A DNA stretch of 64,000 bases from Nitrospirota bacterium (GTDB lineage Bacteria; UBA2233), in the NCBI GenBank assembly GCA_011620345.1, contig WOZJ01000050.1:82343-146342 (forward strand). Direction: 5' to 3'. The position numbers and the translations under genes are program-made. Shown here one piece after another: positions 1-64,000 of the stretch (positions are counted from its first letter, which is position 1; each line of letters opens with the position of its first letter). The notes beneath the pieces were generated by a model. That model saw only the letters and a list, made by a program, of their open reading frames with translations, searched no databases and was not told the DNA's origin.

Positions 1-92
1 TGTTCGGACAAATCGACATCCACCCAGCCCGTAAAGCGGTTCTCTAGGTTCCAGGTGCTCTGTCCATGCCTTAGGAGAACCAAGCGGTACAT
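1..92 (-). CDS. gpmA: 2,3-bisphosphoglycerate-dependent phosphoglycerate mutase, 3' part cut off by the window edge
   Basis: Only the first 30 codons are inside the window. They read [15 protein letters not shown] followed by an [12 protein letters not shown] stretch, which is the N-terminus of the histidine-phosphatase type phosphoglycerate mutase. The RHG at residues 8-10 holds the catalytic histidine that carries the phosphate while 3-phosphoglycerate and 2-phosphoglycerate are interconverted. A purine-rich GGGGGG ribosome site lies just upstream of the ATG at 92. The gene follows the PfkB-family kinase by 23 bases on the same strand, so the two glycolytic genes probably share a transcript. 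A related histidine phosphatase cannot be fully excluded without the C-terminus, but the TGW-V-D-LS pattern favours GpmA. Confidence 0.85.
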
Positions 93-115
93 TTCTGCCC
101 CCCTTTTATCGCACT

Positions 116-1039
116 TTATAGAGGCTTAATTTCAACCTTTGACAGGATTTCAAGGAACGCTTCTTGCGTGCAGATGGCCGTTCCTGGCATGAGCGTGGTG
201 GCCGTCCCCGCAGCGACGGCACATTTGAGCGCCCAGGTAGGATCCTTTTTTTGCCGGAATCCATGAAGGAACCCCGCCACGAAAGAATCTCCGGCCCCGA
301 CGGTGTTTTTTGCCTGAACCTTCGGAGGAACGGCCAAAAGTCTAAGGTCGTTTTTGACGAGCAGCGCGCCCTTGCCGCCAAGCGAAACGAGCACCCAGGG
401 AATCCCTCTTTCGAGGACATCCATGGCCGCTTGCAGGGTCTCATTTAAATTGGTGAGCTCTTTGCCCACAAGCCCAGCCAGCTCGTGCTCGTTTGGCTTG
501 ATCGCATCGGGAAGGCCCTCAACCCCCGCCTTTAGCGCCTCGCCGTCGGCATCTAGGAATACCATTGCACCCTTGGACTTGGCTAGCGCCACAACCTGCC
601 TGTAAACAACGGGGTGAACTCCAGCGGGGAGGCTACCGCTGATGGCAAGGAATTCTATATCTTTAAGATTTTCGATTCTTCGGATGAGACGCATGAGCTC
701 GTAAGGGTGAACCTTCGGGCCTTTGGCGTTGAAGATGACTTGCCTGTGGTCGCCTTGTTCATTGACGATGATGTTCGTCCGGGTTTCACCAGAAATTCTA
801 ACGAAGCTGCAAGAAACCCCCGCGTTCAATAGCTGTCCTTCGAGCTCTTCGCCAGCGAACCCACCGACGAACCCCAACGCCATGTTTGGCGTGCCGAGCG
901 AGGTGAGCACCTTCGAGACGTCGATCCCTTTTCCCGCGGCGTAACGCTCTTCGTGGACAACCCGGTTGGCCGTGTCGAGGTAAACCTCTTTGACCCATAG
1001 GGCCCGATCAAGCGCGGGGTTGAGGGTCAGCGTGTATAT
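116..1039 (-). CDS. PfkB-family sugar-phosphate kinase (6-phosphofructokinase 2 / 1-phosphofructokinase type), start codon non-standard
   Basis: The protein phosphorylates a sugar phosphate with ATP, most likely fructose 6-phosphate or fructose 1-phosphate. It opens with [12 protein letters not shown], as family members do, has the glycine-rich [12 protein letters not shown] motif near residue 34-45, a PNEHELAGL motif, and the C-terminal [13 protein letters not shown] signature with the catalytic Asp. About 307 residues are expected, the usual length. The family N-terminus is encoded up to about 1039, but no in-frame ATG, GTG or TTG exists there: the codons are GTT (1042-1040) and ATA (1039-1037). 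An AGGGGA ribosome site sits 7 bases before the GTT. The first ordinary start, GTG at 910, would delete the glycine-rich motif. A rare start codon or a one-base sequence error are the two explanations. The gene leads into gpmA. Confidence 0.8.
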
Positions 1040-1081
1040 AACGGCCCGATCCCCTTTGGATGTTTCTATTTGCGCACTTTT

Positions 1082-1110
1082 ATTATATAGGGTACTCCAG
1101 GCTCTGGTTG
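1082..1110 (-). promoter_or_regulatory. Candidate promoter of the PfkB-family kinase gene
   Basis: On the minus strand a perfect TATAAT (1087-1082) lies between the CoA-transferase stop and the kinase gene. The -35 region is poor (CAACCA or TTCAAC at 17-19 bases). Transcription would start near 1075, leaving a leader of about 33 bases before the GTT/ATA start region. Confidence 0.4.
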
Positions 1111-1133
1111 AAGTGCAAGCGTTCGCCAGGCCC

Positions 1134-2654
1134 TTAAACGGCCTGGGTCATGCTTTCTGGAAGGGCAGGAAGCATTTGGCCCCTCCTTTGGTAGCGCACG
1201 TGGAATGATAGCGCTTCTTCTAAGATATGGGGGGTATGCCCTCCTCGTTTGAGTGCATCCTTGCAGTAGTCTTTGAGGATCTCACGATAGCTTGGGTGTG
1301 CGCAGTGCTCGACAATCAACGGCGCCCTTTCTCTGGGGGCAAGCCCCCTTAAATCGGCAAGCCCCTGCTCGGTGATCAGGATGTCCACGTCATGCTCTGG
1401 ATGGTCGACGTGGGCCACCATCGGAACGATGCAGGATATTTTCCCCTCCTTAACGATTGAAGGGGTAACAAATATAGACAGGTGGCTGTTGCGGGCAAAA
1501 TCCCCCGACCCCCCTATCCCGTTCATCATGTGCGTGCCCATGATGTGGGTCGAGTTGATGTTGCCGTAGATGTCCGCCTCGATGGCTGCATTGATGGCCA
1601 CGATCCCTAGCCTTCGAACCACCTCCGGGTGGTTGGAAATCTCTTGAGGTCTTAGAATAAGTTTATCCCGGTAGCGTCCAATATTGGCCATGATTTCCCT
1701 GTGGGCCTTGGCCGAGAGCGTGATCGAGGTGCACGAGGCAAAGGACATCTTTCCGGCATCGATCAGCATGAACACGGCATCCTGCAGCACTTCGGAATAC
1801 ATCTTGAGGTTCTCGAAATCTGAGCCTATAAACCCTTCCAAGACAGCGTTTGCCGTGGCACCGATTCCTGCCTGCAGCGGCGGGAGTTGTTTGCTGAGTC
1901 TTCCTTTTTTCACCTCGTGCTTGAGGAAATCGATCAACTGGACTGCGATCGCTTCGGTCGCCCCGTCGGGCGGTAAGATGCGTGCCTCCGAATCGGGCTT
2001 GTTGGTAATGACGATGCCTACAATCTTCGAGGGGTCTACGGGGATGGCCGAAACCCCCACCCTGTCTTCGGGGTGGACGATTGGGATTGGTTCCCTGTAG
2101 GGCCTTCTTGCTGGGATATAAATGTCGTGGACGCCCTGGAGAGCATCGGGTTGGGCCAGGTTGATCTCTAGCAGAATCTTGTCGGCGAACAGCGCGTAAG
2201 AGGCAGAATTCCCAACCGAGGTTGTCGGTACGAGCCCCCCGTCCTCCTCGATGGCCAAAACCTCCAAAAGGGCAACGTCCACCTTGGGCAATTGCCTGGA
2301 GCGCAACAGCTCGACGGTTTTAGAGAGGTGTTGGTCGATGAACATCACCTCTCCTGCGTTGATCGCCTCCCTAAGCATACCATCCGACATAAAAGGAAGC
2401 CGTCTTGCGATGACTCCGGCCTCCGTGAGCGGAGAGTCGCAGTCTTCCCCCGTCGAGGCGCCCGTCATCAGCGTAATCTTGAACGGCTCTTCTTTGGCAC
2501 GCTCTGCAAGTGCCCTTGGAATCGCCTTAACATCGCCCGCCCGCGTAAACCCGCTCATTCCGACAACCATCCCGTCTTGGATGAACGAGGCTGCCTCCTC
2601 GGCGTTCATAACCTTCCCCAAAAGTGACTTGCACCTTAATCTATCGCGGTACAC
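1134..2654 (-). CDS. Acetyl-CoA hydrolase/transferase family protein, probably succinyl-CoA:acetate (or propionate) CoA-transferase
   Basis: At 506 residues this is a full-length member of the class I CoA-transferases that resemble AarC, Cat1 and YgfH. It moves coenzyme A between succinate and acetate or propionate. Evidence includes the N-terminal RLRCKSLLGKVMNAEEAA, the MSGFTRAGD loop, the MYSEVLQD stretch near residue 285 that carries the catalytic glutamate, and the NGIGGSGDFARNSHLSIF signature near residue 385. The GTG at 2654 is chosen because family proteins begin at exactly this point (MYRDRL) and GGAGG/AGAGG lies just upstream. Acetyl-CoA synthetase and two 2-oxoacid:ferredoxin oxidoreductases lie nearby, so it may link acetate activation to a reductive or oxidative TCA route. 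The exact acyl substrates cannot be read from sequence. Confidence 0.85.
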   Translation of the reverse strand: MYRDRLRCKSLLGKVMNAEEAASFIQDGMVVGMSGFTRAGDVKAIPRALAERAKEEPFKITLMTGASTGEDCDSPLTEAGVIARRLPFMSDGMLREAINAGEVMFIDQHLSKTVELLRSRQLPKVDVALLEVLAIEEDGGLVPTTSVGNSASYALFADKILLEINLAQPDALQGVHDIYIPARRPYREPIPIVHPEDRVGVSAIPVDPSKIVGIVITNKPDSEARILPPDGATEAIAVQLIDFLKHEVKKGRLSKQLPPLQAGIGATANAVLEGFIGSDFENLKMYSEVLQDAVFMLIDAGKMSFASCTSITLSAKAHREIMANIGRYRDKLILRPQEISNHPEVVRRLGIVAINAAIEADIYGNINSTHIMGTHMMNGIGGSGDFARNSHLSIFVTPSIVKEGKISCIVPMVAHVDHPEHDVDILITEQGLADLRGLAPRERAPLIVEHCAHPSYREILKDYCKDALKRGGHTPHILEEALSFHVRYQRRGQMLPALPESMTQAV

Positions 2655-2849
2655 CCTCTAAGCCTCCAGAAAATAAAAAAACATACATTTATAAAATCAA
2701 ACATATTTGTGTAATCGTCTTTCTAGAATTGTAGCTTATAATGAGAAGAAGTATCAACCCATAACGTATTTTCCACGAAAAGGCCGCAGTCATACTGAAA
2801 GACCAAATGCAAAGCTCGAAGTTTTACCAAAATAAGGTTCGGGAGAGTC

Positions 2850-3395
2850 CTACGAGGGGGAGCCTGGGTGGAGCTCGTTCAGGGCATGTTCGAAGACGGT
2901 CTTCGACACTTTGTCTATCAGGACAAACCGTACAATCCTAATGGACCGGAGCTTTTTTGCCTCCTTAAGGATTGTTGCGAGCGCCACACGAGCCGCTTCC
3001 TCCATAGGGTAGCCGAACGCACCCGTCGATACGGCCGGGAAGGCGATGGAGCGCAATCCTTTCTCCTCGGCTAGCTTAAGAGCATTTGCGTAGCAATCGG
3101 CAAGGAGATTTTGAGGCTGGTTGTCCACCCCATAAACAGGCCCTAGGCAGTGGATGACCCATGGGTTTGGCAGGTTGAACCCTGGTGTGATAACGGCATC
3201 GCCCGGTTCGATCGGAGCAAGCGGCCCGCAGGCTTTTTCGAGGCTGGGCCCCGCGGCGCGGTGAATGGCCCCTGCTACGCCTCCGCCGGGTTTGAGCTTC
3301 GCGTTGGCCGCGTTGACGATCGCATCAATCCCTTCTTGCTGTGCGATATCCCCCGTCACGATTTCCAGCGTAATCGGTCCTAGCGCTCTCCCCAT
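2850..3395 (-). CDS. Macro-domain protein, ADP-ribose / O-acetyl-ADP-ribose deacetylase type
   Basis: This 181-residue cytoplasmic protein is a single macro domain. It shows VTGDIAQQEGIDAIVNAAN near residue 14-32, the GGGVAGAIHRAAG loop, and PAVSTGAFGYP near residue 119, which together bind ADP-ribose. Bacterial YmdB-like members hydrolyse O-acetyl-ADP-ribose or remove ADP-ribose from proteins. It stands alone, divergent from the uracil phosphoribosyltransferase gene with a 169-base gap, so its context adds little. No partner NAD-dependent deacylase or ADP-ribosyltransferase is visible here. Confidence 0.9.
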   Translation of the reverse strand: MGRALGPITLEIVTGDIAQQEGIDAIVNAANAKLKPGGGVAGAIHRAAGPSLEKACGPLAPIEPGDAVITPGFNLPNPWVIHCLGPVYGVDNQPQNLLADCYANALKLAEEKGLRSIAFPAVSTGAFGYPMEEAARVALATILKEAKKLRSIRIVRFVLIDKVSKTVFEHALNELHPGSPS

Positions 3396-3490
3396 CTGTC
3401 TTCCTTATTCTGTAGTCGGTAGCAGGGGAATCGTGAAGGAGGGCTCTAACGGCCCTAGGCATGGGTTATCCGTGCTTGACAAACGATACT

Positions 3491-3518
3491 TTGACTCTAT
3501 CGGCCATTCAAGTATAGT
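3491..3518 (+). promoter_or_regulatory. Candidate promoter of upp
   Basis: TTGACT (3491-3496) and TATAGT (3513-3518) are separated by 16 bases, and the ATG of upp follows 46 bases later. A second TTGACA at 3476-3481 has no matching -10. Confidence 0.55.
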
Positions 3519-3564
3519 ACCTCTAAATTGTTTACAAACGGCCTTCGGCCAAAGAGGAGGACGA

Positions 3565-4200
3565 ATGAATGTGAACGTTCTCGATACGGCCCTTATCCAG
3601 CACGAGCTTAGTATACTTCGTGATTCAAGCACGGGTGGAATTGCCTTCAGGAAGGGCCTTCAGCACCTAGGCCGCTATTTTGCCTACGAGATTTCTAAAA
3701 GTTTTCCAAGAATTAAGCGTCCCATAGCTACTCCGCTGGACACAGCAGTTGGGTTGTTTATCGAGGGGCTGGGCAGAATCGTTATCGTGAACGTCCTAAG
3801 GGCGGCCATTCCGCTTGTCGAAGGGCTCTTGAGCGTGTTCTTCGAGGCTAGAGTGGGCATTATCAGCGCCTTTCGCGGTGAAGCTCCTCCGTTTCCCGTT
3901 CAAATCGATTACGTGCGTGTTCCCAAGATCGAGCCCGAAGATACGCTCATCGTGGCCGACCCGATGGTGGCAACCGGCTCGACGATAACGGGCGTCCTAA
4001 AAGTACTCGAGCGTTACGGGGCTCCGAAACGTACCATTCTGGCTTGCATTTTGACGACGCCCGTCGCTTTAGACCGCCTAGAGCGGGCGTTCCCGGGCCT
4101 TAATGTCTACACATCGGGCATTGATAATTCGCTGAACGATCAAGGCTATATCGTGCCCGGGCTAGGAGATGCAGGAGATAGGGCATTCTTGACCCTATGA
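3565..4200 (+). CDS. upp: Uracil phosphoribosyltransferase
   Basis: The enzyme joins uracil to phosphoribosyl pyrophosphate to give UMP, salvaging the base. The 211 residues match the family length. Visible marks are HELSILRDSSTG near the start, the VLRAAIPLVEGLL stretch, the PRPP-binding IVADPMVATGSTITG near residue 130, and the C-terminal GLGDAGDRAF that contacts uracil. The reading frame stays open upstream to 3265, but the ATG at 3565 is preceded by AGAGGAGG and matches the family start, so the longer form is not real. A good promoter precedes it. No uracil permease follows; the next gene is a secreted hydrolase after a 347-base gap. Confidence 0.93.
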   Translation: MNVNVLDTALIQHELSILRDSSTGGIAFRKGLQHLGRYFAYEISKSFPRIKRPIATPLDTAVGLFIEGLGRIVIVNVLRAAIPLVEGLLSVFFEARVGIISAFRGEAPPFPVQIDYVRVPKIEPEDTLIVADPMVATGSTITGVLKVLERYGAPKRTILACILTTPVALDRLERAFPGLNVYTSGIDNSLNDQGYIVPGLGDAGDRAFLTL

Positions 4201-4547
4201 TTCATTGCTTGGCCGAACGACGGGGAGGTCTCGTCGGATACTGAAGAGGCGGGTCTATCCACTGTTCGTATCACGATCGCCATTGAGAGTGTTGCAGTTG
4301 ACGAGCGTGCGTATCCTTGCGGCCGGGATCACGCCAGCGCTTGCAAGAAACCTTGTTTACACGAGGGTGTTTTCTAAAAATATCCAAACGTTTACGACGC
4401 TCTAGCAGGCCCTTCGGGCCATGATTGCCCATACTCGAGAATCTTAGAGTACACCGTACAAAAACAACAGCTTGACTTTATACTTCTCTCATGCTACCTC
4501 TATCAATAGATTTTATTAAAATAAATCTAACGTTTTATGGAGGAAGC
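4201..4547 (+). other. Intergenic region between upp and the secreted hydrolase gene
   Basis: I see no convincing gene here. A 66-codon open frame at 4205-4405 has no ribosome site and an Arg-rich, family-less product. A small hairpin GGCCC-TTC-GGGCC (4408-4420) lacks a T-tract, so it is at best a weak terminator of upp. The last 75 bases are AT-rich and hold the promoter and ribosome site of the next gene. Confidence 0.5.
4472..4500 (+). promoter_or_regulatory. Candidate promoter of the secreted hydrolase gene
   Basis: TTGACT (4472-4477), a 17-base spacer and TACCTC (4495-4500) with an extended TGC just before it. The -10 hexamer is poor, but the TGC extension recurs at other promoters in this window. 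Confidence 0.35.
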
Positions 4548-6215
4548 ATGGGGAGGCTTAGGTTTCTTTGGGGGTTCTTTGCGTTTATGTTTGCATTCTC
4601 GTATTTTGGGTCACTGGCTGAGGTTTTCGCCTTGGGCCCTCTCATGCAAGGAGTAGCTTCGAGTGCCTTTAACGCCCTGCCAGGAACGCTCTCGGTACCA
4701 GGGCTCCATTTCGAGACAAAGACGTTTACCGTCAAAGCGCTGGATGGCGCGGAACTTCCAGGGCACGTACTGGTTCCAAAAAACGTTTCTCCAGGTCAAC
4801 GCTTGCCCGTGATTTTATTCGTCCATTCTTGGCTGTTAAACCAGATCGAGTACGTTACCCAAGAGGTACAATTTGCGAGCAAGGGCTACATCGTAGGTAG
4901 CTACGATTGCAGGGGCTGGTATGCCGGTCAGGGCAAAATTCAGGTGACTGGTCCCGCCGAGATGGACGATTTAAGCCGCGTGCTCGATCATATCTTAAGC
5001 ATTCCGTCGGCGGACTCCGGCAATGTTGGAGTGGTGGGTATTTCCTACGGCGGCGGCCATGCCCTGCTGGCCCCGGCCTTCGATGAACGCGTTAAAGTCG
5101 TGTACAGCATGAGCGGCTGGGCCGACCTTCAAGACGCTCTTGTTCCCTACGATTCGGGCAAGGGGCTGTGGGATTTGATGCTCGTGGGCTCTGCCCAGAT
5201 GATCGCAAACCCTGATCCGATGCTTTGGGGATGGATATCCTCTTTCCTTACCGGCGGGCCCAGCGAGCGCGATGCGACCAAGGATGACTTACGCCGCCGT
5301 TCGGCCAAGACGTACGTGGACAAGATTAACGCCAAGGGAACGCCCGTTTACATTCAGAACAACATCAACGATGATTTGTTCACCTCCAGGCAGATGGTTG
5401 ATTTTTTTTCAAGCCTAAACGTTCCCAAAAAACTGGCATTTTTAAACGGCGTACACGCGACTGGCGAGGCGCCGGGGCTGCTTTTTATGTCTAGCTTTGC
5501 CTGGAATCAGGCCCATAAATGGTTCGATTACTGGCTTAAGGGCGTTCCAACGGGCATCATGGAAGAGCCTGATGTGCACGTGTACACCAAATGGAACGAT
5601 TCCTTAGCAGCGTTCGATGACCTTCCGCTCAACGATTCAGCGATGAATATGGTCGTGAGCGATGAGGGGCTCCGAGAGGGGAGGGCCGCTTCAAGCAAAA
5701 CCTACAGACTCGAGAATCGTGTGGGCATCTCGGATACGAACTCCGGCATTTTTATGACTACGCCGCTTATGTACTCGTATTTTGGCCTGCCCGTAACACA
5801 AGGGCCGAAGGTCGCGGGGAATTCGATCGACTGGGATACGATCGCGTTTTCTACCCCTGTTACGTTCATGGGAATTCCAGAAGTCAAGGTGAACGTCAGG
5901 ACGGATTCAGAAACCTTTCAGGTAAACGCCTTTCTTTGGGATGTTGACCCCTCTGGTAGGGCGAGCATGCTTTTGCACGAGGCATACACCAAGTTTGAGG
6001 CGACACCCGGATCGGTCTATCCCGTTGACATCAGAATGAACCTTTTAGCCCAAAAACTAGGGGCAGGCCATAAACTGCGCCTAACGCTTAGCACCTCAGA
6101 CCCGGCCTTTGCCTTGAGCGTCCTTCAACCATTCACGCTAGAGGTCCTTTCCGGTCAAGATGGACCCATTAGCTTAACGCTACCCGTAATGGGCGGACAA
6201 AGGAGCGCGCAATGA
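4548..6215 (+). CDS. Secreted alpha/beta hydrolase of the CocE/NonD, X-Pro dipeptidyl-peptidase-like family
   Basis: The 555-residue protein starts with a signal peptide or membrane anchor (residues 1-28, LWGFFAFMFAFSYFGSLA). The hydrolase domain follows, with SYDCRGWY near residue 118 and the nucleophile elbow GISYGGG, Ser 166. The region from about 360 to the end matches the beta-sandwich C-terminal domain of X-Pro dipeptidyl-peptidases and cocaine-esterase relatives (SIDWDTIAFSTPVTFMGIPE). The ATG at 4548 has GGAGG 5-10 bases upstream; an in-frame ATG at 4491 lies in the promoter region and is rejected. It probably hydrolyses esters or amides outside the cytoplasm; the substrate is unknown. 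The end overlaps a 60-codon gene by 4 bases. Confidence 0.85.
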   Translation: MGRLRFLWGFFAFMFAFSYFGSLAEVFALGPLMQGVASSAFNALPGTLSVPGLHFETKTFTVKALDGAELPGHVLVPKNVSPGQRLPVILFVHSWLLNQIEYVTQEVQFASKGYIVGSYDCRGWYAGQGKIQVTGPAEMDDLSRVLDHILSIPSADSGNVGVVGISYGGGHALLAPAFDERVKVVYSMSGWADLQDALVPYDSGKGLWDLMLVGSAQMIANPDPMLWGWISSFLTGGPSERDATKDDLRRRSAKTYVDKINAKGTPVYIQNNINDDLFTSRQMVDFFSSLNVPKKLAFLNGVHATGEAPGLLFMSSFAWNQAHKWFDYWLKGVPTGIMEEPDVHVYTKWNDSLAAFDDLPLNDSAMNMVVSDEGLREGRAASSKTYRLENRVGISDTNSGIFMTTPLMYSYFGLPVTQGPKVAGNSIDWDTIAFSTPVTFMGIPEVKVNVRTDSETFQVNAFLWDVDPSGRASMLLHEAYTKFEATPGSVYPVDIRMNLLAQKLGAGHKLRLTLSTSDPAFALSVLQPFTLEVLSGQDGPISLTLPVMGGQRSAQ

Positions 6216-6394
6216 ACCTAACGCTTACGTTCCTCGACCCCGTGAAGGCATTGATCGAGATGGTGTTCGGTTCCCTTGGGACGGTGATGGTCCCAAGCGC
6301 GCCTGCATTCTCTTCGGTGTATACGCTTATGGGGCCGGTTATGCTAGGCCTCCAGCTGGGCCTAGGCCAAATCCTCTCGATGCTCGGGCTGTAA
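6212..6394 (+). CDS. Small hydrophobic membrane peptide coupled to the secreted hydrolase
   Basis: I do not recognise this 60-residue product. It is strongly hydrophobic: residues 3-28 and 35-60 (PVMLGLQLGLGQILSMLGL at the end) could each enter or cross a membrane, and it has almost no charge. Its ATG overlaps the hydrolase stop in an ATGA arrangement, AAGGAG lies 9 bases upstream inside the hydrolase gene, and a perfect terminator follows 18 bases after its stop. These three points make it a genuine, translationally coupled gene. It may anchor or help export the hydrolase, but that is a guess from position. Confidence 0.6.
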   Translation: MNLTLTFLDPVKALIEMVFGSLGTVMVPSAPAFSSVYTLMGPVMLGLQLGLGQILSMLGL

Positions 6395-6411
6395 GCGGCC
6401 CTTTCAGTTCA

Positions 6412-6446
6412 GATCAAAAAGGGGGCCAAAGGCCCCCTTTTTGATC
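6412..6446. terminator. Strong bidirectional intrinsic terminator
   Basis: A perfect 16-base-pair stem (GATCAAAAAGGGGGCC and its complement) closes on an AAA loop. The stem itself supplies a T-run on either strand. It ends the hydrolase operon on the plus strand; the KorAB operon, coming from the other side, stops 220 bases earlier and may also use it. Confidence 0.9.
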
Positions 6447-6666
6447 TTGGTCTCTGAAGCGCAAGAATAGCCTAATCTTTCAAGCTCCGGGGGGGACAGA
6501 AATGTCCAGCCTATCATTTGACAGTAGATGGCAATAATCCGTTCCCAGCCCTATTAAAGCGAAGCCCAAGGCTTTTCGCCCCGGCAATAGGCCTGCAAAT
6601 GTGGGGAGGAAACCCCGCCATCCTGAATGGGCAACCCCGATCATAGCGATTCTCATATCCAAGCTT

Positions 6667-7692
6667 CTAGTTGATCGTCCAGGTCTCGAGCCCGTCGAAC
6701 AGCGCCATGAAAGAGTTGTCCTTCGCTTTGGCTTTTGCTTTCTTGACTTGACCGTCTAGGATTTCGTCGTAGGCTGGGCTTTGAACGTTTCTAAAAATGC
6801 CCATAGGAACGGGAAATTCCGGGTAGGTCATGCCAGAGACTAGGAAGGCATACGCCGGGTCTTGGAGCCCTGATTTATGAACGAGAAGGCGCTCTTTTGG
6901 GGCCTCAGAGGCGGGGACGACCCTTGGCGACATTTCCTCTGAAATAACGGCATTTTCTTTGTCTTTGCCGAACAGAAGCGGCTGGCCTTCTTCTAGGTAT
7001 AGCAAGTGGTCGGGCCTCGATTCCTTGGAAACGATCGGGTCAAACACAGAGTCGTTAAAGACTACGCAATTCTGCCAAATCTCGATAAAGGCGGAGCCTT
7101 TGTGCAACGCCGCCTCTTTCAAAATAGCCTGGAGGTGCGGTCCGTCGACATCGAACGCCCTCGCCACGAACGTCGCTCCGGCGCCCAAGGCAAGCCGAAG
7201 CGGGGAGAACGGGTAGTCTGGAACTCCGTAGGGGGATGATTTGGTAACCTGCCCCATTTGCGTGGTGGGAGAGTATTGTCCCTTCGTAAGGCCGTATATT
7301 TCGTTGTTGAACATGACGATCTTGAGGTCCAAGTTCCTACGGAGCGCATGGATCAAATGGTTCCCCCCTATGCTCATGGCGTCTCCGTCGCCCGTCATCA
7401 CCCAGACGCTCAACTTTGGGTTTGCAAGCTTCACGCCCGTGGCGACCGCCGGTGCCCTGCCGTGGATGCTGTGGAGCCCGTAGGTGTTCATGTAGTAAGG
7501 GAAACGGCTCGAGCATCCTATCCCCGATACGAAAACAAAGTTCTCTCTGGGGGTGTTCAACTCAGGAAGTATCTTTTGGATGCTTGCCAGGATGGCGTAA
7601 TCTCCGCAGCCGGGACACCACTTCACCTCCCCGCCTGGAATAAGATCTTTTCTCGTGAACTTCGGTATGGATGCCGATTCCTGCATTTTCAT
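6667..7692 (-). CDS. korB: 2-oxoglutarate:ferredoxin oxidoreductase, beta subunit (two-subunit type)
   Basis: This subunit binds thiamine diphosphate and one 4Fe-4S cluster and carries out decarboxylation of a 2-oxoacid, probably 2-oxoglutarate, passing electrons to ferredoxin. The 341 residues show the cluster cysteines in WCPGCGD (26 and 29), SGIGC (60) and a later NCVVFND, and the cofactor motif GDGDAMSIGGNH at 101. It overlaps korA by 4 bases. The family also runs in reverse, fixing CO2 onto succinyl-CoA. A pyruvate-specific role is less likely because pyruvate enzymes are usually fused or carry a separate ferredoxin subunit, but substrate is inferred only. Confidence 0.88.
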   Translation of the reverse strand: MKMQESASIPKFTRKDLIPGGEVKWCPGCGDYAILASIQKILPELNTPRENFVFVSGIGCSSRFPYYMNTYGLHSIHGRAPAVATGVKLANPKLSVWVMTGDGDAMSIGGNHLIHALRRNLDLKIVMFNNEIYGLTKGQYSPTTQMGQVTKSSPYGVPDYPFSPLRLALGAGATFVARAFDVDGPHLQAILKEAALHKGSAFIEIWQNCVVFNDSVFDPIVSKESRPDHLLYLEEGQPLLFGKDKENAVISEEMSPRVVPASEAPKERLLVHKSGLQDPAYAFLVSGMTYPEFPVPMGIFRNVQSPAYDEILDGQVKKAKAKAKDNSFMALFDGLETWTIN

Positions 7693-9554
7693 GCAACGAC
7701 TCCTTCAAAAACTTGGTGGACAAATTCTACGATCTCTTGCGCTCGTATAGGAACCCCTAGGACACGATTGAACGGGATGGTCTCGATCAAATACGTTGCC
7801 CGGAGGATTCTGGAGAGCTGGCCAAGGTTAATTTCGGGGACGATCACTTTTTTGAAGCGCTTGAGGACCTCGCCCAAGTTCCCAGGCAACGGGTTTAGGT
7901 AGCTCAAATGGACCTGGGCGACGGGAATGCCGCTACGGTTAAGCTCATCGACGCTCTGGGCGATCGCCCCGAACGTCGAACCCCACCCGACCAAAGCCAC
8001 CTCAGAGTCGGGGCTGCCTAGCACCTCGACGTCGGGAATGTCTTGCTGAACCCTGGCGATCTTCTCTTGCCTCGTAAGAACCATTTTCTCGTGATTGTCG
8101 GCATCGTAGCTTACGCATCCTGTCAAGGAGTCTTTTTCAAGGCCTCCAATTCGGTGTTCCAGGCCCGGCGTTCCGGGAATCGCCCACGGCCTTGCAAGGG
8201 TTTTCGGATCCCGCAGATAGGGGTAAAAGCCGTTCGGGTCCGTTCGTAACTGAACTTTTATCTCGGGAAGTTCGTTGGGGCTAGGGATGCGAAATGGCTC
8301 CGAGCCGTTTGCCAGGTAGCTGTCCGAGAGGACAATTACGGGGATCATGTACTTGGTGGCGATTCTGACAGCCTCGTATGCCATGTGGAAACAATCGGCC
8401 GAGTTCTTCGCGGCCAGGACGACGACTGGGGCCTCGCCATGCCGGCCGTAGATGGCCTGCATGAGGTCGGATTGCTCGGTCTTGGTCGGCAATCCTGTCG
8501 ATGGCCCACCCCTTTGGACGTCCACGATGACTAACGGGATCTCAAGCATGAGGGCAAGACCAAGCGCTTCTTGTTTGAGCGACAAGCCAGGACCGGAAGT
8601 GGACGTTGCAGCGATCATTCCAGCAAAGCTAGCCCCGATGGCCGAGCAAATACCCGCAATTTCATCTTCAGCCTGGAAGGTGACAACATTTAGGTGCTTT
8701 AGCTTGGCCAGCTCATGAAGAATTTCTGATGCGGGCGTGATCGGATAGCTGCCTAAAAACAGCTCAAGCCCGGCCTGCTTTGCAGCCGCGACAAGCCCGT
8801 AAGCAATGGCTTGATTGCCTGTTAAATTAGTGTACAACCCTGGGTTCATCCTTGCCCGAGGAATATCGTAGAGAGGGAAAGCGCTAAAAATTTCGGCGTT
8901 TTCTCCGTAACGATAGCCCGCCACAAGGGTCTTTTCGTTTGCCTCCATAATGGCAGGATTCTTGGCAAACTTCTTTTTGATCCAGTCGATCGTGGGCTCG
9001 ATTTTCCGGTTGAACATCCAAGAAATTAGGCCGAGCGCGAAGAAATTCTTGCAGCGCTCCGCTTGGGCCGGGGTTAAGCCTAGGTCGTTTACGGCAAGCT
9101 GGGTAAGCTTGGTGATCTCGACCTCGTAGAGGCGGTAGCTGGACTTGATACGGTCCAAGTCTTCCTTGGTCAAACCGGCCTTTTGGAGGTTACGCTCTGT
9201 AAGGCTCGAGGTGTTCAAAAGCACGATTCCGCCATCTTTGAGCCCCTTGAGGCCTACTTTGAGGGCTGCGGGGTTCATGGCGACGAGGACGTCTGGGTTG
9301 TCTCCTGGCGTGTAAACATCGGATGCCCCGATCTGGAGCTGAAACCCGCTTACGCCGTTCAGGGTTCCAATCGGGGCCCGGATTTCTGCGGGATAATCTG
9401 GAAAGGTGGCTAGGTCGTTTCCCATCCAGGCGGCTTCCGTTGCAAAAAGGTTCCCTATCAGCTGCATGCCGTCGCCGGAGTCGCCCGCAAAGCGTACGGT
9501 AACTTTGTTGACAATCGTGCGTTCTTGGCTTGCAAGGCCCGAATCGGATGGCAT
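7689..9554 (-). CDS. korA: 2-oxoglutarate:ferredoxin oxidoreductase, alpha subunit with fused gamma domain
   Basis: The 621-residue protein joins a gamma domain (about residues 15-190, beginning VRFAGDSGDGMQLIGNLFA) to the pyrimidine-binding alpha domain (about 200-430, with FLGSYPITPASEILHEL and AEDEIAGICSAIGASFAG) and the C-terminal domain II. This fused arrangement is that of KorA from Mycobacterium and many anaerobes. The ATG at 9554 is preferred because AGGAGCGAT precedes it; the frame extends 16 codons further up into a hairpin. It is the first gene of a two-gene operon with korB. Confidence 0.88.
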   Translation of the reverse strand: MPSDSGLASQERTIVNKVTVRFAGDSGDGMQLIGNLFATEAAWMGNDLATFPDYPAEIRAPIGTLNGVSGFQLQIGASDVYTPGDNPDVLVAMNPAALKVGLKGLKDGGIVLLNTSSLTERNLQKAGLTKEDLDRIKSSYRLYEVEITKLTQLAVNDLGLTPAQAERCKNFFALGLISWMFNRKIEPTIDWIKKKFAKNPAIMEANEKTLVAGYRYGENAEIFSAFPLYDIPRARMNPGLYTNLTGNQAIAYGLVAAAKQAGLELFLGSYPITPASEILHELAKLKHLNVVTFQAEDEIAGICSAIGASFAGMIAATSTSGPGLSLKQEALGLALMLEIPLVIVDVQRGGPSTGLPTKTEQSDLMQAIYGRHGEAPVVVLAAKNSADCFHMAYEAVRIATKYMIPVIVLSDSYLANGSEPFRIPSPNELPEIKVQLRTDPNGFYPYLRDPKTLARPWAIPGTPGLEHRIGGLEKDSLTGCVSYDADNHEKMVLTRQEKIARVQQDIPDVEVLGSPDSEVALVGWGSTFGAIAQSVDELNRSGIPVAQVHLSYLNPLPGNLGEVLKRFKKVIVPEINLGQLSRILRATYLIETIPFNRVLGVPIRAQEIVEFVHQVFEGVVA

Positions 9555-9600
9555 ATCGCTCCTCCTTAAAGGATTGAGGCGGGAAGCCCGCTTATGAGAC

Positions 9601-9628
9601 AAGGAGCGGCCTCCATAGGCCGCTCCTT
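9601..9628. other. Perfect 12-base-pair hairpin in the korA leader
   Basis: AAGGAGCGGCCT and its exact complement flank a CCAT loop. On the plus strand a TCTATT run follows, but no plus-strand gene ends here. On the minus strand it sits between the korA -10 element and the start codon, and the upstream KorDABC operon must read through or stop here. It could be a terminator for that operon or an RNA structure in the korA leader. Confidence 0.55.
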
Positions 9629-9631
9629 TCT

Positions 9632-9637
9632 ATTATA
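9632..9637 (-). promoter_or_regulatory. Candidate -10 element of korA
   Basis: A perfect TATAAT reads on the minus strand, 78 bases before the korA ATG. The -35 position holds only a T-rich run (CTTTTT), so an activator may be needed. Confidence 0.35.
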
Positions 9638-9761
9638 CAACCAAACGCACGGAAAAAAAGAGTATCGACACCTCTTACGGAAGGATTGGCCGCAAATCGC
9701 TGCCTTTTTGTTTCTTTTCTAAAATGCCAGCCAGACTTGCTTTGCGGCGAGGTGGCACGAT

Positions 9762-10316
9762 TTAGTTCGCCACGTAGCGTTCGAGCCCGTAGGTGTATCC
9801 CATCTCGAACGCCTTGAGGTTTAGAGCCTCCGTCCCTTTGGGGACTGAGCTTTCCACCGCCTGCTTCATCGCATCCTTCGAGACAATACCTGTGGTTGCA
9901 GTGAGAAACCCTAGCATGACGATATTCGTGACCATCCTGCGGCCGGCCTCCTCGGCTAGCCGGGTTGCTGGAATGGCGAACGTTCGTAGTGCGGGTAAGG
10001 CTTTTTCAAGCTTGACGAGCTCTTCTTCGATTAGGAGCGTTCCTTCGGGCTTGAGAGAGCTGGCGTATACATTATAGGCCTCCTGCGACATGGCTACGAG
10101 AATGTCTGCTTGTGTCGTGTAAGGATAGAGAACCTTCCCCTCTTCGAGCACAACCTGGGCACTACAAGCGCCTCCCCTGGCCTCAGGTCCAAAGCTCTGC
10201 GTCATGGCGGCTTCTTTCCCCTCGAACAGGGCCCAGGCCTTTCCTAAGATGATGCCCATCAAGATGACGCCCTGACCGCCGAACCCAGCAATCCGTATTT
10301 CGATGCGTTTATCCAT
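9762..10316 (-). CDS. korC: 2-oxoacid:ferredoxin oxidoreductase, gamma subunit
   Basis: The 184-residue protein begins IRIAGFGGQGVILMGIILGKA, the glycine-rich start of the gamma domain, and contains FGPEARGGACSAQVV near residue 42. It is the separate gamma subunit of a four-subunit enzyme and helps bind coenzyme A. It is the last gene of the minus-strand run ferredoxin, alpha, beta, gamma, all spaced by overlaps or 3 bases. The order matches KorDABC 2-oxoglutarate enzymes and VorDABC branched-chain enzymes. Confidence 0.87.
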   Translation of the reverse strand: MDKRIEIRIAGFGGQGVILMGIILGKAWALFEGKEAAMTQSFGPEARGGACSAQVVLEEGKVLYPYTTQADILVAMSQEAYNVYASSLKPEGTLLIEEELVKLEKALPALRTFAIPATRLAEEAGRRMVTNIVMLGFLTATTGIVSKDAMKQAVESSVPKGTEALNLKAFEMGYTYGLERYVAN

Positions 10317-10319
10317 TGC

Positions 10320-11201
10320 CTATGCCCCCGCGACTGCTTGTTTTCCGCCCTTTAGCAGGCCTGCGTAGTGCTCTTGGTAGGCGTCGTAGTACTCCTTTTT
10401 CTCGATGTCGAGAAACTTGCCGATCGTGACCTTGTCCTGGTGTCGAAGGTCTATGCCGACATCTTTGGTATCGGCCCCGTTTTGTATCACGCAGTGCTCC
10501 TTGTAGTATTTCAGCTCTTCGACGGCCCCGCCAAGGCGATTGCGTCTTAAGTAAATTGTGGGGCAGGGGGCAAGGATTTCCACGAACGAAAACCCTTTTT
10601 TCTGAAGTGCTTCCAGTATGGCCTTTTTGGTCTGGACGACGTGGTAGGCAGTCCACCTGGCCACGTAAACGGCCCCGGAAGAAGCGGCGAGGTGGGGGAG
10701 GTTGAACGGCTCCTCAAACACGCCATACGGGGCAGTCGTTTCTATGCTTTCTTTTGGGGCCGTCGGTGTTGCTTGGCCTCCCGTCATCGCGTAGGTGAAG
10801 TTGTTTACCAGGATGACCGTGAGGTCAAGGTTGCGTCTTGCCGCGTGGATAAAGTGGTTCCCCCCGATACCGGCGAGGTCGCCGTCGCCGGAGTACACGA
10901 CGACATGGAGTTTTGGGTTGGAGAGCTTAAGCCCCGTTGCGAACGGGATGGCCCTGCCGTGGGTTGTGTGGAACGAATCGAGCTTCAGGTAACCCGCAAC
11001 CCGGCCCGTGCATCCTATCCCTGAGACGATGGCAAGCTCATCGAGCGGGATACCGCAGTCCATGACCGCCCTGGCAAAGCAGTTGACGGTCGTCCCGATG
11101 CCGCAACCAGGACACCAGATATGAGGCATGCGTTCCGTCCGTAAGAAGGGAACAACCGGGTTGAGCGGTAGAGTGCATTCGGTGGAATCGTTCGAATTCA
11201 T
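10320..11201 (-). CDS. korB: 2-oxoacid:ferredoxin oxidoreductase, beta subunit (four-subunit type)
   Basis: The 293-residue thiamine-diphosphate subunit has cluster cysteines in WCPGCGIG (30 and 33) and SGIGC (64), and the cofactor motif SGDGDLAGIGGNHFIHAARRN from residue 104. TTHGRAIPFATG is also typical. Its sequence is clearly different from the other beta subunit at 6667-7692, so the two are not recent duplicates. It overlaps the alpha subunit gene by 4 bases. Substrate is most likely 2-oxoglutarate or a branched-chain 2-oxoacid. Confidence 0.88.
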   Translation of the reverse strand: MNSNDSTECTLPLNPVVPFLRTERMPHIWCPGCGIGTTVNCFARAVMDCGIPLDELAIVSGIGCTGRVAGYLKLDSFHTTHGRAIPFATGLKLSNPKLHVVVYSGDGDLAGIGGNHFIHAARRNLDLTVILVNNFTYAMTGGQATPTAPKESIETTAPYGVFEEPFNLPHLAASSGAVYVARWTAYHVVQTKKAILEALQKKGFSFVEILAPCPTIYLRRNRLGGAVEELKYYKEHCVIQNGADTKDVGIDLRHQDKVTIGKFLDIEKKEYYDAYQEHYAGLLKGGKQAVAGA

Positions 11202-12379
11202 GAAAGGGCCTCCTTGATCGCATGAAAAATATCTTGAGGGTCATGAACGCCACCGCCCGGATGACCTACTGGAACGACCGGGCAACGCCCCTGGACGGCG
11301 CGCTCGACTTCGTTGGCCACCTGGCCTCGCAGGTTAAGTTCGGGGACGACGATTGCCCGAACCCGCGTAGCGAGCTCCTGGATGCGCTGGCCGGGGAAAG
11401 GCCATACCGTGATTAACCGAAAGAGGCCCGCTTGAATGCCATCTTGCTTGGCGAGTTCTATCGCCTTTAGTGCCACGCGCGCGGAAATTCCGTAGGAAAT
11501 CACCGCGACTTCCGCGCCTTGAAGGTTGCGCTCTTCCCACTTCCATATTTTTGGGGCGTTTCGTTGGATCTTTTCGATAAGCCTTACGACGAGCTGTCTT
11601 TGGGTTGCAAGGGTGGTAGATGGGTAGCCTCGTTCGTCGTGCGTTAAGCCGGTTACGTGGAACCGGTAGCCGTCTCCCGCCTTGACCATTTCGGGAACGA
11701 GGTCCTCTCCGGGGGCGTAAGGGAGGAATTCTTCCGGGGGCTTTTTCGTAAAGCGCCGCCCGAGCACAGAAATTTCCCTTGCATCCGGAATGACAAGCTT
11801 CTCTGTCATGTGGCCGACACACTCGTCCATCATGAAAAACACGGGAACCCGGTAGGCTTCTGCAAGGTTAAAAGCCTCGATCATGAAATCAAAGCATTCC
11901 TGGACGCTTGAAGGACAGAGCGCGATCGCTTCGTAATCCCCGTGCGATCCAAAGCGGCACTGAAGCATGTCGCCTTGAGCGGGAAGCGTTGGAAGGCCGG
12001 TCGATGGGCCTGCGCGCTGGACATCGACAAAAACACATGGAGTCTCCGTCATGGCGGCGTACCCCGTATGCTCCATCATGAGCGAAAACCCAGGGCCTGA
12101 GGTGACCGTCATGGCCTTGAGTCCTCCCCAAACCGCACCTTGCAGGCAGATGCTCGATGCGATCTCGTCTTCCATTTGGATGAACATGGCGCCTACGTGT
12201 GGCGCCCGTTCGGCGAAGCGTTCGACGATCTCGGTCGAGGGTGTGATTGGATAGCCAGCGGCAAACCGACAACCGGCAGCGATCGCACCTTCGCAGGCAG
12301 CGTGGTTGCCATCCATAAAATGAGTGCCCGAAAGAACTGCCTCGGGCTCGGCATGCTGGTAGAGAAGCTCAGCCATCAA
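11198..12379 (-). CDS. korA: 2-oxoacid:ferredoxin oxidoreductase, alpha subunit (four-subunit type)
   Basis: The 393-residue subunit shows DGNHAACEGAIAAGCRFAAG, the YPITPSTEIVERFAE motif near residue 40, and QMEDEIASSICLQGAVWGG, all hallmarks of the alpha chain that closes over thiamine diphosphate. SGPGFSLMMEHTGYA follows. Domain II is present to the end. Its start overlaps the ferredoxin-like subunit by 4 bases and its end overlaps the beta gene by 4 bases, so translation of the three is coupled. Confidence 0.88.
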   Translation of the reverse strand: MMAELLYQHAEPEAVLSGTHFMDGNHAACEGAIAAGCRFAAGYPITPSTEIVERFAERAPHVGAMFIQMEDEIASSICLQGAVWGGLKAMTVTSGPGFSLMMEHTGYAAMTETPCVFVDVQRAGPSTGLPTLPAQGDMLQCRFGSHGDYEAIALCPSSVQECFDFMIEAFNLAEAYRVPVFFMMDECVGHMTEKLVIPDAREISVLGRRFTKKPPEEFLPYAPGEDLVPEMVKAGDGYRFHVTGLTHDERGYPSTTLATQRQLVVRLIEKIQRNAPKIWKWEERNLQGAEVAVISYGISARVALKAIELAKQDGIQAGLFRLITVWPFPGQRIQELATRVRAIVVPELNLRGQVANEVERAVQGRCPVVPVGHPGGGVHDPQDIFHAIKEALS

Positions 12380-12621
12380 GACGCCTCCTTCATTTCACGC
12401 TTGAACGCGTAGATGGCAAAATCGGGACAGTACATGCCGCACAGATCGCACCCCGAACACTTTTCCGGATCTTTGAGCTCCGGGAAGTGGTAACCCTTTT
12501 GGTTGAAGGCGTCTGACATGGAAAGGACATGAACAGGACAGAATTCAACGCAAACGGTGCAACCTTTGCACCGTTCCTGGGTGATCATGACCACCCCTTC
12601 GAAGCGCCTTTTGCGCTGCAC
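12376..12621 (-). CDS. korD: 2-oxoacid:ferredoxin oxidoreductase, ferredoxin-like delta subunit
   Basis: This 81-residue protein carries two 4Fe-4S motifs, CKGCTVCVEFCP near residue 18 and CSGCDLCGMYCP near residue 54. It moves electrons from the catalytic subunits to free ferredoxin. It is the first gene of the KorDABC operon. The GTG at 12621 has a GGGGGAA site upstream and gives the usual short lead before the first cysteine motif; an ATG eleven codons later, also with a ribosome site, is possible. Confidence 0.87.
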   Translation of the reverse strand: MQRKRRFEGVVMITQERCKGCTVCVEFCPVHVLSMSDAFNQKGYHFPELKDPEKCSGCDLCGMYCPDFAIYAFKREMKEAS

Positions 12622-12665
12622 GGTATTCCCCCTTACGTTATGGATGTTTTGTGGATAACCTGTTT

Positions 12666-12694
12666 AGTATACTCCATGGCGCATGGAACGCCAA
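12666..12694 (-). promoter_or_regulatory. Promoter of the KorDABC operon
   Basis: On the minus strand TTGGCG (12694-12689) and TATACT (12671-12666) are separated by exactly 17 bases, about 45 bases before the ferredoxin subunit start. Confidence 0.65.
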
Positions 12695-12711
12695 ACGGTA
12701 GAATGACCCGT

Positions 12712-13338
12712 TTAAAACGGCATACGTTCTTGGGAGGCCTTTTTTGCTGAGCGTCGTCGCTTGATCAAGAAAACGGCAAGGCTCGCGATTGCCGCGCCCA
12801 CAAGCCCAAGTCCTGCCGATAGACTTAGATAGGCCTGAAAAGCTTCGTAAGAGCGGTAGAAGAAATACCCCATGAACGTGAGCGATGTTGCCCAAAGGAG
12901 GGCGCTGGCTAGCTCTACGACAAAGAACGCCGCTGCAGCCATGTGAAACATCCCGGCAAGCAGCGGTACGATGCACCGGAGCGGCCCGATGAATTTACCT
13001 AGAACAAGCGCCCAGACGCCGTAACGCGCGATGAAACGCTTGCCCATCTCGAAGGATTCGGGCCTTAGACTAGCCCTTTTGAGCAGCCAAGAGCTTTTCC
13101 TTCCGACAAAGAAGCTAAACGTATCCCCCAAGAAGGCCCCCAGGCTTGCGACGAGAATCAGCCAGATGGGGCTGAACGCGCCGTGGAACGCCAGGAACCC
13201 AGCGACGACGAGCAAGACCGTTCCCGGAAAGGCGAGGCTCACGAACGCGAGCGATTCGGCAAACGAGAATGCGAACACGGCCAGATAACCTAGGTCTTGG
13301 TGGGCGCTTAGCCATTGGGTCAGCCCAGCAATCGTCAC
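12712..13338 (-). CDS. DedA-family (VTT domain) membrane protein
   Basis: The 208-residue integral membrane protein has several hydrophobic spans and the DedA core: GAFLGDTFSFFVGRK near residue 75 and GKFIGPLRCIVPLLAGM near residue 110, with the conserved Arg and Pro. DedA proteins act in the inner membrane in lipid scrambling, undecaprenyl-phosphate recycling or proton-driven transport. The GTG at 13338 is chosen: it overlaps the previous stop as GTGA and AAGG lies 7 bases upstream; a TTG at 13353 is less likely. A KRRRSAKKASQ tail ends the protein on the cytoplasmic side. Confidence 0.88.
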   Translation of the reverse strand: MTIAGLTQWLSAHQDLGYLAVFAFSFAESLAFVSLAFPGTVLLVVAGFLAFHGAFSPIWLILVASLGAFLGDTFSFFVGRKSSWLLKRASLRPESFEMGKRFIARYGVWALVLGKFIGPLRCIVPLLAGMFHMAAAAFFVVELASALLWATSLTFMGYFFYRSYEAFQAYLSLSAGLGLVGAAIASLAVFLIKRRRSAKKASQERMPF

Positions 13339-14156
13339 GGCGTAACCTTCCAATCCTTGACCATCCTAGAATGGGCAGAGCAAAGAGGAATGTCCTGCGA
13401 AAGGCCTGCGTTTTGGGCCTCATCAGGCCCGTAAAGGGCGATCAACTCATGGTGCCAATGCGCGTTGTGCAAGCTGCACCTTGCATCGTCACAAAACGCG
13501 TTGCCCGTTCGTAAATACGCAAGCGCTTGAAGCGCAAGCCCGGCAACGACCCGAGGCAGCCTTGAATCCCCATGATCGATGAACAGGGCCTTGAAGGCTC
13601 TATTGAGGCCGGCCGGGTCCAACCCGGATCGCTTCAAGAGGTAGTATTCCCTTGGCTTTGCAGGGGCAAGAACGATGCCTGGAATCGAGATGAGCGCCGG
13701 GAAGCCTAAGACATTCATCCGCAAATGGTAACGGCGGTCCGAAGGTTCGAACGTTGCCAGCAAGTCGGGCAAAAGCACTACAGGAAGGCTTGATAGGCGG
13801 GAAAAACCGGCTTGCTTCAGCAATGGCCGCAGAAAAACTTGAAGCAAGGCCCCCTCGTAAGGAATGCCGTAAGGTTTTTTTTCCGGGCTGGTCAAAAACC
13901 GGCCTTCAAAGGCGACCTCTGCCGGGAAGGGTTCTACGCTTTCGTTAGGGCCTACCTTGGCCGTAAGCTCTTTGATTCGCAGCTTGGCGAGCATCCCCGC
14001 GAGCGTTTCTTTGTCGGCGTTTTTTTCTTCCAAGATAACGCGGTATACATAGGGCGCGAAAGCGGGGAGGGGAGAGCCCGTTTCCTCGATGGAGGCCTTT
14101 AGCTTACGGGCTTCTCCCCCTAGGAGCTCTTCGGCCCCTAATACGACCCAGTCCAT
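13335..14156 (-). CDS. Uncharacterised protein with a C-terminal Cys/His cluster
   Basis: I do not recognise this 273-residue protein with confidence. It has no signal peptide or membrane span. The N-terminal two thirds are mixed alpha/beta. The C-terminus holds a dense set of possible metal ligands: NAFCDDARCSLHNAHWHHEL (Cys 222 and 227, His 230, 233, 235 and 236) and PLCSAHSRM (Cys 259, His 262). The pattern recalls poorly described putative metallopeptidases of archaea and deltaproteobacteria (the DUF6775 type), but I cannot confirm that. The gene sits 19 bases after thi4 and overlaps dedA by 4 bases, so the three are probably one transcript. Confidence 0.7.
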   Translation of the reverse strand: MDWVVLGAEELLGGEARKLKASIEETGSPLPAFAPYVYRVILEEKNADKETLAGMLAKLRIKELTAKVGPNESVEPFPAEVAFEGRFLTSPEKKPYGIPYEGALLQVFLRPLLKQAGFSRLSSLPVVLLPDLLATFEPSDRRYHLRMNVLGFPALISIPGIVLAPAKPREYYLLKRSGLDPAGLNRAFKALFIDHGDSRLPRVVAGLALQALAYLRTGNAFCDDARCSLHNAHWHHELIALYGPDEAQNAGLSQDIPLCSAHSRMVKDWKVTP

Positions 14157-14175
14157 GGCCGCTTCTTGTTTCTCG

Positions 14176-14973
14176 CTAACGCCCTATTTTTAGGCTTTCC
14201 AGGATTGTCTCGGCCACGCGCTTGCCAGAAAGAAGCATACCCGAGAACGTCGGCCCCATTCTTGGGATTCCATACGTCGTCGTTACGGACATGCCGCAGA
14301 CGAAAAGCCCCGGGTAGACCTCCCCCGTGTGTTCGACAACAAGGTCCTCGGAGGCCTCGACCCACATGGAGCCGTGCCCTGGCACCTTGAGCAACCCCTT
14401 GGATTCGAGCATCTTGACAACGAGGGCATCATGACCCGTCGCGTCCACGACGATTTTCGTTTCCAGGGCGATTGGGTCCACGCAGGTGATTTCTCTCGGT
14501 AGCGCCCTGACAGGCGTCCAGTTGACGACCACGCCCTGAACACGGTTGTCTCTAAGGACGACGTCATCGAAGATCGTCATGTTTGCAAACTTGACCCCAG
14601 CATCGCAGGCGGATGCGATGAGTTTTGAGCATGCGTGAGGCCCGTCGGCTACGAAAAGACCCTCTTGAGCCTTTTCGTAGGGCACGCCGATCTCATCGAG
14701 CACTTTCTCGCCCGGAGCACGGAACGTCACCTTGTTTAGCAGGTATCCCCCGATCCAGAACCCGCCGCCCAGATAGTTGTTCCGCTCGACGATGAGCGTT
14801 TTTAACCCTTGCCTTGCAAGGTCCCTCCCGGCTATCAGCCCGCTCGGGCCGGCACCAACGATGATGCAGTCAGACTCTACATACTCGACGAACTGCTTGG
14901 CAAAGGTATTGACGATAGCCCTGGTGATTTCCTTTTCCCCTACGGGGGCAAACAAACGACCCTCTTGCGCCAC
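14176..14973 (-). CDS. thi4: Sulfide-dependent adenosine diphosphate thiazole synthase
   Basis: Thi4 builds the thiazole half of thiamine from NAD, glycine and sulfur. The 265 residues show the FAD/NAD-like fold: [19 protein letters not shown] at residue 35, [24 protein letters not shown] near 178 and the closing [21 protein letters not shown]. Yeast Thi4 gives up its own sulfur from a Cys eight residues after the His of TGHDG; here that place (189) is Leu, so the enzyme should use free sulfide, as archaeal and anaerobe Thi4 do. A GGGAG site precedes the GTG start. A ThiF/MoeB-like gene lies 66 bases upstream. Older labels such as ribulose-1,5-biphosphate synthetase refer to this family. Confidence 0.88.
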
Positions 14974-15039
14974 TACGCACTCCCAAAGATTTAATTTAAG
15001 GATTTGCTAAAACACCTCTTCCATTTTATCCTGCCGGGA

Positions 15040-15777
15040 TTAGCCCTGGCAAGCGATACAACCGGCCAGTTTTACAACACGGATCCGGGTGCATTCGAGC
15101 GAAAGCGTTCGGATAAAATGAATGCTCCCTGCCGTTGAAGAAGGGAGGCCCAGTAGCCATTTAAGAGCCTCGAGCGCTTGAAGGACCCCGAGAAGCCCCG
15201 GCGTAGTTCCGATCACCGGGAAAGGGCTCGAGGCGGCGGGCGGCCTGCGTTTTCCCAGATAGCAGGCATAGCAGGCCGTTTTTCCTGGGACGAACAGGCC
15301 GACCTCGCCGTCAAACCCGTGGACGGCGGCATGAACGAAAGGGATGCGAGCTCTGAAGCAGGCCTCGTTAAGAAGGATCCGAGATGGAAGGTTGTCTAGG
15401 CAATCTAGCGCGATATCGATGTCGCAAAGCAGGCGTTCTGCGCTTTGGGAATGAAATTCTTCCTGAAATGCCTCGATCGCCACCGCAGGGTTGGCTTTGG
15501 TTAGCTTGTCTTTTGCCGATTCGACCTTCGGCCTTCCTATGTCGGAAGACGTATGGAGGGTTTGCCGGTTCAAGTTGGAAGCCTCCACCCGGTCGCGGTC
15601 GATCAGCCGAAGCTTGCCGATTCCGGCGTAAGCCAAGTACGTTGCGGCCGGGCTCCCCAACCCGCCCACGCCGATGAGGGCTACCGAGGCGTTCTTCAGG
15701 CGTTCCTGGCCTTCTTCCTGAACCTCGGGCAGGAGCAATTGCCGCTGGTAGCGTTCATGCTCCTGCTCGGTCAGCAT
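15040..15777 (-). CDS. ThiF/MoeB/HesA-family adenylyltransferase
   Basis: The 245-residue E1-like enzyme activates the C-terminal glycine of a small sulfur carrier (ThiS or MoaD) with ATP. It has the nucleotide motif GVGGLGSPAATYLAYAG near residue 36, the DRDRVEASNLNRQ stretch with the Arg finger, and two CxxC pairs (CYACYL near 168 and CIAC at the end) for a structural zinc. Either thiamine or molybdopterin use is possible: thi4 is next to it, moaC and mobA are in the window, yet Thi4 itself needs no ThiS. No sulfur-carrier gene is adjacent. The ATG at 15777 has GGAAAG upstream. Confidence 0.88.
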   Translation of the reverse strand: MLTEQEHERYQRQLLLPEVQEEGQERLKNASVALIGVGGLGSPAATYLAYAGIGKLRLIDRDRVEASNLNRQTLHTSSDIGRPKVESAKDKLTKANPAVAIEAFQEEFHSQSAERLLCDIDIALDCLDNLPSRILLNEACFRARIPFVHAAVHGFDGEVGLFVPGKTACYACYLGKRRPPAASSPFPVIGTTPGLLGVLQALEALKWLLGLPSSTAGSIHFIRTLSLECTRIRVVKLAGCIACQG

Positions 15778-15883
15778 CTTTCCAATTCCTGGTCATCAAA
15801 TAACATAAGCGAGCGCCGTCGGTCGTGTACTTACATCTCAATTCTAGAGGCAGAAGCATCCTTCGGGCAAGGCCGCGGCCCTG

Positions 15884-17752
15884 TTACTCTTCTAGTGTCG
15901 AAACGTCTCCCGTATCAAGCCCTAGCTCTTTCGCCCTCAAGAGCCTCCTTAAAATCTTTCCGCTCCTCGTTTTTGGCAAATTGTCCATAAAAAGGATACT
16001 TTCTGGCTTCGCGATAGGACCGACTTCGTGGCCGACGTGCGCCTTGAGCTCTTCTTCGAGAGCTATGGAGGGGGAGAACCCTGGTTTTAGTGCGACGAAG
16101 GCCTTGATCACGTTACCTTTGATGTCGTGCGGGACACCGATCACGGCCGCCTCGGCCACAGCAGGATGGGAAACAAGCCCGCTTTCAACCTCTGCCGTGC
16201 CGAGCCTGTAGCCAGATACCTTGATAATTTCGTCCGAACGCCCGATGACCCAGAAGTACCCGTCTTCGTCCAGCCTTGCCGTATCGCCGGTAAAGTATTT
16301 TCCTGGAAATTTACTGAAATAGATCCGCTGAAACTCTTCCGGGTCTTTGTAGAGTGTCCTGGCAAGTGAAGGGAAGGGCCGTGTAAGGACAAGGTAGCCC
16401 TCCTCGTTCGGGCCGCAGGGTTCGCCCGATTCCGTGAGAATCTCTGCTCCCATTCCAGGCAGAGGCTTGGCGCATGAGCCGGGCTTAAGCGGCGTCTCTG
16501 GAAGGGGAGAGATGCAGATCATCCCGGTTTCGGTCTGCCAGTAGGTGTCCATGATGGGGCACTGCCCATCGCCGACCGCTCGATGGAACCATTTCCAGGC
16601 GGCAGGGTTGATGGGCTCGCCAACGCTGCCTAAGAGCCTTAGCTGCTTCAAGTCATGGCGCTTGGGCCAGGCATCGCCGTAACGCATCAACCCGCGGATG
16701 GCCGTGGGAGTCGTGTAGAAGATGCTGATGCCGTACTTGGAAATGAGATGCCACCACCTGTCTGGGTAAGGGGTGGATGGCCCGCCCTCGTAAAGCAAGA
16801 GCGTGGCGCCGTTTATCAGGGGGCCGTAGGTCACGTAGGTATGACCCGTAATCCAACCTGGGTCTGCCGTACAGAAGTAGCGGTCTTCGTCTCGGATATC
16901 GAACACCCATTTGGTCGAGCAGTACGCCCCGACCATATAGCCGCCGTGGACATGCACGACGCCTTTGGGCTTGCCCGTGGTGCCCGAGGTGTAGAGGATA
17001 AACAGCGGGTCTTCGGCATCCATTGGCTCAGTTTGGACCAAATTGGCCAGCTTGAGGCTCATCAGGTCGTGGTAGAAGTAGTCACGGCCGGGCTCCATCG
17101 AGACCTCCTGGCCGATGTGCTTGACCACGATGACGGACTCTAAGCTTGGCACCCTCTTGATGGCCTCGGTTGCTATTTCTTTGAGCGGGACAACCTTTCC
17201 GTTCATGTATCCGCCGTCCGCCGTGATCAATAGGCGTGATTCCGCTGACATCATCCTCTCTCTTAGGGCATCCGTGCTGAAGCCTCCGTACACGACGCTG
17301 TGGACGGCGCCGATTTTGGCGGTTGCGAGCATTGCGATGACCTGCTCGGGAATCCTGGGCATGTAGATCGTGACGCGATCGCCCTTGTTGATGCCCATGC
17401 TTTTTAATACGGTGGCAAGGCGTGTCACTTCCCGGTTCAGCGCATGGTAGCTAAGCGTCCTCGTTTCACCGTTTTCGCCCTCCCAGATGATGGCAAGCTT
17501 GTTCTTTCTCCACGTTTTGGCGTGGCGATCGAGCGTGTTGGCTACGATGTTGCATTTCCCGCCAAGGAACCACTTTCCCGTAACGCCGTTTCCTTCAAAC
17601 ACGGCTTGAAAATCCTGGAACCACTCCAGCTCGCGGGCTATCCCGGCCCAAAAATCGATCGGGTCCTCCTCGGCCTTTTTCGAGAGCTCCTCGTAGGCTG
17701 GCCGATCGGGACGCGATAACGTATCGGGCGGGAGATAAACTTCTGTTGTCAT
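15884..17752 (-). CDS. acs: Acetyl-CoA synthetase (AMP-forming)
   Basis: The enzyme activates acetate to acetyl-CoA through acetyl-AMP. Evidence in the 622 residues: ILYTSGTTGKPKGVVH near residue 255, DTYWQTETGM near 410, YFTGDTARLDEDGYFWVIGR near 490 and the C-terminal LPKTRSGKILRRLL, whose last Lys is the usual acetylation control site. The ATG at 17752 is chosen with AGGATG upstream; an ATG at 17782 would sit at the likely transcription start inside a palindrome and has no ribosome site. The gene is monocistronic with its own promoter. Together with the CoA-transferase and ferredoxin oxidoreductases it allows acetate assimilation. Confidence 0.93.
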   Translation of the reverse strand: MTTEVYLPPDTLSRPDRPAYEELSKKAEEDPIDFWAGIARELEWFQDFQAVFEGNGVTGKWFLGGKCNIVANTLDRHAKTWRKNKLAIIWEGENGETRTLSYHALNREVTRLATVLKSMGINKGDRVTIYMPRIPEQVIAMLATAKIGAVHSVVYGGFSTDALRERMMSAESRLLITADGGYMNGKVVPLKEIATEAIKRVPSLESVIVVKHIGQEVSMEPGRDYFYHDLMSLKLANLVQTEPMDAEDPLFILYTSGTTGKPKGVVHVHGGYMVGAYCSTKWVFDIRDEDRYFCTADPGWITGHTYVTYGPLINGATLLLYEGGPSTPYPDRWWHLISKYGISIFYTTPTAIRGLMRYGDAWPKRHDLKQLRLLGSVGEPINPAAWKWFHRAVGDGQCPIMDTYWQTETGMICISPLPETPLKPGSCAKPLPGMGAEILTESGEPCGPNEEGYLVLTRPFPSLARTLYKDPEEFQRIYFSKFPGKYFTGDTARLDEDGYFWVIGRSDEIIKVSGYRLGTAEVESGLVSHPAVAEAAVIGVPHDIKGNVIKAFVALKPGFSPSIALEEELKAHVGHEVGPIAKPESILFMDNLPKTRSGKILRRLLRAKELGLDTGDVSTLEE

Positions 17753-17778
17753 TGGAACCCATCCTAGTTGTTCATCAA

Positions 17779-17805
17779 ACATTAGTATTTACTATATACT
17801 AATGT
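17779..17805. promoter_or_regulatory. Palindromic operator candidate at the acs promoter
   Basis: ACATTAGTAT (17779-17788) and its exact complement (17796-17805) are separated by 7 bases. The repeat covers the -10 element and likely start of acs transcription, the position of a repressor site. Confidence 0.55.
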
Positions 17806-17819
17806 TATGCATACAGCAA
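17791..17819 (-). promoter_or_regulatory. Promoter of acs
   Basis: On the minus strand TTGCTG (17819-17814), a 17-base spacer and TATAGT (17796-17791). Transcription would start near 17784, giving a leader of about 32 bases before the ATG at 17752. Confidence 0.55.
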
Positions 17820-17854
17820 AGACCGGAAAGAAAGCCGTACGTTCTAAGGCTGGT

Positions 17855-18556
17855 TCAAGGCCGCACGCCGTACCCAAGGGACGACTGCAAGAATTCAAAG
17901 AGCTTTCGCTTAATCAAGGGGGCGCTTGGGCCCTCCAGCAAGCGGGTGCCGTGCGCTGAGCCTTCCACGAGTAGGATCTCTTTGGGTTCCGGGGCGTGGG
18001 CGTAGAAGTGCTTCGCGCTGTCGTAGGCTGCTGCATCGCTCTTTGCCGCAACAAAGAGCTTTGGAGGCTTGAGCTCGGAAACCTTCGAGCGGGCGTCCAA
18101 GCCTTGGAAAGCAGCCGGGGCCGAGAGCGTCACGACCCCTTTGACCTTCGGATGATTGCCCTCGAGAATGCTTGCCGTGCCGCCCATGCTCGCACCGATC
18201 AGAACCATGCACGTCACGCGTTCTGCCATGAAACGGACGGCGGCGTTCATGTCGAGCGCGATCCTTGAGATGTCCTTGGACCCTTCGGAGTTTCCATATC
18301 CCCGAAAGTTGAACGTAAGTACGGGATATCCCTTTCTAGCCAGGTCCTTTGCCAACGCCTCGTAGCTCGTCTGGTCGGCGGGAAACATATGAGCGCATAC
18401 AACGCCTTTCTTCATCCCGCCGGGGTAGAAGCGCCCTTCGAGGGTCAGGCCGTCTGGCGTCTTGAATAGGACGGGTTCGAAGGCCGGTTGCGCGCTCGAT
18501 GCCTTAAAGAAAAAAAACCCGCACAAGATTGCCAAGGCCAAGGAGGCATACTTCAT
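17855..18556 (-). CDS. Exported alpha/beta hydrolase, dienelactone-hydrolase-like
   Basis: The 233-residue protein has a signal peptide (MKYASLALAILCGFFFF-KASSAQ, cut near residue 22). The fold is a small alpha/beta hydrolase: VCAHMFPADQTS oxyanion strand, FNFRGYGNSEG, the nucleophile elbow LIGASMGGTAS (Ser near residue 124) and a C-terminal GSAHGTRLL with the catalytic His. The Asp of the triad is likely in FVAAKSDAAAY. It lies 20 bases after the metallo-beta-lactamase-fold gene, probably in one transcript. Substrate unknown; an acyl ester or lactone in the periplasm is plausible. Confidence 0.82.
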   Translation of the reverse strand: MKYASLALAILCGFFFFKASSAQPAFEPVLFKTPDGLTLEGRFYPGGMKKGVVCAHMFPADQTSYEALAKDLARKGYPVLTFNFRGYGNSEGSKDISRIALDMNAAVRFMAERVTCMVLIGASMGGTASILEGNHPKVKGVVTLSAPAAFQGLDARSKVSELKPPKLFVAAKSDAAAYDSAKHFYAHAPEPKEILLVEGSAHGTRLLEGPSAPLIKRKLFEFLQSSLGYGVRP

Positions 18557-18576
18557 GGTGTACCCTTACTCGTTGC

Positions 18577-19356
18577 TTAAAACGTGTTCCTGAGCTCCCT
18601 TAATTTTAAAAAGCAAGCTTTAGGGTCATGGGGATCGAGCCCAACGCTTGAAGCCATCTTCTGCGCCAACTTGGGGCTAAAGACCATCAAGAAAGGGTTG
18701 TTCTCCCTCTCGTCTTCGAGGGTTGAGAAAGGGACTCCGGAGCTTGCGTGGGCTTGCTCCATCTTCTTTTGGAGCCCGTCAATTCCATAAAAGTCAGGCA
18801 GAATGGATTTAAGGAAGGATAGGTTCTTTGGAGAGTAGTCGTGGCCCGGCAAAACCATGAGATGACCGGGCAACTGTGCATAGACCCTCTTGAACGTATC
18901 ATAAAGGACCTCGACATTTCCGCCGACATTTGGGTTTCCGCAGCCCAAGAAAAACAACGTATCCCCCGTTATGAGCGCTTCGTGCTCGACCTCAAACGTA
19001 AGCCCCCCCTTGGTATGGCCTGGCGTGTCGTGAACCTTGATGGAAATGCCCGCCAAGTCAAGAACCTGCCCACCCTCGATGGGATAGCGGAGCATGGGGA
19101 TGGCCTCGGCTTCCCGGGCAGGCCCATAAACCGGGATGCTGTACGCTTTGGCCAGGCGTTCGTTTCCTTGGGTGTGGTCAGGATGCGAATGGGTGTTCAG
19201 AATCGCGGCGGGCTTAAGGCCGAGAGTCTTTAGGGAACGCTCGACCTTCTCCGGGTCGGTCGGGTCCACAACGAGAGCGTGTCCCATTTCTCGATCGAAG
19301 ACAAGGTAGGAAAGGTTGTCCTGAGCGCACAAGACGTAGACGTGCTGCCAAGCCAT
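18577..19356 (-). CDS. Metallo-beta-lactamase-fold hydrolase, hydroxyacylglutathione hydrolase (glyoxalase II)-like
   Basis: The 259-residue protein has the binuclear metal motif THSHPDHTQGN near residue 55, DTPGHTKGG, ITGDTLFFLGCG and LPGHDYS, in the order seen in glyoxalase II. A C-terminal helical region with RENNPFLM also matches that family, where it binds the thiol part of the substrate. It may hydrolyse S-lactoylglutathione or another thioester. A class III alcohol dehydrogenase, which acts on glutathione adducts, is also in the window. ATG 19356 has AGGAGG upstream. Confidence 0.85.
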   Translation of the reverse strand: MAWQHVYVLCAQDNLSYLVFDREMGHALVVDPTDPEKVERSLKTLGLKPAAILNTHSHPDHTQGNERLAKAYSIPVYGPAREAEAIPMLRYPIEGGQVLDLAGISIKVHDTPGHTKGGLTFEVEHEALITGDTLFFLGCGNPNVGGNVEVLYDTFKRVYAQLPGHLMVLPGHDYSPKNLSFLKSILPDFYGIDGLQKKMEQAHASSGVPFSTLEDERENNPFLMVFSPKLAQKMASSVGLDPHDPKACFLKLRELRNTF

Positions 19357-19423
19357 TGTTCGTCCTCCTTTGATGAAAACTTCTATAACTTAGTGTTCCT
19401 TACTCTGGGCTCCGTTGCAACTC

Positions 19424-19452
19424 TTGGCCGAGCGTGGCTTGCATGCTATGTT
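19424..19452 (+). promoter_or_regulatory. Promoter of the yggS-proC run
   Basis: TTGGCC (19424-19429), 17 bases, then TATGTT (19447-19452) preceded by an extended TGC. It starts the plus-strand run that reaches the endonuclease V gene. Confidence 0.55.
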
Positions 19453-19458
19453 GAAGGG

Positions 19459-20205
19459 ATGAGGTGTTCTCAAAGCGCGATGGACGTCCAAGAAAGAGCG
19501 CCCGAAATTGAGCAGGTTTGCGCCAGGTATTGCGAGGTTCGCTCAAAGGTAAGGGAGCTAGGGCTGCGCCATCACGGCTCTTCGGAGGCCGTAGCGCTTC
19601 TTTTGGCGTCCAAAAGACAGCCCGCCTGGATTCTTGGGCCACTCGCCAAGGAGGGGGCCAGGCTGTTTGGGGAGAATTATGTCCAGGAGGCGAGGGCCAA
19701 GATGGCCGAGCTGCAAGGCCTGTCCGCCGAATGGCACCTCATCGGTACGCTCCAGGCAAACAAGGCCAAAAAAGCGATCGAGAGTTTTTCGGTCATCCAG
19801 ACGCTTGATACGATCGAGCTCGCTCAAAGGCTAAACAGCCTAGCCGAGGACATGCATCGCCGGGTGCGGTGCTTGGTCGAGGTAAACATTGGGGCGGAAC
19901 AGACGAAGGCCGGCGTTTTCCCGGGCGATCTCATGGGCTTCTTGGAGAAGATGCTATCCTTTTCCTCGCTCGAGGTCCTTGGACTCATGGCCATTCCTCC
20001 TCTAGAGCTCGAAATTGACGCCTCTCGAAGGCACTTTGAGAGGATGTACGGACTCTTTCAAGGGGCGAAGGATGCAGGCTACCCGATGCACTGGCTTTCG
20101 ATGGGAACGAGCCATGACTTTGAGCAGGCTATCGGAGCGGGTGCCAACATGGTGCGTGTCGGAACGCGCGTATTCGGCCCGAGGCAGGCGGGCAAACTTC
20201 AATAG
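19459..20205 (+). CDS. yggS: YggS-family pyridoxal-phosphate homeostasis protein
   Basis: YggS/PROSC proteins hold pyridoxal 5'-phosphate and keep B6 and amino-acid pools in balance. The fold is the alanine-racemase N-terminal barrel. Visible marks are LLLASKRQP (with the cofactor lysine), FGENYVQEARAKM, WHLIGTLQANKAKKAI, and the closing LSMGTSHDFEQAIGAGANMVRVGTRVFG in two adjoining pieces. The length, 248 residues from the ATG at 19459 or 241 from that at 19480, is normal. Because the promoter's -10 ends at 19452, the second ATG may be the true start. proC follows 19 bases later, a pairing common across bacteria. Confidence 0.85.
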   Translation: MRCSQSAMDVQERAPEIEQVCARYCEVRSKVRELGLRHHGSSEAVALLLASKRQPAWILGPLAKEGARLFGENYVQEARAKMAELQGLSAEWHLIGTLQANKAKKAIESFSVIQTLDTIELAQRLNSLAEDMHRRVRCLVEVNIGAEQTKAGVFPGDLMGFLEKMLSFSSLEVLGLMAIPPLELEIDASRRHFERMYGLFQGAKDAGYPMHWLSMGTSHDFEQAIGAGANMVRVGTRVFGPRQAGKLQ

Positions 20206-20224
20206 AATCGATTAGGGGAATTAC

Positions 20225-21067
20225 GTGGATCAAGAGGCACCTGGCGGGGTGTTCCCTTTGGTGATCGTCGGGCTTGGGCAGATGGGCTCGGCGATGGCCA
20301 AGGGGATCGTTGGAGCTTATCCTCGAGCCAAGGGTTTGATATTCGGCCACGACCAGGATCCCTTGAGGGTTGCTGAAGCAGAGGCTTTCGGGCTCGAAGG
20401 GACAAAAAAATTGGAAGAGGTCCTATCGAGAGCAAGGACGATTCTTTTGGCACTGAAACCCTTGCAGGTTCTTCCTTGGCTTCGTTTGTACCGGGAGACG
20501 TTTGGAAAGGACGTTATGCTTATTTCTATCGCCGCGGGCGTCCCTATCAAGGCCTTTCGCGAAGTCCTCGAGGAAAAGGCCCATGTGGCAAGGGTCATGC
20601 CGAACCTGGCGGTTGCACTCAGGACATGCCCGGTGGGGGTTTCGTGTGAGCCTGGGTTTCCTGAAGAAAAAAAAGTCTCGCTGATAGAGGCCCTTTCTTT
20701 GGTAGGGATGCCGATTGAGCTTGAGGAAGGGCAGCTGGATGCGCTTACGGCGCTTTCCAGTTCGGGCATTGCCTTTGTCTGGCATGCCCTAGAGGGCTTT
20801 GCGGCGGCCGGTGTAAGGCTTGGTTTACCTCCTGCACTTTCCAGGAAGGTCGCCGTAGAAACGTTTTTGGGGGCCGGGATGCTGGCGAAGGAGGATGAGG
20901 CCGCTTCGCTTGCGAGCCTAAAAGAGCGGGTGACCACACCCAAAGGGACGACGATGGAAGGGCTTTTTGTTTTAGAAAGGCTAGGGCTTAAAGGGATTTT
21001 GATCGAAGCGATCACGAGCGCCTACAATCGCACGCAGGCAATGCTTTCACCCCAAAAAGGAGTTTAA
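20225..21067 (+). CDS. proC: Pyrroline-5-carboxylate reductase
   Basis: The enzyme reduces pyrroline-5-carboxylate to proline with NAD(P)H. The 280 residues begin with a nucleotide-binding loop VIVGLGQMGSAMAKGI, include ARVMPNLAVALR, and carry the family signature TALSSSGIAFVWHALEGFA followed by AAGVRLGLP and RVTTPKGTTMEGL. The usual VTTPGGTT has Lys in place of the first Gly, a mild change. The GTG at 20225 has TAGGGG 8 bases before it. It lies in the yggS run. Confidence 0.88.
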   Translation: MDQEAPGGVFPLVIVGLGQMGSAMAKGIVGAYPRAKGLIFGHDQDPLRVAEAEAFGLEGTKKLEEVLSRARTILLALKPLQVLPWLRLYRETFGKDVMLISIAAGVPIKAFREVLEEKAHVARVMPNLAVALRTCPVGVSCEPGFPEEKKVSLIEALSLVGMPIELEEGQLDALTALSSSGIAFVWHALEGFAAAGVRLGLPPALSRKVAVETFLGAGMLAKEDEAASLASLKERVTTPKGTTMEGLFVLERLGLKGILIEAITSAYNRTQAMLSPQKGV

Positions 21068-21072
21068 GTGTA

Positions 21073-21372
21073 ATGGTGGTTTTCTCCCGCATCTTGACCG
21101 CGCTCGCGTTTATTCTTGACCAGGCGTTGCAGCTTTACATGTGGGTGATTATTATCGCCGCGCTGATTACATGGGTTCAGCCAAACCCCTATAACCCTGT
21201 CGTGATGTTCCTAGAAAGAATCACGGAGCCCGTTTTGCGGCCCATCCGCAGGATCCTTCCGCCTATGGGGTTGGACATTTCGCCCGTGATAGCGATTTTT
21301 GCGATCATGTTCGTTCGTATGGTGATTCCCCCGACGCTCCGGGATATGGCGTATTCGATCGTAGGAATATGA
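21073..21372 (+). CDS. yggT: YggT-family membrane protein
   Basis: The 99-residue protein has two hydrophobic spans (about residues 3-37 and 68-97) around the polar stretch VQPNPYNPVVMFLERITEPVLRPIRRILPP, broken here only for description, which is the family signature. YggT proteins are linked to osmotic shock tolerance and, in some bacteria, to chloroplast-like CCB3 functions. AAGGAG precedes the ATG. Its stop overlaps the next start by 4 bases. Confidence 0.85.
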   Translation: MVVFSRILTALAFILDQALQLYMWVIIIAALITWVQPNPYNPVVMFLERITEPVLRPIRRILPPMGLDISPVIAIFAIMFVRMVIPPTLRDMAYSIVGI

Positions 21373-21629
21373 CGCTGACCGTTCATGTCAAAACGGGGAA
21401 GTCCATCGAACGGGTCGCCCTACTCCCTGACGGGTCGCTCGAAGTGAGCACGTCCAAAAGGCCTCATGACAACGAGGCAAACCGTGCCGTGGCATCTTTG
21501 CTCTCCGAAGCGCTCGGCCTTCCAAAGCGCGCCGTAACAATCCTCAAGGGACAGAAGAGCCATAAAAAACTCGTGATGCTGGATGGGGTTCCAAAAGAGG
21601 CCCTGTCTCGGCTCTTAAAGGAGCCATAG
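21369..21629 (+). CDS. DUF167 (YggU) family protein
   Basis: This 86-residue soluble protein matches the DUF167 family: SKRPHDNEANRAVASLLSEA and LGLPKRAVTILKGQKSHKK, where the family has a conserved A-N-x-A-L core and a basic KSRxK end. Function is unknown, though it nearly always follows yggT and proC. The ATG overlaps the yggT stop (ATGA), showing coupled translation. Confidence 0.85.
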   Translation: MTLTVHVKTGKSIERVALLPDGSLEVSTSKRPHDNEANRAVASLLSEALGLPKRAVTILKGQKSHKKLVMLDGVPKEALSRLLKEP

Positions 21630-21634
21630 GCCTT

Positions 21635-22051
21635 ATGGCATCCGGGCTTATCGAACACACGGCCGATGTTGGGTTCTGGGTAAGGGCAAGGGGGCTTGAG
21701 CACCTCTTTTTGGAGGCCCTTGAAGCGTTCGAGGGGCTTCTTACGCCTCTAGGCTGCGTCTTGCCTAAAGAGCGCCACTTTTTTGTCTTTCATGAGCAAG
21801 GAGTGGACGTCCTGTTGCACGAAGCGTTGAATGAGCTACTCTACGCGTTCGATACCCGCAGGCTTTTGTTCTCCAGGTTCGCCATCCTTGGCTTGGATGA
21901 AGGATTGTTCGAGTTCGTAGCCTTCGGTGAAACGCTTGAGCCCGAGCGGCATCGTATTCGGTGCATCCCTAAGGCCGTTACCTACAACGATTTTGCCATC
22001 CGGCAAGAGCCAAAGGGCTTCCTAAGCGTCCGCGTTATCTTGGATGTCTAG
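21635..22051 (+). CDS. Archease-family protein
   Basis: The 138-residue protein begins LIEHTADVGFWVRARGLEHL and ends KAVTYNDFAIRQEPKGFLSV-RVILDV, the two conserved ends of archease. Archease activates the RNA ligase RtcB by helping guanylation and metal exchange. The acidic metal ligands (Asp in HTADVG and the last Asp) are present. No rtcB gene is in this window. It lies 5 bases after the DUF167 gene, an unusual place for archease, which normally neighbours rtcB. Confidence 0.82.
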   Translation: MASGLIEHTADVGFWVRARGLEHLFLEALEAFEGLLTPLGCVLPKERHFFVFHEQGVDVLLHEALNELLYAFDTRRLLFSRFAILGLDEGLFEFVAFGETLEPERHRIRCIPKAVTYNDFAIRQEPKGFLSVRVILDV

Positions 22052-22140
22052 GCCGTACTTTTACATGGACATGCCATTGAACCTGTACTAGGATAGAAGA
22101 AAGCGTCTTTATGCGCTTCTATGCAAGGAAGGGATGTGTC

Positions 22141-22377
22141 ATGTTTGGGATTGGGACGGGAGAACTCATTGTTATCCTCATCGTTGCACTCATTATCATC
22201 GGGCCTCAGAAGTTGCCCGAAATCGCCAAATCTCTTGGCAAGGCGATGGGTGAAGTCAAGCGGGCAACGCGGGATATCCAAGACGAGCTTAAGTTTGACG
22301 ATCTACTCAACGATGAAGACCCGCCGCAAGCTCCCTCTCGCAGAACATCGCCAACCCAGCCCCCTAGGGTTTCTTGA
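22141..22377 (+). CDS. tatA: Twin-arginine translocase subunit TatA/TatB
   Basis: The 78-residue protein starts MFGIGTGELIVILIVALIII-GPQKLPEIAKSLGKAMG: one membrane span, the GPxKLPE hinge and an amphipathic helix, then a charged, proline-rich tail. The ATG at 22141 fits the family; an upstream ATG at 22111 would add residues before the membrane span. TatA forms the pore or membrane-thinning patch for folded proteins. Only one TatA/B-type protein is present here with TatC, so it may serve both roles. Overlaps tatC by one base. Confidence 0.92.
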   Translation: MFGIGTGELIVILIVALIIIGPQKLPEIAKSLGKAMGEVKRATRDIQDELKFDDLLNDEDPPQAPSRRTSPTQPPRVS

Positions 22378-23141
22378 TGGAGCAGCTCAAAGCCAAGGCG
22401 TCCGGCATGGCGCAAGACTTGAAGGTCATGCCGTTCATGGAGCATCTCAAAGAGCTCCGTACGCGGCTTATCCATAGCCTTATCGCCGTGGCTGTGGGGT
22501 TTGGGGTAGCTTACGGCTTTTCAGAGCAAATCTTTCGCATCCTGCTACTCCCTTTGCTTAAGGTAATGCCAAAAGACCTAAAGCTCGTCTATACAGGGCT
22601 GCCAGAAGCATTCCTCGTATACATGAAAGTCGGCCTTATCGGGGGGTTGATCTTAGCCGCCCCTGTCGTGTTTTACGAAATCTGGAAGTTTATCGAGCCG
22701 GGCCTTTATCAGAAAGAAAGGCGCTATGCCATCCCGTTCGTGCTCGTGGCGAGTGCCTTCTTTGCCATCGGGGTCACGTTTGCCTACTTCGTCGTTTTTC
22801 CCTTCGGGTTCGAGTATTTCTTGAGCTTCTCGAACGACTATATCCAGCCGATGATCTCGGTCAAGGAATTTCTTGGCTTTAGCATGAAGATGTTGTTCGC
22901 CTTTGGCGTCGTGTTCGAGCTGCCCGTGTTTGCGTTCTTCTTCTCCAAGGTAGGCCTTGTCACTGGCCAACAGCTTGCCACTTTTCGCCGTTATGCGATT
23001 GTTATTGTCTTTATTGTGGCGGCCATTCTCACCCCACCGGATATTTTCTCGCAGTCACTCATGGCAGTCCCGCTCCTTTTTCTGTACGAAGTCTCGATTG
23101 TCGTGGCCAAGGTGTTCGGAAAAAAGCCGGAGCCGGAGTGA
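22377..23141 (+). CDS. tatC: Twin-arginine translocase subunit TatC
   Basis: TatC is the receptor that recognises twin-arginine signal peptides. The 254 residues have six membrane spans and the family marks: FMEHLKELRTRLIHSL near the start, EAFLVYMKVGLIGG, and the periplasmic FEYFLSF loop; the glutamate in FELPVFAFFFSKVG is the conserved one in span four. ATG 22377 shares its A with the tatA stop (TGATG). Substrates with a Tat motif are not obvious in this window. Confidence 0.93.
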   Translation: MEQLKAKASGMAQDLKVMPFMEHLKELRTRLIHSLIAVAVGFGVAYGFSEQIFRILLLPLLKVMPKDLKLVYTGLPEAFLVYMKVGLIGGLILAAPVVFYEIWKFIEPGLYQKERRYAIPFVLVASAFFAIGVTFAYFVVFPFGFEYFLSFSNDYIQPMISVKEFLGFSMKMLFAFGVVFELPVFAFFFSKVGLVTGQQLATFRRYAIVIVFIVAAILTPPDIFSQSLMAVPLLFLYEVSIVVAKVFGKKPEPE

Positions 23142-23147
23142 GCGGCG

Positions 23148-23921
23148 TTGCCCATGGCCTGCCTTTCGCTGATCGAGGCGAAAGCCCTCCAAAAAGCACT
23201 TAGTGGATGGGTTTCGCTACGTACTTCCGTCTTTGCCAAAAACCTAAGGACGGTAGGGGGTGTAGACTGCGCCTATGCAACCATTAAAGGACGTCCGAGA
23301 GTATTCGCCTGTGCAGTCGTTCTGTCTTTCCCGATGCTTGAACTTCTTGAGGAGGCCTTTCACGCGAGACCCGTGACGTTCCCTTATATTCCTGGATACT
23401 TAAGCTTCCGGGAGCTTCCTTCGATGCTCGGGACGCTGACGAAGCTCAAAATCGTTCCCGATGTCTTGTTCGTCTCCGGACAGGGGGTCGCCCATCCTCG
23501 AGGTCTCGGGATCGCAAGCCACCTTGGAGTAGTCGCGGGTTTGGCAACGATCGGGATCGCCAAAAAGCCGCTCTTTGGGCTGTTTCAAGCGCCCTCCTTG
23601 GAAGCGGGGAGCGTTTCTGCCCTAACCCATCCGGACGATGGTTCCGTAATCGGGTTTGTCGTAAGGGCCAAAACGAACGTCAAGCCGCTTTATGTATCTC
23701 CAGGCCATAGGATGGATGCAGAAACGGCCGTTTCTATCGCGCTTCAGTGCGTCCAAAAGACTAAACTGCCCGTTCCACTTCACTTGGCAGATCGGCTTGC
23801 CGATCGGCTCAAGAAGGCGCTCCAAAGGGCAACGGGGCCTGACTCCGTTGAATGCTTGGAGCCAAACCCCGTCGAATATGTGCTGGCTAAAAACCCTTGG
23901 CTTAACCTTCTTGACCCATGA
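23148..23921 (+). CDS. nfi: Endonuclease V family protein with a changed active-site residue
   Basis: Endonuclease V nicks DNA near deoxyinosine. The 257 residues follow the family throughout: GGVDCAYA (Asp 40), PYIPGYLSFRELP (Glu 89), HPRGLGIASHLGV, GIAKKPLFG and VSPGHRMD. The third metal-binding Asp, in the family motif DGQGxAHPR, is Ser here (FVSGQGVAHPR, Ser 110; codon TCC at 23475-23477). That Asp is Asp 110 in the Thermotoga enzyme and is important for catalysis, so this protein may be weak, inactive or an inosine-binding relic. The rest is intact with no frameshift. The C-terminus is about 30 residues longer than the Thermotoga protein. It ends the plus-strand run. Confidence 0.85.
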   Translation: MPMACLSLIEAKALQKALSGWVSLRTSVFAKNLRTVGGVDCAYATIKGRPRVFACAVVLSFPMLELLEEAFHARPVTFPYIPGYLSFRELPSMLGTLTKLKIVPDVLFVSGQGVAHPRGLGIASHLGVVAGLATIGIAKKPLFGLFQAPSLEAGSVSALTHPDDGSVIGFVVRAKTNVKPLYVSPGHRMDAETAVSIALQCVQKTKLPVPLHLADRLADRLKKALQRATGPDSVECLEPNPVEYVLAKNPWLNLLDP

Positions 23922-23996
23922 GCCCGCTTCCAAGGCAGGCCTGCGGCTAAAAGGATTGCCTAAGCTTGGAGCCCAGCCTTTTTACCCCTCCCGACT

Positions 23997-25199
23997 TTAA
24001 GCATCATGCCGGCCGATGATGGCAACGCTGTTGATGTTCATGAACGGAAAGCCGCCCAGGTTATGCGTAAGGCCAAGCTTCGGGTTTTGGATCTGCCTTT
24101 TTCCAGCCCTGCCGAGCAGCTGGAGGTACATTTCATATAGCATCCGAATTCCGGAGGCACCGATGGGATGGCCGAAGCATTTCAAGCCTCCGTCGGGCTG
24201 GCAGGGAATCTTCCCGTTTATGTCGTAGAAGCCCTCCATGACATCCTTTGGCGCCTTTCCCCGTTCGGAGATGTGCAAATCCTCGTAGGTCACGAGCTCC
24301 GTGATCGAAAAGCAGTCATGTACCTCCATCATACTAACCTCCTCCCGGGGGTTGTTCACCCCGGCCTCTTTGTACGCAAGGGAGCTGGCCTTGGAGGTCG
24401 TTACAAAATGATCGAAGTCCCAGTTGTCGTACTGGAGCTCCTCGCCGCTGCTGATGGCAATTTGCAGGGCCTTGACCGTGACATAGTCTTTCTTGCCCAG
24501 GCTTCTTGCGATTTCCGGCGTAGTCACGATAGCCGCCGCGGCCCCGTCGCTTACGCCACAACAGTCATACAAGCCCAGCGGGTAGGCGATCATCGGGGAA
24601 TTTAAGATTTGATCCTCCGAAACCGGCCTTTGCAAGTGGGCCTTGGGGCTTAAAGAGCCGTTATAGTGGCTCTTCGCCGAAATATGGGCCATGGCCTTCT
24701 TCACCTCGTCCATGCTCAGGCCGTGCTTGGCGGCATAGCCCTGGGCCAGCATGGCGAACCCTCCTGGGGCGGTCATGTTGGGCATCGTAAAAAAGGCCAA
24801 AGAACCCCCCCCAATGCTCGGAAGGCCGCCGTAGCCCGTGTCTTTGAGCTTCTCGACCCCTAAGGCCAGGCAGATATCGTAGGCCCCGGAGGCTACCGCA
24901 TAGACGGCTCCACGGAACGCCTCGGTTCCGGTGGCGCAAAAATTCTCCGTTCGGGTAACCGGAATGTAGGGTAAATGCAAGGTTAAGGCCAAGGCCAACG
25001 CGCTTTTCCCGACGTTTACCTCATCGATGCAAGTGCCTTGCCAGGCCGCTTGAATCTCCTTGCGGTCAATGCCGGCATCCTCGATACATTCCTGGAACGC
25101 CTCGACGATGAGCTCCTCCGCCCCGACATCCCAGCGCTCGCCAAACTTTGTGCAACCCATTCCGATGATAGCTACCTTATCCTTGATTCCCGTTGCCAT
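23997..25199 (-). CDS. Thiolase-family protein (SCP-x / archaeal acetoacetyl-CoA thiolase type)
   Basis: The 400-residue protein has the acyl-accepting Cys in RTENFCATGTEAFRG near residue 88, the MEVHDCFSITEL motif and GHPIGASGIRM with the catalytic His. The final Cys motif of classical thiolases is replaced by LTHNLGGFP, as in SCP-2 thiolases and the archaeal enzyme that works with HMG-CoA synthase and DUF35. The ATG at 25199 has GGGGAGG upstream. The gene lies 14 bases after the HMGS-like/DUF35 fusion, so the two probably form one complex that cleaves or makes a 3-ketoacyl-CoA. BbsA/BbsB of anaerobic toluene breakdown is a parallel. Confidence 0.85.
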   Translation of the reverse strand: MATGIKDKVAIIGMGCTKFGERWDVGAEELIVEAFQECIEDAGIDRKEIQAAWQGTCIDEVNVGKSALALALTLHLPYIPVTRTENFCATGTEAFRGAVYAVASGAYDICLALGVEKLKDTGYGGLPSIGGGSLAFFTMPNMTAPGGFAMLAQGYAAKHGLSMDEVKKAMAHISAKSHYNGSLSPKAHLQRPVSEDQILNSPMIAYPLGLYDCCGVSDGAAAAIVTTPEIARSLGKKDYVTVKALQIAISSGEELQYDNWDFDHFVTTSKASSLAYKEAGVNNPREEVSMMEVHDCFSITELVTYEDLHISERGKAPKDVMEGFYDINGKIPCQPDGGLKCFGHPIGASGIRMLYEMYLQLLGRAGKRQIQNPKLGLTHNLGGFPFMNINSVAIIGRHDA

Positions 25200-25213
25200 T
25201 CTTTTGCCTCCCC

Positions 25214-26668
25214 TTAGGCTTCTTCTTGTGGAACGGCTTTCCAAAAGTACCCGTGAAAGCCTCGCTCTTTGTCGTACCAGCGCTTGCGGAAGGACATCTT
25301 TACCGTTTGACCGACCCCTAGCTTCTCCAGCTCGCAGTCTGTAAAGTCAAGGAGCGTCCTTCCTCCCCCCTCAAACTGCACCATCCCGTAAATTGCAGGA
25401 GGGTCGATAGAGACAGCCAGCAGATCCCCCGTAAACGAGATGATTTTGGCTTTTCTTCCCGAGAATTCGTAGTCTTCTTGCTCGTACACCGCATGGCATT
25501 CCGGCTTGACGCACACGTCCGTTTTTGGAAACTGGGGGGTGCCGCAGACCTTGCACCTTCCCCCGACCAACCCAAGTATCGCCTTTCTTTTTCGCCAAAG
25601 GACGCTCAATGGGGATTGGGCGCTGACTTCGGCCCGAATGCCGGTATCGGCGCCGAGACGGTCGCGGAACTGGCAGAACTTGGTGTAGCTTTCCATTTCC
25701 TTGCGTTTGGCCAAGGAGCCTTTGATGCCGTTCCTTGCCGGCAATTTTGCGATGTTCTCGGTAACCTCGAACCAAAAAGCGTCCGAGCCCTGGCCGAAGC
25801 TGGCCAAAAGGAGCTTGTCTCCGGGCTTGGCGTCCTCAAGGGCATGGATAAACATCGCCAAGGGGTGGGCCGTACCCATCTCGCCGCAGGTTTCGTGCAT
25901 GTTGCCCTGAACCATCTGGGGGCTGGCTCCGATCTTTTTGGCGATCGCCGCGTGCTCCCTGCTAAAGAAGCACGGGTAAATGACTTTTGAGAAATCGCCG
26001 ATGGAGAGGCTGTACTTCGAAAGAAGCCCGTTGATGGCTTCCGGCAGGATCTTCACATACCCCTCATCCCGAATCCAGCGTTCTTCCCAAATGTAGTCGT
26101 ACTTCTTGGCGGCATCCCGGTAATGGTCGGGGAAATCGTAGCTGACGGAATGGTATCCCTTGAGCTCGGCGATAACGCCCTCCTTACCCAAGAGCAAGGA
26201 CGCGGCCCCGTCCCCAAACCACATCTCATAGAAATAGCCTGCCTTGGCCTCCCGCTTGTCTGAAGCGGCCACGAGGATGCTGTTTTTGTTTCCGCTTTGA
26301 AGGCTTTCGAAGGCCGAAATCATCGCTGTAGTCCCGGCTTTTAATGAGCCCGTGAAATCGGCCGTGAGGATTTCGTTTTTTAAGTTGAGCGCTGTAGATG
26401 CGATGCCGGCGTTTTGCCGGTCTGCGTAAGGCAACGTGGTCGAGGCCAGGAACAGGGCATCAACCCCTGCCTTGTCCGTACCCTTCAGGCAGTCCCTGGC
26501 CGCCTCGACGCCCATGCTCAGGGCGTCTTCATCCCAGTTGCAGACCGACCTCTCGCCCTGGGCCACGGCAATGGTGGCCGGGGCAAACCATGCCATACTT
26601 TGGAACATGGTCATACGGGGTAGACGAAGTCTGGGAACATACCCCCCATAGGAAACGATTCCGATCAT
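25214..26668 (-). CDS. HMG-CoA-synthase-like protein fused to a DUF35 (zinc ribbon plus OB-fold) domain
   Basis: The 484-residue protein has a thiolase-fold HMGS-like part (residues 1 to about 350, IVSYGGYVPRLRLPR at the start, FGDGAASLLLG, ETCGEMGTAHPLAMF) and a C-terminal DUF35 part with a zinc ribbon CKVCGTPQFPKTDVCVKPEC near 375 and an OB fold. In true HMG-CoA synthase the motif is FACKAGT; here it is GSLKAGT, so Leu 109 replaces the catalytic Cys. The protein is therefore unlikely to make HMG-CoA and may act as a substrate-bridging partner for the adjacent thiolase. ATG 26668 has GGAGGAGG upstream. In archaea the three parts are separate subunits; here two are fused. Confidence 0.82.
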   Translation of the reverse strand: MIGIVSYGGYVPRLRLPRMTMFQSMAWFAPATIAVAQGERSVCNWDEDALSMGVEAARDCLKGTDKAGVDALFLASTTLPYADRQNAGIASTALNLKNEILTADFTGSLKAGTTAMISAFESLQSGNKNSILVAASDKREAKAGYFYEMWFGDGAASLLLGKEGVIAELKGYHSVSYDFPDHYRDAAKKYDYIWEERWIRDEGYVKILPEAINGLLSKYSLSIGDFSKVIYPCFFSREHAAIAKKIGASPQMVQGNMHETCGEMGTAHPLAMFIHALEDAKPGDKLLLASFGQGSDAFWFEVTENIAKLPARNGIKGSLAKRKEMESYTKFCQFRDRLGADTGIRAEVSAQSPLSVLWRKRKAILGLVGGRCKVCGTPQFPKTDVCVKPECHAVYEQEDYEFSGRKAKIISFTGDLLAVSIDPPAIYGMVQFEGGGRTLLDFTDCELEKLGVGQTVKMSFRKRWYDKERGFHGYFWKAVPQEEA

Positions 26669-27037
26669 GCCTCCTCCTTCCGTTTCTTTTGCTCCCCTTG
26701 CCAACAAGGGGGTTGCGGGTTAGTGATAAAAAAGCTTTTTGTGTACTATCAAGAATCATCCGTGAGATGTCCCAAAAAACTTACAGTACTCTGAATTTCA
26801 ATTCAGTTTCAACATAAAAAACAACCATTTTTTAGGGAGAATAGCTCTTTTATGGGTATTTAGGGTACCTTAAGGGTGCATCCTAGCAGAATTTCAAATC
26901 GGAATCAAGAAAAACATTCTATAGCCGTTTTAAGCTGGCGAATAAAGGCGTGAAGGCCGTTTCACGGGAGGGTTAGGGGGGGCAAAAAGGCGTGCAGGTC
27001 GTCGCTCTCGCACGCCTTTTTGCCCCTTAGAAGCAGC
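26669..27037. other. Intergenic region upstream of the HMGS-like gene
   Basis: No gene is supported. The region is AT-rich between 26720 and 26940. A minus-strand TTGATA (26752-26747) with a poor -10 17 bases on is the best promoter candidate for the HMGS-like operon. A 7-base inverted repeat CTGAATT-TC-AATTCAG lies at 26791-26806. The porin terminator occupies the left end. Confidence 0.4.
26979..27026. terminator. Intrinsic terminator after the porin gene
   Basis: A perfect 17-base-pair stem (GGGGCAAAAAGGCGTGC and its complement) closes on a 14-base loop, 12 bases after the porin stop. The stem carries a five-T run when read on either strand. Confidence 0.8.
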
Positions 27038-28411
27038 TTAGAAGGCCAGCTGGAATCTACCCAGGACGAAGTCGTAATTGTTCTCGAACGAGCCGCCAAC
27101 ATGCGGAGAAAGCCCGGGGCCCGTCTTGTCGTACATTGCATGGCTGTAGGCCATGGAAAATTTCATGAATGGGTTTAAATACCAGTTGACCCCTACCTCG
27201 ATCGAATCGACCTGATTCCCGACGATATTGTCGGCCATGTCGAACCCCTCTCCCGGGGCGATTGCCATACCATTGCCGCCTACGTCGTCTACGTACATTT
27301 GCCCGTAGCGCGCGGCCAACTCTAAGGCCCCCCAGCCGCCGTTTCGGGGGTCAAAGTTCTTTTTGGGTTTCACGCCCTTGCTGTGCTGTTTTTTCTCTCC
27401 AGTCAAGATGTAGGTGCCCCCGACGTAAAACCCGCTGATGCCGATGTCGGAGAGATTGTTGGGCCTTTCTGCTTTTGTTTGGATGTACTCGCCCTTGAGA
27501 GACCCTGGCCCTTTTGTCCAGACGACATCGCCGCCAAGCCGGTAACGGGACCCGTTGCCCTCGATCCGGGGCATCACGTCCCTAAGCGAAGGATCGCGGA
27601 TAGACTTCATTTTGTAGGAATCCTGATCGCCCGCCGTGAAGTTAAACCCGACCTTCAGGTCTTTTATTGGAGTTTCGAGCCGCTTTAAAGGTGCGACTTC
27701 CAGCCTGCCAGCCACGTCCTGGCCGCCCACAGAGCCAGCCACCCCTGTATTCGCGCTGTTGTAGTAGCCGACTTTGTAGCCAAGCAATTCATCCAGTACT
27801 TTGCCGTAGAGCATGACCCCGTAGTTGTACTCCGGCGTCGTTGCGCGCGTGATCATAGATCGCTCGATCAAGTCGAGCCACTTGTCGGAAGAGAGCTCTT
27901 CCATCCCGAACGGCTCTTTGTCTTGGCCGATGCGGACGCTAAGCCAAGGAAATGCCACGTAGTCCATGTGGGCGTAAAGCACGCGAGAGTCGTTGTTGCC
28001 AAAGTCCGCAACAAAATTGAACAGCCAGTCTTTTAGTAGTTTGCCTTCAAGCTCTACGTAGGCCCTCCTTAGCTGGAAGCCGGAATCTTTGTCTCTGTCG
28101 TTCTTTTCGTAGATCCGGAAGTCTTCTTGGATTCGGCTTCCGAACTTGATCTCGAAGGCTTCGTCCTTGGTTCGGATGTAGGGACGCGTGTCCCAGCCGG
28201 CCTGGAGCGATTGAGATTGGCGCTCTTCCTCCCCTTTTGCTCGCACGGAGAACTCTTGGTACTCCTGCTCGGTCAAGATCCCCTTTTCTTTAAGACGGTC
28301 GAGAAGATCCTGAGTGACGGATGCTGCATCCCCCCGCCCGGAAAGAACGCCAAAGGCGATAAGGAGCGTAAAGAAAAAACGGCCTGTTTTCCAAGGCGAA
28401 ACAGTACGCAA
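27038..28411 (-). CDS. Outer-membrane porin, phosphate-selective porin O/P family
   Basis: The 457-residue protein starts with a signal peptide (about residues 8-30, FFFTLLIAFGVLSG), then a short helical region SVTQDLLDRLKEKGILTEQEYQEF typical of these porins, and a beta-barrel of alternating residues: FGSRIQEDFRIYEK, RRAYVELEGKLLKDWLFNFV, VRIGQDKEPFGMEEL. It ends in a Phe (LGRFQLAF), the outer-membrane insertion signal. The TTG at 28411 has AGGGGG 6 bases upstream and puts the signal peptide at the N-terminus; an ATG at 28450 adds 13 residues. It may bring phosphate or other anions to the Pst system encoded at the right end of the window. Selectivity cannot be read from sequence. Confidence 0.85.
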   Translation of the reverse strand: MRTVSPWKTGRFFFTLLIAFGVLSGRGDAASVTQDLLDRLKEKGILTEQEYQEFSVRAKGEEERQSQSLQAGWDTRPYIRTKDEAFEIKFGSRIQEDFRIYEKNDRDKDSGFQLRRAYVELEGKLLKDWLFNFVADFGNNDSRVLYAHMDYVAFPWLSVRIGQDKEPFGMEELSSDKWLDLIERSMITRATTPEYNYGVMLYGKVLDELLGYKVGYYNSANTGVAGSVGGQDVAGRLEVAPLKRLETPIKDLKVGFNFTAGDQDSYKMKSIRDPSLRDVMPRIEGNGSRYRLGGDVVWTKGPGSLKGEYIQTKAERPNNLSDIGISGFYVGGTYILTGEKKQHSKGVKPKKNFDPRNGGWGALELAARYGQMYVDDVGGNGMAIAPGEGFDMADNIVGNQVDSIEVGVNWYLNPFMKFSMAYSHAMYDKTGPGLSPHVGGSFENNYDFVLGRFQLAF

Positions 28412-28478
28412 GGCGTTCCCCCTTTCTTGCTGTATCCATCCTGAGGCCAATGAAAGCGAGACAAGGCATTTTCGAGGC

Positions 28479-28508
28479 AGTATGGTACAGCTTATCGGGG
28501 CACGTCAA
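28479..28508 (-). promoter_or_regulatory. Candidate promoter of the porin gene
   Basis: On the minus strand TTGACG (28508-28503), 18 bases, CATACT (28484-28479). A CTGTACCATACTG stretch overlaps the -10 and loosely recalls a Pho-box half site, which is only suggestive. Confidence 0.4.
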
Positions 28509-28563
28509 GGTTCTAGCATAAAAAAGCGTTGATATAGGCGTTTGTCGAGGGCAAGCCGTTGTA

Positions 28564-28572
28564 TGCTATGAT
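28564..28572 (+). promoter_or_regulatory. Candidate extended -10 element for rsmD
   Basis: TGC-TATGAT (28564-28572) with TTGTCG 19 bases before the hexamer; rsmD starts 56 bases later. The same nine bases occur before the phosphate operon at 59871. Confidence 0.4.
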
Positions 28573-28627
28573 TTTTTTGGTGGGTATCGAACGTTTCCAG
28601 GATAAAACCGCTATCGAGGGGAAAACC

Positions 28628-29215
28628 GTGCGAATCCAAGGGGGACGGCTTCGTACGCGGCGATTCTCCGGCCCGAAAGGAGATGAGGCCAGGCCTCTTA
28701 TGGCCGTCATCCGGGAGGCTCTATTCTCGATCTTGGGGCCTAGGATCGAAGGCGCTAAGGTGGCCGACGTCTGCGCGGGGACGGGCACGTTTGGCCTAGA
28801 GGCGCTAAGCAGGGGGGCAGTCTTTGTGGTCTTCTTGGAAAAATCCAAGAAAATGGCCGATCTCATCACGAAGAACCTAGAGAGCCTCGGGCTTGCAGGC
28901 TTTGCAGAGGTATGGCCCATGGATGCCCAAAAGGGCATCCAGCGCTTAGACAAGCTAAAGGGCGTAGATATTGTTTTTTTAGACCCCCCTTTTTTCTCGG
29001 AGGCGGGGCCTAGAATCATGGAGGCTCTTCTGAAAGCCCCTGGACTTTGGAGGCTGCTGATTGTACGCTTCCATAAAAAAGAAGATTGGCCAAGGAAGCT
29101 CGTCGACGCCTTTCAAGGCCAAGTTTGGCTGGCCAAAGATAGAAGCTATGGAGAATCTAGACTCTTGTTCCTCGAAAAGCGGGAGGAAAGCAATGTCCGC
29201 GCCGGCCACGAGTAG
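28628..29215 (+). CDS. rsmD: 16S rRNA (guanine(966)-N2)-methyltransferase
   Basis: RsmD methylates G966 of 16S rRNA using S-adenosylmethionine. The 195 residues show VRIQGGRLRTRRF at the start, RPLMAVIREALFSIL, the cofactor loop ADVCAGTGTFGLEALSRGA and the catalytic FLDPPF. The GTG at 28628 fits the family start and has GAGGGG 5 bases upstream; the frame reaches back to 28559 but without family similarity. It overlaps coaD by 23 bases, the common rsmD-coaD pair. Confidence 0.9.
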   Translation: MRIQGGRLRTRRFSGPKGDEARPLMAVIREALFSILGPRIEGAKVADVCAGTGTFGLEALSRGAVFVVFLEKSKKMADLITKNLESLGLAGFAEVWPMDAQKGIQRLDKLKGVDIVFLDPPFFSEAGPRIMEALLKAPGLWRLLIVRFHKKEDWPRKLVDAFQGQVWLAKDRSYGESRLLFLEKREESNVRAGHE

Positions 29216-29702
29216 GGTTGCCCTGTACCCTGGCTCTTTCGACCCGTTCACAAACGGGCATCTTGACTTGCTCGTTCGAGCGGCAAAAATCTTTGAAAGG
29301 GTCATCGTATCCGTGGCCTGCAACCCTGAAAAGCGCTACCTGTTTAGCGTGGCAGAAAGGCTGGATCATATCGCTCGGAGCATCAAAGAGGCCACCTTGA
29401 ATAACGTCGAAACGGACTCGTTCAATGGCCTTCTTGTCGATTATGCCCAAAGGTGTGGCGTGAAGGTGATCATTCGGGGTCTTAGGGTCATTTCGGATTT
29501 TGAATACGAGCTCGAAATGGCCATGATGAACCGCAAGCTGAACCCCTCGCTCGAGTACGTATTCATGTTCACCGGAGAAACGAACCTTTACATTTCTTCG
29601 ACCCGCGTCAAAGAGATTGCGCGTTTTGGCGGGTGCGTCGAAGGGCTTGTCCCTCCTTATGTGTTAGAGAGGCTAAAAGAGAGGTTTCGCAAGGAGCGTT
29701 AG
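29193..29702 (+). CDS. coaD: Phosphopantetheine adenylyltransferase
   Basis: CoaD transfers AMP to 4'-phosphopantetheine to give dephospho-CoA. The 169 residues contain YPGSFDPFTNGHLDLL near the start, with the nucleotidyltransferase HxGH-type motif as NGH, GLRVISDFEYELEMAMMNRKL and the closing ISSTRVKEIARFGG, in family order. GGGAGG precedes the ATG, which lies inside the end of rsmD. It is followed by an aminotransferase gene 26 bases later. Confidence 0.93.
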   Translation: MSAPATSRVALYPGSFDPFTNGHLDLLVRAAKIFERVIVSVACNPEKRYLFSVAERLDHIARSIKEATLNNVETDSFNGLLVDYAQRCGVKVIIRGLRVISDFEYELEMAMMNRKLNPSLEYVFMFTGETNLYISSTRVKEIARFGGCVEGLVPPYVLERLKERFRKER

Positions 29703-29728
29703 GAAACATCGTAACAAGGAGGTATGCC

Positions 29729-30934
29729 ATGGAGATTTCTCTTAGTAGGCGCTTGTCGAAGATCGCCCCATCCCCTACGCTTGCCTTGACTGCCAAGGTC
29801 AAGGCGCTCAAGGCCAAAGGAGAGGATATCGTCGGGTTTGCCGCGGGCGAGCCGGACTTTGATACGCCAGAACCCATTAAAGAGGCATGCATTCAGGCGC
29901 TTCGGGATGGCTTCACGAAGTATACGGCCACGGGCGGGATTCCCGAACTCAAGGAGGCCGTTTGCAACTGGATCATGGAGAAAAGGGGGCTCAAGTACAG
30001 TCCAGGTCAGGCTTTGGTGTGTTGCGGCGCCAAGCATGCCCTTTATAACCTGTTTCAGGCGCTGCTCGAAGAGGGCGACGAGGTCTTGATCCCGGCCCCC
30101 TATTGGGTTACGTACAAAGACCAGGTTGCGATTGCGGGCGGTGTTCCTGTCGTCGTACCGACTGACATCGCAAGCGGGTTTGTGCCCGATCCGGAGGCTC
30201 TCAAAGAAGCCTGTGGCCGAAAAACAAGGGCAATCGTGCTCAACTCCCCGTCGAACCCTTCGGGTGCCGCACTATCCAAGCGTCAGCTCGAAGCGATCGC
30301 AGGGGTGGTGGTCGAGAAAAACCTCCTTGTCGTTTCCGACGAAATTTACGCAGAGATTGTCTACGATGGGTTTCGGCAAGAAAGCATCGCTTCGCTGGGG
30401 CAAGAGCTCTACGAGCGCACGTTTGTCGTGGACGGCGTCTCCAAAACGTTTGCAATGACAGGGTTCCGCATAGGATACATCATGGGCGACCCCAAGGTGA
30501 TCAAGGCAATGAACATGATTCAAGACCAATCGACATCAAACCCAACCTCGATCGCTCAGAAGGCCGCCTTGAAGGCGCTGACGCTCAAGGAGGACGTCGT
30601 TTCGCCCATGGTCCGTAAATTCCATGATAGACGCGACTTGATGCTTGCTGGGATGAAGAGGATCGAAGGTGTTCGATGCTTTAAACCGGCCGGAGCATTC
30701 TACCTTTTCCCGGACATGCGGGTCTTGCTTGGAAGAAGGACCCCTAAGGGCTTAAGCCTTGAGACTTCCGCGGTCCTTGCGGAGGCGCTTTTGGAAGAGG
30801 CCAAGCTAGCCGCCGTCCCTGGAGAGGCGTTTGGTATGCCAGGGTTCCTTAGGTTTTCCTACGCGACGGGTGAAAAGGAGATTCAAAAGGGGATGGATAG
30901 GCTCTATGAATTCTGCTCTTCTTTGAGGATGTAG
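29729..30934 (+). CDS. Class I aminotransferase, aspartate aminotransferase type
   Basis: The 401-residue pyridoxal-phosphate enzyme moves an amino group between aspartate (or an aromatic amino acid) and 2-oxoglutarate. Marks: GFAAGEPDFDTPEPI near residue 35, KYTATGGIPELKEAV, ILNSPSNPSG, and VSKTFAMTGFRIGYI near residue 236 with the cofactor lysine. It belongs to the Thermus/Bacillus AspB subgroup by these motifs. The ATG at 29729 has AAGGAGG 8 bases upstream; another ATG at 29724 is out of frame. Its end overlaps the facing NUDIX-AMMECR1 gene by 31 bases. Confidence 0.9.
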   Translation: MEISLSRRLSKIAPSPTLALTAKVKALKAKGEDIVGFAAGEPDFDTPEPIKEACIQALRDGFTKYTATGGIPELKEAVCNWIMEKRGLKYSPGQALVCCGAKHALYNLFQALLEEGDEVLIPAPYWVTYKDQVAIAGGVPVVVPTDIASGFVPDPEALKEACGRKTRAIVLNSPSNPSGAALSKRQLEAIAGVVVEKNLLVVSDEIYAEIVYDGFRQESIASLGQELYERTFVVDGVSKTFAMTGFRIGYIMGDPKVIKAMNMIQDQSTSNPTSIAQKAALKALTLKEDVVSPMVRKFHDRRDLMLAGMKRIEGVRCFKPAGAFYLFPDMRVLLGRRTPKGLSLETSAVLAEALLEEAKLAAVPGEAFGMPGFLRFSYATGEKEIQKGMDRLYEFCSSLRM

Positions 30935-31962
30935 GCTTCGAACGTTGCGACCTTGGTCTCAAATGCTTTCCAAGCGTCTTTTTCGAGGCCTGCCTTGGTA
31001 GAGACTGCCTCCAGAAAGCCCACCGGGTCAAGGTGGAGTTCTGTTGCCACCTGAGGGAGCAGCAGGCCTCTTCGGGGGCCGTTTTCAAGGATAAGCCCGT
31101 GTTTGCCGATTTCGATAGAGGTCATATCTTTGAGAGAGGCAAGCGGCGTAAGGACAGAAATCTCCACGGTGAGCTTGGGCAACTCATTGGCATCCAGCGG
31201 CTGAAAACGCGGGTCGAAGAAGGCCGCTTGGATGGCCATCGACCAGACTAGCTCGTACAACGGCTTTGAGGGGTTATCTAGAGATCCAATGCATCCACGA
31301 AGTATTCCGTCGACCTCTAGGGTAACGAATACGCCGTAAGGCTGTACATAGAGGAGCGCTTCGTCAGGAAGGTCGATCGTCACAGGCTGCTTCGAGGTTC
31401 CATGGCGTAATGCATGGGAAATTGCTTGTTTTGCGAGGGAAATGAGATATTCCCTGGCGCTGTTCGGCATTTCGGAAAGCCTCGTAGCCTGACACTCTTG
31501 GAATGCTTTGAGCAGACCCCTGCTTTTGGCCTCTATGTAATCGCCTAAAATCTGGCCGTGGTCGAAACACAGCGTAGGAAGGGAATGAAGCGAATAGAAG
31601 CCGAGCGCCTTGGCATCGTCTTGCGCTTTGGGGCTTCCTTTGGTTTGTGCGAGGAATACAACGGAGAGCGTATGAAACCTCGGGTCTCGTTTTGGGTCTG
31701 AATAGGCCTTGAACTGCTCCATCCAGACGGCTTGAAGGCCCGTTTCCTCTTCAAGCTCCCTGGCCGCCGCTTGCTCGAGGCTCTCCCCATAATCAACGAA
31801 CCCACCCGGCAGGGCGTATCCATAGGGGGGATTGGCACGCTCGATCAAGAGCACATCCCCAGAGCGTTCGACGATGATGTCCACGCACGGGACAGGTTTT
31901 CTTGGGTCGGAAGGTTTATGCTTCCATGCGGAGATGGTGTCAGAGGCTTTTGGAGGCGTCAA
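30904..31962 (-). CDS. NUDIX hydrolase fused to an AMMECR1 domain
   Basis: The 352-residue protein has two clear parts. Residues about 25-160 are a NUDIX hydrolase with a perfect box from Gly 54 (GGFVDYGES, then RELEEETGL at 68-76), which cleaves nucleoside diphosphate compounds. Residues about 165-352 are an AMMECR1 domain: YGVFVTLEVDGILRGCIGSL, AAFFDPRFQPL and LTVEISVLTPL. AMMECR1 proteins are of unknown function and often pair with a Memo protein and a radical SAM enzyme; neither is adjacent. The start is a TTG at 31962 without a strong ribosome site, and no ATG precedes the NUDIX fold, so the N-terminus is less certain. The two domains are in one uninterrupted frame. Confidence 0.85.
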   Translation of the reverse strand: MTPPKASDTISAWKHKPSDPRKPVPCVDIIVERSGDVLLIERANPPYGYALPGGFVDYGESLEQAAARELEEETGLQAVWMEQFKAYSDPKRDPRFHTLSVVFLAQTKGSPKAQDDAKALGFYSLHSLPTLCFDHGQILGDYIEAKSRGLLKAFQECQATRLSEMPNSAREYLISLAKQAISHALRHGTSKQPVTIDLPDEALLYVQPYGVFVTLEVDGILRGCIGSLDNPSKPLYELVWSMAIQAAFFDPRFQPLDANELPKLTVEISVLTPLASLKDMTSIEIGKHGLILENGPRRGLLLPQVATELHLDPVGFLEAVSTKAGLEKDAWKAFETKVATFEAYILKEEQNS

Positions 31963-32003
31963 GGGATTTATTGCTTTCTTTTTTTGGTTGTCTCAACTGA
32001 TAT

Positions 32004-32015
32004 TTAGTATACTAA
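32004..32015. promoter_or_regulatory. Perfect 12-base palindrome over the NUDIX-AMMECR1 promoter
   Basis: TTAGTATACTAA overlaps the minus-strand -10. Its half TTAGTAT is the same as in the palindrome over the acs -10, but the sequence is also close to a -10 hexamer read in both directions. Confidence 0.4.
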
Positions 32016-32037
32016 TCGAAGCATGCGGGCTTGGCAA
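32009..32037 (-). promoter_or_regulatory. Promoter of the NUDIX-AMMECR1 gene
   Basis: On the minus strand TTGCCA (32037-32032), 17 bases, TAGTAT (32014-32009), about 47 bases before the TTG start. Confidence 0.5.
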
Positions 32038-32053
32038 TACGACGGCCGCTTCC

Positions 32054-32082
32054 TTGATTCCTCGCCAAAGCCTTGCTAGTAT
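32054..32082 (+). promoter_or_regulatory. Promoter of the ppx/gppA gene
   Basis: TTGATT (32054-32059), 17 bases, TAGTAT (32077-32082) with an extended TGC before the hexamer, 35 bases upstream of the GTG start. Confidence 0.6.
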
Positions 32083-32117
32083 GAAAAGGGTTTGGGTATT
32101 GCCTTTAGGGAGCTACG

Positions 32118-33125
32118 GTGAATACAGGACTTTCTGGGCCATCTAAACAAGCTGTTGCCGCGCTGGACATTGGCTCCAATGCATTTCGTCTCTTGGCGTG
32201 CGAGGTTCCGCTAGAAGGTATCATCCGGCCCAAAAAGCTTGCTTCTCGTCAGGTCATCACGAGGCTTTCCGGCGGGTTCAGCTCTTCTTTTGGGCTAACC
32301 AAGGAAGCGATGGAACGCTCCATCGACGCCCTTAAGCAATTCCGGGTCGCCATGGATGAGCTCGGGGTAGCCCATTATAAAGCCGTGGGAACGGGCGTTC
32401 TAAGGCGTGCGGTCAACCGGCAGGACTTTCTCGAGCGTGCTAAGCAAGAAGCCGACATTGCACTTGAAATCATCGACCCCAAGAAGGAGGCACTTCTTAC
32501 GTACGAGGGGGTCATATCGACAACGAACACTCCGATTGGCTACCCGGTCCTGATCATTGACGTGGGCGGGTTCAGCGTGGAGTTTATCTACGCCGAAACC
32601 CCTTTGAGGCCTACGTTTATGGCAAGCCTCGATATTGGGAGTGTTTTGTTGCGGGAGCGCTTCTTAATTTCTGACCCTCCCACCCCACAAGAGATCCAAG
32701 GGCTCCGCGATTATCTTCTGGAGAACCTAAACCGCCTTCAAGCGATTCTCTATTCCTCAGGGTGTCTCGGAGGTTTGAAGAAAAAAGGGCAACTCATCGG
32801 AACAGCGGGTACGCTCACTACGCTCGCCCAGATCGACATGGCCTTGGCGGATTACAACCCTCTGCTGATCCAGAATTATATCCTGACCGAGCAAAGGCTG
32901 GAGACCGTCTTTGAGCAGCTTATCAGGCTTCCCTCAAAAGATCGTCTTGCGATCCGAGGTCTCAAACCTGGCAGGGAGGACGTGATTGTCGCTGGCGCTC
33001 TGCTCGTGATCGAGGCCGTCAAGGCATTTCGAAAGCCCGGGATTGTCGTATCCGACGCGGGGCTTCTCGAGGGGTTAATGGAAGAGGTTCTTTTGGAGCT
33101 TAGGGTTTCTACCTCGGATTCGTAA
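32118..33125 (+). CDS. Ppx/GppA family phosphatase (exopolyphosphatase / pppGpp phosphohydrolase)
   Basis: The 335-residue protein is one Ppx/GppA domain of the actin-like ATPase fold. It has AALDIGSNAFRLLACEV at the start, the second phosphate loop IIDVGGFSVEFIYAE near residue 152 (GG-S kept, usual GGGS/T reduced to GGFS) and AGTLTTLAQIDM near 236. It removes phosphate from polyphosphate or from pppGpp. The short form lacks the C-terminal HD-like domain of E. coli Ppx. GTG 32118 has AGGGAG upstream. With the Pst operon it adds to phosphate handling in the window. Confidence 0.87.
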   Translation: MNTGLSGPSKQAVAALDIGSNAFRLLACEVPLEGIIRPKKLASRQVITRLSGGFSSSFGLTKEAMERSIDALKQFRVAMDELGVAHYKAVGTGVLRRAVNRQDFLERAKQEADIALEIIDPKKEALLTYEGVISTTNTPIGYPVLIIDVGGFSVEFIYAETPLRPTFMASLDIGSVLLRERFLISDPPTPQEIQGLRDYLLENLNRLQAILYSSGCLGGLKKKGQLIGTAGTLTTLAQIDMALADYNPLLIQNYILTEQRLETVFEQLIRLPSKDRLAIRGLKPGREDVIVAGALLVIEAVKAFRKPGIVVSDAGLLEGLMEEVLLELRVSTSDS

Positions 33126-33133
33126 CCCCTTAA

Positions 33134-33706
33134 TCATTTTTTGAACAATGCCTCTAGGGTCTTCCCGGCGGAGCTGGCTATGTTCGGGTCTTGGTTGTCG
33201 GTGTTGAATGCTACGCAGGTATTCTGCAATGTTTCGTGCCGCATAAACAGGTGGCGCTTTTCCTCTAAGGAGAGGGACGAGATTTGCTCCTTATATTTTT
33301 GAAGCATGGAAGGCTCTATCTCCGCAAACAGCGAGCGTAGGCCCGCCTCGATAAGCTCGCCTAGATGAGTACAGCCGTAGGCCCGCGGGATCAATGTTTT
33401 GATCTCTTTAAGAATGCCTCGCTTGAAGATGAACAAGCCTTCGATAGACTCAAGCGAGGCGATCGCTTGTTCGCAGATAGGGTAAGGAATACGGTCCATT
33501 CGGGCGTCGATCCCCTCGATCGTAAGCGATTTGGCGCCTATGAGCATGGCAAGGCGCATGTCATGGTAGTCGTCGTGCATCCTTACAACGGCAAGGATCT
33601 GGTTTTCCGTTGGCCTGTAGATCTCGGCGTTTACTTGACGGCCAAACGTTTGCTTGTGATGCCTGGCAAGGCCTATCAGACTATCGAACGAACTCTGGAC
33701 CTTCAT
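33134..33706 (-). CDS. DUF2889-family protein
   Basis: The 190-residue cytoplasmic protein shows LAVVRMHDDYHDMRLAMLI, the PYPICEQAIASLESIEGL stretch, and GCTHLGELI near residue 112, which together are the signature of DUF2889. No function is established. The Cys, His and acidic residues in HDDYHD, YPIC and GCTHL could bind a metal. The gene converges on ppx with an 8-base gap and stands alone on its strand. Confidence 0.75.
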   Translation of the reverse strand: MKVQSSFDSLIGLARHHKQTFGRQVNAEIYRPTENQILAVVRMHDDYHDMRLAMLIGAKSLTIEGIDARMDRIPYPICEQAIASLESIEGLFIFKRGILKEIKTLIPRAYGCTHLGELIEAGLRSLFAEIEPSMLQKYKEQISSLSLEEKRHLFMRHETLQNTCVAFNTDNQDPNIASSAGKTLEALFKK

Positions 33707-33801
33707 CTACTCTTTTCTTTCCTCTTTGTGTCGGGATTGCATTCAGGTTCCATTTCTTTAATTTTATCATGTACTTAGAAAAGGCCAAGCTCAAAGCCTA
33801 G

Positions 33802-34986
33802 ATGTTTGGCGGCACCGGTGCGATCATGACCATGGAAAAACCCAATCGGCCAAACATTCAGGGATGCCCGCGAGAAGCCCCCGCAGGCCTTTATATCCAT
33901 ATTCCCTTTTGCCTCTCAAAATGTGCCTATTGCGATTTTGATTCGGCGCCATTTCCAGAAGATGTTCGAGCGCGCTACGTGGAAAGCCTCTGCGTCGAAA
34001 TAGGCAAGGCGAAAAGGGTTGAGGCCGACACGGTGTATTTCGGGGGAGGAACACCGTCGCTCCTTGCCCCTCTTGAGCTTGGAAAAATCTTAGGGGCCCT
34101 AAGGGAACGTTTTACGGGTGATGCCGGCGAAATCACCCTCGAGGCCAACCCGGAAACGATCACTCCCGCAGCGGCCGATGCTTGGGCCGGGGCAGGTATC
34201 AACCGGGTCAGCGTTGGAGCGCAGTCCTTTCATGACGATGAGCTGAGCTTCATGGGTAGAAGGCACAACGCAAAGGATACCCTCAAGGCGCTTGCTCTAT
34301 TACGGAAGGCTGGCTTTAGAAATATCGGCATAGACCTCATTCTTGGGCTTCCTCACCAAACCTTGCAACGATGGGAAGAGAGCCTAAACGTCCTTTTTGC
34401 CCTAAAGCCAGAGCATTTTTCGGCCTATATTCTGGATATCCACGAAGGGGCGGCATGGTCTAAAGAGCAGGTCTCCGCCTTGCTCCCCAAAGAGCGCGTT
34501 ACGGTGAAAATGTACGAAAGGCTTCTGGAGCTTACAAGCGTCCAGGGCTATGTGCACTACGAAATCTCCAACTTTTGTCTTCCTGGGTATGCCAGCCGCC
34601 ACAACCTAAAATACTTCTCGGATGAGCCCTACCTCGGGTTTGGTCCAAGCGCCCATTCTTACACCATTGAGGAGCGGTTTTGGAATGTGACGGGTCTCCT
34701 TGCCTACCTTGGGGCAGTGGGTGCGAAAGGAAATGCAAGGGCTCGCTCAATCCAGATGAGCCTGGAGGATCGCCGAAAAGAAGCGTTCATGATGGGGATG
34801 CGCAAGACGGAAGGAGTGGACCTTGAGTCCTTTTTTTTCTTGTATGGTTGGGATATTCTTAAGGAGCACGCCGGAGTACTCGAACGTTTTATGAGTGCCG
34901 GAGTGCTCGAACTATCTAAAAAGCGGCTCAGATTCACCCCTAAAGGATACCTTGTCTCCAACGAAGTTCTTTCAAGCTTCTTTTAA
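33802..34986 (+). CDS. hemW: Radical SAM heme chaperone HemW (coproporphyrinogen III oxidase-like)
   Basis: The protein of up to 394 residues has the radical SAM cluster motif IPFCLSKCAYCDFDS (CxxxCxxC) near residue 38, VYFGGGTPSLL, GEITLEANPETI, RVSVGAQSFHDDEL and GIDLILGLPHQT, followed by the HemN C-terminal domain (FLGFGPSAHS-like GFGPSAHSYTIEERFWN). HemW inserts heme into respiratory proteins; the extra N-terminal Cys of true HemN enzymes is missing, supporting this label. The start may be ATG 33802, 33826 or 33832; none has a strong ribosome site. Confidence 0.87.
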   Translation: MFGGTGAIMTMEKPNRPNIQGCPREAPAGLYIHIPFCLSKCAYCDFDSAPFPEDVRARYVESLCVEIGKAKRVEADTVYFGGGTPSLLAPLELGKILGALRERFTGDAGEITLEANPETITPAAADAWAGAGINRVSVGAQSFHDDELSFMGRRHNAKDTLKALALLRKAGFRNIGIDLILGLPHQTLQRWEESLNVLFALKPEHFSAYILDIHEGAAWSKEQVSALLPKERVTVKMYERLLELTSVQGYVHYEISNFCLPGYASRHNLKYFSDEPYLGFGPSAHSYTIEERFWNVTGLLAYLGAVGAKGNARARSIQMSLEDRRKEAFMMGMRKTEGVDLESFFFLYGWDILKEHAGVLERFMSAGVLELSKKRLRFTPKGYLVSNEVLSSFF

Positions 34987-35001
34987 TATGGAGGGTACTC
35001 G

Positions 35002-36120
35002 ATGCGCGTAAAGGCTGCGGTCGCCTACGAGCCAAACAAGCCCATACAAATCGAGACGGTTGAGTTGGAAGGCCCCAAAGAAGGGGAGGTGCTTATCGAG
35101 GTCAAGGCAACGGGCGTATGCCATACCGATGCCTATACGCTCTCTGGCAAGGACCCCGAAGGGGTGTTTCCTTCCATTCTAGGCCATGAGGGCGCCGGTG
35201 TTGTTGTCGAAGTAGGTAAAGGCGTGAGGAGCGTAAAAAAAGACGATCATGTGATTCCTTTGTATACGCCTGAGTGCAGAGAGTGTGAATACTGCCTTTC
35301 TCAAAAGACAAACCTCTGTCAAGCGATACGGGAAACACAGGGCAAGGGCCTCATGCCCGACGGAACTTCGCGTTTCTCCTTATCGGGCAAGCCAATCTAC
35401 CACTACATGGGAACCTCGACGTTTGCGAATTTTATCGTCCTGCCCGAGATTTCCGTGGCAAAGGTGCGCGAGGATGCCCCTTTCGATAAAATCTGCCTAA
35501 TTGGCTGTGGCGTAACGACGGGCGTAGGAGCCGCGGTATTCACGGCCAAGGTTCGCCCCGGTGACCGGGTCGTCGTCTTCGGACTTGGCTGTATTGGCCT
35601 TAACGTTATTCAAGGGGCAAGGCTTTGTGGGGCGGAGCAAATCGTGGGCGTCGACATCAACCCGGCCAAAAAGGAGATCGCCGAACGCTTCGGCATGACA
35701 GACTTTGTAAATCCCTCCGATTTGGGTGAAGATCTCGTCCAGTACCTGCTCCATCTTACGAAGGGCGGGGCGGATTTCAGCTTTGAATGTATCGGAAGCG
35801 TAAAGGTCATGGCTCAGGCGCTCGGCTGCTGCCACAAAGGATGGGGGACATCCATCATTATCGGGGTTGCCGGTGCGGGTGAGGAAATTTCAACCAGGCC
35901 TTTCATGCTTGTGACGGGGAGGGTATGGAAGGGTTCGGCCTTTGGAGGGGCAAGGGGAAGGACAGATGTCCCCAAGCTTGTCGATTGGTATATGTCCGGC
36001 AAAATTCTTGTAGACGAGCTCGTAACGCATGAGCTTCCCATCGAGAGGATAAACGAAGCGTTCGATATGCTGCACCAAGGCTGTTCCATTCGAAGCGTCC
36101 TATCCTACAACCCCGTCTAA
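35002..36120 (+). CDS. Class III alcohol dehydrogenase, S-(hydroxymethyl)glutathione dehydrogenase type
   Basis: The 372-residue zinc enzyme oxidises formaldehyde-glutathione adducts or primary alcohols with NAD. It has the catalytic zinc motif [17 protein letters not shown] and [12 protein letters not shown], four structural Cys in [15 protein letters not shown] near residue 93, and the NAD loop [16 protein letters not shown] near 195. DGTSRFS and [10 protein letters not shown] are class III marks. GGAGGG precedes the ATG, 15 bases after hemW, so the two genes are probably co-transcribed. A glyoxalase II-like gene elsewhere in the window fits thiol-linked detoxification. Confidence 0.92.
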
Positions 36121-36180
36121 AGCGCGAAGATGCGCTGGTCTTTTAGGCCATAGCAACCCTAGGATCTTGAAGGAGCAAGA

Positions 36181-36282
36181 ATGAACGCGGAAAACCAGGC
36201 CCATCTCCTGCTTTGCCTTGGTGTTTTTGTTGCAGGCATTTTTTATAGAAATGGCACGTTTAGGGCCAAGGGGCAGGCATGA
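36181..36282 (+). CDS. 33-residue membrane peptide upstream of purB
   Basis: I do not recognise this peptide. Residues 7-22 (AHLLLCLGVFVAGIFY) form one hydrophobic span, followed by a basic tail RNGTFRAKGQA, which would stay in the cytoplasm. GAAGGAG lies 5 bases before the ATG, an ideal ribosome site, and the stop overlaps the purB start as ATGA. It is either a real small membrane protein or a leader whose translation feeds purB. Too short for most gene callers. Confidence 0.5.
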   Translation: MNAENQAHLLLCLGVFVAGIFYRNGTFRAKGQA

Positions 36283-37583
36283 TTGAAAGGTATGCACGGA
36301 AAAAAGCAAGCGGGATTTTCTCGCTTTCCTCGCGCTATGCCTACTGGCAGCGCATCGAGGCGGCATGCCTTGAAGCAATGGAAGAGTTAGGGGTAGTCCC
36401 TAGCGGAGCAGCGTCCGAGCTAAGGGCAGTTTCGATCGACGTCCAAGAGATTCTTGAGATTGAAAAAGAGCGCGGACATGACGTCATCGCTTTTATCGAG
36501 TACGCCGCGGCACGCATGCCCACGCACGGGCGCTTTCTCCATTACGGCATGACATCCTCGGACGTCGTTGATTCCGCGTTTGCATGCCAGTTGCTCGATG
36601 CACTCGACCTTGTCCTTAGCGGGGCAACGAGAGCGTTCGATTCTTTAAGGCGTCTTGCGCTCGAACATAAAGACACGGTCATGGTTGGCAGGACCCACGG
36701 GATTCATGCAGAACCCTACAGCTTTGGCCTCAAGGTGCTGTCTTGGTACAAAGAGCTAGAGCGAAATATCGGAAGGCTTGAAGAGGCCAGGGAGCAGCTT
36801 GCCTACGGAAAGATTTCCGGCGCGGTCGGGACGTATGCCCACCTTCCTCCCGAGGTTGAAGCACGCGCGCTCAAGAAGGTAGGCCTCAAGCCAGAGCCCC
36901 TATCGACGCAAGTCGTCCCACGGGACCGGCATGCGCATTTGTTTCTCCAGTTGGCTTTGCTCGCTGCGGGGATCGAGCGTATCATGCTCGAGATCCGTCA
37001 CCTTCAGCGCACGGAGGTGCTAGAGCTTGAAGAGCCCTTCGGTAGAAGCCAACGCGGCTCTTCGGCCATGCCGCACAAGAAGAACCCTATCCTGTGCGAG
37101 AACCTTTGCGGTTTGGCAAGGCTGATGCGAAGCTACGTAGGCCCCGCCTTGGAGGATGTCGCTCTTTGGCACGAGAGGGACATCTCGCATTCGAGCGTAG
37201 AACGTGTGATCGGCGAGGATGCCCTAGTCCTGGCCGATTTCATGCTCCACCGGCTTGCGTTCATTCTCGATGGGCTTATCGTCCATAAAGGCAGGATGCT
37301 GCACAATCTTGAGGCCTTGGGGGGGATGGTCTATTCCCAGCGCATCCTCCTTGCATTGACCGAAAGGGGTATGACAAGGACAAAAGCCTATGAGGCAGTA
37401 CAGAAGGCGGCCCTCGATGCCTTTTCAGAAGGCGGCTCGTTCAAGGAGCGCATAGCACAAGATCAAAACGTGCGCGAGGTACTTTCCGACAAGGAGCTTG
37501 AGGAGCTCTTTTCTTGGGGGCCGTACCTTAAGCACGTAGATACCGTTTATGAGCGTTGTTTGGGTCCTTCTATTCAAGATTAG
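36279..37583 (+). CDS. purB: Adenylosuccinate lyase
   Basis: PurB removes fumarate from SAICAR and from adenylosuccinate in purine synthesis. The 434 residues show MIERYARKKASGIFS, YGMTSSDVVDSAF, MVGRTHGIHAEP with the catalytic His, and the superfamily signature GSSAMPHKKNPI near residue 264 on the mobile loop. Length and order match the Bacillus-type enzyme. Its start overlaps a 33-codon frame, and purC follows 26 bases later. Confidence 0.93.
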   Translation: MIERYARKKASGIFSLSSRYAYWQRIEAACLEAMEELGVVPSGAASELRAVSIDVQEILEIEKERGHDVIAFIEYAAARMPTHGRFLHYGMTSSDVVDSAFACQLLDALDLVLSGATRAFDSLRRLALEHKDTVMVGRTHGIHAEPYSFGLKVLSWYKELERNIGRLEEAREQLAYGKISGAVGTYAHLPPEVEARALKKVGLKPEPLSTQVVPRDRHAHLFLQLALLAAGIERIMLEIRHLQRTEVLELEEPFGRSQRGSSAMPHKKNPILCENLCGLARLMRSYVGPALEDVALWHERDISHSSVERVIGEDALVLADFMLHRLAFILDGLIVHKGRMLHNLEALGGMVYSQRILLALTERGMTRTKAYEAVQKAALDAFSEGGSFKERIAQDQNVREVLSDKELEELFSWGPYLKHVDTVYERCLGPSIQD

Positions 37584-37609
37584 CCTTTTTATCAATGTGA
37601 GGTGAAGCC

Positions 37610-38338
37610 ATGCAAAAGGGGCGAGCTCTTTACACCGGAAAGGCAAAGGTTGTTTACGAAACAGACATGCCAGACCGGCTCGTTCTTTACTTTCGAGACG
37701 ACGCGACAGCGTTCAACGCGAAGAAGCGGGGGGTCATTGCGAATAAGGGTGTTATCAACGCCTACATAACCGCCAAGATCTTCAGCTACCTCGAAGATCG
37801 TGGAATCCCTACGCATTTTTTGGAGCGAGCCTCCGACAGGGAATTGACGGTGAAGAAGGTCGAGATCGTCCCGGTCGAGGTGGTCGTTAGGAACCGCGTT
37901 GCGGGCTCGCTTGCCAAACGGATGGGGCGGGAAGAGGGTGCACCGCTTAGGAAGCCCGTAAGGGAATACTTCTTTAAAAGCGACTCGCTGGACGACCCGA
38001 TGATATCGGAGGATTTTATTCTGGCCGACGGCCTTGCGACCGAAGATGAGTTTAATGCCATCAAAGAGAAGGCGCTGATTGTCAACGGACTACTTTTGGA
38101 GATGTTCCAGAAGACGGGCATCCTGCTTGTGGATTTTAAGCTCGAGTTTGGCCGCGCTGACGGGCAAATTCTCTTGGCTGACGAAATTACCCCGGATGGT
38201 TGCAGGCTATGGGATGCGACAACGCTCGAAAAACTTGACAAGGACCGTTTTCGTAGGGACTTAGGGAAGGTCGAAGAGGCTTACCTTGAGGTCGTGAACC
38301 GGCTATTCCCGGATTTTCCCAAGGAAGTTTCGCTGTGA
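37610..38338 (+). CDS. purC: Phosphoribosylaminoimidazole-succinocarboxamide synthase
   Basis: PurC joins aspartate to CAIR with ATP to make SAICAR. The 242 residues contain YTGKAKVVYETD, the VPVEVVVRNRVAGSLAKR stretch and the signature ILVDFKLEFGR plus ADEITPDGCRLWD, as in all short bacterial PurC. GAGGTGA lies before the ATG. The last codons overlap the GTG of purS by 4 bases. Sits in the pur run. Confidence 0.94.
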   Translation: MQKGRALYTGKAKVVYETDMPDRLVLYFRDDATAFNAKKRGVIANKGVINAYITAKIFSYLEDRGIPTHFLERASDRELTVKKVEIVPVEVVVRNRVAGSLAKRMGREEGAPLRKPVREYFFKSDSLDDPMISEDFILADGLATEDEFNAIKEKALIVNGLLLEMFQKTGILLVDFKLEFGRADGQILLADEITPDGCRLWDATTLEKLDKDRFRRDLGKVEEAYLEVVNRLFPDFPKEVSL

Positions 38339-38589
38339 AGCTCTTTTACAACATAACCCCCAAGCCCGACCTCCACGACCCTCAGGGAGAGGCCCTTCAG
38401 CGGATTCTCGACCGGATTGGTGTACTCGGGGTATCTAGGGTTCACGTGGGCAAAATGGTCGTGCTCGAGATAGAGGGAGACCTCTTAGAGGCCGAGAGAA
38501 AGGAGCGGTTCGAAGAATTAGGGAAAACATTCTTTTCCAACCCATTGCTCGAGGATGTAGAGTGCCGCGTGGAAAGCGAGGAACCATGA
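38335..38589 (+). CDS. purS: Phosphoribosylformylglycinamidine synthase subunit PurS
   Basis: The 84-residue PurS is the small structural subunit of the three-part FGAM synthase; it bridges PurL and PurQ. It reads KLFYNITPKPDLHDPQGEAL and ends LLEDVECRVESEE, the family pattern. The GTG start overlaps the purC stop (GTGA) and its stop overlaps the purQ ATG by 4 bases. Its presence shows the small PurL type, not the large single-chain enzyme of gammaproteobacteria. Confidence 0.92.
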   Translation: MKLFYNITPKPDLHDPQGEALQRILDRIGVLGVSRVHVGKMVVLEIEGDLLEAERKERFEELGKTFFSNPLLEDVECRVESEEP

Positions 38590-39284
38590 AGGTTGGCGTT
38601 GTCGTATTTCCTGGGTCAAACTGTGACCTTGACGTGGTACACGTTGTGCAGGATGTACTTGGATGGTCTACGCGAATACTCTGGCATACAGAAACAAATC
38701 TCGTGGGGCTGGACCTGGTCGTTTTGCCTGGAGGGTTTTCTTACGGCGACTACCTAAGGCCCGGGGCTTTGGCAAGCTACTCTCCCATCATGGCAGCCAT
38801 CAAGGATTTTGCCTCGAAGGGGGGTCTGGTGCTCGGCATATGCAACGGATTCCAAATCCTGCTCGAGGCGGGGATGCTTCAAGGGGCGCTCATGCAGAAC
38901 CGTCAGATTCGGTTTGTGTGCAAACCGACGTGGGTCAGGGTCGATTCGACAAGGTCCTTCCTTACGGCATCGGCCTATAAGGGCCAGGTTTTGAGTCTCC
39001 CGATCGCGCACCATTCTGGGAGCTATTATGTCACGAAAGAGGCCCTAAAAGGCATGAACGACTCCGGTCGAATTCTCTTTAGGTACGTGAGCCCGGACGG
39101 TGCCCAAGACGATGCCTTTAACCCGAACGGCTCGATCGAAGCAATTGCCGGCGTTTCAAACGAGGAAGGGAACGTTGTCGGGCTCATGCCCCATCCAGAA
39201 AGGGCGGCAGAGCGTTTGTTGGGAAGCGAGGATGGTCTTGTGCTGTTCCGAGGCGTCCTTTCTTGGATAAGCCAAGCCTCTTAG
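38586..39284 (+). CDS. purQ: Phosphoribosylformylglycinamidine synthase subunit PurQ (glutaminase)
   Basis: PurQ releases ammonia from glutamine for PurL. The 232-residue class I amidotransferase domain has VVVFPGSNCDLD, LPGGFSYGDYLRPG, the nucleophile elbow LGICNGFQILLEAG near residue 88 and GLMPHPERAAE with the catalytic His and Glu. The ATG at 38586 overlaps the purS stop. purL follows after 27 bases. Confidence 0.94.
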   Translation: MKVGVVVFPGSNCDLDVVHVVQDVLGWSTRILWHTETNLVGLDLVVLPGGFSYGDYLRPGALASYSPIMAAIKDFASKGGLVLGICNGFQILLEAGMLQGALMQNRQIRFVCKPTWVRVDSTRSFLTASAYKGQVLSLPIAHHSGSYYVTKEALKGMNDSGRILFRYVSPDGAQDDAFNPNGSIEAIAGVSNEEGNVVGLMPHPERAAERLLGSEDGLVLFRGVLSWISQAS

Positions 39285-39311
39285 TCTCAGAGCACGAAGG
39301 AGTTTCTATCC

Positions 39312-41516
39312 GTGGACGAAGTGATTCTCGAGGAGGAAGAGCGGGCATTGCTTGCCTCCGTGCTTTGCAGAGAGCCCACCACGCTTGAGGAGGCGATCAC
39401 CCAAGGGCTTTGGAACGAGCATTGCAGCTACAAGAGCTCAAAGCTCCTGATTGAACGGTTTCAGGCGCTCGGAACGCGCCTCGGGGGGATCGATGAAAAC
39501 GCGGGCGGGGTACGTCTTAAGGATGGAACCGTCGTGGTCTTCAAAATGGAGAGCCACAACCATCCTTCTTTCATTGAGCCCTTTCAAGGAGCGGCCACGG
39601 GTGTAGGCGGCATCCTCCGGGACATCTTCGCCATGGGGGCCAGGCCCATCGCGCTCTTGGACGCGCTGTTTTTTGGTGAGCCGGATTTTGGGCGAACCCC
39701 TTACCTCGCTTCCCGCGTCATCGATGGCATTGCTTGGTATGGTAATTGTGTCGGCGTCCCTACGGTTGGGGGCATGTTCGTTTCCGACGTGGGGTATAAC
39801 GCAAACTGTCTGGTCAACGCGATGGCCGTAGGGGTGCTCGAACCAGGACAGGCCATGCTGAGCGCAAAGGCTAGAGGGGTCGGCAACCTTATTGTGTATG
39901 CCGGCCAAAAGACCGGCCCGGATGGAATTTACGGATCCCGGATGGCGTCCAAATCCTTCGGTGTCGGGGTGGAGCAGCTACGCCCGCAGGTGCAGGTTGG
40001 CGACCCATTCAAAGGGAAACTCCTGATCGAGGCGACCCTCTCGCTGGCGAGGCGAGGGCTTGCCTTGTCCTGTCAAGATTTTGGGGCATCTGGGCTGGTT
40101 TCATCCGTCTTTGAGATGGCCTACAAGGGCAATATCGGGGTTCGACTCAACCTAGACGCCATCCCCTTGCGCATGAAGGGGCTTCAGCCCTGGGAGATCC
40201 TCCTTTCGGAATCTCAAGAGCGGATGGTCTATGTGGTCTTGCCCGAAAACGCCGAAGAGGTCCTGAAGGTTCTCCAGGGGTACGAGCTCGATGCCGCCGT
40301 GATCGGCGAACTCGTCCAGGGCGAAGAGATAGAGGTCTTCTACCGGGGTGAGCCCTTGATTCGATTCCCACACCTCCGCGTCTTAAAGGCCGCCCCTCGC
40401 TTAAACCGCCCCATGGCACCACCCTTTACGAAGCAAGGGAGAGCGACCGGCCCCATAGGGTCGTTTTCCGCCGAGCGGCTCGGAACAACCCTTGGACGCT
40501 TGATTGGGCACCCCGGCGTGGGCTCCAAGGAGGACATCTACAGACAGTACGATCACGAGGTTGGGATCCGCACGCTTGTTCCCCCTTCGCTTGGCCCCTC
40601 CATCCTGCGGGTTTACCCGACAAGGGATACGGCCATTGCCGTCGTAGTGGGCTCAAGGCCCTTCCTTGCCGTGTCCGACCCGAGAGGGGCAGCGCATCAG
40701 CTGATCGCGGGGCTTTCCCTTGCGTTGGCCAGTTCTGGAGCCACGGCCATAGGGATGACCAACTGTTTGAACTTTGGCACCCCAGAAGACCCAAAAATAA
40801 TGTATGCCCTAAAGGAGACGATCGAAGGCCTCGCGGAGGCTTGCGAGGCGCTAGGCATAGCGGTCGTAAGCGGCAACGTAAGCCTTTATAACACAACCGA
40901 GGATGCGAGCATTCTCCCGACGGCCGTGGTTGGTATGGTTGGAGAGGTGCAAATCCCGCTTGAAGAGGTAGGCCAAAAACCACTCTTACCGAATGACAGG
41001 CTTTGGGTCATCGAATACGGCAAACCCGCGCTTAAAGGTTCCCAGCTGAATCGCCTCATGCCTGCAGAATGGGCTGACGAGGGCCTTGTTTCCGCAGATT
41101 TCAAACGTCACAGGGATCTCCTCACGCTCGCGACAGCGCTCAGGGCAGATTCGATCCGACTCATCACGCCAGGTGGGGGCGGGACGCTTATTTCCATCGT
41201 CAAGCGCTTGCTCGAGCAAGCGAAACATGCGGATCGGCCGCTTGCCTTACTAGACTCGCACGGAATTCAGCTTGACCCTGAGTTCTGCTCAGACCCTGTA
41301 AACGGCTTTGGAGAAGGCTGTGCCCGGTTCGTTGCGGCCGTTGAGCCTTCCGAAGAGCCTAGACTCCTAAAGCAGACCGGCCTGTCCGGCTTTAAGTCTT
41401 CCTACCTAGGCAAGGTGATCAGCGAACCGGAGGTTTGGCTTGGCCAAAACACCGCGGCAAGAATGGAGGACCTTTTTTTGAAATACACTTTGAGCCTTAG
41501 GGCTTTTTTGGAGTAA
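39312..41516 (+). CDS. purL: Phosphoribosylformylglycinamidine synthase subunit PurL
   Basis: PurL makes FGAM from FGAR, ATP and ammonia. The 734 residues match the small PurL: EQCSYK-like NEHCSYKSSK near residue 36, VVFKMESHNHPSFIEPFQGAAT in two joined pieces, GVGGILRDIFAMGARP, and a second half repeat with VGSRPFLAVSDPRGAAHQ. The GTG at 39312 has AAGGAG upstream. Five bases separate it from purF. Confidence 0.94.
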   Translation: MDEVILEEEERALLASVLCREPTTLEEAITQGLWNEHCSYKSSKLLIERFQALGTRLGGIDENAGGVRLKDGTVVVFKMESHNHPSFIEPFQGAATGVGGILRDIFAMGARPIALLDALFFGEPDFGRTPYLASRVIDGIAWYGNCVGVPTVGGMFVSDVGYNANCLVNAMAVGVLEPGQAMLSAKARGVGNLIVYAGQKTGPDGIYGSRMASKSFGVGVEQLRPQVQVGDPFKGKLLIEATLSLARRGLALSCQDFGASGLVSSVFEMAYKGNIGVRLNLDAIPLRMKGLQPWEILLSESQERMVYVVLPENAEEVLKVLQGYELDAAVIGELVQGEEIEVFYRGEPLIRFPHLRVLKAAPRLNRPMAPPFTKQGRATGPIGSFSAERLGTTLGRLIGHPGVGSKEDIYRQYDHEVGIRTLVPPSLGPSILRVYPTRDTAIAVVVGSRPFLAVSDPRGAAHQLIAGLSLALASSGATAIGMTNCLNFGTPEDPKIMYALKETIEGLAEACEALGIAVVSGNVSLYNTTEDASILPTAVVGMVGEVQIPLEEVGQKPLLPNDRLWVIEYGKPALKGSQLNRLMPAEWADEGLVSADFKRHRDLLTLATALRADSIRLITPGGGGTLISIVKRLLEQAKHADRPLALLDSHGIQLDPEFCSDPVNGFGEGCARFVAAVEPSEEPRLLKQTGLSGFKSSYLGKVISEPEVWLGQNTAARMEDLFLKYTLSLRAFLE

Positions 41517-41521
41517 ATAAA

Positions 41522-42931
41522 GTGACAGACCGACGATTGCGAGAGAAGTGCGCCGTGGTGGGCGTGTGGGGACACCCGGAGGCTAGCAATATTGCATACT
41601 TGGGGCTTTACGCCCTCCAACACAGGGGACAAGAGGGCGCTGGGATCGCCTCTCTTCGGCCTCACGAGGACAGGTTCTGCCTCTACAAACGTAAAGGCCT
41701 CGTTGCGGATATCTTTACGAAGGATGTCTTAGAGAAGCTGCCCGGCACCTGCGCGATCGGGCACACTCGCTATAGCACGTCCGGCTCGAAGGAAGCGGAG
41801 AACCTTCAGCCTCTTTTGGTGGACCACGAGGGCCAGAGTATTGCAGTAGCCCACAACGGGAACCTGGTCAATTACCCAGAATTGGCCGAATTGCTAGCCA
41901 GAAAAGATGTGCACTTGTCTAGCTCCGTAGATTCGGAGATCTTTGGACACTTCTTTGGACTCTACAAGGGGTTAGGGGTAAAAGAGGCCATAGCCAGGGT
42001 GATGATGGATGTCCGTGGAGCCTACTCTGTCGTGCTTTTGACCCAGGACCGCCTTTTGGCTTTTCGCGACCCGCTTGGCTTTCGCCCTCTTTGCTTTGGG
42101 AAAGTCAAAGGTGCCGTCGTGGTGGCCTCCGAGTCATGCGCGCTAGACCTGATCGAGGCGGAATACTTGGGCGAGCTAAACCCAGGGGAGCTTCTAGAGG
42201 TTTCCGAGGCCGGACTCGTTCGAACGCAGATTGTGCAAGCCCCTCGACAGGCGGCTTGTATTTTCGAGCTTGTCTATTTCTCCAGGCCGGACAGCAGGGT
42301 GTTTAACCGAAACGTCTACGAGACAAGGAAGGCCTTTGGCGAGGGCCTATTTAAGGAAGACTCAATTGAAGCAGACATGGTTATTCCCGTTCCCGATTCT
42401 GGCGTTCCAGCGGCGATCGGCTACCATCAAGCAAGCGGCATTCCTTTTGAGATGGGCCTTATCCGCAACCATTACGTGGGACGGACGTTCATCGAACCGA
42501 GGCAAAACATACGGTCTTTTGGAGTCAAAATCAAGCTTAACCCTGTCGGGCACCTGATCGAGGGGAAACGTTTGGTGTTGGTTGACGATTCGCTAGTCCG
42601 CGGGACAACGCTCAAGAAGATCGTTGGCCTATTAAGGGGTTGCGGGGCAAAAGAAGTGCATGTTCGGATCAGTTCGCCGCCGATCGTATCCTCCTGTTAT
42701 TTCGGCATCGACACCCCCTCGCAAGAGGAGCTTCTGGCCTCTAGGCTAGAAACCCAAGAAATTGCCCGATTTGTAGGGGCCGATTCGCTCCGGTACTTAA
42801 GCGTGCAGGGAATGCTCGGCGCGGCGGGAATGGAAAGGTCCAAGGTTTGCCTTGGGTGTTTTACGGGGTCTTATCCAATTGCAGTTCGATCAGGAGGGGT
42901 TGATGAACGGCATGGAGTTTGGCCGGCTTAA
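41522..42931 (+). CDS. purF: Amidophosphoribosyltransferase
   Basis: PurF begins purine synthesis by making phosphoribosylamine from PRPP and glutamine. The 469 residues start MTDRRLREKCAVVGVWG: a 9-residue propeptide is probably removed to free Cys 10 as the glutaminase nucleophile. RHGQEGAGI-like LQHRGQEGAGIAS follows. The PRPP motif LVLVDDSLVRGTTLKK lies near 350, and the C-terminal VCLGC pair marks the oxygen-sensitive 4Fe-4S type of Bacillus. The GTG 41522 lies 5 bases after purL. Its end overlaps pyrE by 29 bases. Confidence 0.94.
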   Translation: MTDRRLREKCAVVGVWGHPEASNIAYLGLYALQHRGQEGAGIASLRPHEDRFCLYKRKGLVADIFTKDVLEKLPGTCAIGHTRYSTSGSKEAENLQPLLVDHEGQSIAVAHNGNLVNYPELAELLARKDVHLSSSVDSEIFGHFFGLYKGLGVKEAIARVMMDVRGAYSVVLLTQDRLLAFRDPLGFRPLCFGKVKGAVVVASESCALDLIEAEYLGELNPGELLEVSEAGLVRTQIVQAPRQAACIFELVYFSRPDSRVFNRNVYETRKAFGEGLFKEDSIEADMVIPVPDSGVPAAIGYHQASGIPFEMGLIRNHYVGRTFIEPRQNIRSFGVKIKLNPVGHLIEGKRLVLVDDSLVRGTTLKKIVGLLRGCGAKEVHVRISSPPIVSSCYFGIDTPSQEELLASRLETQEIARFVGADSLRYLSVQGMLGAAGMERSKVCLGCFTGSYPIAVRSGGVDERHGVWPA

Positions 42932-43475
42932 GCGGCGTCTCATCGAGATCGTCCGGGATATCGCCTACTACACGGGTGAATTCACGCTGAGTTCCGGAAA
43001 GAAGAGCTCCTTTTATCTGGACGTCAAAAAGCTCAGCCTTCATCCGGAGGGGCTATTCTTGATAACCAGCCTGTTTCGTTCGATTCTCCATACCCTAAGG
43101 CCCTACCCGGATGGCGTAGGAGGGCCCGTGATTGGGGCAGACCCCATAGTGGGGGCCTTGGTTTACTCGTCGTACGGTTCCGGGAGTCCGCTTGCCGGGT
43201 TCCTTGTTCGAAGCGGCCCAAGGGAACATGGAAGACTGAGGAAAATCGAGGGCCTTGAAAACTTCCCAAAGGAAGGGCACGTCGTCGTTCTTGAGGATGT
43301 TGCTACAACTGGCGGCTCGCTGCTTGGAGCAATTGATGAGGCGCTAGAAAACCAGTTACGCGTTATTGCGGCCTTTTGCGTGATCGATCGCTCAGAGGGT
43401 GGGAGAGAGGCTCTTGAAAAACGTGGCATCCCCTTCTATTCTTTAATGACAATCGAGGAGGTTCAATCGGGTTAG
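42903..43475 (+). CDS. pyrE: Orotate phosphoribosyltransferase
   Basis: PyrE makes orotidine 5'-phosphate from orotate and PRPP. The 190 residues show GEFTLSSGKKSSFYLDVKKL near residue 25, PVIGADPIVGALVYSS, and the PRPP loop VVVLEDVATTGGSLLGAID near 122. The ATG at 42903 has GGAGGGG 3-9 bases upstream and lies inside the end of purF; a further ATG at 42912 is possible. Its place at the end of the pur run links pyrimidine and purine supply. Confidence 0.92.
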   Translation: MNGMEFGRLKRRLIEIVRDIAYYTGEFTLSSGKKSSFYLDVKKLSLHPEGLFLITSLFRSILHTLRPYPDGVGGPVIGADPIVGALVYSSYGSGSPLAGFLVRSGPREHGRLRKIEGLENFPKEGHVVVLEDVATTGGSLLGAIDEALENQLRVIAAFCVIDRSEGGREALEKRGIPFYSLMTIEEVQSG

Positions 43476-43492
43476 CGGAAACGAAAGGTCTG

Positions 43493-44263
43493 ATGATGGG
43501 GGGAGCGGGCTTGAGGCGAATCCGACAGGGTATGTTCCTTACGGCCTTTCTTGTGCTATGCCTCGTTCCTATGGGGGGTGCGCACGGGGAGGATATCTAC
43601 GTATTTCAGGACGCAGAAGGGACCTTTCATTACGCCACTCCTTCCAGGATTCCTCCGGCTTACAGGAAATCTGCCCGGATTTACCTAAAGAAAGGCTCAG
43701 CTTACGCAAGCGTTCGCAAGCGATTCCCTAATGGATACAACGAAAGCTCCATCGTTTTTTCTAAGAAACAACCCCTGCGCGCAGCCTTCGCTTCTACCAA
43801 GCCTGTAAGCGTAGAGCTTCCTTACGAGGCTCGATACGGCAAGGTTGCACGGGAGGATCGCTACGATTCAATCATCACCCAGGCTTCGAGGACCTATGGA
43901 GTCAGTTTTAGCCTTCTTAAGTCCGTCATCAAGGCGGAGTCCAACTTCAACCCCTTGGCTGTATCGCCAAAGGGAGCCTGTGGAATGATGCAGCTCATGC
44001 CCGCAACAGCCCAAGAGCTAGGCGTTCAAGATGTTTTTGACCCTAACGAAAACATCCACGCCGGAAGCCGTTATTTGAAATGGCTTTTGGATGCCTTCGA
44101 AGGAGACGTGCAGAAGGCGCTCGCAGCTTATAATGCCGGGCCTAACAGGGTGTGGCTTGAAGGAATTCCAGACATTCAGGAGACCCGAGTATATCTGCAA
44201 CGGGTAGGATCTTTCCTCCAGGAGTACGCCGATAGGGCGGGCCCCACCGTGGCGTCCAAATAA
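43493..44263 (+). CDS. Exported lytic murein transglycosylase (SLT domain)
   Basis: The 256-residue protein has a signal peptide (about residues 14-32, MFLTAFLVLCLVPMGGAHG), a short DUF4124-like stretch DIYVFQDAEGTFHYA, and a C-terminal SLT domain. That domain reads YDSIITQASRTYGV, VIKAESNFNPLAVSPKGA with the catalytic Glu near residue 151, GMMQLMPATA and ALAAYNAGPNRV. It cleaves peptidoglycan glycan strands in the periplasm. ATG 43493 has AAAGG upstream; a second ATG follows at once. It lies 17 bases after pyrE, probably on the same transcript. Confidence 0.9.
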   Translation: MMGGAGLRRIRQGMFLTAFLVLCLVPMGGAHGEDIYVFQDAEGTFHYATPSRIPPAYRKSARIYLKKGSAYASVRKRFPNGYNESSIVFSKKQPLRAAFASTKPVSVELPYEARYGKVAREDRYDSIITQASRTYGVSFSLLKSVIKAESNFNPLAVSPKGACGMMQLMPATAQELGVQDVFDPNENIHAGSRYLKWLLDAFEGDVQKALAAYNAGPNRVWLEGIPDIQETRVYLQRVGSFLQEYADRAGPTVASK

Positions 44264-44286
44264 TACGAGCAGGTTTTCTTAGGAGT

Positions 44287-44847
44287 ATGTACTACGTTTT
44301 TTTTCCTAACGCCCTGACAGTGTCGCGAGTTCTCATCTCGGCGCTGCTCGTTTTTTTGCTCTCTTGGTCTAACGAAACCGCGCCAAGCCTCTTGGCCGGG
44401 TTGTTCGCCGTCGGTTGCCTGACGGATTTCCTAGACGGCGTATTGGCAAGGCGTTGGCAATCTGTAAGCGGGTGGGGAAAGGTCATGGATCCACTGGCCG
44501 ATAAGGTGCTGATCCTTTCTGTTCTGGTCATGCTCACAGAAAGGGCCCTTGTGCCAGGATGGATTGCCGCGCTGTTCGTCGTACGAGAGCTTTGGGTGAC
44601 GGGCATCCGCTCTAAAGCGCGAATGTCCGCCTCAAGACTTGGAAAGCTCAAGATGTTCCTTCAAAGCCTTGGGCTTTTCCTAATTCTCCTCCAGAGGCCA
44701 GGGAGCCTAGCGGCGATTGGACTTGTATGCCTTTTTGGGGCTCTTGCCGCCGGTTATGGTTCGATGATTGATTACATGTTTCGTTTTCGAAACGACAGAG
44801 AATTCTCGAGCAGTCAGAGCGATCTGTGTTATACTAAAGACGGCTAG
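44287..44847 (+). CDS. pgsA: CDP-alcohol phosphatidyltransferase, phosphatidylglycerophosphate synthase type
   Basis: The 186-residue membrane enzyme likely makes phosphatidylglycerophosphate from CDP-diacylglycerol and glycerol 3-phosphate. It has the full motif DFLDGVLARRWQSVSGWGK plus VMDPLADKV (D-x2-DG-x2-AR-x8-G-x3-D-x3-D) near residue 46, preceded by NALTVSRVLISALLV, and about four membrane spans. AGGAG precedes the ATG. Substrate within the family is inferred from length and the PNALTVSR start. Confidence 0.87.
   Translation: MYYVFFPNALTVSRVLISALLVFLLSWSNETAPSLLAGLFAVGCLTDFLDGVLARRWQSVSGWGKVMDPLADKVLILSVLVMLTERALVPGWIAALFVVRELWVTGIRSKARMSASRLGKLKMFLQSLGLFLILLQRPGSLAAIGLVCLFGALAAGYGSMIDYMFRFRNDREFSSSQSDLCYTKDG
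44827..44835 (+). promoter_or_regulatory. Extended -10 element for the NuoI-like gene
   Basis: TGT-TATACT (44827-44835) ends inside the last codons of pgsA; the ribosome site AGGAGG and ATG follow 28-41 bases later. No clear -35. Confidence 0.45.
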
Positions 44848-44875
44848 TCATGTTTGTAGTTCTAGGAGGTCTTGT

Positions 44876-45418
44876 ATGCTAGCAAAGGGGATGCCCGTAA
44901 GCAGGCCCAAGCTAACTTTCATGGAACGGGTGTACGTAGTGGAAGTGCTGAAGGGGTTGTATGTCACCTCAAGGCATTTCTTTAAAAACATGTCTTTGCA
45001 TACTCTGCATCTTTTCGGGGTAGCGAAAAGAATTCCTGCGGCGGTAACGTTGCAGTATCCAGAGCAGAAACGGCCTTATCCTGAGCGTTTCCGAGGTTCT
45101 CACAGGCTTACGCTCAAGCCGGATGGCTCTGTGCGGTGTACCGCTTGCATGCTCTGCGCTACGGCATGCCCTTCGCACTGTATTACGATCGAGGCAGGAG
45201 AGCATCCCGACTCGAACGTCGAGAAATATCCTCTCCGTTATGACATCGATACAATCCTTTGTATTTATTGCGGGGACTGTGTCGAGGCCTGCCCCGTGGA
45301 CGCTATCCGAATGGATACAGGACTGCATCCGAATCCGCGCTACACGAGAGAAGGGTTTGTAGATAGGATCGATGTGCTGAAAAAACGCTCCGAACCGTTT
45401 AGCGCCGTTGTCATCTAA
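44876..45418 (+). CDS. nuoI: NuoI-like 8-iron ferredoxin protein (NADH-quinone oxidoreductase subunit I)
   Basis: The 180-residue protein matches NuoI: VLKGLYVTSRHFF near residue 22, VTLQYPEQKRPYPERFRGSH near 58, then two 4Fe-4S motifs CTACMLCATACP and CIYCGDCVEACP, with YDIDTILCIYCG. NuoI carries clusters N6a and N6b in complex I. No other complex I gene is in the window. It has its own -10 and AGGAGG site and is followed 16 bases later by the Fe-S carrier gene mrp. It may be a scattered member of a split nuo set or a soluble electron carrier. Confidence 0.85.
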   Translation: MLAKGMPVSRPKLTFMERVYVVEVLKGLYVTSRHFFKNMSLHTLHLFGVAKRIPAAVTLQYPEQKRPYPERFRGSHRLTLKPDGSVRCTACMLCATACPSHCITIEAGEHPDSNVEKYPLRYDIDTILCIYCGDCVEACPVDAIRMDTGLHPNPRYTREGFVDRIDVLKKRSEPFSAVVI

Positions 45419-45434
45419 GCAAGAAAGGGTATGT

Positions 45435-46514
45435 ATGGCAGTTGCACGTGAACGCCTTCTTGAGGCGTTGCGCAGCGTGGAGGACCCAGAGTTACACAGG
45501 GATATTGTTGCCTTGGGGATGGTCAAGGATTTAAAGGTCGATGCCAAGGGGAATGTTCATACAACCATTAATCTCACAACGCCCGCATGCCCCCTCAAGC
45601 AGCACATTAGAGAGGAGGTCGAAAAGGCCCTCTTGGCGATTGAGGGCGTTCATGCGGTGGATGTCTCTCTAACGGCCGAGGTTAAGGCTGCACGCCTCAC
45701 CCCCAACGACGGAAAGGCGGCGATACCGGGTGTGAAAAACGTTCTTGCCGTAGGCTCTGGCAAGGGTGGCGTAGGAAAGTCTACGGTAAGCGTAAACTTA
45801 GCCATAGCCCTTGCCAGACAAGGTGCTCGAGTAGGGCTTTTGGACGCGGATTTTTATGGTCCAAACGCCCCTATTCTTCTTGGGCTAGAAGGGGAGCGCC
45901 CCAAGGGGACACCGGATGGCAAGATCCACCCTTTGGAGGCTTACGGGATCAGCGTTATGTCTGTTGGGTTCCTCGTGGCGGAGGACACCCCGCTGGTTTG
46001 GAGGGGGCCGATGCTACACGGACTTATGAAGCAGTTTTTAGAGGATGTCGTTTGGGGAGAGTTGGATTACCTCGTCGTCGATCTCCCCCCTGGAACAGGG
46101 GATGTGCAGTTGACGCTTGCGCAGTCTTCGCCTTTGATGGGGGCCCTGATCGTGGTCACCCCCCAAAAGATGGCCATCGGGGATGCGAAAAAGGCAATCG
46201 CGATGTTTCAGAAGGTAAACGTCCCTATTCTTGGCGTTGTCGAGAACATGAGCGGGTTTGTTTGCCCTAAATGCCACGAGATTTCCTACATCTTCTCCGG
46301 CGGAGGGGGCCAGAGGCTTGCCGAACAATTCCAGGTTCCCTTCTTAGGGCAAATTCCGCTAGACCAGAGGCTTGGGCAGGCTTCTGACATTGGCCGGCCG
46401 CTTGTGGCAACCGAACCGCTGGAGGAAGCAAAGGGGGTTGTAGCAGTCTTTAATGAGCTCGCCCTACGGCTAGCCGGAAGGGTTAGCGTGGTCAACGCAG
46501 AAGGTATCGTCTAA
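45435..46514 (+). CDS. mrp: Mrp/NBP35-family iron-sulfur carrier ATPase
   Basis: The 359-residue protein joins an N-terminal MIP18/DUF59 domain (LEALRSVEDPELHRDIVALG at residue 9) to a ParA-like ATPase. The deviant Walker A is GSGKGGVGKSTVSVNLA near 107; VVDLPPGTGDVQLTL is switch-like, and VCPKC near residue 275 holds the Fe-S binding pair. It loads 4Fe-4S clusters on apoproteins, and its neighbour is an 8-iron protein. Start ATG 45435 fits the family start; AAAGGG lies upstream. Confidence 0.9.
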   Translation: MAVARERLLEALRSVEDPELHRDIVALGMVKDLKVDAKGNVHTTINLTTPACPLKQHIREEVEKALLAIEGVHAVDVSLTAEVKAARLTPNDGKAAIPGVKNVLAVGSGKGGVGKSTVSVNLAIALARQGARVGLLDADFYGPNAPILLGLEGERPKGTPDGKIHPLEAYGISVMSVGFLVAEDTPLVWRGPMLHGLMKQFLEDVVWGELDYLVVDLPPGTGDVQLTLAQSSPLMGALIVVTPQKMAIGDAKKAIAMFQKVNVPILGVVENMSGFVCPKCHEISYIFSGGGGQRLAEQFQVPFLGQIPLDQRLGQASDIGRPLVATEPLEEAKGVVAVFNELALRLAGRVSVVNAEGIV

Positions 46515-46523
46515 AGGAGCCCG

Positions 46524-46553
46524 TTGGAACTCCGAGACGACTTAAGGTAAGAT
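46524..46553 (+). promoter_or_regulatory. Candidate promoter of the tRNA-Lys/tRNA-Leu pair
   Basis: TTGGAA (46524-46529), 18 bases, TAAGAT (46548-46553), about 85 bases before tRNA-Lys. Confidence 0.4.
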
Positions 46554-46639
46554 AGACATAGGGCACCAATCGGTGGGCCTTTTCACGCTGCATGGCTGTT
46601 CAGGGGTGCGCCCTGTTCATGAGCGCCGCAATTGGAAGT

Positions 46640-46716
<77 letters not shown>

Positions 46717-46728
46717 CTCCAACCCTTC

Positions 46729-46812
46729 GCGAGAGTGGCGGAATGGCAGACGCGCTAGACTTAGGATCTAGTGGGACTACCCGTGGGGGTTCAAGTCCCC
46801 CCTCTCGCACCA
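46729..46812 (+). tRNA. tRNA-Leu (anticodon TAG)
   Basis: Acceptor GCGAGAG/CTCTCGC with A and encoded CCA. The anticodon arm CTAGA-CTTAGGA-TCTAG gives TAG. A long variable arm (TGGGACTACCCGT) marks a type II tRNA. It lies 12 bases after tRNA-Lys. Confidence 0.95.
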
Positions 46813-46881
46813 TTTGCATCAGAAAAGCGCCTTCAGTCTATTTAGTATCGATATCTGATCGAGCAAGGAGCATGAGGCTGT

Positions 46882-48129
46882 ATGAGGGTTGAGCTCGTAG
46901 AATTTCCTGGTTTGAAGCGAGTTATTGAAGCTGAGGTTTCTCCAGAGGAAAGCCTTGATGCCTTGAAAGTGGCCTACCAGGAACTAAAGCACCGCGTGCG
47001 TCTCCCAGGATTTCGCCAGGGTCACATCCCACGGCCTGTCTTGGAGAGGTATTTTGGGAAAGATGTGGAGGCCAATGTACGCGAACGGCTTCTCAATCAA
47101 GGGCTTGAAGAGGCTATTGAGAAATACAGCCTTGAGCTCGCGACCCGGCCTAAGCTTGTCGAAGATCTGGCTTTTACCCCCGGAGAGCTGTGCCGCTTTC
47201 GCCTCGAGGTCGAACTTAAGCCAAAAATCTCTTTGAAGCCCCTGGAAACATTCCAAATCGTTGATGATTCGAACGTCTCGGTCACAGACGATGAAGTCCT
47301 CTCTATGCTGGCCTACCTTCAAAAGGTAAACGCGCCATACGCATCGCTTTCCTCCGGGGATACCTTGTTGCCGGAGGATCTTGTCAGGCTTAAGGGAGCC
47401 TTTCATGAACAGCGCGGCGAGGCTCACGAGGTTGAGCTTGAGGGGATTGTAGATTCAGAGTTTCGCCTCGTACTTGACCCTAGACATGCTCCTCTCCAGC
47501 CAGAGAGTCCATGGGACGGTGAGGGGGAGTTTGTGTATACAGGGGATTTTCCTTATTTGCCCAGCATTCCCGAGATTGTTCGCGGAAAACGCGGAACACT
47601 TCGGGCAAGGCTCGTTCACGCCCAAAGGAAGCAGCTTCCGGTCCTCGATGATGAGTTTGCAAAAGATCTTGGGCTTTCCACACTCGACGAGCTTAAAGGC
47701 CGGGTAAGGGATGACCTTCAAAGAGAAAAAGAGTCTCGTGTCAAGGAACTTCTAAAGGAAAAGGTTGCCAATGCCCTTATGGAAGGCCACGATGTAGGTT
47801 TGCCGGAGGGGGTGCTCGAAGAGGCCATCCAGCGGCACATCGCGGCGCTTGAAAGAAGTGGCGACCACAAAGATATAGACAAGGACAAGGTTCACGCGTG
47901 GGTGACGCGACAGCTTAAATGGCATTACCTCTCAGAAGCATTGATCCGGCAGGCGGGAATCGAGGTGGGAGATGCAGAGGTAGAAGCCTTTTTAAGGAGG
48001 CGTTTCTCGGACAAGGGGGTTGCGCTCCCTTCCGGTTTGTATGACGAGGCTCGCCGTGTATTGCTCGACGAGAAGCTGTATGATTATCTCCTTGCCAATG
48101 TTACACTTAGAAGAGGAGATGCGGCTTAG
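46882..48129 (+). CDS. tig: Trigger factor
   Basis: Trigger factor is the ribosome-bound chaperone and prolyl isomerase. The 415 residues give the N-terminal ribosome-binding domain with LPGFRQGHIPRPVLERYFGK near residue 43 (family GFRxGKxP), a peptidyl-prolyl isomerase region (about 150-245) and a C-terminal helical domain. It lacks the usual Lys of the GFRKGK loop, having GFRQGH. GAGG lies 4 bases before the ATG. clpP and clpX follow, the common order. Confidence 0.92.
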   Translation: MRVELVEFPGLKRVIEAEVSPEESLDALKVAYQELKHRVRLPGFRQGHIPRPVLERYFGKDVEANVRERLLNQGLEEAIEKYSLELATRPKLVEDLAFTPGELCRFRLEVELKPKISLKPLETFQIVDDSNVSVTDDEVLSMLAYLQKVNAPYASLSSGDTLLPEDLVRLKGAFHEQRGEAHEVELEGIVDSEFRLVLDPRHAPLQPESPWDGEGEFVYTGDFPYLPSIPEIVRGKRGTLRARLVHAQRKQLPVLDDEFAKDLGLSTLDELKGRVRDDLQREKESRVKELLKEKVANALMEGHDVGLPEGVLEEAIQRHIAALERSGDHKDIDKDKVHAWVTRQLKWHYLSEALIRQAGIEVGDAEVEAFLRRRFSDKGVALPSGLYDEARRVLLDEKLYDYLLANVTLRRGDAA

Positions 48130-48172
48130 CCCCATCCTCTCAACGGTTCATCAATGAACATGGGAGTTTTTT

Positions 48173-48787
48173 ATGCCGCTGGTTCCTATGGTTATCGAAC
48201 AAACACTTCGCGGAGAGCGGGCGTACGATATTTACTCCAGACTCTTAAAAGAGCGCGTCGTTTTTTTGGGGAGCCCTATTAACTCGGATATTGCAAACCT
48301 GATTATCGCCCAGCTCTTGTATCTTGAGTCTGAAGATCCTGAAAAAGATATCTACCTCTACGTGAACTCTCCGGGGGGTCTGGTTACTGCCGGGCTCGCC
48401 ATTTACGACACGATGCAGTTCATCAAGCCTGACGTGGCTACGCTGTGTCTTGGAATGGCTGCGAGCATGGGTGCCGTGCTTCTGGCTGCCGGCGCCAAAG
48501 GAAAACGCTTCGCACTTCCGCACTCCCGCATCCTGATCCACCAGCCGTCAGGGGGGTTTCAAGGGCAAGCCGCGGATATCGAAATTCAAGCGCGTGAAAT
48601 TCTAAGGCTCAAGGCGGAACTCACCCTCATCCTCTCCGGCCATACTGGACAGCCTATCGATAAGGTGGAAAAGGATACCGATAGGGACTATTTCATGAAC
48701 GCCGAAGAAGGGGTAGAGTACGGGATCATCGACCAGGTGATCTCAAAGAAGCGAGCTGGCGGGTTGATGCAGGAACGCCACGAATAA
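48173..48787 (+). CDS. clpP: ATP-dependent Clp protease proteolytic subunit
   Basis: The 204-residue serine protease forms two stacked heptamers with ClpX as the unfoldase. It starts [20 protein letters not shown], with [14 protein letters not shown] (catalytic Ser 99), [14 protein letters not shown] (His 124) and a later [16 protein letters not shown] with the Asp region. Length and processing region are standard. Confidence 0.96.
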
Positions 48788-48814
48788 CCGCATGGGTATA
48801 AGGAGCTGACTCCT

Positions 48815-50077
48815 ATGGATAAGAAAAGATCCGGAAAGGGCCATTTGACATGCTCTTTCTGCGGCAAATCCCAGGATGAAGTCAAAAAGCTGATCGCGGG
48901 CCCGTCGGTCTACATCTGCGATGAATGCGTCGATCTTTGCAACGATATTCTGGCCGGAGACGCTGGGTTCGAGGGGAACTGCTACCCGGAGGGCCAGATT
49001 CCTAAGCCATACGAGATGAAGAAAATTTTAGACGAGTACGTCGTAGGCCAGGAACGGGCCAAGAAGGTTTTGTCGGTCGCCGTATACAACCACTACAAGC
49101 GTATTGAGTACCGTCCTCAGGCGCACGATGACGTGGAGCTTCAGAAGTCAAACATTATGATGATTGGGCCTACTGGATCCGGAAAAACGCTCCTTGCACA
49201 AACGCTGGCCAAAATCCTGAATGTCCCCTTCGCCATTGCCGATGCTACAACGCTGACGGAGGCCGGATATGTCGGCGAGGACGTTGAAAACATCATCCTA
49301 AGCCTTCTACAGAATGCCAACTTTGACGTCGAGAGAGCTCAAAGGGGCATCGTATATATCGATGAAATTGATAAAATTTCTCGGAAATCTGAAAATTCCT
49401 CGATCACTCGGGATGTTTCCGGTGAAGGCGTGCAGCAGGCCCTTTTGAAGATCCTCGAAGGGACCGTTGCAAACGTTCCACCAAAAGGGGGCAGGAAACA
49501 CCCTCAACAAGAATACATCCAGGTGGATACGGCAAACATTTTGTTCATCTGTGGCGGGACATTCTGTGGGTTGGACAAGATCGTAGAGAGGCGCCTAAAG
49601 GGCAGAACGATCGGATTCCATCGCGATTCTCCCGAAGGCCAGGAAGCTATTGAAGCCGCAAAGCAAAACCTGTTAAACGTTTCTCAGCCGGAAGACCTGA
49701 TCAGGTTTGGGTTGATTCCTGAATTTATAGGGCGCTTGCCGGTTATGGTGACCCTTGAGGAGCTCGACACCAAAGCGCTTGTTCGAATCCTTAAAGAACC
49801 CAAAGGTTCGCTTGTAAAGCAGTATCAGAAGCTTTTTGAGCTGGACGCTGCAGCATTGAAGTTTACGGACGATGCTCTCGAAGTGATTGCAAAAGAAGCG
49901 CTCAAGCGAAAGTCGGGGGCGAGGGGGCTAAGGGCGATCATGGAATCGCTTATGCTTGACATCATGTATGAGATCCCTTCCCGAAAGGATATTAAAGAAG
50001 TTATAATCAACAAGGATGTCGTTGCTCAAGGGAGCAAGCCTTTGTTGGTCGCTTCAAGGAAAGCCGAGATCGCCTAG
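48815..50077 (+). CDS. clpX: ATP-dependent Clp protease ATP-binding subunit ClpX
   Basis: ClpX unfolds tagged proteins and feeds them to ClpP. The 420 residues contain the zinc-binding domain [11 protein letters not shown] ... [10 protein letters not shown], the Walker A loop [15 protein letters not shown], the pore loop [10 protein letters not shown], and Walker [12 protein letters not shown]. The sensor 2 region [11 protein letters not shown] is intact. The stop codon's last G is also the first base of tRNA-Val, so the two genes overlap by one base and are co-transcribed. Confidence 0.96.
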
Positions 50078-50151
50078 GGCGGTTAGCTCAGCGGTAGAGC
50101 ATCGGCCTTACAAGCCGGGGGCCATTGGTTCGAATCCAGTACCGCCCACCA
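50077..50151 (+). tRNA. tRNA-Val (anticodon TAC)
   Basis: Acceptor GGGCGGT/ACCGCCC with A and encoded CCA; anticodon arm ATCGGC-CTTACAA-GCCGGG gives TAC; T arm TTGGTTCGAATCCAG. It starts on the last base of the clpX stop codon. Confidence 0.95.
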
Positions 50152-50165
50152 GCGAGAACGGATGC

Positions 50166-50242
50166 GGGGTCGTAGTTCAGACGGTTAGAACGCCGGCCTG
50201 TCACGCCGGAGGTCGCGAGTTCGAGTCTCGTCGGCCCCGCCA
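50166..50242 (+). tRNA. tRNA-Asp (anticodon GTC)
   Basis: Acceptor GGGGTCG/CGGCCCC with discriminator G and encoded CCA; anticodon arm CCGGC-CTGTCAC-GCCGG gives GTC; T arm CGAGTTCGAGTCTCG. It lies 14 bases after tRNA-Val. Confidence 0.95.
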
Positions 50243-50276
50243 TTTTTTACCCTTGATACAATGAAGCCATGAATGC

Positions 50277-50765
50277 ATGGGCGATTGGACGCATTTCGAT
50301 GAACATGGCCTACCCAGGATGGTGGATATCGCCGGGAAGGCGGAGTCTCATCGGTTGGCTCGTGCGGTCGCAGCCGTAGAGATGCTTCCTGCTACGCTCG
50401 AGGCGATTGAAAAGGGGCATGTGAAGAAAGGGGACGTCTTTGGCGTAGCAACCACAGCAGGGGTTCTTGCCGCCAAGCAATCTGCTTTTTTGATTCCCAT
50501 GTGCCATCCTATCCGTTTGACGCGTGTATCCCTTAATTTTCAGCCTCAAGAAGACAAACGGGGTGTGCTTATTGAGGCGATCGTGGAAGCGTTCGACAGG
50601 ACGGGTGTAGAGATAGAGGCCCTGGTCGCGGCAAGTATTGCAGCGGTGACGGTCATTGACATGTGCAAGGCGCTGGATCGGACGATGTCGGTTCGGTCTG
50701 TCTTGCTCAAAGAAAAGCTCGGCGGAAGAAGTGGGCATTTCCTGCGCCAAGATGCCCCTGAGTGA
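50277..50765 (+). CDS. moaC: Cyclic pyranopterin monophosphate synthase accessory protein MoaC
   Basis: MoaC acts after the radical SAM enzyme MoaA to give cyclic pyranopterin monophosphate, the first molybdopterin intermediate. The 162 residues include MVDIAGKAESHRLARA, KKGDVFGVATTAGVLAAKQ, IPMCHPIRLT and the conserved DRTGVEIEALVAASIAAVTV. TGA-TACAAT (50253-50261) just upstream could be an extended -10, which would give an almost leaderless message. moaC overlaps mobA by 14 bases. moaA is not here. Confidence 0.93.
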   Translation: MGDWTHFDEHGLPRMVDIAGKAESHRLARAVAAVEMLPATLEAIEKGHVKKGDVFGVATTAGVLAAKQSAFLIPMCHPIRLTRVSLNFQPQEDKRGVLIEAIVEAFDRTGVEIEALVAASIAAVTVIDMCKALDRTMSVRSVLLKEKLGGRSGHFLRQDAPE

Positions 50766-51339
50766 GGTTCGTCGCTCCGCTTGCATCCTTGTCGGCGGGG
50801 AAAGCCGGCGTATGGGGCAAAATAAGGCGTATTTATCTTTCCGAGGTATGCCTTTTGTCCTAAGTCTGATTGCCCTTCTTAAGGACACCTTCCATGAGCT
50901 TTTCCTCGTAGGGAAGGATTTTGATCTTTACGGGAAGCTAGGTATTCCTTTTGTTCAAGATAGGTATCCGCTTCAAGGAGCTGCCGTCGGGGTTGCTAGC
51001 GGCTTGAGGGCAGCCCGGCACGAGTGGTTGTTTGTGTGTGCCGTAGACATGCCCTTGGTTAAACTTCCTATGGTCAGCCTTCTGGATCGCCAAATTTCTT
51101 CAGCCTCTAGCCGCCATCTTGGAATCATTCCAACCATTCAAGGAAGGCTTGAGCCCCTTTGCGCGTTCTACCATAGGCGGTTTCTGGATGTTCTCGATCG
51201 AGAGCTTCAAAAAGAACGGACGCCCTCCATAAACGCCCTTCTTCGTGCCCACCCCATCATCGAACTTGCTGTCCCCCAAGGACTTTCAGAAAGCCTAACG
51301 AATGTGAACACTCCTCAGGAGTACGAAGAACTCCTTTAG
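50752..51339 (+). CDS. mobA: Molybdenum cofactor guanylyltransferase
   Basis: MobA attaches GMP to molybdopterin to make the cofactor used by DMSO-reductase-family enzymes such as formate dehydrogenase. The 195 residues show [19 protein letters not shown] at the N-terminus (nucleotide loop), [17 protein letters not shown] and the metal-binding [10 protein letters not shown]. The ATG at 50752 sits inside the end of moaC; a frame open further upstream has no family match. The last 4 bases overlap the facing FmdB-like gene. Confidence 0.87.
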
Positions 51340-51656
51340 CTTGAGCCGTTTGTCGTTTTCTTATGCTCTTGGACGACCGGCTTAGGATCAGCTTTTTCCT
51401 TGCCTTCATTTTGTCCGCCATTTTGCGCGGTTGGCTTCTGTTCGGGTTGAGAGGTAGCCTGGGGGCTGCTCGATGGAGCGCTTGCGTAGTCCGTTTTATA
51501 CCAGCCTGTCCCTTTGAGCACGAAGCTGCTCAACGAAATACGCTTCCGAAGGACTCCATTGCAATGAGGGCATGTCCGCAAGGGATCCTCGCCTGCTTTC
51601 TGGAAGGCCTCCAAAGGCTGGCCGCAATGCGTGCATTCGTATTCGTAGATAGGCAT
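51336..51656 (-). CDS. FmdB-family zinc ribbon regulatory protein
   Basis: The 106-residue protein begins [20 protein letters not shown] and has a second pair [11 protein letters not shown], giving a four-cysteine zinc ribbon. The tail is long, disordered and rich in Ser, Pro, Gln and Lys. FmdB-like proteins are named after a putative regulator of amidase and formamidase genes, but the role of most is unknown. GAGGAG lies upstream of the ATG at 51656. Confidence 0.82.
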
Positions 51657-51711
51657 TCTTGGGTAGCTCTCCTCAATATTTATGTTATGCACAAGAAGAC
51701 CTCTTTCCTTA

Positions 51712-53418
51712 TTAGTATAACACCTTCATCGGTTCAATCAAGGGCAAGAGGCTGAGATAAACCCCGTTTGTCCATCCAAACCCAACTTCGTTCGTTAGAT
51801 AGCCGAATTGGACGTCATCGCCTACCTCGATATTGCATGCCTGAACGTTGTACTTCTCCCTGATCGTTCCTGTTCGAGCATGCTCATCTGTCACGAGACG
51901 GATAAATTTTTCAGCAATACGAGCGGCTTCTTCCGTATAGCCATACCGAAGAAGTCCCCGTACGGCGATCCATTGGAGCGGGGCCCAGCCAAATGGGGCG
52001 TCCCACTGGTTCCCTGAGGGGGTTAGGCTGGTTTGAAGCCCGCATGAAGTTTCAAAACGAGGCAAGTTATCGACAATCCACTTTGCTTGGGCATTGGATG
52101 CGATTCCGGCCCACAGGGGATAGAAGGTTGTGAGGAAAGGATAAGCATGCCTTGCTCGCGAACGAAAATGGTAATCAAAGTACATTCCCTGTTGTTCGTC
52201 CCAAAGAAGGCGGTTAATTGTATCCTTTCTTCGTTTTGCGAGCCTTTCGAAGAGGGTAGCACCCTTGGGATCGCCCAGTATACGATGGATATCGGCGATG
52301 TCGTCTTCCATTATATACAAAAGCGTGTTGAGGCATACGGGGAAATAGTTGACGATATCCACGCCAAACTCACCAAACCTGGCCGTGGGGTCAAACCCGG
52401 ATTCCCTAACGCTCCTGTCGCCGGTGTAGAATAAATCGGTGAGCTCTCCAGCTTCCGCGTCGAAAAAGAGGTCTTTGTCGTACCCTACGTCGGCATTTTC
52501 CTTGTAATAGTCTTTTACCCTGTCGTAATGCGATCTTCCAAGCTCATCCACCTCGCTCCATACGACTTCCGGCGCAGGTCCTTTGCCTAGCGCATAGTAC
52601 CGGGAGAGTCCACCGGCCTCGAGAACATGAGGGGGGCACGTCCAGAACCTGTAATGATCGAGGAGGAAGGGCAGGGCTCGCTTAAGCCACGCGGTGTCCT
52701 TCGTGCGTTCGAACACATCGAGGACGGCACGCGTTAAGAATGGGGGGTTGGAGCGGCCGAGGTAGTATGTCCGGTTGGCATTCAGGATCTTTTGATAGTG
52801 GCGAATCTGGTAAAAGTAGTTCTCGACAATACTCTTCGCCAAATCGATTCTTCCAGATGTCAGAAGTCCAAGGAGGATAAAATAGCTGTCCCATCCGTAC
52901 ATTTCGTTGAATCGCCCTCCCGGTACGACATAGGGGTAGGGCAAGAACAAAAGTCCATGCTCTTCGATATTGTCCGGGTCGTCCGGGATAGTACGAATCT
53001 CGACCCCAGAGAGCTCAGCCGACGAAAGAGTTCGAGAAAGGAGCGTTTGAATGCCCTCCAAGTCCTCTAGACCTGAGATGTACAAGGGCCATGGTTTTCC
53101 TGGATCATGGGGGATTTTGATGTCCTGAACGGCTATCGGGATGTCTTTAAGCGTTCGTGTAAGCTCATGCCATGCCTGGTCGATGTATACCGAGGTGTTT
53201 GCAACCCGATTTTGTTCTTGTAGGCCTAGGAAGATACCCTCGAGAGTGGCTTTTTCCAAGGGATGTGCGTGGGAAAGGGCGATTTGACAGCCAAGCAAAA
53301 ATATAGTAAATACTATTCGCAAGAAGGATTTAAGATTTCCCTTTGTCCGCCGAACTGACGGCGTTCCCTGGTCCTGGCCGACACTTGAGCCGATTCGAAC
53401 CCATGTTTGGAGTTTCAT
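51712..53418 (-). CDS. treA: Exported trehalase, glycoside hydrolase family 37
   Basis: The enzyme splits trehalose into two glucose. The 568 residues have an export signal with a longer N-terminal lead (hydrophobic 32-50, [20 protein letters not shown]), signature 1 [15 protein letters not shown] at 166, the general acid Asp 343 in ESGFDPTAR, signature 2 [10 protein letters not shown] at 471 and REKYNVQ near 522 with the likely base. The ATG at 53418 has GGGGAGGGG upstream. Its start codon shares the CATG with the divergent menaquinone methyltransferase, so no intergenic promoter space exists. A frame open to 53475 is less likely to be used. Confidence 0.9.
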
Positions 53419-54136
53419 GGCCCCTCCCCAATCTTCTACTGATACGACGCATCGCGTGTCTTCGGTTTCTCGCATGTTCGGGCGTATTGCGCCGTCCTAC
53501 GATGCGCTGAACCATATTCTATCATTCGGCATGGATATTGTCTGGCGTTCCCGAATGGCAAAGGTTGTCCGCGGGCTACCACACGCCCCGCGGATTCTCG
53601 ATTTGTGCACAGGTACTGGCGACCAAGCCTATGCCGTGCTTAGAAAGTCTCCCCGTGTACGAATAACCGGCATCGATGCCGCACGGCCTATGCTCACGAT
53701 AGGGAAGCAAAAGGACCGAGAAGGGCGGGTTGTTTTTTTGCAGGCTTCTGCCCTTCGTCTTCCGTTTCGAGGCGGCACCTTCGATGCCTGCTTTTGCGCA
53801 TTCGGTCTAAGAAACCTACCGAATCTGCCCACAGCCCTCAAAGAAGCCAGAAGGGTGCTTAAGCCTGGTGGGTTGCTGATCGTCCTCGAGTTCTTTAAGC
53901 CCACTGGGTGGTTCGATCGCCTTTTCTATGAGGTCGTTGCTCCAAGTTACGTTCCTCGCCTCGGTTCCTGGTTGGCGGGCGATGCCGCAGCCTATAGGTA
54001 CCTTATCGGGAGTGTTGGCTCTTTCTTGACAACAGGCCAGTTCCTTGAGGCCTTGGAGAACGCCGGGTTTGTCCTTGTCGCTCGAAAGCGATTCTTTTTT
54101 GGAATCGCCCACGGGTTGACCGCTCAATGCCGATAA
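53417..54136 (+). CDS. ubiE: Demethylmenaquinone / 2-polyprenyl-benzoquinol methyltransferase
   Basis: The 239-residue enzyme methylates demethylmenaquinol (or a ubiquinone precursor) with S-adenosylmethionine. Motifs: VSRMFGRIAPSYDALNHILS, the loop LDLCTGTGDQAYAVL, ALRLPFRGGTFDACFCAFGLRN in two pieces, and EARRVLKPGGLLIVLEF. These are the MenG/UbiE signatures. In an anaerobe menaquinone is the likely quinone. The ATG at 53417 has TTTGGAG upstream; it overlaps the trehalase ATG on the other strand. Confidence 0.9.
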   Translation: MAPPQSSTDTTHRVSSVSRMFGRIAPSYDALNHILSFGMDIVWRSRMAKVVRGLPHAPRILDLCTGTGDQAYAVLRKSPRVRITGIDAARPMLTIGKQKDREGRVVFLQASALRLPFRGGTFDACFCAFGLRNLPNLPTALKEARRVLKPGGLLIVLEFFKPTGWFDRLFYEVVAPSYVPRLGSWLAGDAAAYRYLIGSVGSFLTTGQFLEALENAGFVLVARKRFFFGIAHGLTAQCR

Positions 54137-54155
54137 AACATACGGGGGTGGTTTG

Positions 54156-54983
54156 ATGAAACGCTTTATCGTTGCATCTTTTCTCTGGTTGGCGTGCTTA
54201 GGGGGGGGTAGCGCGTGTTTTGCATCGACGTTCTCGCTCGTTCGGAGCGCAATCCCGCTTAAGAGCGGAGAAGTTCTTGCAGGGGTTGGGTTTGGCTTTC
54301 AAGATGCCGCGAACGGTGCGCACTACGTGCGCGTGCCGAGGGTCTTGCTTGGGGTTGGATTTGCCGACGTCGTTGATTTTCAAGTGGACTATGAATACTT
54401 GCTTTTGCGCCATGATCCCTTCTTCCCCAAACAAGAGGACTCGGGCGATGCCGTCTTGGCCACAAGGCTGTCCTTCCTTCGGCTGTACGGGTATCGGTTT
54501 GGACTTGGAGTTAACGTGAAGCTACCAAATGCAGCCGACGATAAGGGGATGGGGACAGACGAGACAGATGTCCAGATCCTACTTCTTACATCAAAAACCT
54601 TTGGGAAATTCCAATTGGACTTTAACGTTGGGATTGGGCTGATGGGGGACCCAACGAAGAATGCAGACCAAAGAGATTTGGTCGTCGTAGGAATTTCCGC
54701 ATCCTATCCTCTTGCCCGGGACATCAGCCTCCTTACGGAATTTTCGATGAACTCCGACCTCCACGATGTTCGCATCGTTGGCTTGAAGCAAGGTCCCTTT
54801 TTTAACGATGAAAATATTCTGAAGGCTGGCGGTGGGGTGAGTTTCCCTATGTTTTGGCGTATTCAAGGAGAGCTCCTTGGCCGAGCCGGGCTTACGGGAG
54901 ATTCTCCGAATTATGAAATCTTCTTTGGCCTCACACGAAAATTCCAGCTACCTAAATTTCCCATAGAGGTCGGTTCTTCGTAA
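54156..54983 (+). CDS. Exported beta-rich protein, probable outer-membrane beta-barrel
   Basis: I do not recognise a named family for this 275-residue protein. It has a signal peptide (about residues 1-23, FIVASFLWLACLGGGSACFAS) with a Cys that could, weakly, suggest a lipoprotein. The mature part is a chain of alternating hydrophobic strands such as VLAGVGFGFQDAANG, YEYLLLRHDPFF, RFGLGVNVKLP and YEIFFGLTRKFQLP, as in small outer-membrane barrels of the MetA-pathway-of-phenol or transporter type. It does not end in an aromatic residue (ends VGSS). ATG 54156 follows GGGGGTGG. It lies 19 bases after ubiE. Confidence 0.6.
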   Translation: MKRFIVASFLWLACLGGGSACFASTFSLVRSAIPLKSGEVLAGVGFGFQDAANGAHYVRVPRVLLGVGFADVVDFQVDYEYLLLRHDPFFPKQEDSGDAVLATRLSFLRLYGYRFGLGVNVKLPNAADDKGMGTDETDVQILLLTSKTFGKFQLDFNVGIGLMGDPTKNADQRDLVVVGISASYPLARDISLLTEFSMNSDLHDVRIVGLKQGPFFNDENILKAGGGVSFPMFWRIQGELLGRAGLTGDSPNYEIFFGLTRKFQLPKFPIEVGSS

Positions 54984-55008
54984 GGAGGGGAGCTGCTTCA
55001 TGCGTCTT

Positions 55009-55036
55009 TGCAAAGCGGAAAGCACCTGCTACAATA
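55009..55036 (+). promoter_or_regulatory. Promoter of the rsbS-rsbT-dcd run
   Basis: TTGCAA (55009-55014), 16 bases, TACAAT (55031-55036) with an extended TGC; rsbS starts 25 bases later. Confidence 0.6.
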
Positions 55037-55060
55037 ACTTTGTCTTACAGGGAGGAGACG

Positions 55061-55480
55061 ATGGAGCGCATACCTGTTCTCAAGATTTCCGACTTTTTGA
55101 TCGTGACTATCCAAGTGGCCTTGGACGATGAGTCTGCGCTGAAGCTTCAAGAAGACATTCTCGAAGAAATTGCTAAGACAAAGGCCAAGGGGCTGTTGAT
55201 CGACATTACGGCGGTAGATATCGTCGATTCGTTTATGGGAAGGATGATCCGAGACATCGCCAGGATGGCCAGATTGATGGGGCCCCCCACCATTGTGGTG
55301 GGCATGCAGCCTGCCGTGGCCATCACGCTCGTAGAGCTTGGCCTGAAAATGACAGGCGTAAGCTGCGCTCTGAACCTTGAGAAGGGCCTTTTGATGCTCA
55401 AGGAGATGGTGGAAGCCAAAGAGAGGGAAGAACGCACACTGGAAGCGGAAGAGACCGAGGGTTATGAGGCAGGTGCTTGA
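55061..55480 (+). CDS. rsbS: RsbS-like STAS-domain protein (stressosome antagonist)
   Basis: The 139-residue protein is a STAS domain: IPVLKISDFLIVTIQVALDD, LLIDITAVDIVDSFMGRMIR with Ser 57 in the DSF motif, the residue phosphorylated by RsbT in the Bacillus stressosome, and IVVGMQPAVAITLVELG. A Glu-rich helical tail (EAKEREERTLEAEE) is added at the end. GGAGGAG lies upstream. It overlaps rsbT by 17 bases. RsbR and RsbU are not in the window, so downstream output is unknown. Confidence 0.88.
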   Translation: MERIPVLKISDFLIVTIQVALDDESALKLQEDILEEIAKTKAKGLLIDITAVDIVDSFMGRMIRDIARMARLMGPPTIVVGMQPAVAITLVELGLKMTGVSCALNLEKGLLMLKEMVEAKEREERTLEAEETEGYEAGA

Positions 55481-55868
55481 AGAAGTTGCTGTTCGCAACA
55501 ATACGGATATCGTTACTGCACGCAACAGCGTCCGCACGCACGCAAAGCAGATAGGTTTTGGATTGGTCGACCAATCCAGGATTGCAACCGCGGTCTCTGA
55601 GCTTGCCCGCAATATCGTTGTGTACGCGAAATCCGGAAAAGTGGAGATCGCCAAATTAAACGAAGATTCAAAGAAGGGGATCGAGGTTGTTTGCGAAGAC
55701 AACGGGCCTGGCATCCCGGACATAGAGCAGGCGATGTCGGAGGGGTTCACAACAGGCGGGTCGCTTGGCATGGGCATGCCCGGGACAAAAAAACTTATGG
55801 ACGCGATGGACGTTTGGTCCGAGGCTGGCAAGGGAACGCGCATTACGATCCGAAAGTTCCTCAAGTAA
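55464..55868 (+). CDS. rsbT: RsbT-like serine-protein kinase
   Basis: The 134-residue histidine-kinase-fold (GHKL) ATPase phosphorylates RsbS and in Bacillus then activates the phosphatase RsbU. It has the N box ATAVSELARNIVVYA near residue 42, CEDNGPGIPDI, and GSLGMGMPGTKKLMD as lid and G2 box. Length is as for RsbT. It is followed 3 bases later by dcd, an unrelated gene. Confidence 0.89.
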   Translation: MRQVLEEVAVRNNTDIVTARNSVRTHAKQIGFGLVDQSRIATAVSELARNIVVYAKSGKVEIAKLNEDSKKGIEVVCEDNGPGIPDIEQAMSEGFTTGGSLGMGMPGTKKLMDAMDVWSEAGKGTRITIRKFLK

Positions 55869-55871
55869 GCC

Positions 55872-56429
55872 GTGGCATGCATTAGGCCTGATTTCTGGAT
55901 TCGAAGAATGGCTCAAGAGACTGGCATGATCGAGCCTTTCGAGGAGCGGCAGGTGCGGGATGGGGTCATTTCGTACGGCGTTTCCTCGTATGGCTACGAC
56001 GTCAGGGTTGCCGATGAGTTCAAGATTTTTACGAACGTGTTCAACACGGTTGTTGACCCAAAGGGCTTTGATCCGAAAAGCTTTGTGGACTACAAAGGGT
56101 ATGTGTGCGTGATTCCTCCCAACTCTTTTGCGTTGGCGAGGAGCGTCGAGTATCTCCGTATACCGCGCAACACGATGACGATCTGCGTAGGGAAATCCAC
56201 CTACGCTCGCTGCGGGATCATTACCAATGTAACCCCCCTCGAGCCAGAATGGGAGGGGCACATCACGATCGAAATTTCAAACACAACTCCTTTACCAGCC
56301 AAGATCTATGCCAACGAAGGCATCGCACAGGTGGTATTCTTCGAAGCCGAGGAGGTATGCGCCGAATCCTACAAGGATAGATCGGGCAAATACCAGTCCC
56401 AACGAGGGATCACGCTACCTAAAATCTGA
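55872..56429 (+). CDS. dcd: dCTP deaminase
   Basis: Dcd turns dCTP into dUTP on the way to thymidylate. The 185 residues match the long form: [53 protein letters not shown] and [19 protein letters not shown], which holds the catalytic Glu. The GTG at 55872 is the family start. Its last 15 bases overlap the facing glucosidase gene. Confidence 0.92.
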
Positions 56430-58862
56430 GCCGTAGACGATCTCCACCCTATTTGTTTCCGAGGGCAGCGAAAACGAGCATCCATTTTCTATGAGGCTGA
56501 TGGAGTAGCCCTTTCCGTCCACGATCACGGAGGAAGGGGTCTCTCCGTACACTCGAACTTCGAAGGATGGGTGATTGTACAGGAAATCCCCAGACCGTTC
56601 TATATCCAGTATAAACCCGGAAGCACGCGCCTTTTGGGTAAACTGGAAAATTTGTCTTTCGGCTTGTCGACTCGTTCCGTCGTCGAGAACGATCCGTGAA
56701 ACCGCTCTCGAGGAGGATCCGCGAAGCGGGTAAATGTCCAGTCGGATAGGCTTCTCGAGCAGCCCGATCGTATTTGCCCCCGGCTCTACCATAGGAAGAA
56801 CGGCTCCTTCTTTCACGAAGACGGGAAGCTTATCAAGCGGGCCATGTGCGAAGGTCCATCGTCCACCTAGGTGGACCTCTTTGGACTCCAAGGCATACCA
56901 GCTGCCTTTTGGAAGATATACGCTCCTTTCGATTACGCCCGGGTCGAGTATGGGTGCGACCAGCAGGTATTCTCCCACGAGAAACTCGTTGGAGAGGTTT
57001 CGGACGGAAGGGTCGTCCTGGTATTCCATCACGAGCGGCCTTAAGATTGGAATCCCTGTCGTGTGCGCCTCGTAGAACAAGCTGTAGAGGTAAGGCAGTA
57101 GCGCGTAACGGAGCTCTATGTGCTTTCGTATGATGGATGTGTAGGGTTCACCGAACGCCCAGGGCTCCTGAGGAAGCGAAAACTGATCGGCGTGTTCGCG
57201 CATGAGCGGCATGAACGTTGCCGCTTCGTACCAGCGTACGAGCAATTCTGGCGTCACCGAACCGGCAAACCCCCCGATGTCGGCCCCTGAGAAGGCAAGC
57301 CCTGAAAGCCCCATATTCAAGAGCATCGGGTTTTGCAGGTTGAGGTGGGCAAAGCTGGAAGCGTTGTCCCCCGTCCATGCTGCGGCGTAGCGTTGAACCC
57401 CGGGAAACCCTGCCCGCGAGAGCAAAAAGGGCCTTTTGTTGGGCATGAGCCGTTGAATCCCTTCGTAGCTTGCCTTGGCCATAAGCATTCCATAGGCGTT
57501 GTGCAGCGTTGCGTGCGGGCTGTAGCGCCCGTTGTCATAAAATACGACACCAGGGGGAAAGGTCTTGCATGCGTTATTGAACGTATGGGGGTCAAAGACG
57601 CTAGGCTCGTTCATGTCATTCCAGAACCCGTCCATTCCTGCCTCGACGAGTGGCCCGTAGAGGGACCCCCACCACTCCCTGACATCTTGTCTTGTAAAAT
57701 CCGGCCACACGCTCGTTCCTGGCCAAAGGCGCCCTAAGTATACGCTGCTATCCGCGTAGCGTACGAACGCATCCCGCCGGAGCCCTTCTTGGTAAACCCA
57801 ATAGCTTGGGTCTAGCTTGATGGCGGGGTGGATAATCCCGACAGTCCTGTAGCCTTGGGAGTGCAGCGCCTCGAGAAACCCGGGAAAGTTTTCAAACGTT
57901 GCGTTGTTCCAAGTAAAGCTCTTGTAGCTGTCCATGTAGTATAAATCGAGCCATAGCGCGTCGGTAGGGATTCGCTCTTTGCGTGCCCTTTCGGCAACCT
58001 CGGGGACCTCTTTTGCGGGGTTCCAACCAAGCTTCGAGATCATGTGCCCTATGGCCCAAACGGGCGGCATGGGTATTCTTCCCGTAAGGGCCGTGTAGCG
58101 GCGTACAACATCTTTTATGAAAGGACCTGGGATTAGGTAGAAACGTACCGCCTGTTCAAACGTGGCTATCTGAACGTCCGCCTCGGTCGTTTGCGCGAAG
58201 TCAAACTTGGACGGCGATGGAGCATCCAAGAAAAGGCCTGTTGCCTTGGATTCTTCGTCTAGCATGATGAAAAATGGGTGGGATTGGTACAAGGGGTCGG
58301 TTGAGGCATCGTAACCGGAAGCGTCCGTGTTCCACATGGCGTAGCGTTGTCCTAGCTTGTCCAATGGGCCCACCTTTTCCCCGAGTCCATAGAAGGACGT
58401 CTTCGGAGGGTTAGCTGGTAGAATGATATTCAACGCTCCTTCCTCGGAAGCCTTCCAGCAAAAACGAAGGCCGGAAAGAAATGGAAACCTTTGAGCGTCT
58501 TCCAGGCGGATTGCGCCCGTTTCTTTGTTCAAGCCCAAGGTCGCGTTTTTGGTGATGACGAGGATTTCCTCTGGCCGTTGTTCTACGCGAAACGATGCTG
58601 GCCCTACCTCGGGTGTATCGATCACGGAAACGCTCTCCCGAACGACGGACGGGCCCTCCCCACGGTCAACCTCAACGCGGAATACCCCTCCTGTATGCGG
58701 CTCGATGCGCATTCGAGCAGCTTGAAGACGGATTTCAACGGATGTTTCTGTGGCAATTGTTTCTTGAATGGCCCAAGGAACATTAGGCTCAAATTGGGCG
58801 TGGGCGGAACTTAAGGCTACTGAGGCCACTAAAGTATAAAAGAAAACAACCGTTAAACGCAT
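56415..58862 (-). CDS. Exported alpha-glucosidase-type enzyme, glycoside hydrolase family 31
   Basis: The 815-residue protein starts with a signal peptide ([20 protein letters not shown], cut near HAQ). It has a beta-sandwich N-domain, the catalytic barrel with [13 protein letters not shown] (nucleophile Asp 416) and [11 protein letters not shown] (acid/base Asp 499), and C-terminal beta domains including [18 protein letters not shown]. Family 31 enzymes release alpha-linked glucose or xylose. Being exported, it would act on maltodextrins or similar sugars in the periplasm. Its start overlaps the end of the GT9 gene by 10 bases. Confidence 0.92.
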
Positions 58863-59851
58863 TCTTGACCCCTTTCGAAAAATGCGTGAATGATCTTAGC
58901 GACAAGATCATGGTCGTAGACGGCAAGGCACGGCCGTTCCCCCATGCATGCTTGAAGAGCGTTTTCGGGCATACATGGCGTACAATTGTATCTGCTCGAA
59001 AACACCGCCCCAAAAGGCCCCAATGGAGCAAAAGCTCTAGCATCGCTCGGCCCAAAAAATGTTAAGGTGTAGAGACCCAAGAGCGAGGCCATGTGACTCG
59101 GCCCAGAGTCTGTCCCCACAAAGGCGACATATTCACAGAGTGCACGGTAAAGTGCTTCGAGAGTATCCGGTGCCACGATTGGACCAAGGTGCTCTAGCGC
59201 CTTACAAACCCCGCTTTCGCGTTCTGCGGGTCCGATCAAAAAAAATGGCTGGATATGAAGGCCTAGGAGGGCTTCATATAGCTTGGAAACCCAGGGAAGC
59301 GGAAGGTTTTTTGCTTGGCTTCCTGCGCCAGGATGGATGAGCACACGCCGCTTTGGCAAAAGAGCGGGCTTGGGTTTTTCATCGATCCCTACGCGCGGAG
59401 CTAAGAGATAGGGCTTTGGAATGTTGATCCCCATGAGCGTTCTTGCATAAAATGTTATAGCCCCGCTATGCCTTGGTGGGCGGATAGGCAGGCACGCGGG
59501 CGGATCTGCACAGACAGAAGACAGCCAACGTAGGAGCCCTTCGGGAGGGTGCTTTAGGAACACCCATGCTTTTACCGGGGGGTTCAGCCAGCCGTCCAAT
59601 GGATGCTGTGTTGTAGGAGGATTCTTGGAAAACCATTCCGATACCCAGCCGTTGTGGCAAGAAAAGAACTTTTCTACCCATCCTAGATTGAAGAGCAACC
59701 TCCAGGGTGCTTCTCCTACGGCTACGACTTTGGCTTCGGGTTGGGCATCTAGGAATGCGCGGAGTATGGGATAAAGAAGGAGCGTATCGCCGAGTGCACC
59801 GGCATGATAAATCAAAAGGGTTCTGGCCGGCTGGTTATTTTGGTGCTTCAT
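58853..59851 (-). CDS. Glycosyltransferase family 9 (heptosyltransferase-like)
   Basis: The 332-residue protein begins TLLIYHAGALGDTLLLYPILRA, the GALGD(x)(L/I)xxxP motif of GT9, and has VLIHPGAGSQAKNLP near residue 170 and FVGTDSGPSHMASLLGL near 250. These enzymes add heptose from ADP-heptose to the lipopolysaccharide core. The ATG at 59851 is followed closely by the motif; ribosome site is weak. No other lipopolysaccharide gene is nearby. Confidence 0.86.
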   Translation of the reverse strand: MKHQNNQPARTLLIYHAGALGDTLLLYPILRAFLDAQPEAKVVAVGEAPWRLLFNLGWVEKFFSCHNGWVSEWFSKNPPTTQHPLDGWLNPPVKAWVFLKHPPEGLLRWLSSVCADPPACLPIRPPRHSGAITFYARTLMGINIPKPYLLAPRVGIDEKPKPALLPKRRVLIHPGAGSQAKNLPLPWVSKLYEALLGLHIQPFFLIGPAERESGVCKALEHLGPIVAPDTLEALYRALCEYVAFVGTDSGPSHMASLLGLYTLTFFGPSDARAFAPLGPFGAVFSSRYNCTPCMPENALQACMGERPCLAVYDHDLVAKIIHAFFERGQECV

Positions 59852-59870
59852 AAAACTGCAACATTTTGTT

Positions 59871-59883
59871 TGCTATGATAGCA
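59871..59883 (+). promoter_or_regulatory. Promoter element and small palindrome before the phosphate operon
   Basis: TGCTATGATAGCA is a perfect inverted repeat (TGCTAT-G-ATAGCA) containing an extended -10, TGC-TATGAT. No good -35 exists, which would suit an activator-dependent promoter such as a PhoB target; no clear Pho box is visible. Confidence 0.45.
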
Positions 59884-59905
59884 TTTCAAAATCAAGGGGG
59901 AAAGA

Positions 59906-60985
59906 ATGTACCTTCGGAAAAAAGCCTTTCTCTTAAAAGGATTCGCGCTGCTTGCGTTTTGGGGGCAAGCCTCCTTTGTCATGCCTCAAGAGGTAATGCT
60001 TAATGGTTTTCAAGCCAGCGTGACTGTCCGGTCTGGGGATCCCATGCCTGGCGGGGCTGTTTTTCCTGAGAACCCGCAGGGTGCCGTTTTTTTGCCAAAG
60101 TCCAGTACGCTCGCCGTCGCCCATAATGACATGGCAGGTTCGATTAGCATGTTAGAGCTGGATGGGCCAGTGCTACGCAAGGGCTCCGTCATTCCGACAG
60201 GTATTGCCGGACTCGGGCCTATCACCGACAGCAAAGAAGGTTTCGTTTTTGTTGCCCAGAACTTGCCGGAAGGCGGGTTTGTGTACCGTCTTGGGTTTGC
60301 TCGCCCAGAGCCTAGACGCATCGAATCCATGGGAAATTTTGCTCACGCCAGCCTTACCGTGGGGGCGGACGGGGCGGTTTACCTGACAGAGGCGGGGCCA
60401 AGCGGTGGCTTGTTTAAGTATGTACCCAAAGAAGGTACCGGGTTTCTTGAAGGGGAACTCTTTGCGCTCGATACTACAAAGAGACGCTGGAGCAAAATTG
60501 AAGACCCCCTGCATGCCTCAGACGAGGCAAGAAAAAAGGGACTTAGCACGTTCCAGACGCTCCAGGGCGTAAGCTCAGGACCCGAGGAGTACATCTACTT
60601 TGCTGAAAATGGGGCCGATTCCTCGTTCGGAAGGATTCTTCGGCTTAACCCTAGAAGCCTTCAGGTTTCCGTCCATCTCTTTGGGAACGGGAATGACTTT
60701 GCGGGCCCTAGCGCCCTTTTCTGGGATTCGTTTATGGACCTTTGGGTAGCAGAGGACAAAAAAGGAGCAAATCTTGCTCCCAGCAAGGTTCTTTGTGTGT
60801 TGCCATCCGGCGCGAAAGTGAGGAAGTTTGCGGAAGTACCGGGGGTTAAGGCCTTCGGAATCGCCATGGATGCCTCAGGGAAGACGCTTTACATCACTAG
60901 GCAGACCAAAGGAGGGGTCGGGGACATTATGGCAGTGCAGGGAGATTTTCAAATTCAAAATGTATTTACAGCGGAAACCATCTAG
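59906..60985 (+). CDS. Exported beta-propeller protein resembling PhoX phosphatases (DUF839)
   Basis: The 359-residue protein has an N-terminal export signal (FLLKGFALLAFWGQASFVMP). The rest is a repeated beta-blade pattern with DUF839/PhoX-like stretches: GFVFVAQNLPEGGFVYRLGF, PSGGLFKYVPKEG, LEGELFALDTTKRRW, and FGIAMDASGKTLYITRQTK. PhoX enzymes are secreted calcium/iron alkaline phosphatases. It is shorter than typical PhoX (about 450-700 residues) and I cannot identify the iron-binding Cys or all acidic ligands, so enzyme activity is not certain. It lies 9 bases before pstS, which fits release and uptake of phosphate. GGGGG/AAAG lies upstream of the ATG. Confidence 0.55.
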   Translation: MYLRKKAFLLKGFALLAFWGQASFVMPQEVMLNGFQASVTVRSGDPMPGGAVFPENPQGAVFLPKSSTLAVAHNDMAGSISMLELDGPVLRKGSVIPTGIAGLGPITDSKEGFVFVAQNLPEGGFVYRLGFARPEPRRIESMGNFAHASLTVGADGAVYLTEAGPSGGLFKYVPKEGTGFLEGELFALDTTKRRWSKIEDPLHASDEARKKGLSTFQTLQGVSSGPEEYIYFAENGADSSFGRILRLNPRSLQVSVHLFGNGNDFAGPSALFWDSFMDLWVAEDKKGANLAPSKVLCVLPSGAKVRKFAEVPGVKAFGIAMDASGKTLYITRQTKGGVGDIMAVQGDFQIQNVFTAETI

Positions 60986-60994
60986 GAGATCCCT

Positions 60995-61891
60995 ATGAAA
61001 GCATTTTTCAAGATGGTCTTGATGGCCGGTGTATTTTTTCTGGGCGCCCCAATGCCTCAAGGTGGGCGGGCTAGTGAGCTCGTTACGGTGAAAGGCTCGG
61101 ATACGATGGTTATTGTGGCCCAGCGTTGGGCGGAAGAGTACATGAAAAAGCACCCCGATGCGACGATCCAGGTGACGGGGGGAGGCTCTGGGACGGGAAT
61201 TGCCGCGCTTATTAACGGTACGACAGACCTGGCAAACGCCTCCCGCCCTATCAAGCCGGAAGAGATAGAAGCAGCGCGCCGGTTGGGCCGTGAGCCCAAA
61301 GAGGTTAAGGTGGCAATGGATGCGATCGGCATAGTCGTCCACAAAGACAACCCGGTAGAGCGCTTGAGCCTAAGGCAGCTGATGGGGATCTATACGGGGC
61401 ACGTGAACAACTGGAAGGAGTTAGGCGGCAAAGACTTGCCCATCATGCGCTATTCCAGGGAATCGAACTCTGGAACCTACCTCTTTTTTAAAGAGCACGT
61501 CCTTAAGGATATGGACTTTGCCTCCGATTGTCAAAACCTTGCTGGAACCGCCGCCGTTGCCGATGCGGTAGCCAAAGACCCGAAAGGGATCGGATACGGA
61601 GGGATTGCCTACTTCGATCGCCCAAACCTTAAGGTACTCAAGGTCAGCAAGGCGGACAATCAGAGGGCCATCGATCCAATCGACCGTTCCGATCTCAAGC
61701 GCATGAAGGTCAACTACGACGTAGTGTGGTCTGGAGAGTACCCCTTGGCCAGGCCGCTTTTTGTCTATTCTCTTCGGGAATCTGCCGAGATTAAGCGCTT
61801 CCTCGAGTGGATTTTGGGCGAAGAAGGCCAAAAAATTGCGTTCGAGCTTGGTTATATTCCGCTCAACAAAGCCGTTGTTGCAGGCCGATAA
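60995..61891 (+). CDS. pstS: Phosphate ABC transporter, periplasmic phosphate-binding protein
   Basis: The 298-residue protein has a signal peptide (residues 1-26) and the PstS phosphate pocket: VKGSDTMVIVAQRWAEEY, QVTGGGSGTGIAALINGTTD, and MRYSRESNSGTYLFFKEHV. It binds phosphate for PstCAB. The ribosome site TAGGAG overlaps the stop of the previous gene, so the two are on one transcript. Confidence 0.93.
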   Translation: MKAFFKMVLMAGVFFLGAPMPQGGRASELVTVKGSDTMVIVAQRWAEEYMKKHPDATIQVTGGGSGTGIAALINGTTDLANASRPIKPEEIEAARRLGREPKEVKVAMDAIGIVVHKDNPVERLSLRQLMGIYTGHVNNWKELGGKDLPIMRYSRESNSGTYLFFKEHVLKDMDFASDCQNLAGTAAVADAVAKDPKGIGYGGIAYFDRPNLKVLKVSKADNQRAIDPIDRSDLKRMKVNYDVVWSGEYPLARPLFVYSLRESAEIKRFLEWILGEEGQKIAFELGYIPLNKAVVAGR

Positions 61892-61919
61892 CGCACGATG
61901 GTGCCAGGGGAGCAAAAGG

Positions 61920-62951
61920 ATGGAGCGCGAAGGGGGACGGAAGGGCAAACTACAGGCCTTGGAAGCCCATCTGGAAGCCTCAAGGGCTCAAGGGGCATGG
62001 ACGAAGTTCCATCGAGCTCGTTCTTTTGTGCATAAAGGGCGAGCGCTGGAGCGCGGAATAGAGCTTTTCCTGCTCCTAAACAGCCTAGTCGCGATTATGG
62101 CGATCACGCTCATCTTCTTGTTCTTGTTCCGGGAAGGGGTTCGTGCGCTTACCGCAATTCCTTTGGATCAGTTTATTGGCGTGCGAGTGGTCGATTATTT
62201 TAGCAATGAGGAAACGTTCCGATACATTTGGCAACCTGTTGGATCGAGCCCAAAATTTTCTCTCATTCCTTTAATATCCGGAACATTCCTTGTGGCCCTT
62301 CCGGCCACGCTTATCGCTTCTGGGTTTGGAATCGGCTGTGGATTGTTCTTGAGCGAAATTGCCCAGCCACGCCTAAGGGAGCTGGCAAAGCCTTTTTTAG
62401 AGCTGTTGGCCGGTATCCCAACCGTAGTGATCGGTTTCTTTATGCTCGCCATAGGGGCAGACTGGATTCAGCGAATCTTTCATACTTCTTACCGGCTTAA
62501 CGCCCTTGTGGGGGCGATCGGGGTCAGCTGTGTGATTATCCCCGTGATCGCCTCGCTTGTGGAAGATGTCCTACACGCTGTTCCCAGGGAAATCCGGGAA
62601 GCAAGCTACGCGTTGGGCGCAACGCGCTCGCAGACGGTTCTTTTTGCGATTTTGCCGTATTGTTCTCCGGGTATCGCCGCGGCAGTCATTCTTGGTATGG
62701 GGCGAGCGATCGGAGAGACGATGATTGTCGTCATGGCTACGGGGAACGCTGCCCAGGTAACCTTCGATATTTTTAAGTCTGTCCGTACGATGACGGCTAC
62801 GATCGCGGGTGAACTAGGCGCCGTTGCGCAGGGATCGAACGAGTATTATGCGCTTTTTTTGGTCGGGTCTGTTTTGTTTACGATTACGTTTTTTATGAAC
62901 TTTGTAACCGAGCTGATCTTGGAGAGGGTACGCAAACGCTTGAGAATGTAG
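61920..62951 (+). CDS. pstC: Phosphate ABC transporter permease PstC
   Basis: The 343-residue inner-membrane permease has a cytoplasmic, charged lead of about 45 residues, then six or more spans. Family marks are FLELLAGIPTVVIGFF near residue 165 and the EAA loop EIREASYALGATRSQTVLF near 233, which docks PstB. GMGRAIGETMIVVMATGN follows. ATG 61920 has GGGGAG 8 bases upstream; frames further up lie inside pstS. 9 bases precede pstA start context. Confidence 0.92.
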   Translation: MEREGGRKGKLQALEAHLEASRAQGAWTKFHRARSFVHKGRALERGIELFLLLNSLVAIMAITLIFLFLFREGVRALTAIPLDQFIGVRVVDYFSNEETFRYIWQPVGSSPKFSLIPLISGTFLVALPATLIASGFGIGCGLFLSEIAQPRLRELAKPFLELLAGIPTVVIGFFMLAIGADWIQRIFHTSYRLNALVGAIGVSCVIIPVIASLVEDVLHAVPREIREASYALGATRSQTVLFAILPYCSPGIAAAVILGMGRAIGETMIVVMATGNAAQVTFDIFKSVRTMTATIAGELGAVAQGSNEYYALFLVGSVLFTITFFMNFVTELILERVRKRLRM

Positions 62952-62959
62952 GGGCAAGC

Positions 62960-63934
62960 ATGACGTTTTCGCACAATAGCCGTAGTCGTAGGTCGGTCAG
63001 GTTGCTCGAGTGGGCATTCGTGATTGCAGCGGGCTTTTCTATGGCCTTGGTTGTTTTGTTGATCGCTTGGATTTTCGTCCCCATCCTATACTATGGCGCC
63101 AAGGTCGTTACCCCCTCTTTCCTGTTCGAGTCTCCGAAAAAAGGGATGACAGCCGGAGGTATCCTCCCCGCTATCTTCGGAACACTTTCTTTGGTTACGC
63201 TGATGATCCTAGCGGCCCTTCCCGTAGGAATCGCAACCGCTGTGTACCTTGTAGAGTACGTTCAAGATAGTCCGATTGCCAGGGTCATCCGGGCCGGGGT
63301 AAACAACTTGGCTGGCATTCCTTCTATCGTGTTTGGATTGTTCGGGCTGGGCTTTTTTATCCTTTTTGTAGGAAGACATCTCGATCAGGTTCTGCAGACA
63401 GGGATGCTGTTTGGCAAACCTGCGCTTCTGTGGGCAGCAATGACGCTTGCCGTGTTGGTCTTGCCCGTGGTCATCGTTTCCACGGAAGAAGCGTTACGCG
63501 CCGTTCCTTGGAGCTACAGGGAGGCAGCCTACGCACTCGGCGCAACCCGTTGGCAAACCACGTCCCGGGTGGTCCTTCTGCAGGCGCGTCCAGGTATTTT
63601 AACGGGGGCAATTCTTGCCGTTTCGCGTGGGGCCGGCGAAACGGCCCCGATCCTGTTTACGGGGGCGGCCTACTTTCTGCCCAAGCTGCCCGTAGTCTAC
63701 TTCAACGTTCCATTGCTGCCTTTTCAGTTGCCCATTTTGAACCCATTCGATCAGTTCATGGAGCTTGCATACCATATTTATATTATGGCCACCCAATCGA
63801 TCAACGTCCAAGAGACCCGGCCGATTCAGTACGGGACCACGTTCGTTTTGCTTGTGATGACGTTCCTGTTCAACCTAACGGCCATTGTCATGCGGTCTTT
63901 TTACCGTAGACAGCTGAAGGCGTCCCTCCAGTAG
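62960..63934 (+). CDS. pstA: Phosphate ABC transporter permease PstA
   Basis: The 324-residue permease has six spans with the PstA marks GGILPAIFGTLSLV, NNLAGIPSIVFGLFGLGFF, the EAA loop SYREAAYALGATRWQTTSRV near residue 194 and SRGAGETAPILFTGAAYF. It pairs with PstC in the membrane. The stop TAG at 63932-63934 lies inside the first copy of a 17-base tandem repeat. pstB presumably follows beyond the window. Confidence 0.92.
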   Translation: MTFSHNSRSRRSVRLLEWAFVIAAGFSMALVVLLIAWIFVPILYYGAKVVTPSFLFESPKKGMTAGGILPAIFGTLSLVTLMILAALPVGIATAVYLVEYVQDSPIARVIRAGVNNLAGIPSIVFGLFGLGFFILFVGRHLDQVLQTGMLFGKPALLWAAMTLAVLVLPVVIVSTEEALRAVPWSYREAAYALGATRWQTTSRVVLLQARPGILTGAILAVSRGAGETAPILFTGAAYFLPKLPVVYFNVPLLPFQLPILNPFDQFMELAYHIYIMATQSINVQETRPIQYGTTFVLLVMTFLFNLTAIVMRSFYRRQLKASLQ

Positions 63935-63963
63935 GCGGCAGACGTCAGTAGGCGGCAGACGTC
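63930..63963 (+). repeat. Perfect 17-base tandem duplication at the pstA stop
   Basis: AGTAGGCGGCAGACGTC occurs twice with no gap (63930-63946 and 63947-63963). The first copy contains the pstA stop codon. It looks like a recent slippage duplication. Confidence 0.9.
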
Positions 63964-64000
63964 CGGCACGCAGATAGGTCAGAAGTGATAGGCTTGGCTT

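Follow-up and report, generated by a model that had tools for sequence, protein, structure and literature searches.

What does a thiolase gain from a partner that has the fold of HMG-CoA synthase (HMGS) and lacks that enzyme's catalytic cysteine? The question is raised by two adjoining genes in the window (the whole 64,000-nucleotide stretch of Nitrospirota DNA analysed here), which I will call T, for an SCP2-type thiolase, and H, for an HMGS-like protein fused to a DUF35 domain (Table 1). In the operons of relatives the pair is associated with fatty-acid-, aromatic- and steroid-type degradation, which makes it probable that the partner serves the thiolase as a scaffold, structural and CoA-binding, and is not an enzyme of the cholesterol pathway. 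An earlier note on the same DNA had reported the pairing, the fusion and the missing cysteine; all three have held up, and the comparisons below extend them to a whole family.

The two genes and their active sites

H is preceded directly 5' of its start codon by the purine-rich, ribosome-binding-like GGAGGAGG, and T follows it immediately downstream. The HMGS-like half scores 193 bits against the NCBIfam HMGS profile PRK04262, below the 244-bit equivalog cut-off, while in the DUF35 half zf-ChsH2 exceeds its Pfam cut-off, OB_ChsH2_C falls slightly below it, and the DUF35 chain of the archaeal complex is matched with an E-value of 1e-12 (6esq_E). An AF2 model of H (pLDDT 77.9, pTM 0.83) finds its best solved fold match in 6esq_I (Z 41.9, rmsd 2.4, 331 residues), with PhlA at a Z of ~40. 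An H protein 97% identical to that of the window is carried by Nitrospirae bacterium UBA2233.

Table 1. Positions of the H and T genes and of their domains, motifs and active-site codons in the window.
Feature	Position	Strand	Description
H	25214..26668	minus	HMG-CoA-synthase-like domain fused to DUF35; 484 aa, ATG 26668, stop 25214
HMGS-like (thiolase-fold) domain	25634..26668	minus	residues 1-345; PRK04262 over 1-337, 6esq_I fold match over 1-340
Thr77 codon, at catalytic Glu place	26438..26440	minus	aligns with Glu82 of 6esq; Thr in 84/88 fused proteins
Leu109 codon, at catalytic Cys place	26342..26344	minus	aligns with Cys114 of archaeal HMGS 6esq
Pro232 codon, at catalytic His place	25973..25975	minus	aligns with His238 of 6esq; Pro in 72/88; His in true HMGS
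DUF35 domain	25226..25606	minus	residues 355-481; rubredoxin-like zinc ribbon + OB fold; Pfam zf-ChsH2, OB_ChsH2_C
Zinc-ribbon cysteines C372, C375, C386, C391	25496..25555	minus	invariant in 29/29 aligned homologues
H-T spacer	25200..25213	minus	14 nt, ribosome-binding-like GGGGAGG; bicistron (sequence reading)
T, SCP2-type thiolase	23997..25199	minus	400 aa, ATG 25199, stop 23997
T nucleophile Cys88	24936..24938	minus	Cys in 52/53 aligned thiolases
T HDCF motif (His294, Cys296)	24309..24320	minus	52/53 aligned thiolases
T GHPIG motif (His344)	24159..24173	minus	52/53 aligned thiolases

Of the features that define HMG-CoA synthase (EC 2.3.3.10), H possesses the fold and none of the catalytic Cys, Glu and His; the alignment with 6esq bears out the leucine that the earlier note had seen at the cysteine position, adds the losses of Glu and His, which it had not claimed, and places Glu263 of H opposite Asn270. 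Across 88 fused proteins, the window H included, position 109 is Leu in 53, Gln in 25, Ile in 4, Val in 2, Thr in 2 and Pro and Glu in 1 each, switching among the first five between close relatives, and is Cys in none, as it is in none of nine plasmid-borne relatives. Elsewhere the same column holds Cys in 6esq, 1tvz and two standalone HMGS, Gly in PhlA and Glu in MucA. Judged from these alignments, the loss of the catalytic site is a trait of the whole fused family and not chance.

T, on the other hand, retains everything expected of an SCP2-type beta-ketothiolase, namely the Cys nucleophile and the HDCF and GHP motifs, and the HDCF motif speaks for the reaction of a thiolase and against that of a retro-aldolase. 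It scores 683 bits (cut-off 403) against NCBIfam PRK06157, a family named acetyl-CoA acetyltransferase, and its closest solved chain is the thiolase 6esq_A (E 6e-54), to be compared with 5e-46 for BbsB and 2e-19 for PhlC.

Ancestry and gene neighbourhoods of the fused family

With the cysteine position marked on it, as the earlier note had proposed, the phylogeny gathers all Cys-less proteins into one clade apart from Cys-bearing HMGS in both of two trees (support 99/97 and 99/98), and the second tree, from which L020 with its very long branch in the first was left out, gives the DUF35-fused proteins a clade of their own within it (100/100), beside the PhlA/MucA group; the long branches of MucA and of the MvaS outgroup call for caution. 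Outside the fused family H is closest to PhlA and MucA, both of them HMGS-like subunits without the cysteine, and the simplest reading is that the catalytic site would have been lost once, before the fused and PhlA/MucA lineages split. A grouping of a paralog from the window's own genome with a protein of the oestradiol cluster (93/78) joins long branches and was not relied on.

Type I H occurs in 9/9 genomes of one small phylum and 3/3 of a second that includes Abyssobacteria, and H is found in 76 of 395 sampled genomes from the phylum of Desulfatitalea, a few of the 76 being of a more distant fused type. T lies directly after H in 48 of 52 loci. Of the four without T by the script's rule, one is at a contig end, one (L195) has T adjoining H in gene order though outside the rule, and two are unexplained; in L160 and L187, H stands away from a contig end with no T within 600 nt, and T may have been lost, replaced or placed elsewhere.

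The neighbours in relatives are what gives the pair a metabolic setting. In many sulphate reducers (Thermodesulfobacteriota) the H chain runs on into a short-chain dehydrogenase (SDR), usually together with SCP2, a fusion that suggests channelling; examples are Desulfatitalea, Desulfobacterium and the Olavius Delta 4 symbiont. Among solved proteins this SDR is closest to the (3R)-hydroxyacyl-CoA dehydrogenases of MFE-2 (2et6 and 1gz6, mammalian HSD17B4; E down to 1e-125). The gene before the fusion encodes MaoC (hydratase 2)-SDR-SCP2, the MFE-2 architecture, and a TetR regulator and acyl-CoA dehydrogenases (ACADs) are often found around these loci, linking hydratase 2, (3R)-dehydrogenase and SCP2 to H-T in relatives. 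Where H is unfused, single genes encode MaoC halves or a whole hydratase 2, SDR, ACAD, CoA-transferase III and an AMP (acyl-CoA) ligase. Of the genes up to four places from H, 21% belong to beta-oxidation, compared with 9% of those farther away in the same loci (Fisher p 3e-5, a value that is indicative only because the loci are related by descent). The earlier note had looked to such neighbours to reveal the substrate, which it left open: the ACADs, CoA-transferases, ligases and MFE-2-type genes tie the pair in relatives to MFE-2-type beta-oxidation and so leave the substrate class less open than the note had it.

Several further neighbours deserve mention. Most genomes of the small phylum (that of G021; L069, L073-L079) have a citrate synthase of eukaryote-like type (TIGR01793, above cut-off) as the divergent neighbour of H-T, and in eight loci from two phyla (L069 7612-7977, L077 8329-8682 and six more) the gene just downstream of T encodes a small conserved protein (108-153 aa) that bears a DTSCCGxGGC-like motif and matches no Pfam family; in the small phylum these neighbours make a different substrate, or an anabolic direction, possible. 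In several sulphate reducers T is followed by a protein of 103-117 aa (cluster c11; L168 10464-10796, where it has no Pfam match).

Plasmids provide a further set of relatives, and on annotated ones the gene after H is usually an acetyl-CoA acetyltransferase matching T. The order is SDR-MaoC-H-T in Sphingomonas paeninsulae and SDR-MaoC-H-T-ACAD-CoA-transferase in Variovorax paradoxus, while Tistrella and Sphingobium plasmids have ACAD, hydratase and ligase genes near H-T. Plasmid p3 of Novosphingobium ES2-1 carries ACAD-SDR-H-T-ECH-ECH, a lipid-transfer/OB-fold pair and a P450, adjoining VOC proteins and an indolepyruvate ferredoxin oxidoreductase, and this arrangement corresponds to that of the edc oestradiol cluster known from Novosphingobium tardaugens. 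There, as in the window, a thiolase (EGO55_13550) adjoins an 'HMG-CoA synthase' (EGO55_13555), which the authors left unassigned, judging an anabolic condensation senseless in that setting (PMC7793797); H of the edc type differs in being only ~30% identical to the window H. The ES2-1 counterpart, through which the comparison was made, is Cys-less and DUF35-fused and its thiolase has HDCF, so that the scaffold reading supplies an answer for EGO55_13555: it is likely a Cys-less thiolase partner, which would solve the unexplained 'HMG-CoA synthase' of the oestradiol cluster.

In the window itself the pair has unrelated neighbours and no beta-oxidation genes beside it: by sequence, H is preceded by a porin-like gene (27038-28450), and T is followed by one that resembles endonuclease V (23148-23921, plus strand). 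The genome encodes 12 acyl-CoA dehydrogenases above cut-off in 1.8 Mb, several thiolases by homology to T and, on other contigs, matches to MFE-2-like SDR, SCP2 and MaoC, all of which fits a beta-oxidising lifestyle. A second, more distant H-T pair is present in this genome (L067 391-7377, G000:C44) and in a sibling (L068, G001:C9), adjoining a MenB/BadI-like hydrolase, an acyl-CoA dehydrogenase and CoA-transferases; its H is weakly joined to the oestradiol-cluster protein in the tree.

Function of the pair and rival readings

I consider it probable that H and T make up one enzyme, a non-catalytic scaffold and a beta-ketothiolase, that performs the last step of R-specific (MFE-2-type) beta-oxidation. 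The proposal starts from what sequence comparison establishes, i.e., the lost residues of H, the intact thiolase site of T, the fusion and the operon context, and the absence of HMGS catalytic residues is what makes a scaffold the likely role of H. Acyl-CoA dehydrogenase, MaoC hydratase 2 and a short-chain (3R)-hydroxyacyl-CoA dehydrogenase would act in that order ahead of H-T, and in many sulphate reducers H would itself carry the preceding dehydrogenase, usually with SCP2. T would cleave (or, reversibly, make) a 3-oxoacyl-CoA; Cys88 would be the nucleophile, and Cys296, His294 and His344 would provide the acid/base and oxyanion functions. The HMGS-fold half of H would play the structural part in an assembly with T and DUF35 comparable to PhlABC or the archaeal complex, and the DUF35 half would bridge T and the HMGS half and help line the CoA site. 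The MFE-2 context points to thiolysis, of the 3-oxoacyl-CoA delivered by the R-specific hydratase and SDR, as the reaction; this direction, the physical complex, the scaffold role and the same use of the pair in the window organism are what I infer.

Could H nevertheless be a true HMG-CoA synthase whose catalytic cysteine has moved, as its HMGS-like fold and the genome annotation might have it? All three catalytic residues are lost, and the earlier remark that no mevalonate gene lies nearby now extends to the genome (96.8% complete), which has DXR of the MEP pathway and no match for HMG-CoA reductase, the single mevalonate enzyme searched. Another cysteine in the active site, which the earlier note had said would undo its view, has a candidate in Cys233 (25970-25972), adjoining the lost His position, and among 52 type I sequences from outside the Proteobacteria Pro232 and Cys233 are conserved to at least 97%. 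However, nine proteobacterial relatives have Ile, Leu, Ser, Glu, Ala or Thr at position 233, and eight of these nest inside the type I clade in the tree, which makes a family-wide substitute cysteine unlikely and rules out Cys233 as a family-wide replacement nucleophile; a true synthase has practically no chance of being the answer. It is a separate matter whether the HMGS half is dead at all, since Thr77, nearly fixed throughout the family, and Pro232, present in most members, mean that the dead pocket may serve a new job. A re-specified pocket (Thr77, Leu or Gln109, Pro232 and, in some, Cys233) might decarboxylate, as in KSQ domains where Cys has become Gln, or hold the acyl-CoA during its transfer from dehydrogenase to thiolase, and the conserved Pro232-Cys233 pair, the recurrent Gln109 and the fusion of H to the preceding dehydrogenase all favour such a role; I find it unlikely, given that close relatives differ freely at position 109 (Leu, Gln, Ile, Val or Thr), that Cys233 is missing in proteobacterial relatives having the same partner, and that PhlA has been published as a purely structural subunit. 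A related idea, tentative and rather unlikely, is that the re-specified HMGS pocket takes the 3-oxoacyl-CoA from the (3R)-dehydrogenase, fused or docked, and passes it via a shared CoA channel to the thiolase, with Thr77, Leu or Gln109 and Pro232 as the pocket residues; if true, this would be a substrate-channelling beta-oxidation machine made from a dead biosynthetic enzyme.

Other rivals concern what T does. A plain acetoacetyl-CoA thiolase of short-chain or ketone metabolism, with H as a mere stabiliser and no special substrate, would agree with the HDCF cysteine that T shares with the archaeal acetoacetyl-CoA thiolase, with the name of its NCBIfam family and with the pair standing alone in the window, but the company of MFE-2, MaoC and SCP2, a lipid-binding domain, that the pair keeps in relatives suggests acyl chains that are longer or branched and renders this quite unlikely. 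The pair might instead be a C-acyltransferase of the PhlABC/MucABC type, acylating an aromatic or enol acceptor with no cleavage of 3-oxoacyl-CoA, as the kinship of H to PhlA and MucA and the absence from PhlA of the same Cys and Glu (PMC6392133) would allow; that is highly improbable in light of the separate, well-supported clades of H and PhlA, the far closer relation of T to the archaeal acetoacetyl-CoA thiolase and BbsB than to PhlC, and neighbours that are beta-oxidation enzymes, among which no type-III PKS was seen.

Meaning and comparison with known systems

The names HMG-CoA synthase, KAS III and 'OB-fold protein' that the annotation gives to family members misplace them in the synthesis of isoprenoids or lipids. 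To see them instead as Cys-less scaffolds that serve beta-ketothiolases would correct the annotation, offer a direct hypothesis for the 'HMG-CoA synthase' of the oestradiol cluster, and predict that bacteria, commonly sulphate reducers, have a beta-oxidation system of the MFE-2/SCP2 kind whose dehydrogenase and thiolase are linked through a dead enzyme. In the open-access papers searched I found no description of the Cys-less family fused to DUF35, of its fusion with MFE-2 or of its pairing with a thiolase, and none of them dealt with DUF35 thiolases of sulphate reducers.

The window encodes together all three modules of a thiolase/DUF35/HMGS-fold assembly, and each has counterparts elsewhere. 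The archaeal thiolase/DUF35/HMG-CoA synthase complex (6ESQ, 6ET9) has the same three folds and supplies both the closest solved thiolase to T and the best fold match to H, but it keeps Cys114, Glu82 and His238 on a separate HMGS chain, which I take to be active and to feed mevalonate, whereas H has lost all three and unites two of the chains. The benzoylsuccinyl-CoA thiolase BbsAB (7PXP) likewise combines DUF35 with an SCP2-type thiolase, in anaerobic degradation; it has, to my knowledge, no HMGS-like chain, BbsB has HDAF, with Ala at the Cys position, where T has HDCF, and T reaches 157 bits against the BbsB equivalog (cut-off 750). Peroxisomal MFE-2 (HSD17B4) and the SCPx thiolase share hydratase 2, SDR and SCP2 domains and an SCP2-type thiolase with the systems described here, and I know of no DUF35 or HMGS-like partner in that eukaryotic set. 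The steroid aldolases Ltp2-ChsH2 and Sal-Shy resemble the pair in their use of DUF35, which ties a lyase of thiolase fold to a beta-oxidation enzyme upstream of it (PMC12329534). They are retro-aldolases that bear the motif YDHF/YDCY in place of the HDCF of T (PMC12329534), and they have no HMGS-like part.

The earlier note had seen in the locus a repurposed complex with the HMGS part as scaffold, akin in logic to BbsAB; the repurposing is supported, the scaffold remains the most likely role for a chain stripped of its catalytic residues, and the closest precedent is PhlABC/MucABC instead. PhlABC/CsATase (5M3K, 5MG5, 9SKH) and MucABC (9VBO) are, like H-T, built of Cys-less HMGS-like, DUF35 and thiolase-fold parts, with PhlA a solved example of a Cys-less HMGS-like subunit, and in PhlABC the thiolase subunit alone contacts the substrate and performs the catalysis, PhlA and PhlB being thought necessary for assembly (PMC6392133). 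They differ in having three separate genes, a biosynthetic C-acylation, a more distant thiolase in PhlC and a clade of their own, to which H does not belong although it too is Cys-less. The scaffold principle is thus already known from PhlABC, and what appears new is the fused family, its link to MFE-2 and the likely answer to the oestradiol-cluster 'HMG-CoA synthase'.
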